44,575 nucleotides of DNA. Origin: a virus. Below the pieces are notes generated by a model that ran no database searches, was not told where the DNA came from, and saw nothing but the letters and a program-made list of their open reading frames with translations. Shown here one piece after another: positions 1 through 44,575 of this stretch. Each line of letters opens with the position of its first letter. Within the stretch, counting starts at the first letter, position 1. The DNA lies in IMG/VR virus record IMGVR_UViG_3300030106_000940, positions 1 through 44,575 of that record. One strand, 5' to 3'. A program made the translations under genes and the position numbers.

Positions 1-1
1 T

Positions 2-754
2 GAAGATAACTATTATAAGACGAATCCCAATATCGTTGTAATTGATGACTTTATGAACCTAGAAGCTCTAGCCAAGCTAAAAGATTATTGTCTTGAATAT
101 CCGTTTTGGAACACTATTTATGGTCGAGGGTACTTAGGTGCTTTTCGTGAGCAAGGATTTAATCCTGCTGTTTTGACTACTCTTTCATACGAGATGGTTA
201 AGAGTATGCCACGTATCTTTGATAACAATAATAAACGTAATCTCAGCCAGATGTGGGCATTTAAGTACGAGTCTAAGTGTCCCGGCATTGACATTCATGC
301 AGACTTTGCAGCGATCAATGTAAATTTCTGGATCACGCCCACCGAATCTAACCGGGACTATGATCCTGAAAAGGGTGTAGGTAAAACAGGCGGAATGTGG
401 ATTTGGGATTGTGGCGCTCCACCTGACTGGGACTTTACCCGATACAACGGCGATGACAAAAACGAAGTTTTAGAACTTCTAGAGAAGAATGATTCAAAGG
501 CGGTATATATACCGTATAAGTATAATAGATGTGTTCTGTTTGATTCTAACTTGTTTCATAAGACTGCGGACGTAAACTTTAATCCCGGTTTTGATAATAA
601 GAGAACGAATGTAACGATGCTATTTGGACAGAGAGAAAATACAGGAGTTGAACCACAAAACATGTTAGAAGCTGCGGAACTGAGAGAGAAAACCTCTAAA
701 CCTGTATTAGATATTTTGTTAGAAAAACAAGAAAAAGAACTTGAATTACTGTGA
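2..754 (+). CDS. 2OG-Fe(II) oxygenase-like protein, 5' end cut by window edge
   Basis: This looks like a phage 2-oxoglutarate/Fe(II)-dependent dioxygenase of the double-stranded beta-helix type; its substrate is unknown. Counting from the in-frame ATG at 53, the iron triad is His82-x-Asp84 (in IHADFAAINVNFW) and His169 (in SNLFHKTA), and Arg184 fits the 2OG-binding residue of a KRTNVTMLFG strand. The reading frame stays open to the left edge and encodes the usual opening strand of the fold (NIVVIDDFMNLE), so the ATG at 53 is probably internal and the true start lies outside the window. The C-terminus is a charged helix. The stop overlaps the next gene's GTG (GTGA). Such oxygenases are common in marine phages, where they are proposed to modify proteins or nucleic acid. 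The family is fairly sure; the role is not. Confidence 0.8.
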   Translation, partial: EDNYYKTNPNIVVIDDFMNLEALAKLKDYCLEYPFWNTIYGRGYLGAFREQGFNPAVLTTLSYEMVKSMPRIFDNNNKRNLSQMWAFKYESKCPGIDIHADFAAINVNFWITPTESNRDYDPEKGVGKTGGMWIWDCGAPPDWDFTRYNGDDKNEVLELLEKNDSKAVYIPYKYNRCVLFDSNLFHKTADVNFNPGFDNKRTNVTMLFGQRENTGVEPQNMLEAAELREKTSKPVLDILLEKQEKELELL

Positions 755-936
755 CCGATGCAACAGAAGTTCAAGCTGAGTTATTGGCTCACGAAAGAGA
801 ATGTGCGGTTCGAGCAGAGTCTGTTCAACGGCAACTAGATGCTTTAACAGGGCGAATACGACGCATTGAAGCTTTAATTATGGGATCGACAGCTACACTA
901 ATTGCTGGATTTGTAACAGTATTATGGAAAATGTAA
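751..936 (+). CDS. Small coiled-coil plus single-TM protein
   Basis: This 61-residue protein starts at a GTG that overlaps the stop of the oxygenase gene by four bases (GTGA), which suggests translational coupling. Residues 5-40 are an amphipathic charged helix likely to form a coiled coil. Residues 43-60 are one hydrophobic membrane segment ending in WKM at the C-terminus. The layout (cytosolic coiled coil plus C-terminal anchor) resembles XhlA-type lysis accessory proteins and other phage tail-anchored membrane proteins, but no signature motif settles it. It lies just upstream of terS, separated by one base. A lysis or membrane-docking role is only a guess. Confidence 0.6.
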   Translation: MTDATEVQAELLAHERECAVRAESVQRQLDALTGRIRRIEALIMGSTATLIAGFVTVLWKM

Positions 937-937
937 T

Positions 938-1306
938 ATGAGCAGAGAATTAACAACAAAGCAACAGACCTTTTTGCAAGTTCTCTTTGGAGAAGCAGAG
1001 GGCGATTATACAAGAGCAAAAACTCTAGCAGGCTATAGTGATACAACCAATGGTCTGGAAATTGTTCGTTCGTTAAAAGACGAAATTGTAGAGCTAACAC
1101 GAGAATACTTAGCAATGAATGGGCCACGGGCCGCAAGAGCTATGATTAATGTCTTAGAGCGCCCGTCAGAGTTAGGCAATCAACATCGGCTCAATGCCGC
1201 AAAAGAACTATTAGATCGAGTAGGTATTCATAAAACAGACAAAGTTGAAGTGACAACTCCAAATGGAATTATGATTCTACCTCCTAAAAATACCCACGCT
1301 GCATAA
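938..1306 (+). CDS. terS: Terminase small subunit
   Basis: Putative TerS, which binds the packaging site on phage DNA and regulates TerL. It has 122 residues, the usual size. The N-terminal half (about residues 5-45, LTTKQQTFLQVLF...ARTLAGYSD-like layout) fits a helix-turn-helix domain. The middle has the pattern GNQHRLNAAKELLDRVGIHKTDKVEV, which I recognise from many phage small terminases; in this motif the helix is followed by a short basic linker and a beta-rich tail. It sits directly upstream of the large terminase, as expected, with only the HTH gene between them. The stop shares a base with the next start (TAATG). Confidence rests on the motif and on synteny. Confidence 0.75.
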   Translation: MSRELTTKQQTFLQVLFGEAEGDYTRAKTLAGYSDTTNGLEIVRSLKDEIVELTREYLAMNGPRAARAMINVLERPSELGNQHRLNAAKELLDRVGIHKTDKVEVTTPNGIMILPPKNTHAA

Positions 1307-1734
1307 TGTATAATCTAGGCTACTTTAAAATGCCTGATCCTGTTGGACTAAAAGACGACAAGGACTGGTTAGAAATTCCACGGATCAGTAAAACTATTCC
1401 ATTTGGCTATGAAGAACATAAAAAAGATGATAAACTTCTGGTGCCGATTGTTGAGGAACTAGAAGCTTTAGAATTAGCAAAAGAGTATCTGAATGAATAT
1501 TCCTATCGAGAAGTTGCAGGTTGGTTAAGTGAGCGAACAGGACGAGAAATTTCCCACGTTGGCCTCCGAAAGCGAATCCAAACCGAAAGGCAACGGAAGA
1601 GTAAAGCAAAGACTTATAAAGCATGGCTTAAAAAATACGAAGTTGCCCTCCAGAAACTTGAAGAAATTGAGAGCAAGCGTACAGGAGCGACGAAGAAAGA
1701 AGAAAGAGGAAGAGAAGAACAAGCCCAAGCCTGA
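1306..1734 (+). CDS. HTH-containing protein overlapping TerL; possible TerL N-terminal module
   Basis: This 142-residue protein has no recognised enzyme motif. Residues about 65-95 (SYREVAGWLSERTGREISH followed by VGLRKRIQ) resemble a resolvase/recombinase-type helix-turn-helix. The C-terminal third is a Lys/Glu-rich helix. Its last 206 bases overlap the TerL reading frame, which is shifted by +1. From memory, related marine phages carry a similar HTH segment close to or joined with the TerL N-terminus, so this may be the front part of the terminase made separately, by frameshifting, or split by an indel in the assembly. The 0-frame ends in a GCC TGA A context, which resembles known +1 shift sites at stops, but nothing proves a shift. 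It starts one base inside the TerS stop. Confidence 0.6.
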   Translation: MYNLGYFKMPDPVGLKDDKDWLEIPRISKTIPFGYEEHKKDDKLLVPIVEELEALELAKEYLNEYSYREVAGWLSERTGREISHVGLRKRIQTERQRKSKAKTYKAWLKKYEVALQKLEEIESKRTGATKKEERGREEQAQA

Positions 1735-3184
1735 AGTTACTGTAAAAGAAACTGTAGCTACGGAACTACCGCTTGAAGAACAACACAATATTTTATTCCA
1801 GGCCAATGAAGGGCCACAAACAGATTTTTTAGCTGCCGCAGAACGGGAAGTTCTATACGGCGGTGCAGCAGGTGGCGGAAAGAGTTACGCTATGTTAGCG
1901 GACCCGCTACGTTATCTAAGTCATCCACAATTTTCAGGTCTACTACTTCGTAGAACCACAGAGGAATTAAGAGAGTTAGTTTGGAAATCACAGGAACTAT
2001 ATCCCAAAATTATTCCCGGCATAAAGTGGTCGGAACGAAAGATGCAGTGGACCTCCCCGGCAGGCGGCAGATTGTGGCTGTCATATCTCGATAGAGATGA
2101 TGATGTACTCCGCTATCAAGGGTTGTCCTTTTGTTGGATAGGCTTTGACGAACTTACGCAATGGCCCACAGGATTTGCGTGGGATTACCTTCGTTCTCGT
2201 CTAAGGTCCACTGCACCTGACCTACCAGTTTATATGCGAGCTACGACAAATCCGGGTGGTGCCGGGCATGTATGGGTAAAGAAATATTTTGTAGATCCGG
2301 CCCCTGCTGGTAAGGAGTTTTGGGCTACAGACGCAGAAGGCAAGAAACTTGTCTTTCCAAAGGGACACACGAAAGAAGGCCAACCGCTATTCCAACGGAA
2401 GTTTATTCCAGCAAAGTTATTTGATAATCCTTATTTGTCAAACACTGGTGATTACGAGACAATGCTCTTGTCGTTACCAGAAAACCAACGTAAAAGATTA
2501 TTAGAAGGTAATTGGGATGTTGCAGAAGGTGCAGCCTTTCCTGAGTTCGAGAGAAGTGTTCATGTTGTTGAACCGTTTAGTATACCAAAGAATTGGCCTA
2601 AGTTCCGGTCATGTGATTACGGATATGGTTCTTATAGTGCTGTGCTTTGGTTTGCGGTGGCCCCAGATGGTCAATTAGTTGTCTATAGAGAGTTGTACGT
2701 TTCAAAGGTCTTAGCTAAAGATTTAGCAACTAAGGTTTTGTATTTAGAAGAAGATGACGGTACAATTCTGTATGGTGTTCTCGATAGTTCCTGTTGGCAT
2801 CGTAGAGGTGATACAGGTCCAAGTCTAGCAGAACAAATGATTACGGAAGGCTGTAGGTGGCGTCCCAGTGATCGTAGTGCCGGAAGTCGCATATCTGGCA
2901 AGAATGAATTACATAGACGGTTACAAATTCAGGAATTAGACGGAGAAGTAGATAAGCAAGCAGGTATTGTGTTCTTTCATAATTGTATTCACATTGTGTC
3001 GCAATTACCTAGCATTCCGCTTGATGCTAAAAACCCTGAAGATGTTGACACAAAATCAGAGGACCATTTGTATGATGCATTACGATATGGTATAATGAGT
3101 AGACCAAGACGGGGATTATTCGACTTTCCTATGGAACAAGCGGCAGATAGATATAATCCTGCCGATACAACTTTTGGATATTAA
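1529..3184 (+). CDS. terL: Terminase large subunit
   Basis: This is the DNA-packaging motor ATPase/nuclease. Counting from the GTG at 1529, the Walker A motif is at residues 111-119 (GGAAGGGKS), the Walker B acidic pair is 207-208 (IGFDE), and the coupling motif TTNPGG is at 239-244. The RNase H-like nuclease domain shows acidic residues in SCDYGYG (Asp363), GVLDSS (Asp419) and DHLYDALRYG near the C-terminus. The 551-residue length is normal. The start is uncertain: the GTG lies inside the upstream HTH gene and has a poor Shine-Dalgarno site, no ATG precedes Walker A, and the first roughly 80 residues are low-complexity Lys/Glu-rich sequence. TTG codons at about residues 39-47, or entry by +1 frameshift, are alternatives. 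Portal follows after three bases. Confidence 0.93.
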   Translation: MSEQDEKFPTLASESESKPKGNGRVKQRLIKHGLKNTKLPSRNLKKLRASVQERRRKKKEEEKNKPKPEVTVKETVATELPLEEQHNILFQANEGPQTDFLAAAEREVLYGGAAGGGKSYAMLADPLRYLSHPQFSGLLLRRTTEELRELVWKSQELYPKIIPGIKWSERKMQWTSPAGGRLWLSYLDRDDDVLRYQGLSFCWIGFDELTQWPTGFAWDYLRSRLRSTAPDLPVYMRATTNPGGAGHVWVKKYFVDPAPAGKEFWATDAEGKKLVFPKGHTKEGQPLFQRKFIPAKLFDNPYLSNTGDYETMLLSLPENQRKRLLEGNWDVAEGAAFPEFERSVHVVEPFSIPKNWPKFRSCDYGYGSYSAVLWFAVAPDGQLVVYRELYVSKVLAKDLATKVLYLEEDDGTILYGVLDSSCWHRRGDTGPSLAEQMITEGCRWRPSDRSAGSRISGKNELHRRLQIQELDGEVDKQAGIVFFHNCIHIVSQLPSIPLDAKNPEDVDTKSEDHLYDALRYGIMSRPRRGLFDFPMEQAADRYNPADTTFGY

Positions 3185-3187
3185 AAT

Positions 3188-5314
3188 ATGGTAGATAATA
3201 CATTTGAAGACGCATCCGTTTTATCATTAGATGAAAAAGAAAATGATCGTGAACTATCATCTTTAGTTGCTTTTATTGAAGATCGATATAAGAGATCAAA
3301 AGATTGGCGAAGGTTTGATGAAGAAAGATGGTTACAGTCCTATCGTAACTATAGAGGTTTGTATGGCGCAGATGTACAATTTACTGAAGCAGAACGATCC
3401 AGAGTTTTTATTAAGGTTACTAAGACAAAAGTATTAGCAGCTTATGGGCAGATTACGGATGTACTCTTTGCAAGACAAAAGTTTCCATTAACAATTGATC
3501 CAACAACTCTTCCAGAAGGAGTCACGGAATCTGTCCATTTCGATATGAACCCCCAAGCGCAGGGAACAGAAGAGGAACAACCAAGTCCATACGGCTTTCC
3601 TGGCGATGGTCAAGACTTGGAGCTTGGGGCAACTAGAGAAACTTTAGAAGACAAGAAATTAAAACTTGGTCCCTTAGAAGCTAAACTTTCTGAGATTGAA
3701 GGATTGCAAGAAGGTGAAGGTTTGACTCCTTCTGCTATGACTTTCCATCCAGCAATGGTTGCAGCAAAGAAGATGGAAAAGAAGATCATGGACCAGCTAG
3801 AGGAATCTGGGGCGAGTAAGCACCTACGTTCGTCAGCTTTTGAGTGTGCATTGTTTGGTACTGGTATTATTAAAGGACCATTTGCTGTAGATAAAGAATA
3901 TGCAAATTGGGATGATACTGGTTCCTATAACCCTACAATTAAAACTGTACCTCAAGTAAGCCATGTTTCTTGCTGGGACTTTTATCCTGATCCTGATGCA
4001 AGCAATATGGACGATGCAACATACGTCATTGAACGCCATAAGTATTCAGTATCTCAGTTACGAGACTTAAAGAATAGACCATTTTTCCGTGGTGAAGCCA
4101 TTGATAATTGTATCAATATGGGAAAAGTCTACACGAGTGAGTATTGGGAAGATGATCTCAAGGATTACTCCTTAGTTGACCACCCTGAACGGTATCAAGT
4201 TTTAGAGTATTGGGGAACAATCGAAACAAGTCTTGCTGAAGAGTTTGGTATTGATCTACCAAAAGAATTTAAGAATGTAGATCAGATTCAGGTCAACTGC
4301 TGGATTTGCAATAACTTTATTTTGCGCTTGGTCGTAAATCCATTTAAGCCTGCTCGTATTCCATACTACGCTGTTCCATATGAACTCAATCCATATAGTT
4401 TCTTTGGCATTGGTTTGGCAGAGAACATGGATGATACACAGACGTTGATGAATGGCTTTATGAGAATGGCTGTTGATAATGCTGTGCTCAGTGGCAATCT
4501 ACTCATTGAAGTGGATGAAACCAATCTAGTGCCGGGACAAGACTTACAAGTGTATCCGGGCAAGGTGTTTCGGCGTCAAGGTGGCGCACCGGGACAGGCG
4601 ATCTTTGGAACTAAGTTTCCAAACGTCAGTAATGAAAATATGCAATTGTTTGACAAGGCTCGACAGCTTTCTGATGAAGCTACGGGCCTTCCTAGTTTTG
4701 CACACGGACAGACTGGTGTTGTGGGCACAGGAAGAACTGCAGCAGGTATCTCGATGCTTATGGGCGCTGCGGCAGGAAGTATTAAGACCGTAGTTAAAAA
4801 CTTTGATGATTATTTGCTACGACCATTAGGTGAAGCATTCTTTAGCTTTAACATGCAATTTGATTTTGACCCTGATATAAAAGGTGACTTAGAGGTTAAA
4901 GCTAGGGGAACGGAAAGTTTGATGGCAAACGAAGTGCGAAGCCAGCGACTATTGCAATTCTTGCAAGTTGTCGCTAATCCTGCTCTTGCACCCTTTGCTA
5001 AATTTACATCTATTATTCGAGAGATTGCAAACTCGATGGGACTTGATCCAGATAAGGTTTGTAATACTCCAGAAGAAGCTGCTCGCCAGGCTAAAATTTT
5101 ACAGCAACAGCAGCCACAAACCCCCGCTGGACAACAGCCACCACAGGCTCCTGGGTTAAGCCCAAATGACATGCAAGGAGGCGGAGGTGGTACAATTGGT
5201 GTAGGCGGCGCACCAACACCTATGGAGGGACAGTTTAGTGGAACCGTACAAGAACCTACTCAGCAAGCTCAAGACCCTGGTCAACAACAAGCGCCAATGG
5301 GACGCATTCAATAA
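3188..5314 (+). CDS. Portal protein
   Basis: Large podovirus-type portal (708 residues), the dodecameric ring at the head vertex through which DNA enters and leaves. The N-terminus has the typical charged helical opening (DRYKRSKDWRRFDEERW...YRNYRGLYG) followed by a long acidic insertion. Central segments such as SCWDFYPDPDASNMDDATYVIERH and the later GIGLAENMDDTQTLMNGFMRM are patterns I associate with marine podophage portals. The last roughly 70 residues are rich in Gln, Pro and Gly and probably unstructured. The position directly after TerL supports the call. The 3' end overlaps the next small gene by 77 bases in another frame. Confidence 0.88.
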   Translation: MVDNTFEDASVLSLDEKENDRELSSLVAFIEDRYKRSKDWRRFDEERWLQSYRNYRGLYGADVQFTEAERSRVFIKVTKTKVLAAYGQITDVLFARQKFPLTIDPTTLPEGVTESVHFDMNPQAQGTEEEQPSPYGFPGDGQDLELGATRETLEDKKLKLGPLEAKLSEIEGLQEGEGLTPSAMTFHPAMVAAKKMEKKIMDQLEESGASKHLRSSAFECALFGTGIIKGPFAVDKEYANWDDTGSYNPTIKTVPQVSHVSCWDFYPDPDASNMDDATYVIERHKYSVSQLRDLKNRPFFRGEAIDNCINMGKVYTSEYWEDDLKDYSLVDHPERYQVLEYWGTIETSLAEEFGIDLPKEFKNVDQIQVNCWICNNFILRLVVNPFKPARIPYYAVPYELNPYSFFGIGLAENMDDTQTLMNGFMRMAVDNAVLSGNLLIEVDETNLVPGQDLQVYPGKVFRRQGGAPGQAIFGTKFPNVSNENMQLFDKARQLSDEATGLPSFAHGQTGVVGTGRTAAGISMLMGAAAGSIKTVVKNFDDYLLRPLGEAFFSFNMQFDFDPDIKGDLEVKARGTESLMANEVRSQRLLQFLQVVANPALAPFAKFTSIIREIANSMGLDPDKVCNTPEEAARQAKILQQQQPQTPAGQQPPQAPGLSPNDMQGGGGGTIGVGGAPTPMEGQFSGTVQEPTQQAQDPGQQQAPMGRIQ

Positions 5315-5456
5315 TTATATTGATTGGACGATTGGGCAACAACAGGCAAGTTTAGAACAAAGTACCGATTTGGTTAATGTGCATCAAGCACAAGGAGCGA
5401 TTCATATGTTGCGTAAATTAAAAACGCTAAGGGAAGAAGTAAATTCACATGGCTGA
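5238..5456 (+). CDS. Small helical protein linked to portal
   Basis: This 72-residue protein starts at GTG 5238 inside the portal 3' end. A strong Shine-Dalgarno site (GGAGG at 5224-5228, about nine bases upstream) decides the start. The product is alpha-helical and charged, with the patterns NNYIDWTIGQQQASLEQ and HQAQGAIHMLRKLKTLREEVN. I recognise this type of short protein next to the portal in other phages, but its function is not established; a portal- or scaffold-associated role is inferred from position only. The stop overlaps the next start (ATGGCTGA). The overlap with the Gln/Pro-rich portal tail may help explain why that tail is low in complexity. Confidence 0.75.
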   Translation: MEPYKNLLSKLKTLVNNKRQWDAFNNYIDWTIGQQQASLEQSTDLVNVHQAQGAIHMLRKLKTLREEVNSHG

Positions 5457-8154
5457 CCAAGAACCATTTGTCGGAACACGAGCTTTAGCTGAATATAAGA
5501 GGGAATTTCCAGATGCAGAATTAACTCCAGCAATGGAACATATGATTGTATTGGAGGGATTTAGTAAAACAGAATATCTGGACACCAAAGATAAGCGTAC
5601 TATTGGTGTAGGGCTAACAGGGGAGTATTTTCCTAAACCGGACGAAACTCTACATGACGCTTTTATGCGAGCATATGCCGATAAAGAAGCTACAGCACGA
5701 GATTTATTTCCAGAATACAATGATTTTAGTCCTGAATTACAAACACAAATTATGAGTGGTGTGTATCGTGGAGATTTTAAACAGGGATATAACACAGTAG
5801 ACGCCATTAAGCGAGGAGATTTTACTGAAGCTGGAAGGCAATTTTTGTTAAATCCTACAGGTAATGACTTTAGTAAAGACTACAAAGAAGCACGGAGAAC
5901 TGGGTCTGGAGTAAAACGTAGATTAGAAGCAATACGAGACGCACTTCTTGCAGAAGGTCGATTAATCGAGATGCCTGAGTTTGCTGAAGAACAGCCATCT
6001 TCTTCTGGACAAGCTTCTCAAGCGGAACCAACTAGAGATTCTTTTGCTACAGCCGAAGCAACTGCAGATCAAATGGAGAGATTACGCAAAGAAAAAATAG
6101 CACAGGATTTAATTAAAGACGAAGTAGGCTTACGAAATAATTTAACACCAGAAGAAAAAAAGCTTATTAGCACAAACCAACGATTTGCTTTTGATGAGCG
6201 TGGAGTATCTAGATTACAAAAAGGGGGAACACCTATGGCATCGGAACAAGAAAACGATGAAATGATACAGATTGGTCTTGTACAAGATCCAAATGATACT
6301 GATCCAGTCAGCGGCAATGAAATTCCATTAGGTGCTACTGCTGAAGGAGTACGAGACGATGAAGTTGCAGCGATTAGCCCAGGGGAATTTGTGGTTCCTC
6401 AGTACGCTGTTAATTATCATGGTTTAGATTTTTATATGGACTCGTTAAATACAGCAAAACAAGGGCTACGACAAATGGACCGAATGGGCATGACAGGTCG
6501 CCCAGATGAAGCTACGTTGCCTGATGACATGGCATTGCCTACAATGGAAGAGGAAACTACTCCTATTTTAGATAGGCCCATAGATACAGAAATGTTTATG
6601 CGTGGAGGCTTGCAAACTCCAGTACACTCTTTTGCAAATGGCGGACTTGTGCAATATCAAACTGGTGGTACGTATACAACTCCTACAGGTTTAAATGTAC
6701 CGACGCCAACAGTTGCTACTCCAACTGTGCAGACGCCAACAGCAGCCCCAGGCGCTCAAGTAGCAGCCGCCCCTCAACAGCCAGGTCAAATGTTTTATTC
6801 GCCAATGCCTGCTACTCCTATGCCAATGCAGATGCCAGCGGTTCCGCAAGTTCAACCCGGTGCGCCTACTATATCGTACCCTGACTATCAAGGAATAACA
6901 GGTGGTCAGTTCGGGGGATATAAACTTCAAGAGTATAAACATAAAGATACTGGCAATAGTATTTTTCTTACACTAGTTGGCGGAAAGTTGCCCCCTGGTG
7001 TAACTGTTCCACCTGGATATATTCCGGTAGAAGAATACAATCAACAGCAGGAACAAGAACCTGCTACACCTACTACACCTACTGCACCGACAATTGATCG
7101 TGGTGGGCCACCCACTGCTTTTGATTTAGAGATGGAACAACAGCAGTTTGAAGAAGAGCAAGCAGGTCAAGTACAAGAAAAAATAGACGCACGGAAAGCA
7201 GCTATTGGTAATGCACTTGCGAGGGCGGGAACGGTACCAGCCGCAGCACAAGATGCTATTGAGGGAGCAGATTTAGATATATATTCCGTAGATCCAAAAC
7301 ATGGAATGTTTATTGATGGTAAATTTGTAACAGATGCGAGAGTTTTACAGCAATACGCAGATTCTACAAGGCGTGCTATTTATACTGAAGATCATCCTTT
7401 AGGTAGGTTTGGGGCGGCTGTAGGTAAGTATATAGAAGGAACTACAGCTTTTAATGCTGCACAAGCAGTAGCACGGGCAGGCAAAGATCTATTGGATGGT
7501 GTTTTTGGTACACTCACGAGTAAACCAACGGCTGCTCAGTTAACAAGGTTAGCTAATGAGGCTAGGGCAGGCGAGAGGGCGGATTACGAGGCAATGCTAA
7601 ACGACTTAGCGGTACGGGCAGCAGAAGAAGAAGAAGCAGCAGCAGCAGACGCAGGAACAACATCAGCAGAAACCCCTGGTAGTGCTGGTACTGGTGTTCC
7701 TTATCAGGGCGACTTTCAAGGGGTAGCAGGCTCTGAGAGAGGGGTAGCAGGCTCTGAGAGAGGGGTTGATGGGGTGCCTTATACGGGCGACTTTCAAGGG
7801 ACTGCAGCTAGAACAGGACAAGCACAAGCAGCAGCCGCTAGTGCAACACGAGCACAAGCACAAGCAGGACGGGATGCAGCAGATACAGCCTCTCAAATAA
7901 ACCCTGCATCAGCACGTGCTCGACGTGCCGATGCAGAGGAAAGAGCTAGGAATCAAGCTGCAGCTATGGCAGAGGAAGCTGCAAAAGAACGAGAGGCTAA
8001 CCGAAGGGATCAAGCAGAGGCCCAACAACGAGCGGTTGATAGAGCACGAGACGCAGCAGATGCGGCAGAGACTCCCTTTGTTCCCTATGCTGCTGGTGGC
8101 TTAGTAAAGAAAAAGAATAAACGACGAAATGGCAAGGGACTAGCCAGACGTTAA
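5449..8154 (+). CDS. Virion protein with N-terminal GH24 (T4-type) lysozyme domain
   Basis: This is a 901-residue fusion. Residues about 20-170 match a T4-lysozyme-like muramidase: Glu36, Asp45 and Thr51 in LEGFSKTEYLDTKDKRTIGVG reproduce the E-8-D-5-T spacing of the T4 catalytic triad, and a GVKRRLEAIRDAL helix ends the domain. Downstream is a segment with VAAISPGEFVVPQYAV and YHGLDFYMDSLNTAKQGL, a pattern recurring in marine phage structural proteins. Then come Pro/Thr/Gln-rich and Ala/Arg-rich coiled-coil regions and a basic tail. The likely role is a virion-borne peptidoglycan hydrolase used during DNA entry, possibly also in lysis, because no separate endolysin is visible in this window. 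It lies between portal and scaffold. A short tandem repeat sits near residues 751-784. Confidence 0.75.
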   Translation: MADQEPFVGTRALAEYKREFPDAELTPAMEHMIVLEGFSKTEYLDTKDKRTIGVGLTGEYFPKPDETLHDAFMRAYADKEATARDLFPEYNDFSPELQTQIMSGVYRGDFKQGYNTVDAIKRGDFTEAGRQFLLNPTGNDFSKDYKEARRTGSGVKRRLEAIRDALLAEGRLIEMPEFAEEQPSSSGQASQAEPTRDSFATAEATADQMERLRKEKIAQDLIKDEVGLRNNLTPEEKKLISTNQRFAFDERGVSRLQKGGTPMASEQENDEMIQIGLVQDPNDTDPVSGNEIPLGATAEGVRDDEVAAISPGEFVVPQYAVNYHGLDFYMDSLNTAKQGLRQMDRMGMTGRPDEATLPDDMALPTMEEETTPILDRPIDTEMFMRGGLQTPVHSFANGGLVQYQTGGTYTTPTGLNVPTPTVATPTVQTPTAAPGAQVAAAPQQPGQMFYSPMPATPMPMQMPAVPQVQPGAPTISYPDYQGITGGQFGGYKLQEYKHKDTGNSIFLTLVGGKLPPGVTVPPGYIPVEEYNQQQEQEPATPTTPTAPTIDRGGPPTAFDLEMEQQQFEEEQAGQVQEKIDARKAAIGNALARAGTVPAAAQDAIEGADLDIYSVDPKHGMFIDGKFVTDARVLQQYADSTRRAIYTEDHPLGRFGAAVGKYIEGTTAFNAAQAVARAGKDLLDGVFGTLTSKPTAAQLTRLANEARAGERADYEAMLNDLAVRAAEEEEAAAADAGTTSAETPGSAGTGVPYQGDFQGVAGSERGVAGSERGVDGVPYTGDFQGTAARTGQAQAAAASATRAQAQAGRDAADTASQINPASARARRADAEERARNQAAAMAEEAAKEREANRRDQAEAQQRAVDRARDAADAAETPFVPYAAGGLVKKKNKRRNGKGLARR
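7699..7800 (+). repeat. Nested direct repeats inside the 901-residue virion protein gene
   Basis: Two exact 21-base tandem copies lie at 7721-7741 and 7742-7762 and encode VAGSERG twice. They are bracketed by a 24-base repeat at 7699-7722 and 7777-7800 that differs at two positions and encodes PY[QT]GDFQG. The repeats stay in frame, so they lengthen a low-complexity linker. They look like a recent slippage or duplication event. Confidence 0.85.
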
Positions 8155-8222
8155 TAGTCTCATTGTTGGCTTACCTAACCCCCCGCATTGGCTACGGATA
8201 GCCCCAACATTGGAGAGAAAAC

Positions 8223-9128
8223 ATGACAGACGAAACAGTAGTCGGTACAACCGATCCGATTAAAAAGGTTGTGAGCATGGGTGATCGTAGATATGACACT
8301 CAAAAAACCATTGAAGATGAAGAAAAAGAGCTTGAAGAGTTAATTGAACAGCAAAAAGAAGAAGCTGAGAAAGACGAACGAGCAGCTAAAATTGTTGAAC
8401 AAGAATTACTAGAACCAGATAGTGCTGAAGAAAAAACTTTTAAAAAGCGATATGGTGATTTACGTAGACATACACAAAAGCAACAGAAAGAGCATGAAGA
8501 AAAAATAGCGGCCTTGCAAAGTCAACTGGATACGGCAACAAAAACACAAATTAAACTTCCAAAGACTGAGACAGAACTAGAAGCTTGGTCGCAAGAATAC
8601 CCAGATGTAGCTGCTATTATTGAAACCATTGCGATCAAAAAGTCAAAGGAACAATCTAAAGACTTAGAAAAGCGCATGGATGAAATTAACCAGCTACAGT
8701 CTACTGCCAAGCGAGAAAAGGCAGAAGCAGAGTTGCTTTCACTGCACCCTGATTTTGAGGAAATTAGAGCTACTGACGACTTTCATAACTGGGCAGAAGC
8801 ACAGCCAAAGTGGGTACAAGATGCTCTATATGAAAATGAAACCGATGCTCGATCTGCCGCTAGAGCCATTGATTTGTACAAGGTAGACCAAGGCAATCAA
8901 AGTTCATCTAAAACGAACACTAAGAAAGCTAATACGAAGGACGCCGCAAGAGCCGTAAATACAAAAGCAGCTAAGGCCGCTCCTGAAACAAGCACAGATA
9001 GTGGCAAATGGAAAGAATCTACTGTAGAGGGAATGTCCTCTCAGCAATATGAAAAACATGCAGAGTCGATAATGGAAGCAATTCGCTCTGGTGAGTTTAT
9101 CTACGATATTTCAGGAAGTGCAAGATAA
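8223..9128 (+). CDS. Head scaffolding protein
   Basis: This 301-residue, strongly charged, almost wholly helical protein lies between the portal-side genes and the major capsid gene, the classic place for a scaffold. Residues about 30-110 are Glu/Lys/Gln-rich coiled coil (KRYGDLRRHTQKQQKEHEEK), residues 150-185 form another, and a Lys/Ala-rich linker precedes a short conserved-looking C-terminus (SSQQYEKHAESIMEAIRSGEF). Phage scaffolds bind coat protein through the C-terminal helix and leave the head after assembly. The start has a good site (TTGGAGAG). Sequence motifs are weak in this family, so the call leans on composition and synteny. Confidence 0.75.
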   Translation: MTDETVVGTTDPIKKVVSMGDRRYDTQKTIEDEEKELEELIEQQKEEAEKDERAAKIVEQELLEPDSAEEKTFKKRYGDLRRHTQKQQKEHEEKIAALQSQLDTATKTQIKLPKTETELEAWSQEYPDVAAIIETIAIKKSKEQSKDLEKRMDEINQLQSTAKREKAEAELLSLHPDFEEIRATDDFHNWAEAQPKWVQDALYENETDARSAARAIDLYKVDQGNQSSSKTNTKKANTKDAARAVNTKAAKAAPETSTDSGKWKESTVEGMSSQQYEKHAESIMEAIRSGEFIYDISGSAR

Positions 9129-9141
9129 CTACATTTTTTCC

Positions 9142-9169
9142 TTGACTTTTTTAATATTTTAGGTAGAAT
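9142..9169 (+). promoter_or_regulatory. Sigma70-like promoter for the capsid gene
   Basis: TTGACT at 9142-9147 and TAGAAT at 9164-9169 are separated by 16 bases; each box matches the bacterial sigma70 consensus at five of six positions. The promoter lies 14 bases after the scaffold stop and drives the major capsid gene after a long leader. The surrounding bases (CTTGACTT and TAnAATGG) are shared with the minus-strand promoter near 36.8 kb. Confidence 0.75.
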
Positions 9170-9175
9170 GGTAAT

Positions 9176-9372
9176 ATAACTAGGCCCACAGGTTGTGCAA
9201 CCCTAGAATATATAAGTAAAAAACTTTTTTGCAACCCAGCGATATGGCCGATAACAGGCTGATCACCTGTCTATCCTACCCCCTAGAACTGGCCCGTAAA
9301 AGTTATGTCCTGAAGTATAGAATTACAACTATACTTGTGGGCCTTGTTGCCCACTTAGTACGAAAAAGGAGA
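9176..9372 (+). promoter_or_regulatory. Structured 5' leader of the major capsid mRNA
   Basis: The 252-base gap before the capsid gene holds no ORF but several inverted repeats. An imperfect stem lies at 9180-9206, close to the predicted transcript 5' end. ACAGG/CCTGT pair at 9254-9258 and 9266-9270. An 8-bp stem AAGTATAG/CTATACTT pairs 9313-9320 with 9329-9336, and a 6-bp stem GTGGGC/GCCCAC pairs 9337-9342 with 9349-9354. The Shine-Dalgarno AAGGAG follows at 9366-9371. GGCCCACA at 9183-9190 could instead pair with TGTGGGCC at 9336-9343, which would open the last hairpin. A role in mRNA stability or translation control is inferred. Confidence 0.55.
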
Positions 9373-9380
9373 TTTTAATC

Positions 9381-10454
9381 ATGGCTTTTAAACGTGCTGC
9401 AGGGTATAACAACTTACCTAATGGTAATTTTAGCCCTGTAATTTACTCTAAGCAGGTCCAGCTTGCGTTCCGCAAGGGTTCTGTTGCAGAGGATATTACC
9501 AATAATGATTATTTTGGTGATATTGCAAACTTTGGTGATACTGTCCGTATTATCAAGGAGCCTGAGATCACGGTCAAGTCTTATGCCCGTGGTACTCAAA
9601 TCTCGCCACAAGACCTCGATGATGAAGATTTTCAGCTTGTCGTTGACCAAGCTAATTACTTCGCATTTAAGGTTGATGACATCGAAGAAGCACATTCACA
9701 TGTGAACTTTCAGAACGTAGCGTCTGATCGTGCAGGCTACCGCCTTAAGGATCAGTATGACGCAGAAGTTCTAGGCTACCTCTCTGGTTTTGCTCAGGCT
9801 TCTATCAGCGCAGTTGCCAGTACCGCTAATACTACGGTTTCTGGTACCAAGGCTGTTTCGACTGCTGGTTCCGACGAACTGCTTTCTTCCATGCAGCTTA
9901 AGAAGGGTGACTTTGGTAACATTACCACCTCTTCGGCAGGCACGCACTCTATTCCCGTTACGGCTCGTTTGCCGGGGGCAAGTGCGCTTCCTACAGCTAC
10001 TGCATCACCTAATATGGTTGTGGCAAGAATGGCTCGACTCTTGGACACGCAGTTTGTGGACAAGGATAATCGGTGGCTCGTTATTTCACCACACTTTATG
10101 GAAGTGCTGATGGATGAGGACTCCCGACTTCTCAACCAGGACTTTGGCGAGGCCGGTGGCCTTCGCAATGGTCTTGCACTAAATAATCTTTACGGCTTTA
10201 GGGTTTATGTTTCTAACAACCTTCCTGCTGTTGGCACTGGTCCAGGTACCTCTGGTACTGCGAATCAGAACTCCAACTATGGTGTGATTGTTGGTGGACA
10301 TAATTCTGCTATTGCAACCGCAAGCCAGATCACTAAGACGGAAACGTATCGTGATCCTGATAGCTTTGCTGACATCGTGCGTGGTATGCACCTTTATGGT
10401 CGTAAGATTCTACGACCTGAAGCAATTGCCACAGCGAAATACAATATAGCATAG
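9381..10454 (+). CDS. Major capsid protein
   Basis: The 357-residue coat protein forms the head shell, presumably with an HK97-type fold. The N-terminal half has the pattern FGDTVRIIKEPEITVKSYARG followed by a hydrophobic/acidic strand (QLVVDQANYFAFKVDDIEEA), which I associate with P22/T7-class phage coat proteins. Later come RWLVISPHFMEVLMDEDSR and a C-terminal strand FADIVRGMHLYGRKILRPEA. The gene has its own promoter, a structured leader and a strong Shine-Dalgarno site (AAGGAG, nine bases from ATG), as expected for the most abundant virion protein. Base composition is somewhat richer in C than in its neighbours, consistent with high expression. The next gene follows after a 13-base gap with AGGAGG. 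Confidence 0.85.
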   Translation: MAFKRAAGYNNLPNGNFSPVIYSKQVQLAFRKGSVAEDITNNDYFGDIANFGDTVRIIKEPEITVKSYARGTQISPQDLDDEDFQLVVDQANYFAFKVDDIEEAHSHVNFQNVASDRAGYRLKDQYDAEVLGYLSGFAQASISAVASTANTTVSGTKAVSTAGSDELLSSMQLKKGDFGNITTSSAGTHSIPVTARLPGASALPTATASPNMVVARMARLLDTQFVDKDNRWLVISPHFMEVLMDEDSRLLNQDFGEAGGLRNGLALNNLYGFRVYVSNNLPAVGTGPGTSGTANQNSNYGVIVGGHNSAIATASQITKTETYRDPDSFADIVRGMHLYGRKILRPEAIATAKYNIA

Positions 10455-10467
10455 AGGAGGTATTACA

Positions 10468-11001
10468 ATGGCAACTTTTGATATGACACTAAAATCAACC
10501 ACTGGCGTAAGTGCCGACTCTATTGCAACTTTGCAAGCTACTCGTCGAGGAAGTGCTATGAGAATGGTCGATGCTATTCTCGACATCGACGCTCTTGCTG
10601 CAGATGGCTATAGTTGTACTAATGGTGATATTTTCCAGCTTCTAGAAATTCCTGCAAATACTTTTGTGTTGTTTGCTGGAGCGGAAGTTCTTAAAGCCTT
10701 TGATGGTAGTTCCCCAACAGTAGATATTGATTTTGCTGAAGGTGATGACATCATCGATGGTGGAGATGTTACCTCAACAGGTATTCTCGCTGAAGGAACA
10801 AACGGTCAGGCCAATGATGTTATTACTGGTGCTGACTCTTTGTGGGAATGTTTTGTAACCACTACCGACACGATTGATGTTAAGCTCATTGCTTCATCTG
10901 CTGACGTTACTGAAGGAAGGCTGCGAGTTTACGCATGTCTTGTTGATGTAAATGGTTATGCAGAAGAGGCGGATGAAGTTGATCGAGATCAGCTTGCGTA
11001 G
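10468..11001 (+). CDS. Capsid-associated structural protein (decoration-like)
   Basis: This 177-residue acidic, beta-rich protein lies directly downstream of the coat gene and has a near-ideal ribosome site (AGGAGG, about nine bases before ATG). No enzyme motifs are visible. The sequence alternates hydrophobic strands and Asp/Thr-rich turns (IDFAEGDDIIDGGDVTSTG), ending in a strand VYACLVDVNGYAEEADEVD. Position and translation strength fit a head decoration or cement protein co-expressed with coat, but the family is not recognised and a minor head protein is equally possible. A GC-rich hairpin follows the stop. Confidence 0.6.
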   Translation: MATFDMTLKSTTGVSADSIATLQATRRGSAMRMVDAILDIDALAADGYSCTNGDIFQLLEIPANTFVLFAGAEVLKAFDGSSPTVDIDFAEGDDIIDGGDVTSTGILAEGTNGQANDVITGADSLWECFVTTTDTIDVKLIASSADVTEGRLRVYACLVDVNGYAEEADEVDRDQLA

Positions 11002-11009
11002 TTAATGAT

Positions 11010-11039
11010 TGGTGGGAGGGGGTAATACCCCTCTCACTA
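11010..11039 (+). promoter_or_regulatory. GC-rich hairpin after the decoration-like gene
   Basis: GTGGGAGGGG at 11012-11021 pairs with CCCCTCTCAC at 11028-11037 over a six-base loop, with one G-U pair; two more pairs extend it outward. No U-run follows (TATCTAAC), so it is not a standard intrinsic terminator. It could block 3' exonucleases and so stabilise the capsid transcript, or attenuate read-through into the tail genes. Confidence 0.6.
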
Positions 11040-11059
11040 TCTAACGTAAAAGGGAACAA

Positions 11060-11995
11060 ATGGCAAATTCATTTTTAACATATACAAATGATGTATTAGT
11101 AAAACTAAATGAAGTGAAACTTACTTCAACTGATTTTACGGATGATCGTGGTATTCAAACACAAGCAAAAAATGCTGTAAACCAAGCGATCCGCTACATT
11201 AACCAGCGAGAGTTTAATTGGCCGTTTAATCATGCTACTGCTAGTCAAACTTTAACTGCTGGCGTTGTAAGTTATGCTTTGCCATCAAATACTAAGCATG
11301 TAGATTACGCTACGGCACGAATTAGAAAAAGTGAAAGCTTAGGCAATGATGCTAGAGCGTTATCGTTTTTAGATTATCACGAATATTTAGAATTGCATAT
11401 AAAGCAAGAAGATGATACTGTAACAACTACATTAAGTAGTGGTATTGATGATGATGACACTACTATATCTGTTGCTGATGCTTCATCGTTTGATTCAACA
11501 GGCACGATTATTATTAATACAGAGAATATAACGTATACTGGCACAACTTCAACATCGTTCACGGGAGCAACAAGAGGCGCAGAAAGCACAACTGCAGCCA
11601 GCCATTCAACCGGAGCTACTGTTGCTCAGATTGACGCAGGCGGAATCCCCACTCACATATTTAGAAAACCAGATAATACGTATGGACTTTGGCCTTTTCC
11701 GAATAAAGCATACACTTTATCTTTTGATTATTTCACGCACCCAAGTTCAGACTTATCTGCTCATGGAGACACAACAACGATTCCTGATAGATTTGGTCAT
11801 GTAATTGTAGATGGAGCAGTTGCGTATGCTTATTTGTATAGGAGTGAAGTCCCGCTGTATGAGCGCAGTTTTGCGCTATTTCAGGAAGGCATAAAGAATA
11901 TGCAAACCTTACTTATTAACCGGCATGATTACGTGCGATCTACTTATATTCCAAGATCAATCAGTTCTGTCTATACAAGTTCATCGTCATTTTAA
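11060..11995 (+). CDS. Head-tail adaptor/neck protein with beta-rich insertion
   Basis: This 311-residue protein follows the capsid genes where podophages carry the neck adaptor. The N-terminus is helical (QTQAKNAVNQAIRYINQREFNW), followed by strands and a C-terminal helical part (RFGHVIVDGAVAYAYLYR...ALFQEGIKNM). Residues about 115-190 form an inserted domain with the pattern TTISVADASSFDSTGTIII, ENITYTG and TGATRGAES...AASHSTGATV. I recognise this as a recurrent small beta-domain in phage tail and neck proteins, often surface-exposed. Removing it leaves a size typical of phage adaptors. The call is inferred from order and fold pattern rather than from a catalytic motif. Confidence 0.65.
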   Translation: MANSFLTYTNDVLVKLNEVKLTSTDFTDDRGIQTQAKNAVNQAIRYINQREFNWPFNHATASQTLTAGVVSYALPSNTKHVDYATARIRKSESLGNDARALSFLDYHEYLELHIKQEDDTVTTTLSSGIDDDDTTISVADASSFDSTGTIIINTENITYTGTTSTSFTGATRGAESTTAASHSTGATVAQIDAGGIPTHIFRKPDNTYGLWPFPNKAYTLSFDYFTHPSSDLSAHGDTTTIPDRFGHVIVDGAVAYAYLYRSEVPLYERSFALFQEGIKNMQTLLINRHDYVRSTYIPRSISSVYTSSSSF

Positions 11996-12008
11996 ATAGG
12001 AGAAAACT

Positions 12009-12308
12009 ATGACACAGATACCACAAGGAAACAATATGTTCTGGGATGTACAGTCGGCAGTAACGGTTGGCTCGACAGCAGGCGGAACTAATGTTTCAAG
12101 TTATAATTTAGTAACGATGCATCTAGACGGTGAGATTTATGTAAACTTTGGCGCTTCCAGCACGGCTGCGGTAAGCACTGCTAACGATGTTAAGTTGGCT
12201 GCAGGGTTGCATTCTCTTACCGTACCAAAACAAGCAGGCAATTCACAATATTTGAATTACGCCAGAGTTGGTGGAACAGATGTAACGATGCGTCTCGTAT
12301 TGGCTTAG
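12009..12308 (+). CDS. Small structural protein, unrecognised
   Basis: This 99-residue protein is rich in Ser, Thr, Ala and Val and probably all beta. It has an aromatic N-terminus (NNMFWDVQSAV) and a terminal strand YARVGGTDVTMRLVLA. It has a clear Shine-Dalgarno site (AGGAGAAAACT before ATG) and is followed by another after its stop, so it sits in a chain of well-translated virion genes. I do not recognise the family. Position between the adaptor and the duplicated structural genes suggests a minor head, neck or tail component. Confidence 0.6.
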   Translation: MTQIPQGNNMFWDVQSAVTVGSTAGGTNVSSYNLVTMHLDGEIYVNFGASSTAAVSTANDVKLAAGLHSLTVPKQAGNSQYLNYARVGGTDVTMRLVLA

Positions 12309-12319
12309 GAGGACATTTG

Positions 12320-12805
12320 ATGACTCTATTATCAGGGCTAATTCAACAAAATGTCGATAGGCATACAAGGGATCTTGTTACACTAACCGCAACTGCTTCT
12401 ATTACTACAGCAGATCATGCAGGTAGAACCCTCCTTATGGGAGAAGTTGGAGGAGACGCTGCTGCTACCTTTACTCTGCCTGCTGCAACCGGCACAGGTA
12501 GTGTATTTAAATTTGTTGTTTCTGTTGTAAATACCTCAAATTATTTAATTAAAGTGGCTGACGCCACAGACACCATAGACGGTCAGATTGTAATTACTGA
12601 TGCAGATGGGACGGATGCTGGTTCAATGGTAACGGCTGCTGCTTCGGATACAATTACACTTAATGGCACGACAACTGGTGGAGGAGCTATAGGTGATTAT
12701 GTTGAGTTAATTGACATAGCATCTAATCAATATACCGTAAGCGGTATGGTGACATGTGCTGCAGGTTCTAATATTGCAACCATGTTTAGTGCTACTGTTT
12801 CTTAG
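12320..12805 (+). CDS. Structural protein, copy 1 of a duplicated pair
   Basis: This 161-residue Ala/Thr/Gly-rich beta protein shares a long segment with the gene at 13036: RDLVTLTATA, ADHAGR.LLMGEVGGDAA, ATFTLPAATG and VSVVNTSNY.IKVADATDTI, followed by DTITLNGTTTGG and LIDIASNQY. The shared part covers about residues 17-160, so the two genes are paralogues. A TTG lies one codon upstream, but ATG 12320 has the better spacing (seven bases) from GGAGG at 12308-12312, so I chose it. The function is not known; the domain looks like a virion surface or tail-fibre-type beta domain. A palindrome and the pqqA-like gene follow. Confidence 0.7.
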   Translation: MTLLSGLIQQNVDRHTRDLVTLTATASITTADHAGRTLLMGEVGGDAAATFTLPAATGTGSVFKFVVSVVNTSNYLIKVADATDTIDGQIVITDADGTDAGSMVTAAASDTITLNGTTTGGGAIGDYVELIDIASNQYTVSGMVTCAAGSNIATMFSATVS

Positions 12806-12812
12806 TAGCGTA

Positions 12813-12827
12813 TTAAGTTTAACTTAA
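12813..12827. promoter_or_regulatory. Perfect 15-base palindrome just upstream of the pqqA-like gene
   Basis: TTAAGTT-T-AACTTAA is an exact inverted repeat with seven-base arms. It ends three bases before the Shine-Dalgarno site of the PqqA-like gene. The one-base centre is too tight for the full RNA stem (six pairs with a three-base loop are possible), so a DNA operator is as likely as an RNA hairpin. No clear -35/-10 pair was found around it. Confidence 0.5.
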
Positions 12828-12843
12828 AGAAAGGAGTAGTACT

Positions 12844-12921
12844 ATGTCTTGGAATGCACCAAAGATTACCGAAGTTTGTGTCGGTATGGAAATTAATTGC
12901 TACGCTTGTGCAGAACTTTAA
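12844..12921 (+). CDS. pqqA: PqqA-like coenzyme PQQ precursor peptide
   Basis: This 25-codon gene encodes a peptide with all the visible hallmarks of PqqA: a start of MSWNAPK, a central EVCVGMEIN, and Glu16 and Tyr20 with exactly three residues between them (E-I-N-C-Y). In known PqqA these two residues are cross-linked by the radical-SAM enzyme PqqE with PqqD and become pyrroloquinoline quinone. From memory it is closest to alphaproteobacterial peptides such as that of Gluconobacter (MAWNTPK..., GAEINSYVCG), which share the WN.PK start and a Cys two residues after the Tyr. Cys12, Cys19 and Cys22 are noteworthy. The Shine-Dalgarno AAGGAG (12831-12836, seven bases from ATG) is ideal. No pqqB-E gene is seen here, so host enzymes would be needed. 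The gene lies between two paralogous virion genes, like a moron. Confidence 0.8.
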   Translation: MSWNAPKITEVCVGMEINCYACAEL

Positions 12922-12962
12922 TTACTGCGAATCGTAGTTTCTAACAATTAACTATATGGAGA

Positions 12963-13001
12963 AGGGGTATATGGCACACTTACTATGTGTCATATATCCC
13001 T
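12963..13001 (+). terminator. Strong hairpin after the pqqA-like gene (terminator-like, no U-tract)
   Basis: The arms AGGGGTATATG (12963-12973) and CATATATCCCT (12991-13001) pair over 11 bp with one G-U. A further four pairs (ACAC/GTGT) follow after a two-base bulge, closing a seven-base loop. It is the strongest hairpin in this gap. The following bases (CCCATTTATAATTT) are AT-rich but not a U-run, so it may be a weak terminator or an mRNA 3'-end stabiliser. The 114-base gap holds nothing else I can support. Confidence 0.55.
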
Positions 13002-13035
13002 CCCATTTATAATTTAGCTAAGAAAGGAATAGATA

Positions 13036-13620
13036 ATGGCTAGTTTTAAAATGACACAAGGGATTTCTCGTGTTCCTGAAGATGTCTTTGTTGAAGATGG
13101 CATGACAGTCACTTCAGGCGGTCTAACCGTAACGGCTGGTGGCCTAACGGTTACTGCGGGTACTACTACTCTTGGAGGATCATTTATCCGGGATTTGGTT
13201 ACGCTAACTGCAACCGCAACACTGACAAATGCCGATCATGCAGGACGGATTCTGCTAATGGGCGAAGTTGGTGGTGATGCAGCGGCTACCTTTACGCTTC
13301 CTGCTGCAACGGGTTCTGGTGCAGAATTTCAATTTATTGTCTCAGTTGTTAATACATCCAACTATGTAATTAAGGTTGCTGATGCTACTGATACGATTGA
13401 CGGTTCTGTTACTCTTCATCAAGATAGTGCCACTACAGTGGCTACGTTTAATACTGCCTCTGATTCGGATACCATTACGTTGAACGGTACTACGACAGGT
13501 GGTGTTTCTATTGGTGATGAAATTACTCTTATTGATATTGCTTCTAACCAGTATATGGTTAAGGGTATCCTAACTGCGAGTGGAACGGAAGCTACTCCAT
13601 TTAGTGCCAGCGTTTCTTAA
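13036..13620 (+). CDS. Structural protein, copy 2 of the duplicated pair
   Basis: This 194-residue paralogue of the gene at 12320 has an added N-terminus. Residues 1-50 include the repeats GGLTVTAGGLTVTAG and a short strand typical of fibre-like beta structures, and from RDLVTLTATA onward the protein follows the other copy almost residue by residue, including MGEVGGDAAATFTLPAATG and NTSNYVIKVADATDTIDG. The DNA of the shared part differs at many synonymous sites, so the duplication is old or the codons were driven apart. It has a Shine-Dalgarno site (AAAGGAA). It may be a virion surface or tail protein; the function is not known. Confidence 0.7.
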   Translation: MASFKMTQGISRVPEDVFVEDGMTVTSGGLTVTAGGLTVTAGTTTLGGSFIRDLVTLTATATLTNADHAGRILLMGEVGGDAAATFTLPAATGSGAEFQFIVSVVNTSNYVIKVADATDTIDGSVTLHQDSATTVATFNTASDSDTITLNGTTTGGVSIGDEITLIDIASNQYMVKGILTASGTEATPFSASVS

Positions 13621-13629
13621 TGGGTTAGG

Positions 13630-13660
13630 CGACTGCTATTACCTATACGAATAGTAGTCG
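13630..13660 (+). promoter_or_regulatory. Intergenic hairpin (11-bp stem)
   Basis: CGACTGCTATT at 13630-13640 pairs with AATAGTAGTCG at 13650-13660 around a nine-base loop, with one G-U pair. No U-tract follows. Like the hairpins after the decoration-like and pqqA-like genes, it fills the gap between two virion genes and may set mRNA segment stability or partial termination. Confidence 0.6.
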
Positions 13661-13682
13661 TTGTGATTAGCAGGAAGGGCCT

Positions 13683-13868
13683 ATGAAAAAATTAACGGAT
13701 AAACAAAAAGAACTTTTAAAACTTCACCGTAAGCCCCATAAAAATAAACAGGGGAAAACGGTTCCAGGGCATACGGAAAAACATATGAAAGCAATGAAAG
13801 TTGCTATGGAAGAAGGTGTGTCTTTTGATAAAGCACACACGATTGCGTTAAAAATATTTGGCAAGTAG
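13683..13868 (+). CDS. Small basic protein, conserved-looking
   Basis: This 61-residue Lys/His-rich protein opens with LTDKQKELLKLHRKPHKNKQGK and continues with GHTEKHMKAMKVAMEEGVSFDKAHTIALKIFGK. The first half is basic and could bind nucleic acid; the second is a helix pair. I recall similar short proteins in marine phages but no assigned function. The ribosome site (AGGAAGG) is good. It interrupts a run of acidic beta-rich virion proteins, so it may be a regulatory or DNA-associated protein rather than a structural one. Confidence 0.6.
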   Translation: MKKLTDKQKELLKLHRKPHKNKQGKTVPGHTEKHMKAMKVAMEEGVSFDKAHTIALKIFGK

Positions 13869-13883
13869 AAAGGATACCTTCAG

Positions 13884-14225
13884 GTGGCTGTAAGGTTAAA
13901 AAATGCTGGGGTATCGTTGACTGGGACAAGCTTAACTGCAGTCTACACTTGCCCAGCTAATTTTACCGCACGAGTTCGAGAGATCTTTATTACGAATGTT
14001 GATGGCAGTAATGCTGCCGACATTACACTTTCTTGGACTGATACATCAGCTAGTGCCACCTATTCGTTGTTAAGCACCCTTAGTGTTGCAGCGGATAATA
14101 TTTATCGGATTGATAATGCAAACATTATGTTAGAGGCAGGGGATATTTTAAAAGCACAAGCTGGTGCTGCAAATGATCTTATGGTTTCTGCATTTGTTGA
14201 AGAAGAAATTACCTTAGCGAGTTAG
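13884..14225 (+). CDS. Small virion protein, unrecognised
   Basis: This 113-residue beta-rich protein starts at GTG 13884, with AAAGGA about nine bases upstream. The sequence (AVYTCPANFTARVREIFITNVDGSNAADITLSW...) alternates strands and Asn/Ser turns, a pattern common in phage head-to-tail or tail accessory proteins of marine phages. There are no catalytic residues. It is six bases from the tail hub gene. A minor tail or neck component is inferred from position only. Confidence 0.6.
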   Translation: MAVRLKNAGVSLTGTSLTAVYTCPANFTARVREIFITNVDGSNAADITLSWTDTSASATYSLLSTLSVAADNIYRIDNANIMLEAGDILKAQAGAANDLMVSAFVEEEITLAS

Positions 14226-14231
14226 TAAAAT

Positions 14232-15740
14232 ATGCCTGATACTTCTGCAATATCTCCAGTTACAGTCTCTTTAAGTGGTGGGTTAATCTTAGATAAAGAT
14301 GACTTTTCTATTCCACCGGGCGCTGCTGTAACTTTACAAAACTTTGAACCCAGCATTAATGGGGGATACAGGCGGCTATCTGGCTCCGCTAAGTTTGATA
14401 GCAATCAAGTAGACAGCACCAATAAGATTCTTGGTGTTAAGATTTTTAATGAGGGGGTACTTGCTGCTGCGGGTAATGTACTAAAATTTAGTACGGGTAC
14501 AGGCTGGGGTTCTTCAATTGCTACTCGTACATCTGCTGGTCGGTATAAGTTTGATACGTTCAACTTCACGAATACAACTAAAGTTGTGATGGTGGATGAT
14601 GTTAATCAAGCAGCTACTTATGATGGTTCAACGTATGCGCTTCTAAGTGCTACAGGTGCTCCCGCTGATCCAGCTTCAGTGGCAGTATTTAAAGATCATG
14701 TTTTCTTTGCGGGGATGTCTACTAACCCACAAGAAATTGTGTTCTCTGCCCCGTTTGCAGAAACAGACTTTTCAGCAGCGAATGGTGCAGGTTCGATCAA
14801 AGTTGATACGAATATTGTTGAACTAAAAGTATTTCGTGATGGATTGTTTGTATTTGGTAAAGATAAAATTTATCGCCTAACAGGTTCTAGTATTGCCGAC
14901 TGGCGAGTTGATCCAATAACTAGAACACTGGGTTGTGCAGATGGTTTCTCGGTACAGGAAATAGGCGGTGACCTGCTATTCTTATCTCCTGATGGTTTGA
15001 GAACGATTGCTGCTACAGCCAGAATTGGTGACGTTGAGTTAGGAACTGTATCGAAGCCAATACAACGGAGAATACAAGAGATTGGTTTTGACAATGTTAC
15101 TTCTGTTATTGTCCGAAACAAAAGTCAATATAGATTGTTTTATCCTAAAACTGGTGCAGATGCAGCAGATAGTAGGGGCATACTCGCTACACTACGAAGA
15201 ACACCACAAGGAGCAATGGGATTTGAATACGCAGATTTAAAGGGACTCAAACCTTCTGCAATGGATTCTGGGTTTATTAGTAATACCGAATATATCATTG
15301 AAGGTGGATATGATGGCTATGTACGCCGACAAGAAAGTGGAGATACTTTTGACGGTACGAATGTTATAGCTGTTTATCGCTCTCCTGATTTGTCCCTTGG
15401 CGACACCGGCATTAGAAAGCTAATGCAACGAGTTATTTTAAACTATGAAGTTGAAGGCACGATTGCTGCAGAACTTCGGGTTAGATATGACTCAGACGAT
15501 AAGGATGTTCCACAACCGACAAAATTTGACATTACTTCCCCCGGAGGTATTGCAATTTATGGAAGTGCTTCCTCGACATATAATAACGCAGTATATGGGT
15601 CTAGTGGAGTTCCTATCTTTAGACGAGCGATTGAAGGATCAGGATTTTTGTTAGCTGTTAAAGTCAATCACGATAGTTCAAACAACCCCTTTACCATACA
15701 TTCGTATCAATTAGAATTTACAACTGGAGGACGTAGATAA
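14232..15740 (+). CDS. Beta-propeller-like tail hub/stabilisation protein
   Basis: This 502-residue protein is composed of repeated strand-turn units such as KVVMVDDVNQAATYDG, VAVFKDHVFFAGMS, VELKVFRDGLFVFGKDKIYRLTG and FSVQEIGGDLLFLSPDGLRTI. The pattern of short hydrophobic strands ending in G/D turns and aromatic residues fits a beta-propeller like the P22 gp10 stabilisation protein or similar tail-hub proteins of podophages. A C-terminal beta domain follows (LSLGDTGIRKLMQRVILNYE). Its place between neck proteins and tail fibre agrees. The specific name is inferred. The stop overlaps the fibre start by one base (TAATG). Confidence 0.65.
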   Translation: MPDTSAISPVTVSLSGGLILDKDDFSIPPGAAVTLQNFEPSINGGYRRLSGSAKFDSNQVDSTNKILGVKIFNEGVLAAAGNVLKFSTGTGWGSSIATRTSAGRYKFDTFNFTNTTKVVMVDDVNQAATYDGSTYALLSATGAPADPASVAVFKDHVFFAGMSTNPQEIVFSAPFAETDFSAANGAGSIKVDTNIVELKVFRDGLFVFGKDKIYRLTGSSIADWRVDPITRTLGCADGFSVQEIGGDLLFLSPDGLRTIAATARIGDVELGTVSKPIQRRIQEIGFDNVTSVIVRNKSQYRLFYPKTGADAADSRGILATLRRTPQGAMGFEYADLKGLKPSAMDSGFISNTEYIIEGGYDGYVRRQESGDTFDGTNVIAVYRSPDLSLGDTGIRKLMQRVILNYEVEGTIAAELRVRYDSDDKDVPQPTKFDITSPGGIAIYGSASSTYNNAVYGSSGVPIFRRAIEGSGFLLAVKVNHDSSNNPFTIHSYQLEFTTGGRR

Positions 15741-18700
15741 TGGGTTCAACCTATACACGACAAAGTAGCACAGAAATTGTAGATGGGGAAGTAATTCAAG
15801 CAGCAGACTTTAATAATGAATTTTCCCAGCTTGTCTCTGCTTTTGCTGCATCTACTGGACATACCCACGATGGCACGTCTGCTGAAGGTGGGCCTGTTAC
15901 AAAGCTACTAGGAACGGCTATCACCATTGGCGATGGTACGTCAGGCACAGACATTGCTGTAACCTTTGATGGTGAGACAACCGATGGCCTTCTTACATGG
16001 ATGGAAGATGAGGACCACTTTAAGTTTAGTGATGATGTTGTCTTAGATAGCTCTAAGCGACTATATCTATATGATGAAGGCGGAGAATATATCTATGGCG
16101 ACGGTACAGATTTATATCTAGTATCTGGCGCTGATATAAATATTCCTGCCAATATTGGATTAACATTTGGAGATGATGGAGAAAAAATCGAGGGAGACGG
16201 CACGGACCTTACTATTGCAGGCAATAATATCAATCTTACTGCCACCGCTGATGTTAATATTCCTAGTGGGGTGGGTGTCACGTTTGCGACAGCAGAAAAA
16301 ATTGAGTCGGATGGTACAGACCTTTCGATCACGGTTGGGTCAGGGGGCGACATTAATATCCCAGCGGATATTGGGGTCACCTTCGGCAATGATGGTGAAA
16401 AGATTGAAGGTGATGGCACTGATCTTACAATTACTGGTAATAACATTAATCTTACTGCTACCGCAGATGTTGTAGTACCAGCGGATGTAGGGATTACCTT
16501 TGGTACTGGTGAAAAGATTGAAGGCAATAATACAGACATTACAGTAACGTCTGGTGCAGATATTAATCTGACAGCAACTTCCGATGTGAACATTCCTTCT
16601 GGGGTTGGTGTTACGTTTGGTAATGATGGTGAAAAGATTGAGGGTGATGGTACAGATTTAACGATCTCTGGTAATAACATTAATCTTACTGCCACGGCAG
16701 ATGTAAACATTCCTAGTGGTGTAGGAGTAACCTTTGCGACTGCGGAGAAGATTGAATCAGATGGCACAGACCTTTCTATAACTGTAGGCTCCGGTGGTGA
16801 CATTAATATTCCAGCAGATATTGGTGTAACTTTTGGTAATGACGGGGAAAAGATCGAAGGCGATGGTACTGACTTAACAATCAGTGGCAACAATATCAAT
16901 CTAACTGCTACAGCGGATGTAAACATTCCAAGTGGCGTAGGGTTGACGTTTGCTACTGGTGAGAAACTAGAGTCCGATGGCACCGATCTTTCAATCACAG
17001 TAGGATCTAACGGTGATATTAATATCCCGGCAGACATTGGTCTAACCTTTGGCGATGACGGAGAGAAGATTGAGGGCGATGGAACAGACTTAACAATTTC
17101 TGCTTCTGCTCTAGCGAATATTGATGCTGGCACAGACATTGTTCTTGATGCTGGTGGTGGAGATATTTTCTTCAAAGATGACGGGACTACGTTTGGTAGT
17201 GCTACCAACACCAGTGGTGATCTAATCATCAAGTCAGGTACTACTACAGCTATGACGTTTAGTGGTGCGAATGTTACCTTTGCTGGCACAGTTACCATTG
17301 GTAGTGCTACTATCAGTGAAGCAGAACTAGAAATTCTAGATAGTGCTTCAGTAACAACTACTGAATTAAACTTAATCGATGGTGATACTGCACGAGGCAC
17401 TACAGCAGTAGCAAGTGGCGACGGTATCTTAATCAACGATGCTGGCACCATGCGTATGACGAATGTGGATACGGTATCAACGTATTTTGCAAGTCATAAT
17501 GTTGGTGGTAGTAACATTGTTACAACTGGCGCACTGGATAGTGGTTCAATAACTTCTGGTTTTGGAGCTATTGATAATGGTACATCTGGAATACGAACCG
17601 ATACCTTTACCGCAGAAACTTCTATCGTACCTGATGCTTCCGATGGAGCAACCATAGGTTCAGCTTCGCTTGAGTGGTCGGATTTGTACCTTGCAGATGA
17701 AGCGGTTGTTTACTTTGGTGATGATCAAGAGATTAAACTTTCTCATGTACAGGATACGGGTCTTACTTTAAAGCACACTGCAACGGCAGACGATAAGCCT
17801 GTTTCGCTTACTCTACAAACGGGTGAGACAGATATTGCTGCTAATGATGTTATTGGTAAGCTCGACTTCCAAGCTCCTGATGAAGCTCAAGGCACAGATG
17901 CAATTCTGGTAGCCGCTGGTATTGAGGCTGTATCCGAAGGAGACTTTAGTTCTTCTAACAATGCAACGAAACTAAGCTTTAAGACTGCGGCTTCGGAAGC
18001 TGCTGCAGAAAAGATGTCACTATCATCGACAGGTAATCTTACCGTGTCTGGTGATCTTACGATCTCTGGTGATGATCTCTTTATGGGAACAAATACCAGT
18101 GGGCATATTCTAGTAGCCGATGGTACAAACTATAATCCTGTAGCTGTATCAGGGGATATTAGTCTTTCCAACACAGGTGCGGCAGCAATTGCTTCTGGTG
18201 TAATTGTTAATGCTGATGTTAATGCGTCGGCTGCAATTGCAGATAGTAAGCTTGATACGATTACCACGGCAAATAAAGTTGGTCTAGCTGCTCTTGATAT
18301 TGATGGTGGAACAGACATTGGTGAAGCAATTGTAGATGCAGATTTATTTATTATTGATAATGGGGCAGGAGGAACCAATAGAAAGGTTGCTGCTTCTCGA
18401 ATCAAAACATATGCTGCAGGTGGCGGAGCTTGGAACTTTATCTCAGAAGCAAACCTCTCAACGGGGGCTGCTGCTGGAATAGATTTTACTAGTGGTATTA
18501 GTTCTACTTATGATGTGTATATGTTCCATGTATTAGATGTCGTGCCAACGGATGATGTGAACGCCCTTCAATGTAGAGTCTTTACCGGTTCATCCGCCTT
18601 AGAAGATGATGCAGGCGATTATCGCTGGGTATCGTGGGCGAGATCCGTTTCAAGTACGACAGACGGGTCTGTTACAGTGTTTCGGGATCATTCGGCTGCG

Positions 18701-18967
18701 GAGTGGCAGTTGGTTAATGCAGTTAACCAAGGAAACGCTACGGGTGAAAATATGTCTGGAATCATTATGATCTACAATGCGAACAGCGCAGGGAAAACGT
18801 ACATGAAGATGGATGGCTGGATGATCGATAACGACGGGACTCCGGTTCCATTTATGACTTATGGTGTTTTCGAGGGGACGGCTGCGGTCACAGGATTGCG
18901 GTTTTTTAGTCGAGATAGTAATACAGCATCGGGCACAGTACGAATGTACGGATTAGCTAAGTCATAG
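15740..18967 (+). CDS. Tail fibre protein with nine EKIE repeats
   Basis: This 1075-residue receptor-binding fibre has four parts. The N-terminal part (TGHTHDGTSAEGGP) resembles tail-attachment domains of marine phage fibres. Residues about 130-455 hold nine tandem units of 30-41 residues built on INIPADIGVTFGNDGEKIEG and DGTDLTISGNN, alternating with an NLTATADVNIPSG form and an ESDGTDLSITVG form. This part is likely a trimeric beta-helical shaft. A middle region has the recurrent TELNLIDGDTARGT and SDLYLADEAVVYFGDDQEIKL patterns of marine fibres. The C-terminus (WNFISEANLSTGAAAG... to ASGTVRMYGLAKS) is the probable receptor-binding tip. The start is one base inside the previous stop and has GGAGG. 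Confidence 0.85.
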   Translation: MGSTYTRQSSTEIVDGEVIQAADFNNEFSQLVSAFAASTGHTHDGTSAEGGPVTKLLGTAITIGDGTSGTDIAVTFDGETTDGLLTWMEDEDHFKFSDDVVLDSSKRLYLYDEGGEYIYGDGTDLYLVSGADINIPANIGLTFGDDGEKIEGDGTDLTIAGNNINLTATADVNIPSGVGVTFATAEKIESDGTDLSITVGSGGDINIPADIGVTFGNDGEKIEGDGTDLTITGNNINLTATADVVVPADVGITFGTGEKIEGNNTDITVTSGADINLTATSDVNIPSGVGVTFGNDGEKIEGDGTDLTISGNNINLTATADVNIPSGVGVTFATAEKIESDGTDLSITVGSGGDINIPADIGVTFGNDGEKIEGDGTDLTISGNNINLTATADVNIPSGVGLTFATGEKLESDGTDLSITVGSNGDINIPADIGLTFGDDGEKIEGDGTDLTISASALANIDAGTDIVLDAGGGDIFFKDDGTTFGSATNTSGDLIIKSGTTTAMTFSGANVTFAGTVTIGSATISEAELEILDSASVTTTELNLIDGDTARGTTAVASGDGILINDAGTMRMTNVDTVSTYFASHNVGGSNIVTTGALDSGSITSGFGAIDNGTSGIRTDTFTAETSIVPDASDGATIGSASLEWSDLYLADEAVVYFGDDQEIKLSHVQDTGLTLKHTATADDKPVSLTLQTGETDIAANDVIGKLDFQAPDEAQGTDAILVAAGIEAVSEGDFSSSNNATKLSFKTAASEAAAEKMSLSSTGNLTVSGDLTISGDDLFMGTNTSGHILVADGTNYNPVAVSGDISLSNTGAAAIASGVIVNADVNASAAIADSKLDTITTANKVGLAALDIDGGTDIGEAIVDADLFIIDNGAGGTNRKVAASRIKTYAAGGGAWNFISEANLSTGAAAGIDFTSGISSTYDVYMFHVLDVVPTDDVNALQCRVFTGSSALEDDAGDYRWVSWARSVSSTTDGSVTVFRDHSAAEWQLVNAVNQGNATGENMSGIIMIYNANSAGKTYMKMDGWMIDNDGTPVPFMTYGVFEGTAAVTGLRFFSRDSNTASGTVRMYGLAKS
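16135..17100 (+). repeat. Nine-unit protein repeat in the fibre gene with divergent codons
   Basis: The coding repeats run from the first INIPANIG unit to the last GTDLTIS unit. Two blocks, 16220-16432 and 16670-16882, encode the same 71 amino acids, yet by hand alignment about 42 of the 71 codons differ, every change being synonymous. DNA identity is therefore much lower than protein identity. Confidence 0.85.
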
Positions 18968-18979
18968 GAGGAGATACGA

Positions 18980-19297
18980 ATGACAGTTTCATTAAGTGAT
19001 GTTGCCACTACTGTAGTAGCTAATGCAAATGGTGGCACACGAGTTACCCTAAGCAATTCTCAAAAACAGCGAATTGTAAATCAAAGAAATGCTGCAATTA
19101 GCAATAGACCAGCAGAATTTTTAGCAAGATTACGACAAGAGCGGGATATACGACTTGCAGAATGCGACTGGACACAAGCTGCGGATGCCCCGGCTGGCAC
19201 GGCTGCGAGATGGCAATCATACAGACAAGCCTTGCGTGATATGCCTGCTAATGAGTCTAATCCTCAAAATCCAACTTGGCCGTCAAAGCCAGAATAA
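18980..19297 (+). CDS. Tail assembly chaperone-like protein
   Basis: This 105-residue protein has a C-terminal half that matches a pattern common in small phage tail proteins encoded after fibres: RLRQERDIRLAECDWTQAAD, then WQSYRQALRDMP and a Pro-rich end NPTWPSKPE. That pattern is usually named phage tail assembly chaperone/XkdW-like. The N-terminal half is a short hydrophobic strand region and a helix. It has a strong ribosome site (GGAGGAG). It probably helps fibre folding or attachment, inferred from gene order. Confidence 0.65.
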   Translation: MTVSLSDVATTVVANANGGTRVTLSNSQKQRIVNQRNAAISNRPAEFLARLRQERDIRLAECDWTQAADAPAGTAARWQSYRQALRDMPANESNPQNPTWPSKPE

Positions 19298-19338
19298 AAT
19301 TACATCGCACTTGGAGAACCTAATAAAAGGAAATTATT

Positions 19339-19506
19339 ATGGAAGCCAACATAAAAGATGTTTTAGTTGTAGTAATGCAGCAAAGAAATGATGCACTAAA
19401 TAAAGTAGCGGAGCTTACAGCACAAAATCTAGTAATGCAAAAGAAGTTAAAGACCCCTGAACCTTCAGAAAAGGCAGCGGAAGAGCCGGTAAAAACTGAC
19501 TGGTAA
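19339..19506 (+). CDS. Small coiled-coil protein, 55 residues
   Basis: A short gene with ATG at 19339, AAAGGAA upstream and stop TAA at 19504-19506. The product has a helical, coiled-coil start (VVMQQRNDALNKVAELTAQN) followed by a Lys/Glu/Pro tail ending in DW. I recall similar short proteins next to fibre genes in marine phages, but no function is known. It lies in the otherwise empty 247-base space between the chaperone-like gene and the large internal protein gene, on the same strand, which supports it being real. Confidence 0.6.
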   Translation: MEANIKDVLVVVMQQRNDALNKVAELTAQNLVMQKKLKTPEPSEKAAEEPVKTDW

Positions 19507-19544
19507 TTATTACCTCTGTTGCAGATAAATAAAAAGGAATTATT

Positions 19545-21428
19545 ATGGCACTACCAAACAATGTTTTTACGGGATATAGTCCTACTCAGCTACGAAAACT
19601 AGCACAGAGCTACGGGTACAATGAAACTAACCTTGATAACTTTGGCAAGTTTTTAGAAGAGAATCCCTCAAGAGCAAAACAATATTTTGACCAACAAAAT
19701 ATGGACATGTTTGGTCCTGACAAAATGCGTCAGTTTCAACAGGGTGGGACTACTACTGAAGAGCCGCAGATTCCAAAAATTGCAGAACTGACTGCTCAAA
19801 GGGTTACACAACCTCAGTTACCCGTAGGTGGTGCTTTTCAAGCAGTAGCAACTCCTTTTCAACAGGCACAACTTATTGATCCTATAGTTGGGCAAGCAAC
19901 TGCGGTGCAAATACCTCAAGCTACTCAAGTTGATCCTGCGGTAGCTGCTGCTCCAACACAGGCTGCGGTTCCAACTGTTACCGCTGCTGCTGCTGCTCCT
20001 GCTATACAGGCATTACCTGGAACAGCGCAAGCTCTTGAGGCTCCAACACAAACTGTAGAAGCTGCTCAACAGGCTGAATCTCAGTTAGCAAATTTGCAAG
20101 CTGCACAAGCCGCTCAAGCGGCACAGGTGCAAGCGCCTACTGCTCGAACACTACAAGCAGGGGAACAAATTGCTCTGCCTACAGGTCAAGCAGCACAGGC
20201 TGCAACATTTGTAGCTCCGACTGCAGTGACAGCAGCACCTACGGAAGCTGCTACGGTTCAAGGACAGCTTACGACATTATTGCAACAGTTTGAGGAGGGC
20301 GAAGTTCCAACATGGGCTAAGGGTGCGGTTCGTGCAGCCCAGCAAACTCTACTGACTAGAGGATTAGGTGCTAGTAGCATAGCAGGACAAGCAGTGGTTC
20401 AAGCAGCAATGGAAGCTTCTCTACCGATTGCTCAGATGGATGCTGCAACAGTTGCTAAATTTGAAGCTCAGAATCTAAGCAATCGACAGCAAACCGCTAT
20501 GGAAGCGGCTAGGTATAGAGCAACCTTTCTGGGGCAAGAGTTCGACCAAGCTTTTCAAACTAGGGTTCAGAATGCTGCAAAAATTGCAGACATTGCTAAT
20601 AGAAACTTTACTGCTGAACAAACGATTGCACTAGAAAACTCTAGACTTGTTCAAACAACAAATTTAGCAAATTTAAACAATAAACAGGCTTTGATCTTAG
20701 CACAAGCTAGTGCGTTAGCTAATTTAGATATTGCTAATTTAAATAATAGACAACAAGCTGCTACTCAAAATTCTCAGCAGTTCTTGCAACTTGATTTGCA
20801 GAATTTAAATAATGCCCAACAGAGTGCTGTTTTAAATTCTCAACAGCAAGTACAGGCATTGCTTACGGACACTGCTGCTGAAAATGTAGCTCGTCAAATA
20901 AATGCTAAAAGCCAAATGCAAGTAGATCAGTTTTATGATAATTTAATTTCAGATATAGCCCTACGAAATGCCAATGCTATAAATGCGGCTAATCAATTTA
21001 ATGCTGGTGAAGTAAATGCTATACAAAAATTGAATGCTCAATTTGTAAATCAAATGCAACAGTCTAATGCAAGAAATCAAATACAAATCGCACAAAGTAA
21101 TGCTTTATGGCGTAGAGAAATTGCAACGGCGGACACTGCTGCTGCTAATTTTCAAAACCAAACTAATGCACAAAATCTCGTAAACATGAGTGAGGTAGCG
21201 TACAATAATCTGCAACAAGAATATAGAGATGTAATGGAATGGGCGTGGACTAGTGGTGAAAATGCTCTTGAGCGATTTACGAAACTGGAAGAAGCGCAAA
21301 TTCAGGCTTCAACAAGTTTAAATGTGGCAGAATATAATGCACGAAAAAATGCCGTCGCAGGACTTGGAGGCTTTTTTGGTAAGCTAGTTATGCCGATTGT
21401 ATCTGGAATATTTGGTCTAGGGGATTAA
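19545..21428 (+). CDS. Large helical internal virion protein, Gln/Ala-rich
   Basis: This 627-residue protein opens with a small charged domain (SPTQLRKLAQSYGYNETNL), followed by a Pro/Gln/Ala/Thr-rich low-complexity stretch (about 70-250) and a long helical region with Asn/Gln-rich repeats (ANLNNKQALILAQ, ANLDIANLNNRQQAA, LQNLNNAQQSAV). The C-terminus is a hydrophobic Gly-rich segment (GGFFGKLVMPIVSGIFGLG) that could enter a membrane. The composition and place, first of four genes before the 1396-residue protein, fit an ejection/internal core protein that forms part of the DNA-entry channel. The family is unnamed to me. Confidence 0.6.
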   Translation: MALPNNVFTGYSPTQLRKLAQSYGYNETNLDNFGKFLEENPSRAKQYFDQQNMDMFGPDKMRQFQQGGTTTEEPQIPKIAELTAQRVTQPQLPVGGAFQAVATPFQQAQLIDPIVGQATAVQIPQATQVDPAVAAAPTQAAVPTVTAAAAAPAIQALPGTAQALEAPTQTVEAAQQAESQLANLQAAQAAQAAQVQAPTARTLQAGEQIALPTGQAAQAATFVAPTAVTAAPTEAATVQGQLTTLLQQFEEGEVPTWAKGAVRAAQQTLLTRGLGASSIAGQAVVQAAMEASLPIAQMDAATVAKFEAQNLSNRQQTAMEAARYRATFLGQEFDQAFQTRVQNAAKIADIANRNFTAEQTIALENSRLVQTTNLANLNNKQALILAQASALANLDIANLNNRQQAATQNSQQFLQLDLQNLNNAQQSAVLNSQQQVQALLTDTAAENVARQINAKSQMQVDQFYDNLISDIALRNANAINAANQFNAGEVNAIQKLNAQFVNQMQQSNARNQIQIAQSNALWRREIATADTAAANFQNQTNAQNLVNMSEVAYNNLQQEYRDVMEWAWTSGENALERFTKLEEAQIQASTSLNVAEYNARKNAVAGLGGFFGKLVMPIVSGIFGLGD

Positions 21429-21445
21429 AGGAGGAACAAAATACG

Positions 21446-21685
21446 ATGACAATCAATGCAATTACAAGTGCTATTGCAAATTCTCTTGCAACGGCTGCGT
21501 TAAAAAGGCGCATGACACGACAAACGCAGCGCCCAAGTTTGCCTGGAATAATGGGAGGAAGCAGTCCTTTTACTAAAACTCCTAAGTTTGCAGCAGGTCC
21601 AGAAGCTACTCTAGCAGAGCGCACTAGAGAAATTTTAACGAAACTACGTACTGAACAAAGACAACCACCGGAGGAGACTGTTTAA
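21446..21685 (+). CDS. Small basic virion-region protein
   Basis: This 79-residue protein has a strong Shine-Dalgarno site (AAAGGAGG) before ATG 21446. It has a short N-terminal helix, a basic patch (LKRRMTRQTQRP), a Gly/Pro linker and a helical acidic/basic C-terminus (ERTREILTKLRTEQRQPPEE). I recognise no family. It lies between two internal-protein genes with a one-base gap to the next, so it may be a minor core component or accessory to ejection. Confidence 0.6.
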   Translation: MTINAITSAIANSLATAALKRRMTRQTQRPSLPGIMGGSSPFTKTPKFAAGPEATLAERTREILTKLRTEQRQPPEETV

Positions 21686-21686
21686 T

Positions 21687-22232
21687 ATGGTAGACTACCT
21701 TTCTTCCCAACTGCAAGCACCAATTCCAGGTCAATCGTTGACCACAGAACTAGGAGCTAGACCGTGGGAAAAACCCGCAAGGTTTACACTTCCTGAAGAA
21801 GCGATGGGCTATTACTTAGACAGATTTGCTGATGCGAATAGAACAGCGGAAATGTTGGATATTCTTGAATCTGGTTTTCCTGTAACAAATTTAATAGACG
21901 GAATTACAATGTCAGGCGTCATGGAAGGACTTCATAGTATTGATGTCGGTATTATAATTGCGCCTGCTCTTTATGAGTTTATTACTACAATTGCAGACGA
22001 AGAAGAGGTTGAATATAAAACAGGACTTGAGCCGGATGAAACAGCAGATGATACACTTATTGCCAAAGCTATGGCTATGGATACATCAAAAGCTGACGAA
22101 CTAGTGAAACAAGTACAAACAGAAGAAAATGAACGTGTTCAACAGGCAGTGTCAGGTCTAATGGCTCGTGAGACAGAGGCTCCAGAAGCTCTAGAAGCTC
22201 CAGAAACTGCAGAAGAGGAAATGCCAATATGA
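21687..22232 (+). CDS. Internal virion/ejection-associated protein
   Basis: This 181-residue protein has a start pattern (PGQSLTTELGARPWEKPARF followed by TLPEEAMGYYLDRF) that I recall from several marine phage structural proteins of unknown role. A central hydrophobic stretch (SIDVGIIIAPALYEFITTIA) and an acidic tail with repeated EAPE/TAEEE motifs follow. It overlaps the next gene by four bases (ATGA), which suggests coupled translation and a shared complex with the 763-residue protein. Confidence 0.6.
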   Translation: MVDYLSSQLQAPIPGQSLTTELGARPWEKPARFTLPEEAMGYYLDRFADANRTAEMLDILESGFPVTNLIDGITMSGVMEGLHSIDVGIIIAPALYEFITTIADEEEVEYKTGLEPDETADDTLIAKAMAMDTSKADELVKQVQTEENERVQQAVSGLMARETEAPEALEAPETAEEEMPI

Positions 22233-24520
22233 GTAATTTATTATTTTTTGGAAGTGGTGTAGCTAAGGGTGCTGGTGAATTTCTAGATGAAAAGAAGGCT
22301 GCCTACGAGAGACAGGTAGAATTTACAACTCGCAGTCTTAGGGAGGAACTTAAAGCAGCAAGGCTTGCTCGAAGAGCAAAAACAGATGCAGCAACACAAA
22401 GGTTAGAAGAGTTAGGATCTTTGGGGATTACGGGAGCCGCTGCTGAATCTATGTTGCGACTTAGTGGTCCTTTGTACCAAACGCACCTAACTAAATTTAT
22501 GGAAATGGGGCCTGCTCCAGAGGGACTTAGTATAAGAGAACAACAAGAGCGGCTTGGGTTCCGTTTTGATCCATCAATGGCCGATCAAAAACCCTCCACT
22601 AACGAGGAGATACTAAATCGATATATAGGAGAGTTTCCTGCGGCTGCAATACGACCAAAGGACGAACCAGATTTTCGTAGTGGCATTGCACGAGCATTTG
22701 GCTTTGCTGATCCAGAAGATCAAGCTATGGAACAGGCAGCAGAGTCATTGGGCATATCGACTGATCAAGCGGCAGCTTTGTTAGATGATACTTTTGAAAG
22801 AGAAGCTTATAACCGTAGTGTAACACTAACACCAGTAAAAACTGAAATGCAGATTTTACAGGAACAAACTATTAGAGATCAAGCTGAGCTTACAAAACGG
22901 CAACGTGATGAGGCTATAAGACAAGCGGACTTCCTTAATGAGAAAATAGTAGAGCCTGTAGAGTTGCCTATGTTGGTTAGGGGTGAAGATGGTATATACA
23001 GACCAGACGTTAAAGTTTTTCCTGTAGGCACTACTCGAAGGGAATTACAGCAAGCTACAGATGACATGACATCTGCGCTAACGATGCAAAAAAATGTTTT
23101 CGATCTTTTTGCAAGTATGCAACCTCCAGATGTAGAAAAATTAAGCTCTACTGAAATTAATCTTTTTGACAGGCGATTTGGTAAGGATTTAGTTTTTAGT
23201 GGTATTTTTGGAGAGGATGGCTTTAAGATTAATGATTTGGGTATGCCAGTACAAGATAAGGCTAATCAAGTCGTTACGGAAATACTTAGCGACACACAAG
23301 CTGCTATGCTTTCTGCTGCTCAAAATATAATGAATAATCCTCGTGTCTTTGAAATTAGGGGCAGAGATGTAGTTAATGTAGGAAAGACTGTAGAAAACGC
23401 CCGGTTAACTATCGCTGGTCAAACTGCTCTTGAACGATTTAATCGTGACACATCGAGAGAAGAGGTACAAGCTTTAGTTGATGCAGGTACATTGGAAAAT
23501 ATTTTTGATCCATCAGTAACGGAGAATGCAATAATTTTTCCAAAACCGCTACAAGACTATATCATAAAGAGTTATACGCAGGAGGGCTTTTATAATGATG
23601 AACGTCAAAGGTACGAGCTTTTACTAGGACAACGGATTTCGGTTACTTCTGCAAGAACAATGGAAGCGCCACTACCACCCAGGGATGACGACCAACCACT
23701 AACCGCTCTACAAAAGGCCCAGCAATCTCTTAGCGGCACGGTGGCACGTTTAGAGAGGACAGATACTGATAAGTTTTTTGGTTCTTCAAATCAAGAGAAC
23801 CGAAAAAGGGAGATAGCGGAGGCAGTAGGACAGCCAGATAGTGACTTCTTCATAAAAGATCCAGCATTACTAGAACAATTCCTAGATGTATTACAGGACT
23901 TGCCGAATGTAACCCCAGCAACACTTAGAATGGCAATCACAAATATTACTGCGCTAGAAGCACTACCAAAGCCGCCTGAGCCTGCGGAGGCACAAGTAGA
24001 CCCTCCTAAGCCGCAGAAAATAGCACCCCCACAGGTTGACACTCGTGCAGGAGAGGTAGTCGCAAAAGGTCAGGCGGCTGTCGCAGAGGGTGCCAAGGCT
24101 TTTATTGCGGGCATATCAAGGAGTCCAGATCTGCAACGCAATCAACCTACCGACTTAGAAAATTTATACAATGCGGCAGAAACTCAAATGAAAGATCGAC
24201 TTTCTGTAGTTTCTACGTTCGGTGCTATACCGGCTCGGAGAGGGCAGGAAGCAATACCAGGAACTACTCAGAGTCTGGAGGATTTTTTGAAAACTGCAAA
24301 ACCAGACGTAGCTATAACTTACATTCGGAACCAGATAGTTAGTGCAGGAGGTACAGAAGCACAGATACCTAGGCAACGAGTAACACAAGATGCTCGAACC
24401 CGCCTGGCTAAAATGCTTTACCAACAGTATATTAATTCTGATTATGAAATTGCTTCGCCAAGCCAAGAGGGACTTGCGGGTGTCGGCATTGGCGGTTTGA
24501 TGCTACCGCCTGCTAACTAG
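22229..24520 (+). CDS. Large internal virion protein, helical
   Basis: This 763-residue, mostly helical protein has an N-terminal region (FGSGVAKGAGEFLDEKKAAYERQ followed by Arg/Ala-rich helix) that resembles an assembly coiled coil. A mid-part has alternating helix/loop segments and residues about 580-620 are Pro/Lys-rich linker. No enzymatic motif was found. Together with the preceding and following genes it forms a block in the position of T7 gp14-gp16 ejection proteins. Translation is coupled to the previous gene. The name is inferred from context and composition. Confidence 0.6.
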   Translation: MSNLLFFGSGVAKGAGEFLDEKKAAYERQVEFTTRSLREELKAARLARRAKTDAATQRLEELGSLGITGAAAESMLRLSGPLYQTHLTKFMEMGPAPEGLSIREQQERLGFRFDPSMADQKPSTNEEILNRYIGEFPAAAIRPKDEPDFRSGIARAFGFADPEDQAMEQAAESLGISTDQAAALLDDTFEREAYNRSVTLTPVKTEMQILQEQTIRDQAELTKRQRDEAIRQADFLNEKIVEPVELPMLVRGEDGIYRPDVKVFPVGTTRRELQQATDDMTSALTMQKNVFDLFASMQPPDVEKLSSTEINLFDRRFGKDLVFSGIFGEDGFKINDLGMPVQDKANQVVTEILSDTQAAMLSAAQNIMNNPRVFEIRGRDVVNVGKTVENARLTIAGQTALERFNRDTSREEVQALVDAGTLENIFDPSVTENAIIFPKPLQDYIIKSYTQEGFYNDERQRYELLLGQRISVTSARTMEAPLPPRDDDQPLTALQKAQQSLSGTVARLERTDTDKFFGSSNQENRKREIAEAVGQPDSDFFIKDPALLEQFLDVLQDLPNVTPATLRMAITNITALEALPKPPEPAEAQVDPPKPQKIAPPQVDTRAGEVVAKGQAAVAEGAKAFIAGISRSPDLQRNQPTDLENLYNAAETQMKDRLSVVSTFGAIPARRGQEAIPGTTQSLEDFLKTAKPDVAITYIRNQIVSAGGTEAQIPRQRVTQDARTRLAKMLYQQYINSDYEIASPSQEGLAGVGIGGLMLPPAN

Positions 24521-24532
24521 GTTAATTTTAAT

Positions 24533-27500
24533 ATGGCAAATACTAATCCTGAAGAAAAGTATTACAATAAGTTTGGTCCTGATTTAAATAGAGATTTCTT
24601 AGTTCGGGACCAATCTTTTTTAGCAGACGCTCGTAAATTCTTAGGCGAGCGTAAGGACTATTCTTTGCGTGAATTACGTGATCCCGAAGAAGTATATAAG
24701 CTTTTTATTCGTCACATGAGACATGCCAACTCTAATGAACTAGCTGCTGTAAATGATCTTAGGCACATAAATGATTTAGACGATACGGGTAAGGCTCAAG
24801 TAGGCAAACTATATTCTGTCTGGGATCGAATGCAAGGCAACAAAAGTGGTGTTTTATCTGCGGTTAGGGACTATGCTGGAGGTATCATTACCGCCCCGTC
24901 AACGTATTTGAGTGTGATTACTGCTGGTGCTGGTAAGCTTGTTGGGGCCACTGGTGCTGTAGCTGCTCGTATGGCTGCTAGAGAAGCAGCACTAGGCGCA
25001 TTGAAAAAAACCATTGCGAATCAGCAACTAAATATTGCAAAAGCATTGCCTACAAATCTAGCGGCTCGTAGGGCATTAACTGGTGCGGCAGGAGCAGGTA
25101 CCGTTGAAGGGGCTGTAGGTGCAACTATTGGAGGTGCTGGAGAAGCAGTAAGAACACGGGCAGATATAACAGGTGAACGAGAGTTTCGAGTGTCGCAACC
25201 CATACTCCACGGACTTTTAGGTGCTACTGGTGGGGCGGTACTTGGTGGAGCAGTTGGTGCTGTTACAGGCCGCCGTCAAATGGCTGCACTTGGTCTAATA
25301 GATGAAGCAAATCAAGCTCTAGCAGGTAAAGTTGCAGAGGCAGAAAAGAACGTAGCAAAAATAGTATATGGCTTTGGTGAAGAGGTACCAAAAAGTGACA
25401 AAGCTGTTCAAGAGGATAAAGCACTTTATCTTAATGTTTTTTCCTTTCTTAGACGCAATAAAGATCTAGAGCCTCTTGATCCCGCCGTCGTAGAACGTGG
25501 TCTGAAGGTTAGTAGGGATTTATTACGTGGAACGACGGATGAAATTCCACCAAAGGTTGCAGATGATTTTACGTTAATGATTGGTAATCGTACTCAAGAA
25601 GAAGCTGCTGATTCAATTCAGGGTAGACTTGCTGGGCTTGTGGTAGATGTTATACAACAGGCTAAGGCATATAAAATGCTAGATAAAGATACACTGTTAG
25701 ATTTAAGTACAGACCCTCCTAAAAACATAAAAGACATAACAGACATTGAAGTAGAGAATTTACTTACCAAACGATTTTCAATGATAATGCATGAGCTACT
25801 TCAAAAATCCACTAAGGACCAAAAACAGAATTTTGTAGGGGATTTATTAGACAAGTATAATCTTACACTTGGACAATTAACCGATATGTATGTTGCAGAT
25901 TTGTCCTATGCTGGTACGCTTTTAGGTGGTCAAAGTGCAATAGCAAGATCAGTTATGCGTAAATTTGCAGAATCAGTAAGAGGAATCCAAGATGTTCCAG
26001 TTCCTGTAACAAGAAGAGACGAGACAGGAAAAGAAATTACAGAGCAAATGCAAATAACTTTTACGGAAGAAGGTGAAGCTTTTCTCAATGCAATGGAAAA
26101 GGGGCAAGACACTTTATTATCGTATTTGACAAGTCGGCAGCCTATACAAAAAGCCGGAGGCGTAATTGCAGAATTTGATAGGTTTACAAAAGGATTTATG
26201 ACTGTACAGCTTGCAACAACTGCAAGAAATACTGCTAATGCTACGATACGTGCGCCGCTATACATGCTCACGAATCTTTTACAAGGAAGCTTTGAATATG
26301 TTACTGCAGCAGCACGACGAACGCAAGGGGATGCTGGCCGTCTTGAATTAAAGGCAGTAGACATGAGAAAAGCGTTATCTCGTATGGCTTCACCTGTCAT
26401 GTTTTTAAAACATATGCTTGATCCACAAACAGCAAAATCAATGTTTCGCTTTTTCTCACGAGCATTTCCTCGAGAGTATGGTTATTTTATTCGTCAACTT
26501 GCGGATATTGAAGGAGGGCAAAGTGATAGATTACCTACCCGATTTGCTAGAAAGATGAATGCCCTTAATACTTTTATTGATAATGCCTTTAAACGTGCAA
26601 TTTATGTAACGGAATTGGGACAACGAGTGGGTCATCAACGTCTTATTCAACTCTCCAGAGAGGGTCGCTTTAATGAAATTTCTTTTACGGACCATCTAGG
26701 TGCAACGAATGCTGGGTTAGATTTTACATATCAAACACGATTTACTGGGCCAGGAAAAACAGAACGCTTAGTAACTTTTGAGGAGGTGGATGGTAAGACA
26801 GTCACACGAGTTCTACCAAAAACGATTGATGCAAACACCATAGGTGATACGTTTGTTAAAGTCTTTTCTGTTCCTATACTTGGTTCTGGTTTTATTCCCT
26901 ATCCTCGATTTGTAGCAAGTTTTTTAAAGCACACTTTTGAGTATGCTCCATTTGTTGGTATGATACCATTGGAAAAATTTGGGTATCGTAGGGCTGTGCC
27001 TAAACTAAGTAAAGAATTACGGGAAAAAATAGATGCACAAGACCTTGTTAAAATCGTTGACGACAATCCAACGGGAGATGATGCCCGTAGTATTCTTGCT
27101 GAGTATAAAGGGGGGCTAGATGGACAAGAATGGGCTAAACAGAAAGCTCTAGCAAAGCGTCCACTCACGAATACTGAAAAGAGAGTCTGGGAAAGTTATC
27201 AAAGAGTTGGAGGAGATAAGGCTAAACAATTAGGATTTATTCTACCCGGACGAACACCTCATAAAATAGCAGCCCAACAAATCAGTGGCATGGCTTTGCT
27301 TTATGGGGCTATTCAATTGAGAGCAGCACAAGGACCAGAAGCTGAGTGGTATGAAATGCATAAATTACCAGCAGTCGGAGATGTTGCTAGAGGAATGTAC
27401 GCTGATGCACGAGCATTTTATGGTGTGTACGCTCCGCAGATGCTCTTTGCAGATGTTCTTTTAAGGTCAACAAATTTTCTTGCAGGCAATGATCCAGAAA

Positions 27501-28723
27501 CAATAAAAAATTGGGTAGTAGTCGATGAGAAAGATAGGAAAAATTTTCAAAATTCAGCTAGAGAAAGCCTAGCAGCAGTTGCTCTTAGGGGAGATAAAAC
27601 CGACGACTATCTAGAAGTAGCCTTTGGTCAAGCGTTTAAGACAGGGCAAGGATTAGCTTGGGCCGATAGTATTTCAAGATTATTTCAAGAAAACCCTGAC
27701 ATGGCAGATGAAAAGGTTAGAAACATACTTGCCGATAGCATTGGTGATGCACTATTTGCGTATACGGCAAGGGCCACGGTTCCATTTGGTATGGTAAAAG
27801 ATGTTCTCGGCAATGTTGATCCAGTTTGGATAGATATTCCAGATGATGCTGATGTCAACCCCTTTATGATGGGAGCATATGGCGATGCTAAGAGACGCTA
27901 TTTGGGTGTTATGACTAGAGCATTTCCTAAGAAAAATATTCTTTCTGATCCCGAAACTGGAGAAGAACGGCGAGCGTTATTTGGATTACCCTTTATGGCA
28001 CTACCAAAGGGTTTTGAACGTGGTGCTGTTTCACCGGAAACAACTCGTCTACTAAGATCAGAGGGGGGTATTCAAAAACAAATCTTTGGTATTGGATCAG
28101 GACGATATAAGAATGATCTTCAAAAAGAATTTTCAAGATTGAATATGCGATCTCCTTGGGCACTCTTTAAACGCTATGATAATACCATACTAGATCGAGT
28201 AGCAAAAAAGTACACTGCTCCACATGTTGAGCAAGAAATCATAGATATAATTCGTAGTCCTCAGTATAAAGCTGACAACATCCAAGGGCAAAGATTACGG
28301 TTGAGAAATGCTCTTGCACAAATTCGAGAAGGATTAGACGATAGAATAGAACGACTAATTGGTGCAACAGCAACTTTTCAACCTGAAGACCCTGATATTA
28401 TAGCCATTAAAAATGATCCCGATGGGGGGCGTTTAAAGCACCTACAACTTGTGAATGACTTTCACGAAGTAAAGTTTCAACGCACTGGTAATATCCAGTT
28501 ACGGGCCGCAGTTAGAAGGGGTATCAAAGAAGGTAAGTATCCAGAGTTTGTGAAAGCAGGCTTTCCAGCGGGCACTATTTTAAGTGAAGTCACAGCAATG
28601 GCTAAAAGGGAAGATGGGAGTCCAAAGTATACGCCTAAGCAAATTGCATTAGTCTATACGCTAGCTAGACAAGCAATACAGCAGGAACGAGAGAGAACTC
28701 GCATTGAACTGGATCTAAATTAG
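24533..28723 (+). CDS. Giant internal/DNA-ejection protein (T7 gp16-like position)
   Basis: At 1396 residues this is the largest protein in the window. The N-terminus is charged, with Gly/Ala-rich hydrophobic stretches at about 115-160 (GGIITAPSTYLSVITAGAGK) and 185-245 (LLGATGGAVLGGAVGAV) able to cross or line a membrane. The rest is helical with many Arg/Lys. No lysozyme or transglycosylase signature was recognised; in this phage the muramidase domain sits in the 901-residue protein instead. Size, place as the last large late gene and hydrophobic glycine-zipper segments fit the protein that forms the transenvelope channel for genome ejection. Confidence 0.65.
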   Translation: MANTNPEEKYYNKFGPDLNRDFLVRDQSFLADARKFLGERKDYSLRELRDPEEVYKLFIRHMRHANSNELAAVNDLRHINDLDDTGKAQVGKLYSVWDRMQGNKSGVLSAVRDYAGGIITAPSTYLSVITAGAGKLVGATGAVAARMAAREAALGALKKTIANQQLNIAKALPTNLAARRALTGAAGAGTVEGAVGATIGGAGEAVRTRADITGEREFRVSQPILHGLLGATGGAVLGGAVGAVTGRRQMAALGLIDEANQALAGKVAEAEKNVAKIVYGFGEEVPKSDKAVQEDKALYLNVFSFLRRNKDLEPLDPAVVERGLKVSRDLLRGTTDEIPPKVADDFTLMIGNRTQEEAADSIQGRLAGLVVDVIQQAKAYKMLDKDTLLDLSTDPPKNIKDITDIEVENLLTKRFSMIMHELLQKSTKDQKQNFVGDLLDKYNLTLGQLTDMYVADLSYAGTLLGGQSAIARSVMRKFAESVRGIQDVPVPVTRRDETGKEITEQMQITFTEEGEAFLNAMEKGQDTLLSYLTSRQPIQKAGGVIAEFDRFTKGFMTVQLATTARNTANATIRAPLYMLTNLLQGSFEYVTAAARRTQGDAGRLELKAVDMRKALSRMASPVMFLKHMLDPQTAKSMFRFFSRAFPREYGYFIRQLADIEGGQSDRLPTRFARKMNALNTFIDNAFKRAIYVTELGQRVGHQRLIQLSREGRFNEISFTDHLGATNAGLDFTYQTRFTGPGKTERLVTFEEVDGKTVTRVLPKTIDANTIGDTFVKVFSVPILGSGFIPYPRFVASFLKHTFEYAPFVGMIPLEKFGYRRAVPKLSKELREKIDAQDLVKIVDDNPTGDDARSILAEYKGGLDGQEWAKQKALAKRPLTNTEKRVWESYQRVGGDKAKQLGFILPGRTPHKIAAQQISGMALLYGAIQLRAAQGPEAEWYEMHKLPAVGDVARGMYADARAFYGVYAPQMLFADVLLRSTNFLAGNDPETIKNWVVVDEKDRKNFQNSARESLAAVALRGDKTDDYLEVAFGQAFKTGQGLAWADSISRLFQENPDMADEKVRNILADSIGDALFAYTARATVPFGMVKDVLGNVDPVWIDIPDDADVNPFMMGAYGDAKRRYLGVMTRAFPKKNILSDPETGEERRALFGLPFMALPKGFERGAVSPETTRLLRSEGGIQKQIFGIGSGRYKNDLQKEFSRLNMRSPWALFKRYDNTILDRVAKKYTAPHVEQEIIDIIRSPQYKADNIQGQRLRLRNALAQIREGLDDRIERLIGATATFQPEDPDIIAIKNDPDGGRLKHLQLVNDFHEVKFQRTGNIQLRAAVRRGIKEGKYPEFVKAGFPAGTILSEVTAMAKREDGSPKYTPKQIALVYTLARQAIQQERERTRIELDLN

Positions 28724-28732
28724 GTACATAGT

Positions 28733-29158
28733 ATGGAGTTAATTGCAACCCTCTTAGGTGGATCTTTACTGGGCTTTGTAACAACTTTACTGGGCCAGTT
28801 TGCAAAGGCGAAAGCCAAGCAACAAGAAATGATGTTGCAGGCCATGAACCAAAAGGCAAAGATTGTAGACCAAGCTAGACAGCACGGTTTGAAAGACAAA
28901 AACTTTGCATGGACACGGCGAGTGATTGCATTGATTTGTGTAATTACAATTGTGTGTGTTCCCTTTGCGGCTCCCTTCTTAGGTATACCAATTCTTGTAA
29001 GTGAAACACAGGAAGGTGGATTCTCGATTCCCTTTATTTGGGAGTCAACAACAAAAATAGTGTGGACAGAAGTACAGGGCATACCACTTGCACCGATGTA
29101 TCTTCATACACTAGCAGCCATAGTGAGTTTTTACTTTGGCTCAAGTGCCGCAAGATAA
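28733..29158 (+). CDS. Three-TM holin candidate
   Basis: This 141-residue membrane protein has hydrophobic segments at about residues 3-20, 62-89 and 122-138. Between the first two is a charged coiled-coil helix (QFAKAKAKQQEMMLQAM...ARQHGLKDKNF). The order WTRRVIALICVITIV, then WESTTKIVWTE, then LAAIVSFYFGSSAAR resembles the three-TM holin family found in gene-transfer agents and alphaproteobacterial phages. The expected job is timed permeabilisation of the inner membrane for lysis. It lies right after the virion genes, a usual lysis position. The endolysin partner could be the lysozyme-domain protein or a gene outside the window. Confidence 0.65.
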   Translation: MELIATLLGGSLLGFVTTLLGQFAKAKAKQQEMMLQAMNQKAKIVDQARQHGLKDKNFAWTRRVIALICVITIVCVPFAAPFLGIPILVSETQEGGFSIPFIWESTTKIVWTEVQGIPLAPMYLHTLAAIVSFYFGSSAAR

Positions 29159-29175
29159 CCATATGAGAGAATAGA

Positions 29176-29469
29176 ATGGCTAGAACAAAATCTAACATGA
29201 CAGGTTTAACCATAAAAGGTGGAGATAAACGCCCAACCAAATCTGGTGCAGGTATGACTGCTAAAGGAGTAAGAAAATATCGTCAACAAAATCCCGGTAG
29301 TAAGTTAAAGACTGCTGTTACAGAAAAAAACCCTCGCACTAAGTCAAGGGCTGCTAGACGGAAGAGTTATTGTGCTCGGTCTGCTGGACAAATGAAGAAG
29401 TTTCCTAAAGCAGCTAAGAACCCTAACAGCAGACTTCGCCAAGCTCGTAAAAGATGGAGGTGCAAATAA
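29176..29469 (+). CDS. Highly basic small protein (marine-virus conserved type)
   Basis: This 97-residue protein is very rich in Lys and Arg. The segments GGDKRPTKSGAGMTAKGVRK, then NPGSKLKTAVTEKNP and a Cys-containing block RRKSYCARSAGQMKKFP, ending in RKRWRCK, match a basic family I recall from many marine viruses (labelled DUF6321 from memory, unchecked). The charge suggests DNA or RNA binding, for example condensation of packaged DNA, but there is no direct evidence. It overlaps the next gene's ATG by one base (TAATG) and is the first of three basic proteins around iscU. Confidence 0.65.
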   Translation: MARTKSNMTGLTIKGGDKRPTKSGAGMTAKGVRKYRQQNPGSKLKTAVTEKNPRTKSRAARRKSYCARSAGQMKKFPKAAKNPNSRLRQARKRWRCK

Positions 29470-29651
29470 TGGCAAAAGCTAAGAGTAGAGTAAACCAAGC
29501 GGGAAACTATACTAAACCTACTATGAGAAAAAATCTGTTTTCAAAAATTAAAGCCGGGTCCAAGGGAGGTAATCCAGGGCAATGGTCGGCACGAAAAGCC
29601 CAGTTGCTTGCGACTCAGTATAAAAAGGCTGGAGGAGGATACAGAAACTAG
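29469..29651 (+). CDS. Basic small protein with KGGNPGQWSARKAQL motif
   Basis: This 60-residue protein starts at ATG 29469, which overlaps the previous stop and has GGAGG at 29456-29460 with eight bases spacing. An upstream in-frame ATG at 29454 overlaps that site and is less likely. The C-terminal half (KAGSKGGNPGQWSARKAQLL followed by KKAGGGYRN) is a motif I recall from numerous marine phage and algal virus proteins of unknown function. It is strongly basic. The stop directly abuts the iscU start. Confidence 0.65.
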   Translation: MAKAKSRVNQAGNYTKPTMRKNLFSKIKAGSKGGNPGQWSARKAQLLATQYKKAGGGYRN

Positions 29652-30029
29652 ATGGCATACGGTGATAAATTGCTCGATCATTACGAGAATCCAAGAAACA
29701 TCGGATCGATGGATAAGGATTCAGCAAATGTCGGAACCGGCCTAGTTGGAGCACCGGCCTGTGGTGACGTGATGAAGCTACAAATTCGAGTGAGTAACGA
29801 TGGAGTAATTGAGGATGCCAAGTTCAAGACCTTTGGGTGTGGCTCCGCAATCGCTTCATCTAGCCTAGTGACTGAGTGGGTAAAGGGCAAATCTCTGGAG
29901 GAGGCTGGTACAATAAAAAATACTCAAATAGCACAGCACCTTGCTTTACCACCAGTCAAAATTCATTGCTCTGTTTTAGCAGAGGACGCAATCAAAGCAG
30001 CGATAGCGGATTATTTAAATGGCCCTTAA
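29652..30029 (+). CDS. iscU: IscU-type Fe-S cluster assembly scaffold
   Basis: This 125-residue protein follows bacterial IscU nearly residue by residue. Cys37 (GAPACGDVMKLQI), Asp39, Cys63 (FGCGSAIASSSLVTEWVKG) and Cys106 are the cluster ligands, and LPPVK at 99-103 is the motif bound by the chaperone HscA. IscU accepts sulfur from cysteine desulfurase IscS and iron, builds a [2Fe-2S] cluster and passes it on. With every key residue kept it should work with host IscS/HscA/HscB. No iscS, iscA or hsc gene is visible here. The likely use is boosting Fe-S supply during infection, for instance for a Cas4-like exonuclease or host radical-SAM enzymes such as PqqE. It is embedded among late basic-protein genes and overlaps the next by 11 bases. 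Confidence 0.95.
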   Translation: MAYGDKLLDHYENPRNIGSMDKDSANVGTGLVGAPACGDVMKLQIRVSNDGVIEDAKFKTFGCGSAIASSSLVTEWVKGKSLEEAGTIKNTQIAQHLALPPVKIHCSVLAEDAIKAAIADYLNGP

Positions 30030-30261
30030 AAAACCACAACAGTCTCTAAAGAAATGGACACAGCAAAAATGGCGAACGAAGTCAGGCAAGCCTTCCAAAC
30101 AAACCGGAGAGCGTTACCTGCCAACGAAAGCCATTAAAGCCTTGTCTTCTCAAGAGTATGCCGCAACTACTAAGGCTAAACGAAAAGGTAAACAAGCAGG
30201 TAAGCAGTTTGTCAAACAGCCAAAGAGCATTGCGGCAAAAACCAAGCGGTTTAGAACTTAA
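30019..30261 (+). CDS. Basic small protein with KWRTKSGKPS/RYLP motif
   Basis: This 80-residue, highly basic protein includes KKWTQQKWRTKSGKPSKQ, then RYLPTKAIKALSSQEYAATT and KRKGKQAGKQFVKQPKSIAAK. I recognise this as a conserved family in marine viruses without assigned function (probably DUF5872, unchecked). Nucleic-acid binding is plausible from charge. It begins inside the iscU 3' end and is the last plus-strand gene; its stop codon overlaps the stop of the first minus-strand gene. Confidence 0.7.
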   Translation: MALKKPQQSLKKWTQQKWRTKSGKPSKQTGERYLPTKAIKALSSQEYAATTKAKRKGKQAGKQFVKQPKSIAAKTKRFRT

Positions 30262-30542
30262 TTACTTTGATGAACCTCTATAAGAACTCCGTCTATAACC
30301 CTTAGATTTACAGTACCAGTGTAGGGAGTGGTAATGGGGTTAGAAAATATTTTGTAATACAGGCCATCTGATCGTAACTCTAGATCGGTAAACATGGTTA
30401 GGTGAGACGGGTCCATGACTTCCGTGTGTGAAACTACGTTATGCACACAGTCATTTTCTTCCCATAGGGAATGGACAAGCGTCGATATGGCCGCTACTCC
30501 TATTACTATTACACCCACCATTGCAATATCTTTAATTTTCAT
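30258..30542 (-). CDS. Small membrane-anchored protein with MORN-like strands
   Basis: This 94-residue protein has a hydrophobic N-terminal segment (IAMVGVIVIGVAAISTLV) acting as a signal anchor. It is followed by a soluble part whose pattern LELRSDGLYYKIFSNPITTPYTGTV resembles a MORN/YwqK-type repeat. The start was placed at ATG 30542 because AGGAG lies eight bases upstream; a GTG at 30551 overlaps that site. It is the last gene of the minus-strand module and converges with the basic-protein gene. The product is presumably located in or outside the inner membrane; the role is unknown. Confidence 0.6.
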   Translation of the reverse strand: MKIKDIAMVGVIVIGVAAISTLVHSLWEENDCVHNVVSHTEVMDPSHLTMFTDLELRSDGLYYKIFSNPITTPYTGTVNLRVIDGVLIEVHQSN

Positions 30543-30553
30543 TGAAGTCACTC

Positions 30554-30985
30554 CTACCTTTTAAATTGTGCTTGTAAATAATCTAGTAGCCATTTGTTGT
30601 CTCGAAAGACTTGTGAAAGATAGTTTGCAGCATTGTAAATAAACTTTTCTTCTGTCTCTTCCTCTGCTAGCACACCCCCTTTCTGCGTTTCTCCAATGTC
30701 GTTCACGATAACGTGAAGTAGTTCATGTAAAACAGTATTGACTTCATCGAGAGGCTGTTGCTGGGCTTGTATCTCAATTCTATTTTGCTTCGGTAAAAAC
30801 TGGCCGTAGTCACTAGACCCAATATTCTCATTTATAAAATCAGGCTTAATAACACGGATAGAAATATCTCGATACCCAACTTTAAGCGTTCGATTATGTA
30901 ACCTAATCTTTTTTGCAACGGAAGGCTTCTGGCCTTCTTTTTTTGTGACAAAATCTAATGCCTCTTGTTCGAGTTTACTTATCAT
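30554..30985 (-). CDS. Putative zinc metallopeptidase-like protein (HELLH)
   Basis: This 143-residue protein has a zinc-peptidase HExxH motif, His87-Glu88-Leu-Leu-His91, in the context NTVLHELLHVIVND, and a cluster of Glu residues at 108-113 that could give the third ligand. This resembles small phage or ImmA-like metallopeptidases. The N-terminus is a basic helix and the C-terminus a helix (YLSQVFRDNKWLLDYLQAQF). The substrate is unknown. It overlaps the RMF-like gene by 11 bases. The motif is clear but short, so catalytic activity is inferred. Confidence 0.6.
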   Translation of the reverse strand: MISKLEQEALDFVTKKEGQKPSVAKKIRLHNRTLKVGYRDISIRVIKPDFINENIGSSDYGQFLPKQNRIEIQAQQQPLDEVNTVLHELLHVIVNDIGETQKGGVLAEEETEEKFIYNAANYLSQVFRDNKWLLDYLQAQFKR

Positions 30986-31151
30986 TTATCTTATCCAAGT
31001 TCTCAAAGTATGCCTTGTTAAATCCTCTATCCCACTCCTTGTAGAAGGAGGAACCAATCTTGTACGGATTAATGATCCTTCCAGTGTGAAATGCCCGATA
31101 CCCCTTTTCCATTTGAATACGCAATGGAGGGTGCCGTTCTTTGATTTTCAT
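30975..31151 (-). CDS. RMF-like small protein
   Basis: This 58-residue basic protein follows the spacing of ribosome modulation factor: GYRAFHTGRIINPYK, then a loop, then EWDRGFNKAY. In RMF the same GYxAxxxGR, a PY and a W..GW..A helix are seen; RMF binds ribosomes and makes inactive 100S dimers in bacteria. The start was set at ATG 31151, which has AGGAG seven bases upstream; the earlier ATG at 31166 overlaps that site. The resemblance is by eye only, and other short phage proteins share such patterns. It lies between nrdJ and the HELLH gene with short overlaps. Confidence 0.5.
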   Translation of the reverse strand: MKIKERHPPLRIQMEKGYRAFHTGRIINPYKIGSSFYKEWDRGFNKAYFENLDKINDK

Positions 31152-31165
31152 TTGCTTACTCCTCA

Positions 31166-33109
31166 TTACTGAGTGGCTGCTATTGGTGTAGGAAAATCTA
31201 CAATCTCACAACTATTCGCTGTGCAAGCAAATTCTTGTGAGCCAGTTGTTCTATCCTCCTGTTCGTAAGTGGCAAACAATTCCCAGTGTACTTCCTTTGG
31301 CATTGAAAGTAAAGCCTCATGCCATTTTGCTTTTGATACATCCTGGTAAGGAGCTTGCTTATAGATGTGCTCAGTCATTGGTAGAAAACTAATGCCAGAC
31401 ATTGAATCAAAGTTTTCGTAGACAAAGTTTGCAATCTGCAACCATTCATTTTCTTTGACACTGATGGTGATAGAGGGCTTATGCTCACACCAATTGTCTG
31501 CGTATATTTTCCACAGATTTAGATGCTCTAGTGCAGTAATGTCTTTGCGAGTTATTGCCCCTTCGGGAGCAGCGATAGGAAAAGAAAAGACTACGGTGCT
31601 ACCAGGCTTTTCTACTGCATCCTCATGGGGAAATCCTTGGTCAATTAAAAACTGGGTCAGTGGGTCTTTCTTATCGGCACGAATGGTCCGAATGTAGTAT
31701 TGATTGTGGCGAGGGTGTATGCCACTAGAAGCATCTACAAGTTGGCTGACGGTACCTGAAGGCTTAACACAAGTGATAGCAGCGGACGGCTCAATGTCCA
31801 GTTTCTTTGCCCATTCCTCATTGACCGCAACGGCATGTAGTCGTAGCTCAGTTAATATAGCTGCAAGATCATCGTCCGTCTTATTGGACATTAGCTCGTT
31901 GTCCATAATGCCGGTTAGGCTAACCCCCAGTAGACGTTCTTCTTCTGTGTTTCTACGCCAATGCCGACTCAATCCCTTGAAGTCAGTAAAGCAAGACTGA
32001 ATCGTACCTAAGATAGTGGCAAACTCAATCTTCTTTTTCAGAGTATCAATGGTGTCAGACGCACGAACGACTACCTCACTGAGATTACAAAACTGCTTTG
32101 GGCGTAGAATGATTTCACTACACGGGTTAGTTCCATAATCAATGTGTGGATCTCTGCGATCATAGCGAGCCGCTTGAGCTTGTGCAGACTTACGGTTAAA
32201 GATACCCCGTTCTCCAGACTTACTATCGTACAGAGCTAGAAACTCCCGCATAAATGTTCCAATGTCAGGCTTCTCAGTGAAGCAGACACTATTGTTAGCG
32301 AGCGCTCGTTGCGGCTCTGTCTCCCACCAGGAACCAGACTTTGCATGACGCATACGATCATCCGATAGATTAGACAAACTAATGAGTGCGCTTCTACGCA
32401 CACCACCTACCACCACTACATCAGCTACTTTGCAGATAATATCGTGGCACTCTATCGAGCATAGCTTACGACCGGCAGCCTTTCTAAATGCATTGACAGT
32501 AAATACAAATAGCTCATGTAGTGGGTCAGGTCCAGAAGCCCTGCCACCAAATGTATTTAACTTGGCTCCTGCTGGACGTACCCGTGACATATCCCATTGA
32601 GGGACCATTCCAGCGTACAATAGGTTAATCAGTTCCTTGTAGCTCTTGTACCAGCCTTCTTTACTATCTTGAACAATGATTGTGGTTTCACTCTCTTCAA
32701 AAATATCAGGTATCTTAGGGAGTTCATTTGTGTACTGGCGTTCCACGCTAAAGCCTACACCTGTACCGTGCATCAGAATATAAAGGCATTCATCGAAAGC
32801 TCTGGGGCTGTCAATCGGAAGATAGGCACAATTGTAAGCAGCTATGTGATTGCGTTCCAGTGCGGGGCCAGCCGTCATCATTGCTCGCATACTAGGCATA
32901 ACATTTAATGTGCGAATAGCCGTATACAACTCAGGATAGACTTCCGGGCTAATGGACACACCATGCTTCTCTGTAATAAACTTCTGATAGAAGCTCAACA
33001 GGCGATCAGCCGTTTCATCCCAAGTTTCACGTCGTCCTTCTTCATCCAGCCATCTAGCGTATCGAGATACCGCTATAATATTCTGATAGTCACTCATTTG
33101 TTCACTCAT
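31166..33109 (-). CDS. nrdJ: Adenosylcobalamin-dependent (class II) ribonucleotide reductase
   Basis: This 647-residue monomeric class II enzyme makes deoxynucleotides from ribonucleotides using a B12-generated thiyl radical. Active-site residues are visible: Cys94 (AAYNCAYLP) and Cys341 (FCNLSEV) as the redox pair, Cys330 in NPCSEI as the radical cysteine and Glu332 beside it. The 11-residue gap between Cys330 and Cys341 equals that of the Lactobacillus triphosphate reductase. The C-terminal CTANSC (about 629-634) is the regenerating pair. Start ATG 33109 has GGAGGA eight bases upstream. Class II RNR is common in marine phages and requires host adenosylcobalamin. It pairs with ThyX to supply dNTPs for phage replication. 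Confidence 0.93.
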   Translation of the reverse strand: MSEQMSDYQNIIAVSRYARWLDEEGRRETWDETADRLLSFYQKFITEKHGVSISPEVYPELYTAIRTLNVMPSMRAMMTAGPALERNHIAAYNCAYLPIDSPRAFDECLYILMHGTGVGFSVERQYTNELPKIPDIFEESETTIIVQDSKEGWYKSYKELINLLYAGMVPQWDMSRVRPAGAKLNTFGGRASGPDPLHELFVFTVNAFRKAAGRKLCSIECHDIICKVADVVVVGGVRRSALISLSNLSDDRMRHAKSGSWWETEPQRALANNSVCFTEKPDIGTFMREFLALYDSKSGERGIFNRKSAQAQAARYDRRDPHIDYGTNPCSEIILRPKQFCNLSEVVVRASDTIDTLKKKIEFATILGTIQSCFTDFKGLSRHWRRNTEEERLLGVSLTGIMDNELMSNKTDDDLAAILTELRLHAVAVNEEWAKKLDIEPSAAITCVKPSGTVSQLVDASSGIHPRHNQYYIRTIRADKKDPLTQFLIDQGFPHEDAVEKPGSTVVFSFPIAAPEGAITRKDITALEHLNLWKIYADNWCEHKPSITISVKENEWLQIANFVYENFDSMSGISFLPMTEHIYKQAPYQDVSKAKWHEALLSMPKEVHWELFATYEQEDRTTGSQEFACTANSCEIVDFPTPIAATQ

Positions 33110-33293
33110 TTAGTTGTCCTCCGGTACATTTTATCTTTAAATTCACAAGCGTCGTTCCCATGAGGTGCTGAACTAATTCTTCAAACATATCAGTCAGTTC
33201 CTCTGTGGGATCACCGTCTATAGGCATCATAAACTCTTCGGGGTCTAGCTCCAAAGTTATGGAAATTCTAGCTTTTGTCTTGCCTAATATCAT
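33102..33293 (-). CDS. Small acidic protein upstream of nrdJ
   Basis: This 63-residue acidic protein opens with a strand (ARISITLELDPEEFMMP), followed by an acidic helix (EELTDMFEELVQHLMGTT) and a final strand (LVNLKIKC). I recognise no family. It overlaps the DUF3310 gene by 26 bases and nrdJ by 8 bases, so it is translationally linked to both. A regulatory or accessory role is only suggested by this packing. Confidence 0.6.
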   Translation of the reverse strand: MILGKTKARISITLELDPEEFMMPIDGDPTEELTDMFEELVQHLMGTTLVNLKIKCTGGQLNE

Positions 33294-33666
33294 TTACTAC
33301 TCTTTCTAAATACCACTGGGCTTTTCTAAGATCCTCTAAGCCGTTCTTATATCGTTCTCTCCATGTATACTTTAAGACGTTTCCCTTACAGTATCCACGA
33401 AATTCGTCATCTGTCAATGCTGCTCGAATAGCGTCAATACATTCTACTCCATGTTTGTTATAGTGCTTGGGGTGATTGACCATATCTATCCTCTCTTCCA
33501 GGGTAGGTAAGAAGTATTGTTCTGGGTCTTTCTCCTGTTGGGCAACTTGAGCAGCGATGGTACCTATATCTGCTGCACGAGTTTTTGTATCTCGTACCTT
33601 TTTCTCAAGGTCTGTCCACTTGTTGTTGGGAGCCTTTGTCTCTTTGCCTTCTACATAATGGGGCAT
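33268..33666 (-). CDS. DUF3310 protein
   Basis: This 132-residue protein has a C-terminal part that carries the DUF3310 signature seen in many phages: MVNHPKHYNKHGVECIDAI, then LTDDEFRGYCKGNVLKYTWR and NGLEDLRKAQWYLERV. The N-terminal about 60 residues are a charged linker. The family is widespread in phage nucleotide/replication regions and is sometimes called a nucleotide-kinase-like protein, but its activity is not established. It starts on the overlapping TAATG of the preceding gene, with AAAGGAA upstream. Confidence 0.85.
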   Translation of the reverse strand: MPHYVEGKETKAPNNKWTDLEKKVRDTKTRAADIGTIAAQVAQQEKDPEQYFLPTLEERIDMVNHPKHYNKHGVECIDAIRAALTDDEFRGYCKGNVLKYTWRERYKNGLEDLRKAQWYLERVVNDIRQDKS

Positions 33667-34040
33667 TACGCATTTCCTTTCGTGTCACTGGCTAAGGTTA
33701 AAATATTGTCTGCGTACCCTGTAAAGGATTCTGGAACAGGAGTAATGAGGTGCCTTTGAGCATAAACTTGAATAATCTCACGCAAAAAACTATTTTCTTC
33801 CATTGCTGGAATAGATGCTGCTGCACAGTTACACAAGGTAATCATGGCCGTAAATTCCTCCTCCGATAGAGAAGAGCTATCTTCGTCCGCAACAATGCCT
33901 ACTTGTACTTCACCTGCCCAGTATTGTAGAGGGTGCGGCTCTTCGTCTATGCCGTTCGTGCTTTCTGGTTTGGTATCTTCAAGAACAGGTCTTATAATCA
34001 GAAGAAAATCATTTGCTTTTAAATGCTTTTGAATGCTCAT
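33666..34040 (-). CDS. Hypothetical acidic protein
   Basis: This 124-residue protein is not recognised. It opens with KANDFLLIIRPVLED, followed by an acidic loop, an Ala/Cys-containing helix (AMITLCNCAAASI) and a helical C-terminus (FLREIIQVYAQRHLI). It is translationally coupled to the T7 endonuclease I gene (ATGA overlap) upstream and shares a base with the DUF3310 gene downstream. A role in DNA metabolism is inferred only from its place. Confidence 0.6.
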   Translation of the reverse strand: MSIQKHLKANDFLLIIRPVLEDTKPESTNGIDEEPHPLQYWAGEVQVGIVADEDSSSLSEEEFTAMITLCNCAAASIPAMEENSFLREIIQVYAQRHLITPVPESFTGYADNILTLASDTKGNA

Positions 34041-34495
34041 ACTCGGTCCTCACTTTCTAAGTTTGCTTCGATCAATGTAGGCGGCATAGAAATTAATGTT
34101 TCCCTAAGCCATTTTTGTGGAATAACTCTATCACAATATACTATACCGTGTTTCTTACACCATGTCGCATACGAAGTGGCCGACCCTTTTCTCAGTTTTC
34201 TACTGCTATTTTCAAAGACCAATCTAATATCCAAGTCAGGATGTTGGTGCTTAATCTCTAAATGTTTACGCCGGTCTGCTGTAGAAAAGAAACCCTTAAC
34301 CTCTATGATTAAACCATTGTCTAGTACAAAGTCTGGTGTGTAAGAGCGAATGGCAAAATCAATCCACTTAATCTTGATCGTCTCGTACCGTAGGGCGTGT
34401 TTAGCTTTTGTAATTTGTTTAGCTATAACAGTTTCCAGGTTTGAGCGATACCCCTTTTTTCTAGCCCTACGATATGCTTTTGAGTCATATCGCAT
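34037..34495 (-). CDS. T7 endonuclease I-like Holliday junction resolvase
   Basis: This 152-residue enzyme is of the T7 gp3 type. It cuts branched DNA and, in T7, also host DNA. The catalytic residues sit almost exactly at T7 positions: Glu21 (NLETVIA), Asp55 (YTPDFVL), Glu65 and Lys67 (IIEVKG). The later DIRLVFEN, then LRKGSATSYATWCKKHGI and IPQKWL also match. The protein probably acts as a dimer through the N-terminal helix. It works with the nearby polymerase, exonuclease and PD-(D/E)XK protein in recombination, concatemer processing or host DNA breakdown. Confidence 0.93.
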   Translation of the reverse strand: MRYDSKAYRRARKKGYRSNLETVIAKQITKAKHALRYETIKIKWIDFAIRSYTPDFVLDNGLIIEVKGFFSTADRRKHLEIKHQHPDLDIRLVFENSSRKLRKGSATSYATWCKKHGIVYCDRVIPQKWLRETLISMPPTLIEANLESEDRV

Positions 34496-34497
34496 AT

Positions 34498-34926
34498 TTA
34501 AATATCGAGTAAGGTAGCATGTTCAACAGGAATGTGAAAAAACTCCTCACCTTTCGGTACATAGCGGTTGGATACTTCCTTGACCGTGGCAATGGTAGAT
34601 AAAGTTGTCGCTGGAATTTTCCATACTTGTTTACAATCTGCCCTTAGAACATAGAAGGTAAGGTTGCTATTGCCCAATAACTTCTTCTTTCGATACGGTA
34701 TTCTAATTTCCAGCCAGTCACGAGGCCAATCGTACTTCCATGAGAATTTTATTTCCACTTCAGCGTTGTGTATTTCACCATCTTTTTCTGTGATAATATC
34801 ACATCTGTACTTTTCTTGTGTGGAAGTGATCGTGTGACCGTCTTCAATTAACAAAGCACTAATAACTTCCTTCGCCTTGGTATCTGATAGATCGTATAAC
34901 GTCTGGTCAAATCTTTTCTTTACCAT
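34498..34926 (-). CDS. PD-(D/E)XK nuclease-like protein
   Basis: This 142-residue protein starts at ATG 34926, with GGAGGG about 11 bases upstream; a GTG at 34938 overlaps that site and is less likely. Residues Asp43 (YRCDIITE) and Glu58-x-Lys60 (AEVEIKFSW) give the D...ExK pattern of restriction-endonuclease-like nucleases, followed by strands typical of the fold. No further motif names the family. It lies between an intrinsic terminator and the endonuclease I gene. It may cut or bind DNA; the call is structural inference from a short motif. Confidence 0.55.
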   Translation of the reverse strand: MVKKRFDQTLYDLSDTKAKEVISALLIEDGHTITSTQEKYRCDIITEKDGEIHNAEVEIKFSWKYDWPRDWLEIRIPYRKKKLLGNSNLTFYVLRADCKQVWKIPATTLSTIATVKEVSNRYVPKGEEFFHIPVEHATLLDI

Positions 34927-34944
34927 GTACTTACCCACCCTCCT

Positions 34945-34978
34945 AAAAAGATAGGGGGCGAATAACCACCCCCTGTCT
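34945..34978 (-). terminator. Rho-independent terminator after the Cas4-like exonuclease gene
   Basis: In the minus direction the sequence is AGACAGGGGG, a ten-base loop, CCCCCTATCT and then a run of T. The arms lie at 34969-34978 and 34949-34958 with one G-U pair, and the U-tract at 34945-34949. It sits between the exonuclease stop (34993) and the next gene's ribosome site. It is the clearest intrinsic terminator in the window. Confidence 0.8.
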
Positions 34979-34992
34979 CAGTGAACTATGTG

Positions 34993-35832
34993 CTACTTGT
35001 CGATGTAAAATACAACAGGCTTATCCTTAGCCCGACTTACCCGTGAAGGCTCTTCACTCAACTTCTCACCCCAGCAGGCATACTTAAAATCGCAGAATTT
35101 GCATTCTGTATCCAGTATGTAGTTGCCTGTGTGTACGCCACGAAACATTTCTTTGATAGGCTTAAAGCATCGAGCAAAGGCATTGTCTTTTAGCTTGGTT
35201 ACAGTATTCGCTAGTTTAGTCGTTACCTCCTTTGGGTCACTTGCGTATGCTATATACTTAAACTCGCCACTGGAATGGTTGATTACCCACCAGCCTCCGG
35301 GTTCTACACCCTTTGCCTGAGCGTAGGTTTGCAATTGTCCAACATAACCAAAACTATCATGCTTTTCAATGTGCTTTCCATCAAGCCATTTGTTGCGGTA
35401 ACTCCAGGGAGAAGCAGATTTAATATCATCAACTTTATTGTCGAGTATTAAATCATACTCCCCTGAAATAACTTCACCACCGATCTCTGTCTCGACTTTC
35501 TCAGGCTCTTCAAATTTGGCTCCTGCCTCTTTCAATAAACCCTTAAAGACGGCCTCTGTAATATCCCCAATCATCATTCGCAATAGAAAATGCGATGCTG
35601 GAGGAGTTGCAGCTTCAGGCTTGTTCTTCTGAAACCACAGTTGACAGAGGGATCGGCCAATATTGCTTGCTCGTAATTTAAAGTCTCTCGTGTTCTTGGT
35701 CTGGAACTGTCGTCGTACTGCCGCCTCTACATGTTTGACAATACCTTTGATCGTATCGTCTGACATGCCTGCTTTGCCCTTTCGCACGTCTGAAAGGTAG
35801 GCATGAACGAGGAGTTCTGCACGATGCTCCAT
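34993..35832 (-). CDS. Cas4/RecB-like exonuclease with Fe-S cysteines
   Basis: This 279-residue PD-(D/E)XK exonuclease is of the Cas4 type. Asp127 (GEYDLIL) and Asp136-x-Lys138 (VDDIKSAS) form the core, with the downstream GQLQTYAQA motif (Gln166) typical of RecB/Cas4 nucleases. Cys63 (SLCQLWF) and C-terminal Cys244, Cys247 and Cys253 (ECKFCDFKYACWG) are placed like the four ligands of the [4Fe-4S] cluster in Cas4 and AddB. Its job is likely strand resection for recombination or end processing. It is the last gene before the terminator and follows the SSB-like gene by six bases. Its Fe-S need fits the phage-encoded IscU. Confidence 0.85.
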   Translation of the reverse strand: MEHRAELLVHAYLSDVRKGKAGMSDDTIKGIVKHVEAAVRRQFQTKNTRDFKLRASNIGRSLCQLWFQKNKPEAATPPASHFLLRMMIGDITEAVFKGLLKEAGAKFEEPEKVETEIGGEVISGEYDLILDNKVDDIKSASPWSYRNKWLDGKHIEKHDSFGYVGQLQTYAQAKGVEPGGWWVINHSSGEFKYIAYASDPKEVTTKLANTVTKLKDNAFARCFKPIKEMFRGVHTGNYILDTECKFCDFKYACWGEKLSEEPSRVSRAKDKPVVFYIDK

Positions 35833-35838
35833 GCTAAG

Positions 35839-36756
35839 TTACTCGTCTACCGTAATAAAAGAGTCAACGACTTCGGCAGTAAACGGATCAAGCTCTTCGC
35901 CTGGAGACTTTTTGTTGTAGGCTTTCATAATGAAATTGTTGTAGTTCGTAATCCATGTCTGAAAATTGGCTAGTGTCTCACTGTCTTGAGGCTGTGTAAT
36001 GTCCAGTTCAGTAGTTAAATCTACGACTGGGACTGGCATATACAGCATATTGCCATTTGCCATAGGAGAACCTGCCGTTGACAATGTGATGTTGTGTTGT
36101 GGAAACAGTCGCCCTGCTGTGCTGTACTTCTGCAAGGTTTCTCCCATAATCTTAAACGCATTGTTGTTTTCTATTTCCCACACCACCGGAATAGGATCAC
36201 CTCCAGTGTCAATAGAGTTACCGTTTTCATCTACAGGATCATTTAACGTGACCGTACCAAAAATTGCTCGCACTCTCTTTACAGAGGTAATGAGCTTTCG
36301 TGTTTCCTCTGGTAGAGCTTGCCAATCCTTGATGTAGCCAGAGGGCCGACCACAATTAAAGCCACCATCTTCGTCCATTAAATCAGAAGAGGTAAATGCC
36401 TTGTAGTCACCTGTAAAGACTGACTTTAGATACCGACCCTTTTTGCCATTTGCACGAGACTCTGCTTGAGAATATGGAAGCCACCGATTAAAGCGAAAGC
36501 GTTGCATGTACGGACGAAGAGTTACTGTCTCTGCGTAGGCAAACTTATTCCCATCATCAAATCGGTAAGTTCCACCTGGAACAACTTCCATGTTTCGTTT
36601 CTTACCGTCTTGATCTACTGTACCCATGATCGCTTGGTTCCAAATTTTCATGCGGCATAGAGTGTCAACCGACTTAGGAGCGGCACCCTGAATACCCATG
36701 ACTTCGGCCATGAGATTGTAGTTTTTTGTGTCAATTGTAGCGATTTGATTGTCCAT
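35839..36756 (-). CDS. SSB-like protein of the replication module
   Basis: This 305-residue protein lies between DNA polymerase and the exonuclease. No catalytic motif is seen. It is soluble with many aromatic and basic residues (RPYMQRFRFNRWLPYS) and ends in an acidic tail (AEVVDSFITVDE), a design typical of phage single-strand DNA-binding proteins; the name is inferred. The start was set at ATG 36756: AAAGGAG lies five bases upstream, and the first ATG at 36771 lies almost on the predicted transcript start. It has its own strong promoter, consistent with need for many copies. Confidence 0.55.
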   Translation of the reverse strand: MDNQIATIDTKNYNLMAEVMGIQGAAPKSVDTLCRMKIWNQAIMGTVDQDGKKRNMEVVPGGTYRFDDGNKFAYAETVTLRPYMQRFRFNRWLPYSQAESRANGKKGRYLKSVFTGDYKAFTSSDLMDEDGGFNCGRPSGYIKDWQALPEETRKLITSVKRVRAIFGTVTLNDPVDENGNSIDTGGDPIPVVWEIENNNAFKIMGETLQKYSTAGRLFPQHNITLSTAGSPMANGNMLYMPVPVVDLTTELDITQPQDSETLANFQTWITNYNNFIMKAYNKKSPGEELDPFTAEVVDSFITVDE

Positions 36757-36782
36757 ATTGGCTCCTTTCATAAAACCATCCC

Positions 36783-36810
36783 ATTATATCTGATTCACAT
36801 TTTAAGTCAA
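36783..36810 (-). promoter_or_regulatory. Near-consensus sigma70 promoter for the SSB-like gene
   Basis: On the minus strand TTGACT (36805-36810) and TATAAT (36783-36788) are spaced by 16 bases. The -10 box is perfect and the -35 box matches five of six. It lies in the gap after the polymerase gene and would give a leader of about 20 bases before the ribosome site. Flanks CTTGACTT and TATAATGG match those of the capsid promoter. Confidence 0.85.
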
Positions 36811-36815
36811 GGGTA

Positions 36816-38861
36816 TTATGTGACATTCATCCAATTAGTTCCTGACTTGCAATCTAAGACTAGTGGCACATCAAAGTCAACCTCAAATTTCTGTAAGAAA
36901 ACGTCCCTAAGTTGCTGTTCTGCATTGGTAATTGTATCTTTCACTCGTTCCTCCTCGTCTGGATATGTGTCAATAACAATGCTATCGTGAACACTGTTCA
37001 CAATCACACTTTGTAAATTATTCCTTCGCATATTTTGCTCAACCAAGAGTAGAGTAAGCTGCACAATGTCCGTGGACAGAGATTGCACAGGATAGTTTTT
37101 CACAGCGGTAAAATGTGTTATTCCTCCCTGTGGTCTACGCTTGGCATCAGGAAAAGCAAATTGACGACCAGTTGGTGTAGTAACTTTTCCAGTTGCCATT
37201 ACTTCATCCGCTAACTCCATATGCCAGGCTGCAATTCCTTCGTACTTGCTGGTGAATTGCTGGTAGTAAGAAGCCTCTGCCTGTGTTCTACCATATCCGG
37301 TGGCACCAAACAGTGGAGCAAAGGTATGGGCTTTTGCTTCTTGCCGTGTAGTCTTTTGGCCTGCCTTGGTAATAACCTCGGCAGTATAACTATGAACATC
37401 AAACCCTGTTTCTATTTCAGTCTTGGCAAGAGTATCGTTGCCTAGAAATGCTGCTGCACGAAACTCAAGCTGGGCAAAGTCTGCCTCAACGATTGTTCCA
37501 TTCGTCCAACGGGACTTAAATACCTTCTTGATGGGGAATGTATTGCCCCTTGGCATGTTCTGTAAATTAGGAGAGTCAGAAGCAAGTCTACCTGTAGTGG
37601 TACGATGTTGAGCTAGGCGAACATGTAGTCTGTTATCAGGCTTTGTGTAAGTCTCAATGCCCTCGACAAAGGAAGATAGATAGGTATCCAACGCAGACAA
37701 ACGTCGAATGTTGTGCAAGAATTGTCTGGCTTCTTCCATCTCTCGTCTGCGAGCTACAGCCTCTAGCAACTCCAAGTTCACCTTGTTTGTACTGAACCCG
37801 TGGTTTGCAATCCAGCTTGCAGAGGGAGCAGAAAACTTTAAGCCTGCAATACGTTTCTGTGGAAGATACACAATGCCTTTGTGATTACACGTTCTACAGA
37901 TGCGTTTCGCTTTTCCAACTGTTCCATCCTTTTTTACATATAGATTGTAGCCCTTTCCCTGGCAGTCCGCACAAGACACGGCGGTAGTTTTATATATCAC
38001 GGAGGAATGATCATTGACCGCCACATCAAAGGCAGCCTTTTTCATGTACTTAGTAAAGTTGCCTGCCCATGTTGATTTATCATTTGGGCTTCGACTATAG
38101 ATCAGTGCACTTAACTGCTCTGGTGAGGACAAGTTGATCGGAGTATCGCCCATTAAATCATGGGCCTGATGCTCTAATGACTTGACCAAATCCTGTCTTT
38201 CCTTTTCAAACTCTTCCTTAACCTGGCGTAATGCATCCTTGTCAACAGAGAAACCTCGGTAGTAGATAGTGGCAAGTAAAACACATAGTGTGTTGGTATG
38301 GTCTATGATCTGTTGCAAACTAGCAAAGTCACTGGAATACATTTTCTTACGCAGTGCTTTTGCCAACTCTTGCGTTGCCCTAACGTCTGCTAGACAATAC
38401 TTTTCTAATTCATCCTTATCGATTTGATCTACCGGAACACCCTTACCTAGATGTTCCTTTAATGTTCCCATCTTTTGGTTGTCTAATTGCCAGCGTTCCG
38501 CTACAGCATCAAGTGATAGCGGCGACTTCAATCCTCGCTGAAACAGATACTCAACCAGCATGGTATCGAATACAGGACCATTGTAGGTAAACCCTGTGTC
38601 CCAGAGCCAGATCAACTCATGTTGGGCATTGTGACAAACGAGAACGGTAGTTTGATCCAATTGCTCCTGCAATAGTCGCTTGGCTTCTGAGGTGTCATTG
38701 ATTTCCATGTCTGCATGATGAAACCAAAACGAAGATTCCGTACCATCATCCTGCTTTGTGCAAGCCAATACTAACTTATTGCCAGCGGTAAATGGATCAA
38801 GTAACAGTTTTCCTGTCTCTGTTCTGGCTGTAGTGTTTTCTAAATCCAGTGTAGTAATCAT
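36816..38861 (-). CDS. Family A DNA polymerase with DnaJ-type zinc-finger insertion
   Basis: This is the replicative polymerase, 681 residues. The N-terminal 3'-5' exonuclease shows Asp6-x-Glu8 and Tyr155-Asp159 (KYCLADVRAT). Residues about 297-328 hold an insertion with two CxxC pairs (Cys297/300 and Cys322/325, CADCQGKGYN and CRTCNHKG), like the central zinc domain of DnaJ; I know such an insertion from phage HMO-2011. Polymerase motifs are TGRL..PNLQN, motif A EADFAQLEFR (Asp461), motif B Arg506/Lys510/Phe514/Phe518 and motif C HDS (His625, Asp626). Phe514 matches E. coli Phe762. Phe518 replaces the usual Tyr766, and Ser replaces the usual Glu in motif C. It follows the helicase gene after four bases. 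Confidence 0.95.
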   Translation of the reverse strand: MITTLDLENTTARTETGKLLLDPFTAGNKLVLACTKQDDGTESSFWFHHADMEINDTSEAKRLLQEQLDQTTVLVCHNAQHELIWLWDTGFTYNGPVFDTMLVEYLFQRGLKSPLSLDAVAERWQLDNQKMGTLKEHLGKGVPVDQIDKDELEKYCLADVRATQELAKALRKKMYSSDFASLQQIIDHTNTLCVLLATIYYRGFSVDKDALRQVKEEFEKERQDLVKSLEHQAHDLMGDTPINLSSPEQLSALIYSRSPNDKSTWAGNFTKYMKKAAFDVAVNDHSSVIYKTTAVSCADCQGKGYNLYVKKDGTVGKAKRICRTCNHKGIVYLPQKRIAGLKFSAPSASWIANHGFSTNKVNLELLEAVARRREMEEARQFLHNIRRLSALDTYLSSFVEGIETYTKPDNRLHVRLAQHRTTTGRLASDSPNLQNMPRGNTFPIKKVFKSRWTNGTIVEADFAQLEFRAAAFLGNDTLAKTEIETGFDVHSYTAEVITKAGQKTTRQEAKAHTFAPLFGATGYGRTQAEASYYQQFTSKYEGIAAWHMELADEVMATGKVTTPTGRQFAFPDAKRRPQGGITHFTAVKNYPVQSLSTDIVQLTLLLVEQNMRRNNLQSVIVNSVHDSIVIDTYPDEEERVKDTITNAEQQLRDVFLQKFEVDFDVPLVLDCKSGTNWMNVT

Positions 38862-38865
38862 TTTT

Positions 38866-40092
38866 CTATGCCTTAAATGTGGCTGTAAGGGGATCGAACA
38901 TCGTTACTACTCTACCATGCTTGCCTGTCAATTTATTCTTAATCACAAGCCAGTGTCTCTCAGGACTTTCCTCCTCTTGTTGGCCCTCAACCATAGGCGT
39001 CTTGGTCAGGCAGAATAGAACGTCAGCTTCACTAGCCTTACCTGTGCGACTACCTTCAAGCATACTCATGTCCACAAATACTTTACCCTCTGCTTCTGCT
39101 GAGAGTTGGCTCATGGCGAAGATCGCACACTGGTATTGCTTCGCTAGTATTCTAAATCGAATGTAGGTTGCCTTCAATTGCTCATGCTGGGCAGTGTACT
39201 TTCCTTCGGGTAGAAACTTATCGGCCATGTCTGCAATCACAATGTCAGGCTCGTATGCCTTGATTGCTCGCTCAACTCGGTCCAAGTCCCAACCCGTAGC
39301 ATCGGTAATGTTCAACCGTTCTTTAATCGGATTGAAAAGAGCTTCCGCTTTCTGTCGGTTCTTAACAATCTCTCCGATCTTCATGTTACAGGCAGCCGTG
39401 AGGTACCGTGCCGATACTCGATTTGGCATCTCCTCATTTACCAAGACCATAATCTTTGCGCCTTGATGGGCAAACCCATTCTCACCTGCACATAGATAGG
39501 CATGGCTAGAAGTCTTACCCGTGTTGGGTCTTGCTGCACCGATAATGATCTGGCCTGCATTTACGCCTGGAACAAGCTGTGCCACACTTGGAATATTCAA
39601 TTTCCATTGGCAGTCTTGTTCGTTCTGTGACAGCAACGAATCTATGTCCATCTTCTGAAACGAGACTTTTAATGCTGGCATGAAGTTTTCTTCTCTGCGG
39701 TCTATAAAATCTAGAACCTTGTGCAAAGAAGTAATCTCACCATTAGACATCTTAAATGCAATGTCCATTAGCTCATTGGCAGCATCTTCTCGATTGAGTT
39801 CTCTCAGTACATCTTGTGCAACTTCCTCATTCAGTGGAGTACAGTTTGCTAGTTTACTAAAGATACTCCGATACACTTCTCGTTGTGCTGTTGTAAGGGT
39901 TGGATTTGCCGCCCAGAACAAAGCCTCTACATCAGAGAGGCTAATATCTGTTTCATAATCTACCATAGCCTTGTCGATGGTAGCCTTAACAGACCGGGTT
40001 TCTTTACTGCGGAATATCTTTTCTCTTACGAGGCTCTTATTTGCTTTGTAAAACTCTCGAACCGTTAAAGTTCGTAGTAGTGCGTACTCCAT
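38866..40092 (-). CDS. DnaB-like replicative helicase
   Basis: This 408-residue RecA-fold helicase unwinds DNA ahead of the polymerase. Walker A is ARPNTGKT at 187-194, preceded by IIIGA; NEEM at 219-222 holds the catalytic Glu; Walker B is DIVIADM at 283-289; MSQLSAEAEG at about 327-336 is the sensor strand; SRTGKASEAD and KNKLTGKHGR are late DnaB-type motifs with the arginine region. The N-terminal 150 residues are helical and without a zinc finger, so primase is separate (next gene upstream). Start ATG 40092 has GGAG at good distance. Confidence 0.9.
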   Translation of the reverse strand: MEYALLRTLTVREFYKANKSLVREKIFRSKETRSVKATIDKAMVDYETDISLSDVEALFWAANPTLTTAQREVYRSIFSKLANCTPLNEEVAQDVLRELNREDAANELMDIAFKMSNGEITSLHKVLDFIDRREENFMPALKVSFQKMDIDSLLSQNEQDCQWKLNIPSVAQLVPGVNAGQIIIGAARPNTGKTSSHAYLCAGENGFAHQGAKIMVLVNEEMPNRVSARYLTAACNMKIGEIVKNRQKAEALFNPIKERLNITDATGWDLDRVERAIKAYEPDIVIADMADKFLPEGKYTAQHEQLKATYIRFRILAKQYQCAIFAMSQLSAEAEGKVFVDMSMLEGSRTGKASEADVLFCLTKTPMVEGQQEEESPERHWLVIKNKLTGKHGRVVTMFDPLTATFKA

Positions 40093-40107
40093 TCTATATC
40101 TCCGCCA

Positions 40108-40914
40108 TCAATTAGGTTCAGTAAATTCAGCAATCTTGTCCCTCATAAGTACCATATCATTCTTTCGTCTATATTTCAAGTCATCCTCTAATCTAGCAGC
40201 AAAGACCTTGTTCTGTGTGTGGCCTCTGGATAGTAACTGGCCTCGTAGTTCCTGAGTAATTTCTAACGTCTTTTTGGCAGCGTCAGGATCAAGAGCTACA
40301 ATTACCGCTGTATAGCCCTGTAGTTGCTCTACATGGCTTGGAAGTAAAGAGGTACCCAGGAGGGCCATTCCTGTGCAATTGGCGTCTGTTGACCCTGCTA
40401 CGGCCGCTGAGATGGCATCCTCGACGACAACTGCAACTGTCCCTTCTCCGTAGGTATATGCATAGCCAGATGAGCCATATCTCTTCCACTTTGGTAGCCT
40501 CTCAGGTGAGGTGGATCTACCTGTCGCATCTACAATCTCTCCACCATGATAGATGGGAAATACAATGCGAGATTCTGTGAGGTCATAGTAAATATCCCTC
40601 TCTGAAATTGGGTAGTCATAGATACTCAGCCATTCTCTAATTTGCGAATGTCCCATAACGACATGTCGGGGTAGTGCAAACGGTTCTTGGCTCTCGTGAG
40701 TGCTAGAACGAACATGGCCGGACAGGTCACTTACTCGTATGCTACTTGTCTTGCGTCCTGAGAACTTACATCCAGCCTTGTAGCAGTTGAAAAGAGTGCC
40801 TTCAATGGTTCGAGTAACAGTAAACGTGTTATCTCCACCGCAAGCAGGGCAATCTCCTCTGTGATGGCCTCCAATCTTTAAGTCAAGCTGTAAAATTCTA
40901 TCCGCTACGTTCAT
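40108..40914 (-). CDS. TOPRIM DNA primase, T7 gp4-like
   Basis: This 268-residue primase makes RNA primers for lagging-strand synthesis. The zinc ribbon is Cys22/Cys25 (DCPACGGDN) and Cys44/Cys49 (NCYKAGCKF). The TOPRIM core shows Glu165 (VVVEDAISAAVAG) and Asp209-x-Asp211 (VALDPDAAKK), the metal-binding residues. This equals the primase half of T7 gp4, here separated from the helicase. The ATG overlaps the integrase stop (ATGA) and has GGAG five to six bases upstream, so the two genes are translationally coupled. Confidence 0.93.
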   Translation of the reverse strand: MNVADRILQLDLKIGGHHRGDCPACGGDNTFTVTRTIEGTLFNCYKAGCKFSGRKTSSIRVSDLSGHVRSSTHESQEPFALPRHVVMGHSQIREWLSIYDYPISERDIYYDLTESRIVFPIYHGGEIVDATGRSTSPERLPKWKRYGSSGYAYTYGEGTVAVVVEDAISAAVAGSTDANCTGMALLGTSLLPSHVEQLQGYTAVIVALDPDAAKKTLEITQELRGQLLSRGHTQNKVFAARLEDDLKYRRKNDMVLMRDKIAEFTEPN

Positions 40915-41852
40915 TTTGACTCCTTAACCAGTGAAATAGGGTCAAAGTTTCGCTTTGCTGCTGCATTTCTAGCTTGATTGGTGTTGATGAGGATGTAGGG
41001 AGCTAAACTTTCTCTATTTTTGTGCCCACTGTAAGACATAATCTCTGTCTCGGTACAACCTCTATCGGCAAGATCACTCAACACCGTGCGCCGAATGTCT
41101 CGCAATTGCAATTCTCTTGGTAAGTTCGTTGCGTTCATAATTTGTCGAAACACTCTGGCTATATTGTTTTCACTGTAGGGTTTAAGCCTAATTGGATGTG
41201 GTACAACCCAATCTTGAAATGAATAGTCTTGTTTTTGCTCCTCCAACATTTGCACAAGATCATCGGATATAGGTATTCCGGCAATTCTCTCTTTGGTCTT
41301 TTGAATTACCTCTCGTGTATACAATTTTTCCTTTAGATCATAGTTGATCCAGGTAGACAAGCGAATATCCTCAACACGTTGCCCCAGTTCCACATTAATT
41401 CGCACTAGCAAGCCAATATTACGCCATTTGGGTACACTAAATGCCGTTGTTAGAAATTCTCCAAACTGTTCTAGTGTCCAAACTTTGTTTCGGGGTGCGT
41501 CTTTAGCTCGCTCGACAAACTGCCAGGGATTTCTGCCCTCTAGCATATCGTACTTGAGCAAGACATTCCAGGCTCGCACTATAATTTGCAAAGTGTAATT
41601 AGCAAAGCGTATGCCGTCGCCGGACTGCACACTTTCTAGTATCTTCCAATAAATTTCTTGGCACTTGGCTACTGTTAGCTTGGCAAGCGGTACGTCTCCA
41701 ACGTATCCATCGTCAATTTTTAGTTCGCATACTCTATTCTGTTGGTAAACGTATTGTTGTCTTGTTTTCTGGCTTGTGATTTTTTTCTGAAACTCAGGCG
41801 TCGTTTGATACAGTTCAAATGCGCCGCTTATAGTTTCGCTTGGCAGTTTCAT
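40911..41852 (-). CDS. int: Tyrosine recombinase/integrase
   Basis: This 313-residue phage integrase has an N-terminal SAM-like core-binding domain at about 60-120 and a catalytic domain from about 125. Visible catalytic residues are Arg159 (ELGQRVEDIRL), Lys185 or 187 (VIQKTKERI), Arg254 in RDIRRT, His277 (SGHKNRES) and Tyr286 (APYILI). The usual His before the second Arg is Arg251 here, as in several phage integrases with RDxRRT. No excisionase, repressor or att site was recognised nearby. Its position inside the replication operon, coupled to primase, is unusual for a lysogeny gene. Start ATG 41852 has AAAGGAA upstream. Confidence 0.9.
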   Translation of the reverse strand: MKLPSETISGAFELYQTTPEFQKKITSQKTRQQYVYQQNRVCELKIDDGYVGDVPLAKLTVAKCQEIYWKILESVQSGDGIRFANYTLQIIVRAWNVLLKYDMLEGRNPWQFVERAKDAPRNKVWTLEQFGEFLTTAFSVPKWRNIGLLVRINVELGQRVEDIRLSTWINYDLKEKLYTREVIQKTKERIAGIPISDDLVQMLEEQKQDYSFQDWVVPHPIRLKPYSENNIARVFRQIMNATNLPRELQLRDIRRTVLSDLADRGCTETEIMSYSGHKNRESLAPYILINTNQARNAAAKRNFDPISLVKESK

Positions 41853-42138
41853 CGGGATCGTTCCTTTGTAAGTATTGTTCGTGCTTTTCTTTCATCGTGT
41901 TCCATTTGGCAAGGGGCAACCTACCTCTCATACGACCTGTAGTATCCGCCGGATCACCAATATGCTTCGTAAATTTAGCCCATTTTCTCCCTTCTTTTAC
42001 ATAAAATGATCTATGGCCGCTTCCAAACCTCGGTAGTTCATTTGTAAGATACATTTCATAGCGTTTGCCGTACTGTTCTTCCTTAATCTTTCTCCACCTG
42101 GCGTACTGTTCTGCGGGAGTCTCGTCACTCTCACTCAT
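41815..42138 (-). CDS. Hypothetical basic protein between thyX and integrase
   Basis: This 107-residue, strongly charged protein has an N-terminal helix ([20 protein letters not shown]), a central segment [17 protein letters not shown] and a basic C-terminus ([12 protein letters not shown]). It has no recognised family. The start overlaps the ThyX stop (ATGA), and its 3' end overlaps the integrase start by 38 bases, so all three are coupled. Nucleic-acid binding, for example as an integrase helper, is possible from charge and place but is not shown. Confidence 0.6.
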
Positions 42139-42908
42139 TTTCCAGAACTCTCAGTAAATGCATTATGTGTCAGGGGCACCCAAAGTTTCAAGGTTTTCTC
42201 CATTGCTTCAGCGTACACTCGAATCTCGTACTGAGCATGAGGATCGGATCGTTGAGTAATAAACCTTAGCAAGTTGTGCAAATTTGTTTTCCAATACCAT
42301 TGAGTATAAAAGTTAAGAGACAGGTTCATTCTTGCTAGTTCACGGGCTAACTTTCCCTCATTCAGCAGATACTCATACGTTTTATAACTACGTTCTGCAT
42401 CCTCTCGCAGTAAGTCTTGCACTCGTTGTCCCGCTTCTCTGGAGAGACTATGCCCCCTTCCCTGTCGATTAGAGGAGGATTGCCCCGCAAGATGTTCAAG
42501 ATCAGGTATATAAAATTCATTGTCGAGTATGGAATACCTGGCAGAGTATTCATTCACGCTGGCAGTACGGTGGCGTATCCACTGGCGAGCCACAAAGATT
42601 GGTAGCTTGACATGATATTTGATCTCACACATCTCGAAGGGAGTTGAGTGCTTGTTTCTAATTAGATAATTGATTAGACCAGCATCTTGTCTAACTTTCT
42701 TTGTGCCAGTACCATAGGATACTCGTGCTGCCTGTACAACAGCAGCATCATTACCCATGTAGTCAATGACTCGAATAAACCCATGATCCAACAGTGGCAT
42801 AGGCTCATACAAAATATTCTCAAGCTCAGAAACAACCGCTCGCCTCGTAAGTTGAGAGTTGTTTCTTTGCTCAAGAATTTCTTGTTCTTGGTATGTGGTA
42901 AGGGCCAT
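42135..42908 (-). CDS. thyX: Flavin-dependent thymidylate synthase
   Basis: This 257-residue ThyX converts dUMP to dTMP using methylene-tetrahydrofolate, FAD and NAD(P)H. The family signature [15 protein letters not shown] (Arg112-His-Arg114 onward) is complete. It is preceded by [20 protein letters not shown] and followed by the usual C-terminal helices ([19 protein letters not shown]). I placed the start at ATG 42908, five bases after the upstream membrane-protein stop; a longer in-frame start at 42965 overlaps that gene and adds no conserved residues. It works with NrdJ to feed phage DNA synthesis. Confidence 0.95.
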
Positions 42909-42913
42909 AACTT

Positions 42914-43171
42914 TTAATTTAGATAGTACCTCAATAGACCAGCAAAATAAATTAAACCTACGCAAAAATTTAAGAGTATTAAACTTCTATCTAACCAAAG
43001 TATTCCTACCATAAACCAAAACACTCCACCCGAAGTAGACAATATTAAGTTAAGAGGAAACAACTCTAACGAAGTACAAGCTGCGCCCGTTAGAATACAT
43101 ATTGTGCCAGCCCATTTCAGATACCAACTAAGGCCAGTTGACGGAGTAACTTTAGTTCGTCGTTTGAACAT
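42914..43171 (-). CDS. Small multi-pass membrane protein (DUF6552-like)
   Basis: This small protein has three hydrophobic segments: [39 protein letters not shown] and [17 protein letters not shown]. The layout matches a small membrane family I recall from marine phages (DUF6552, unchecked). An ATG at 43252 would add 27 residues but overlaps the upstream gene by 101 bases and has no ribosome site. ATG 43171 overlaps it by 20 bases, also with a weak site, so the start is uncertain. The function is unknown; membrane stress or superinfection roles would be guesses. Confidence 0.6.
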
Positions 43172-43661
43172 TCCACCAGTCTGGTGCTGGAGTACCCTTA
43201 TCCCACCTGGCAAACTTTGCTTTTGCTCCTCGGTAATAATTTCGATAGGCATCTATAGGATTAACGGCCTTATACTCTTCGGGCATACACTGGGGATGTG
43301 CAAGAAACTTAGACGCCTCATTGTCCATAATGAAGGGCAGCAACCAGATGCGGGAAAAGGGTTTTACAGTTTCAATCACCTGCTGGCATTTGTGTACTCG
43401 GGCGTATCGCTTTTTGTATTCGTTGCACAACGCCATGCCATGCTTCCACAGCCAATTGTAATTAGGATTATTCTCACCTGCCCATACAGTGCAAGGGTGA
43501 TTTTTATATGCCTCTTTGTATGGCACTTTGTCGCCATACCCATACCTATGCCACACAGAACACAGCATCTGTGCAGTTTCCAACGGCATTTTCACAACGT
43601 GTTTGTCGCACAAAGATTGTGCCGCAACTACAGGGTCAGTGTGGACTGTAAATATGTTCAC
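43152..43661 (-). CDS. Pyrimidine-dimer-glycosylase-like phage protein
   Basis: This 169-residue protein starts at GTG 43661 (reads MNIFTVHTDP), decided by GGAGG nine bases upstream and a GTGA overlap with the preceding small gene. The pattern AAQSLCDKHVVKMPLETAQM, NHPCTVWAGENNPNYNWLW and ALCNEYKKRYARVHKC is a common marine phage family. I recall it being assigned to the pyrimidine dimer DNA glycosylase group (T4 DenV-like), which cuts UV-damaged DNA. That match is distant, so repair activity is tentative. The C-terminus (FARWDKGTPAPDWW) is typical of the family. Confidence 0.6.
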   Translation of the reverse strand: MNIFTVHTDPVVAAQSLCDKHVVKMPLETAQMLCSVWHRYGYGDKVPYKEAYKNHPCTVWAGENNPNYNWLWKHGMALCNEYKKRYARVHKCQQVIETVKPFSRIWLLPFIMDNEASKFLAHPQCMPEEYKAVNPIDAYRNYYRGAKAKFARWDKGTPAPDWWNVQTTN

Positions 43662-43771
43662 TGTAAACATCCTCCGCAAATGGTATTTGTGATTGCTGCG
43701 CCCATGACATACAGTAAGTATCCAAATACGACTATAGAGGGGAGCAGCGTAACTTTCCATACGTGCTTCAT
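43658..43771 (-). CDS. 37-residue single-TM protein
   Basis: This tiny gene links its neighbours by overlaps at both ends: its ATG overlaps the upstream stop (ATGA at 43768-43771) and its TGA overlaps the downstream GTG (GTGA). The product has a short basic start (MKHVWK), one hydrophobic helix (VTLLPSIVVFGYLLYVMG) and a Cys-rich end (NTICGGCLQ). Its last codons also carry the GGAGG used by the next gene. It is a membrane peptide of unknown function. Confidence 0.6.
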   Translation of the reverse strand: MKHVWKVTLLPSIVVFGYLLYVMGAAITNTICGGCLQ

Positions 43772-43932
43772 TGCTTTATGTCACCATCCCTGGTCTTAGC
43801 CTTACGAATACGTTGCAAGCGGCGTAGCTTTGCCCTGTGTCTCGCTTTATGTTTCCTATAAATTTCCTCCGGTAGTTCATCTCTTGGCACGGGATTGTAC
43901 TTTAGCTCCCGCTTTTTGTTAAATCTAGTCAT
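43768..43932 (-). CDS. 54-residue very basic protein
   Basis: A small gene with ATG at 43932 and stop overlapping the next ATG (ATGA). The product is strongly Arg/Lys-rich: MTRFNKKRELKYNPVPRDEL, then EEIYRKHKARHRAKLRRLQR and a short polar tail. The Pro-linked N-terminus and basic helix suggest nucleic-acid binding. The family is not recognised. It fills the 168 bases between the 70-residue gene and the TM peptide gene on the same strand and in a coupled chain, which supports it being real. Confidence 0.6.
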   Translation of the reverse strand: MTRFNKKRELKYNPVPRDELPEEIYRKHKARHRAKLRRLQRIRKAKTRDGDIKQ

Positions 43933-43940
43933 CGTCCAAC

Positions 43941-44153
43941 TTACTTTCCGTCATTATACACAAGTCGGGATAGAGTTGCCAGTCTCCGTTCAACGTCACC
44001 CAAGCGATTGTCTACATTTTCAATGGCCTTTTCCATCGTAGCTAGTGTTGTTAGCGTTCTATTACCTAGCTCCTGGCGATCTTCTCTTAAAATATCTTTC
44101 ACTTCGTACTCAATTAACTCCTGTAGCAAGTCGTAAAATTTCTCTTTAACCAT
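43941..44153 (-). CDS. 70-residue coiled-coil protein
   Basis: This 70-residue helical protein has heptad-like patterns (FYDLLQELIEYEVKDILRED and IENVDNRLGDVERRLATL). It is acidic in its first half. It has a good ribosome site (GGAGA, about six bases before ATG). The family and role are unknown; small coiled-coil early proteins of phages often bind host factors, but nothing here shows a target. A hairpin precedes it. Confidence 0.6.
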   Translation of the reverse strand: MVKEKFYDLLQELIEYEVKDILREDRQELGNRTLTTLATMEKAIENVDNRLGDVERRLATLSRLVYNDGK

Positions 44154-44176
44154 TTAATTTCTCCATCGATTAAGAG

Positions 44177-44222
44177 GAATGGCAGGCACAAAGGGGAGAA
44201 CATACCTCTGCACCTGCCATTC
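44177..44222 (-). promoter_or_regulatory. 10-bp inverted repeat between DUF932-like and coiled-coil genes
   Basis: GAATGGCAGG at 44177-44186 is an exact inverted match of CCTGCCATTC at 44213-44222, with a 26-base loop that contains a further small AGG/CCT pairing. It lies in the 82-base gap after the DUF932-like stop. No T-run follows on the minus strand (CTCTTAATC), so processing, attenuation or protein binding is as likely as termination. Confidence 0.5.
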
Positions 44223-44235
44223 TTACCCGACAAGA

Positions 44236-44574
44236 TTACGCAACGAGTCGTTGCTCAAGATCCCCAAATCTAATGAGGTCTTTCCAGGCCGACCCTCGCA
44301 CTAAGGTCTGAGCCTCTTTCTCTTGCCGTACTGCACGTTGACCAACATCACCCCGTATGCTGTCGGTATCAACGTGGGTTCCGTAGTGGGTAATAGCATT
44401 GTACAAGGCCCATGCATTGTCTCCCATAGTGGCCCTGTAAGTATCGTTCAGTGCGAGCATTCTATTTAGCCACTTCTTATTAACCTTTGTTTCCCGCTTG
44501 GTTCGGGTTACGCACAACTTGCGGGATAGAAAGTCCTCCGCAATTGAGGGGTGAATGAACACTTCCCGCATATG
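44236..44574 (-). CDS. DUF932-like protein, C-terminal part, cut by window edge
   Basis: The visible 112 or so codons resemble the C-terminal end of DUF932 (phage/plasmid-like) proteins: a basic helix (TRTKRETKVNKKWLNRMLAL) and then NAWALYNAITHYGTHVDTDS, a typical asparagine-alanine-tyr/his motif of that family. DUF932 proteins are usually about 250-350 residues, so the ATG at 44571, four bases from the edge, is probably internal and the gene continues beyond the window. The role of the family is unknown; it is often found in phage early regions. The last residues are QRLVA. Confidence 0.6.
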   Translation of the reverse strand, partial: HMREVFIHPSIAEDFLSRKLCVTRTKRETKVNKKWLNRMLALNDTYRATMGDNAWALYNAITHYGTHVDTDSIRGDVGQRAVRQEKEAQTLVRGSAWKDLIRFGDLEQRLVA

Positions 44575-44575
44575 C

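Follow-up and report, generated by a model that had tools for sequence, protein, structure and literature searches.

The redox cofactor PQQ is derived in bacteria from a peptide precursor, PqqA, which is bound by PqqD, cross-linked by PqqE between a Glu and a Tyr residue, and then trimmed and oxidised. In cells, pqqBCDE are usually found beside pqqA, but this arrangement does not define the family. Phage-encoded PqqA was described from Lake Baikal by Coutinho and colleagues in 2020, who found the peptide in a phage predicted to infect Methylophilaceae that also encodes methanol dehydrogenase, and who proposed that methanol oxidation is enhanced (PMC7678222); pqqA is also among the viral genes named in one reservoir study (PMC13188868). 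Phage PqqA is therefore already known in kind, which corrects an earlier note on the DNA studied here, whose author was not aware of an established phage function. The locus that we describe lies in a 44,575-base virus record, referred to throughout as the window. It resembles the Lake Baikal phage VP_266 in that a phage-encoded PqqA is proposed to support PQQ-dependent alcohol oxidation. VP_266 is T4-like, has predicted Methylophilaceae hosts, and its representative also encodes methanol dehydrogenase (PMC7678222), whereas the window phage is HMO-2011-like, encodes an alphaproteobacterial-type peptide, and yielded no PQQ enzyme. In the literature searched, which covered few subscription papers, we found neither the substrate-only form of the gene in an HMO-2011-like phage, nor its prevalence, nor its presence in cultured phages; what appears to be new is the substrate-only pqqA of this lineage, together with how common such genes are and how far they have been overlooked.

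The gene occupies positions 12844–12921 on the plus strand, where a reading frame that starts with ATG and stops with TAA encodes the 25-residue PQQ precursor peptide MSWNAPKITEVCVGMEINCYACAEL. The earlier note had placed a 25-codon gene here with Trp3, Pro6, Gly14, Glu16 and Tyr20, and both the coordinates and the residues are exact. When the PqqA models that it recommended are applied, the peptide scores 31.7 bits (E 1.5e-7) against Pfam PF08042, for which the gathering cut-off is 21.1 bits, and 40.9 bits (E 1.2e-10) against the NCBIfam equivalog TIGR02107, for which the cut-off is 20 bits and the whole model (1–21) is covered. It is the sole PqqA match within the record, and none is seen in 14 control genomes. 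In the window the motif W-x2-P-x7-G-x-E-x3-Y appears a single time, and a set of 300 Markov-resampled windows with matching dinucleotide content yields it just once. Since both models are matched above their cut-offs and the motif is rare in the resampled windows, the frame is a real gene and not a chance ORF.

In addition to passing both cut-offs, the phage peptide shares with the PqqA family its length, the W-x2-P leader, with Trp3 and Pro6 in register, and the G-x-E-x3-Y core, in which Gly14 precedes Glu16 and Tyr20 and three residues separate Glu from Tyr. Glu16 and Tyr20 are the pair that would be expected to be cross-linked. Unlike the family, the peptide has Cys at positions 12, 19 and 22, of which Cys19 and Cys22 are also seen in cellular relatives of the EINCYAC type, and it is phage-borne in a window without pqqBCDE. 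The rest of the pathway had been said to be absent from the window, and indeed no pqqBCDE are seen among the window proteins scanned. The missing neighbours do not bar membership in the family, because stand-alone cellular copies of pqqA exist (PMC9851590).

The major capsid protein (9381–10454, plus strand; phrog_267) assigns the phage to the HMO-2011 group, with 74.2% identity to that of roseophage CRP-1 and 70.6% to that of the SAR116 phage HMO-2011. The large terminase (73%) and the DNA polymerase (53%) also find their best matches in this group, and on the basis of these protein matches the window is classed as an HMO-2011-like phage, of marine type. CRP-1 and 42 other records of the group differ from the window in that they lack pqqA; when 45 HMO-2011-like records were scanned in full, PqqA was present in just two, G026 and the record of contig L005, and the gene is therefore dispensable in the group. 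G026, a related 47-kb record (locus L101), has about 4.8 kb between the homologues of the window genes at 43152 and 53. Most of that segment has no counterpart in the window, which shows that the window record is incomplete at its ends, and a further pqq gene may lie there. The PqqA of G026 is of a second type, MKWNTPKIAEIAVGMEINCYACAEL, and is encoded at a different site within the region that is missing from the window. As the G026 contig lacks the site of the window gene and the window lacks that of G026, one phage might carry both types.

Known hosts of the HMO-2011 group are SAR116, Roseobacter and Pelagibacter. Neither of two routes to a host prediction was productive, as the window contains no tRNA and the search for an att site returned one chance tRNA-like motif only. 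A tyrosine-type integrase, encoded at 40911–41852 amid the replication genes, points to a possibly temperate phage, though no attachment site was found. The window also encodes a B12-type ribonucleotide reductase (31166–33109) that is 55–59% identical to counterparts in several pqqA-bearing phage contigs of different lineages.

The Shine-Dalgarno site of pqqA had been called ideal, and AAAGGAG is found at 12830–12836 on the plus strand, 7 nt ahead of the ATG. Downstream of the gene, a hairpin spans 12956–13006 on the same strand, with a 15-bp core stem at 12964–13000 and an RNA fold of −33.3 kcal/mol (z −4.3); it is probably an RNA-end stabiliser or a terminator. A promoter scan of the region returned matches at chance level only. 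The Shine-Dalgarno site, pqqA and the hairpin together make up 230 nt (12806–13035) between two genes of the virion-gene block, both on the plus strand and without a PHROG match. The upstream gene (12317–12805) encodes a 162-residue protein of unknown function and the downstream gene (13036–13620) a 194-residue paralogue of it; these tandem paralogues are about 70% identical over about 145 residues. A relative of the two flanking proteins, with 41–45% identity, is encoded in another pqqA-bearing contig, L136.

Six more viral contigs (L005, L006, L007, L008, L009 and L012) carry the same pqqA at the same site, in the same gene context and with the same Shine-Dalgarno site. Of the differences between the window and L005 genes, three are synonymous and one alters a residue (Ala5 to Thr); the hairpin stem is preserved in L005 and L008 though its sequence has changed. 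In the sister phage L013, the major capsid protein is 100% identical and the gene order is the same, but pqqA is absent, and the gap between the two paralogues is 38 nt (8141–8178). The 38 nt of L013 against the 230 nt of the window identify the pqqA unit as a small insertable cassette. With phage genes on either side in seven contigs and an empty site in a sister phage, pqqA is a viral gene and not contamination.

The nearest cellular peptide found is MAWKTPKITEVSVGMEINCYACAEL, from an alphaproteobacterial genome (G521), which is identical to the window peptide at 20 of 23 positions and to that of L005 at 21 of 23. Its gene adjoins pqqB and pqqC. A second PqqA copy of this genome is identical at 21 of 23 positions to the G026 type and has neither pqqB nor pqqC in the stretch examined. 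Six of eight genomes of the order have PqqA, in one to three copies, and the same six have PqqE; each PqqA-bearing genome also gives 6–20 PQQ-dehydrogenase-like matches, which fall below the cut-off of that family. The earlier note had proposed checking that the host lineage carries pqq genes. This is borne out only indirectly, through the lineage of the nearest cellular PqqA and not through the inferred host of the phage itself. Among genomes of 1.6–2.5 Mb from the order of G008, six to twenty PQQ-dehydrogenase-like matches each were counted, a notable expansion.

In another order, that of G004, PqqA is present in 31 of 32 small genomes, mostly in 2–5 copies. The genomes of this order measure 0.9–2 Mb and have scattered pqqA genes, between one and five per genome, for most of which neither pqqB nor pqqC is seen in the 3 kb examined; this is an unusual multiplication in streamlined genomes. 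Some phage peptides (KITEISVGLEINSYACAEK) match the cellular PqqA type of this order, which suggests that phage PqqA is matched to the host. A PQQ-producing methylotroph has five copies of pqqA, three of them stand-alone (PMC9851590). Together with the multi-copy genomes, this shows that extra stand-alone copies are normal where the demand for PQQ is high. In a phylum-wide pattern search, one of 399 genomes had the Methylophilales-type peptide, in three copies, one of which is followed by pqqB-like and pqqC-like ORFs.

We searched IMG/VR with degenerate DNA patterns for PqqA and found at least about 200 contigs that carry it. Three pattern matches (L002, L004 and L010) were rejected as chance matches, and two contigs with a Methylobacterium-like PqqA (L003 and L011) were left out for their uncertain virus calls. 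By tblastn, no pqqBCDE are detected at the pqqA-bearing viral loci examined, and they are detected at 60 of the 118 cellular loci found with the PqqA pattern. PqqE does not exceed its cut-off in any of 50 whole viral records. These results show that pqqA is kept alone in phages. One of the 50 whole viral records has a PQQ alcohol dehydrogenase: like the Lake Baikal methylophages, the 72-kb viral contig L145 (record G038) has pqqA together with a full-length enzyme of this kind at 34049–35731 (608 bits). Among the matches listed, 133 pqqA loci fall into 20 gene-sharing groups, which is an upper bound on the number of lineages because many of the contigs are short.

The gene is also present in annotated phage genomes. 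With the Methylophilales-type peptide as query, we found that ten GenBank phage genomes encode pqqA, namely P19250A, Venkman, MEP301, MEP401, MEP402, four Melnitz variants and the Manatee Spring podovirus; a tblastn search of annotated phages with the window peptide gave one chance-level match. Nine of the ten records are methylophage isolates, whose hosts oxidise methanol. The earlier note had argued that the short length of the gene hides it from gene callers, and in none of the ten records is it annotated as PqqA: no feature covers it in P19250A, Venkman, MEP301, MEP401 and MEP402, and in the Melnitz and Manatee Spring records the match overlaps features labelled as hypothetical proteins, which lie on the opposite strand in Melnitz-1 and Manatee Spring. 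In Melnitz-1 (L343, MZ577095), pqqA at 3995–4066 has a good Shine-Dalgarno site and immediately precedes a tRNA-Leu gene; the opposite-strand hypothetical CDS masks it. The papers on two of the isolates do not mention PqqA. For OM43 strain H5P1, used with phages Venkman and Melnitz, the growth medium as published includes 1 nM PQQ (PMC9004378). P19250A, Venkman, MEP301, MEP401, MEP402 and Melnitz resemble the window in having a lone pqqA with a Shine-Dalgarno site and, over the stretches read, without annotated pqqBCDE. They differ from it in their Methylophilales-type peptide (M-W-T-x-P...GFEVTMYVMNK), in belonging to other phage families and in the genome position of the gene. A further candidate, the Acinetobacter 'phage' MD-2021a (L344, CAKLQF020000010), was rejected because it looks like a bacterial chromosome, with polyphosphate kinase (ppk) and pqqBCDE in the stretch read. 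Taken together, we lean towards the view that lone pqqA is a common and repeatedly acquired phage gene, by which unrelated phages of PQQ-using bacteria would supply only the precursor, in a host-matched type, and leave the host enzymes to finish PQQ.

The phage genes could encode a working substrate of the host enzymes or a peptide that merely resembles one. We recruited phage peptides by the leader sequence alone, which avoids circular evidence on Glu and Tyr. Among the matches listed, both residues are kept in 141 of 142 Methylophilales-type peptides, the exception ending at a contig edge, and in 23 of 23 alphaproteobacterial-type peptides. The search for the ORF and the Glu/Tyr pair in relatives, another check proposed earlier, thus finds both kept, in the six further contigs and in the leader-recruited peptides. 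Among 115 phage copies, pN/pS is 0.27 at codons outside the search pattern, a value from pairs that are not independent. A Shine-Dalgarno-like motif precedes 133 of 133 phage pqqA genes examined; for random ATGs in those contigs the rate is 10.5%. The 90 nt downstream fold with a mean z of −2.7 for phage pqqA, −0.6 for other ORFs in the same phages and −3.3 for cellular pqqA. Phage and cellular pqqA therefore have the same layout, since both show the Shine-Dalgarno site and the 3' hairpin. As judged from these comparisons, selection retains the substrate residues in phage pqqA.

We consider it probable that the phage pqqA is a functional, substrate-only auxiliary metabolic gene, which supplies PqqA to the PqqD and PqqE of the host and thereby keeps up PQQ-dependent alcohol oxidation. 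On infection, extra PqqA would be made from the phage gene, host PqqD and PqqE would bind it and join Glu16 to Tyr20, and a host peptidase, PqqB and PqqC would complete PQQ. Because one peptide is consumed per PQQ molecule, extra precursor can raise or sustain the supply. The cofactor would thus be sustained for periplasmic alcohol dehydrogenases, acting on methanol or other alcohols, as host transcription falls, and the oxidation would yield electrons and energy for phage production. Indeed, PqqA added to a Gluconobacter cell-free extract gave PQQ in 70–80% yield, as cited in PMC9851590. In Acetobacter, overexpression of pqqAB raised PQQ by 29% and that of the full operon eightfold, so the enzymes can also be limiting (PMC7936290). 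Also counting against this reading, the window pqqA sits among late virion genes, a late time for metabolic support, and most of the HMO-2011-like records examined lack it. The earlier note had offered both the substrate role and, as an alternative, a decoy that occupies PqqD and PqqE. Such a decoy would lower PQQ production, for example to halt periplasmic oxidation in the infected cell. An intact PqqD-recognised leader on a peptide made without the other enzymes would suit such a blocker. It would gain nothing from the two cross-linked residues, however, and every complete leader-recruited peptide keeps them, which favours a working substrate. In addition, one virus pairs pqqA with a PQQ dehydrogenase, and an extra lone pqqA is normal in PQQ-using cells (PMC9851590). 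The evidence thus supports the substrate half of that proposal, and the intact, constrained substrate residues make the decoy unlikely.

The patchy distribution, with 43 of 45 HMO-2011-like records and the sister phage L013 lacking pqqA, would also fit a host gene fragment that was acquired by chance and is useless to the phage, whether expressed or not. Such a passenger is hard to reconcile with the low pN/pS, with the single amino-acid change against three synonymous ones between the window and L005, with the invariable Shine-Dalgarno motif and a hairpin beyond background, or with the recurrence of pqqA in unrelated isolate types, and we regard it as improbable. Finally, the place of the window gene among virion genes, with a structural-type paralogue on either side, could point to a PqqA-derived peptide with another job, in the virion, in signalling or as substrate of another radical SAM enzyme. 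This position is not general, since other phages place pqqA in early or replication regions, and the sequences closely track the cellular PqqA types; a change of role is accordingly very unlikely.

If the substrate-only reading is right, these genes would form a class of auxiliary genes that supply a substrate only and that, at 23–27 codons, have been too short for annotation to pick up. They would also illustrate clearly how a phage can provide a consumed peptide substrate and not an enzyme. The idea is testable now, since pqqA is present in nine published records of phages whose hosts are in culture. In abundant aquatic bacteria, PQQ-dependent dehydrogenases drive the oxidation of methanol and other alcohols. 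Should phages routinely supply their hosts with the PQQ precursor, infection would have a direct effect on carbon turnover, along a route that has stayed nearly unnoticed because pqqA is too short for standard annotation.
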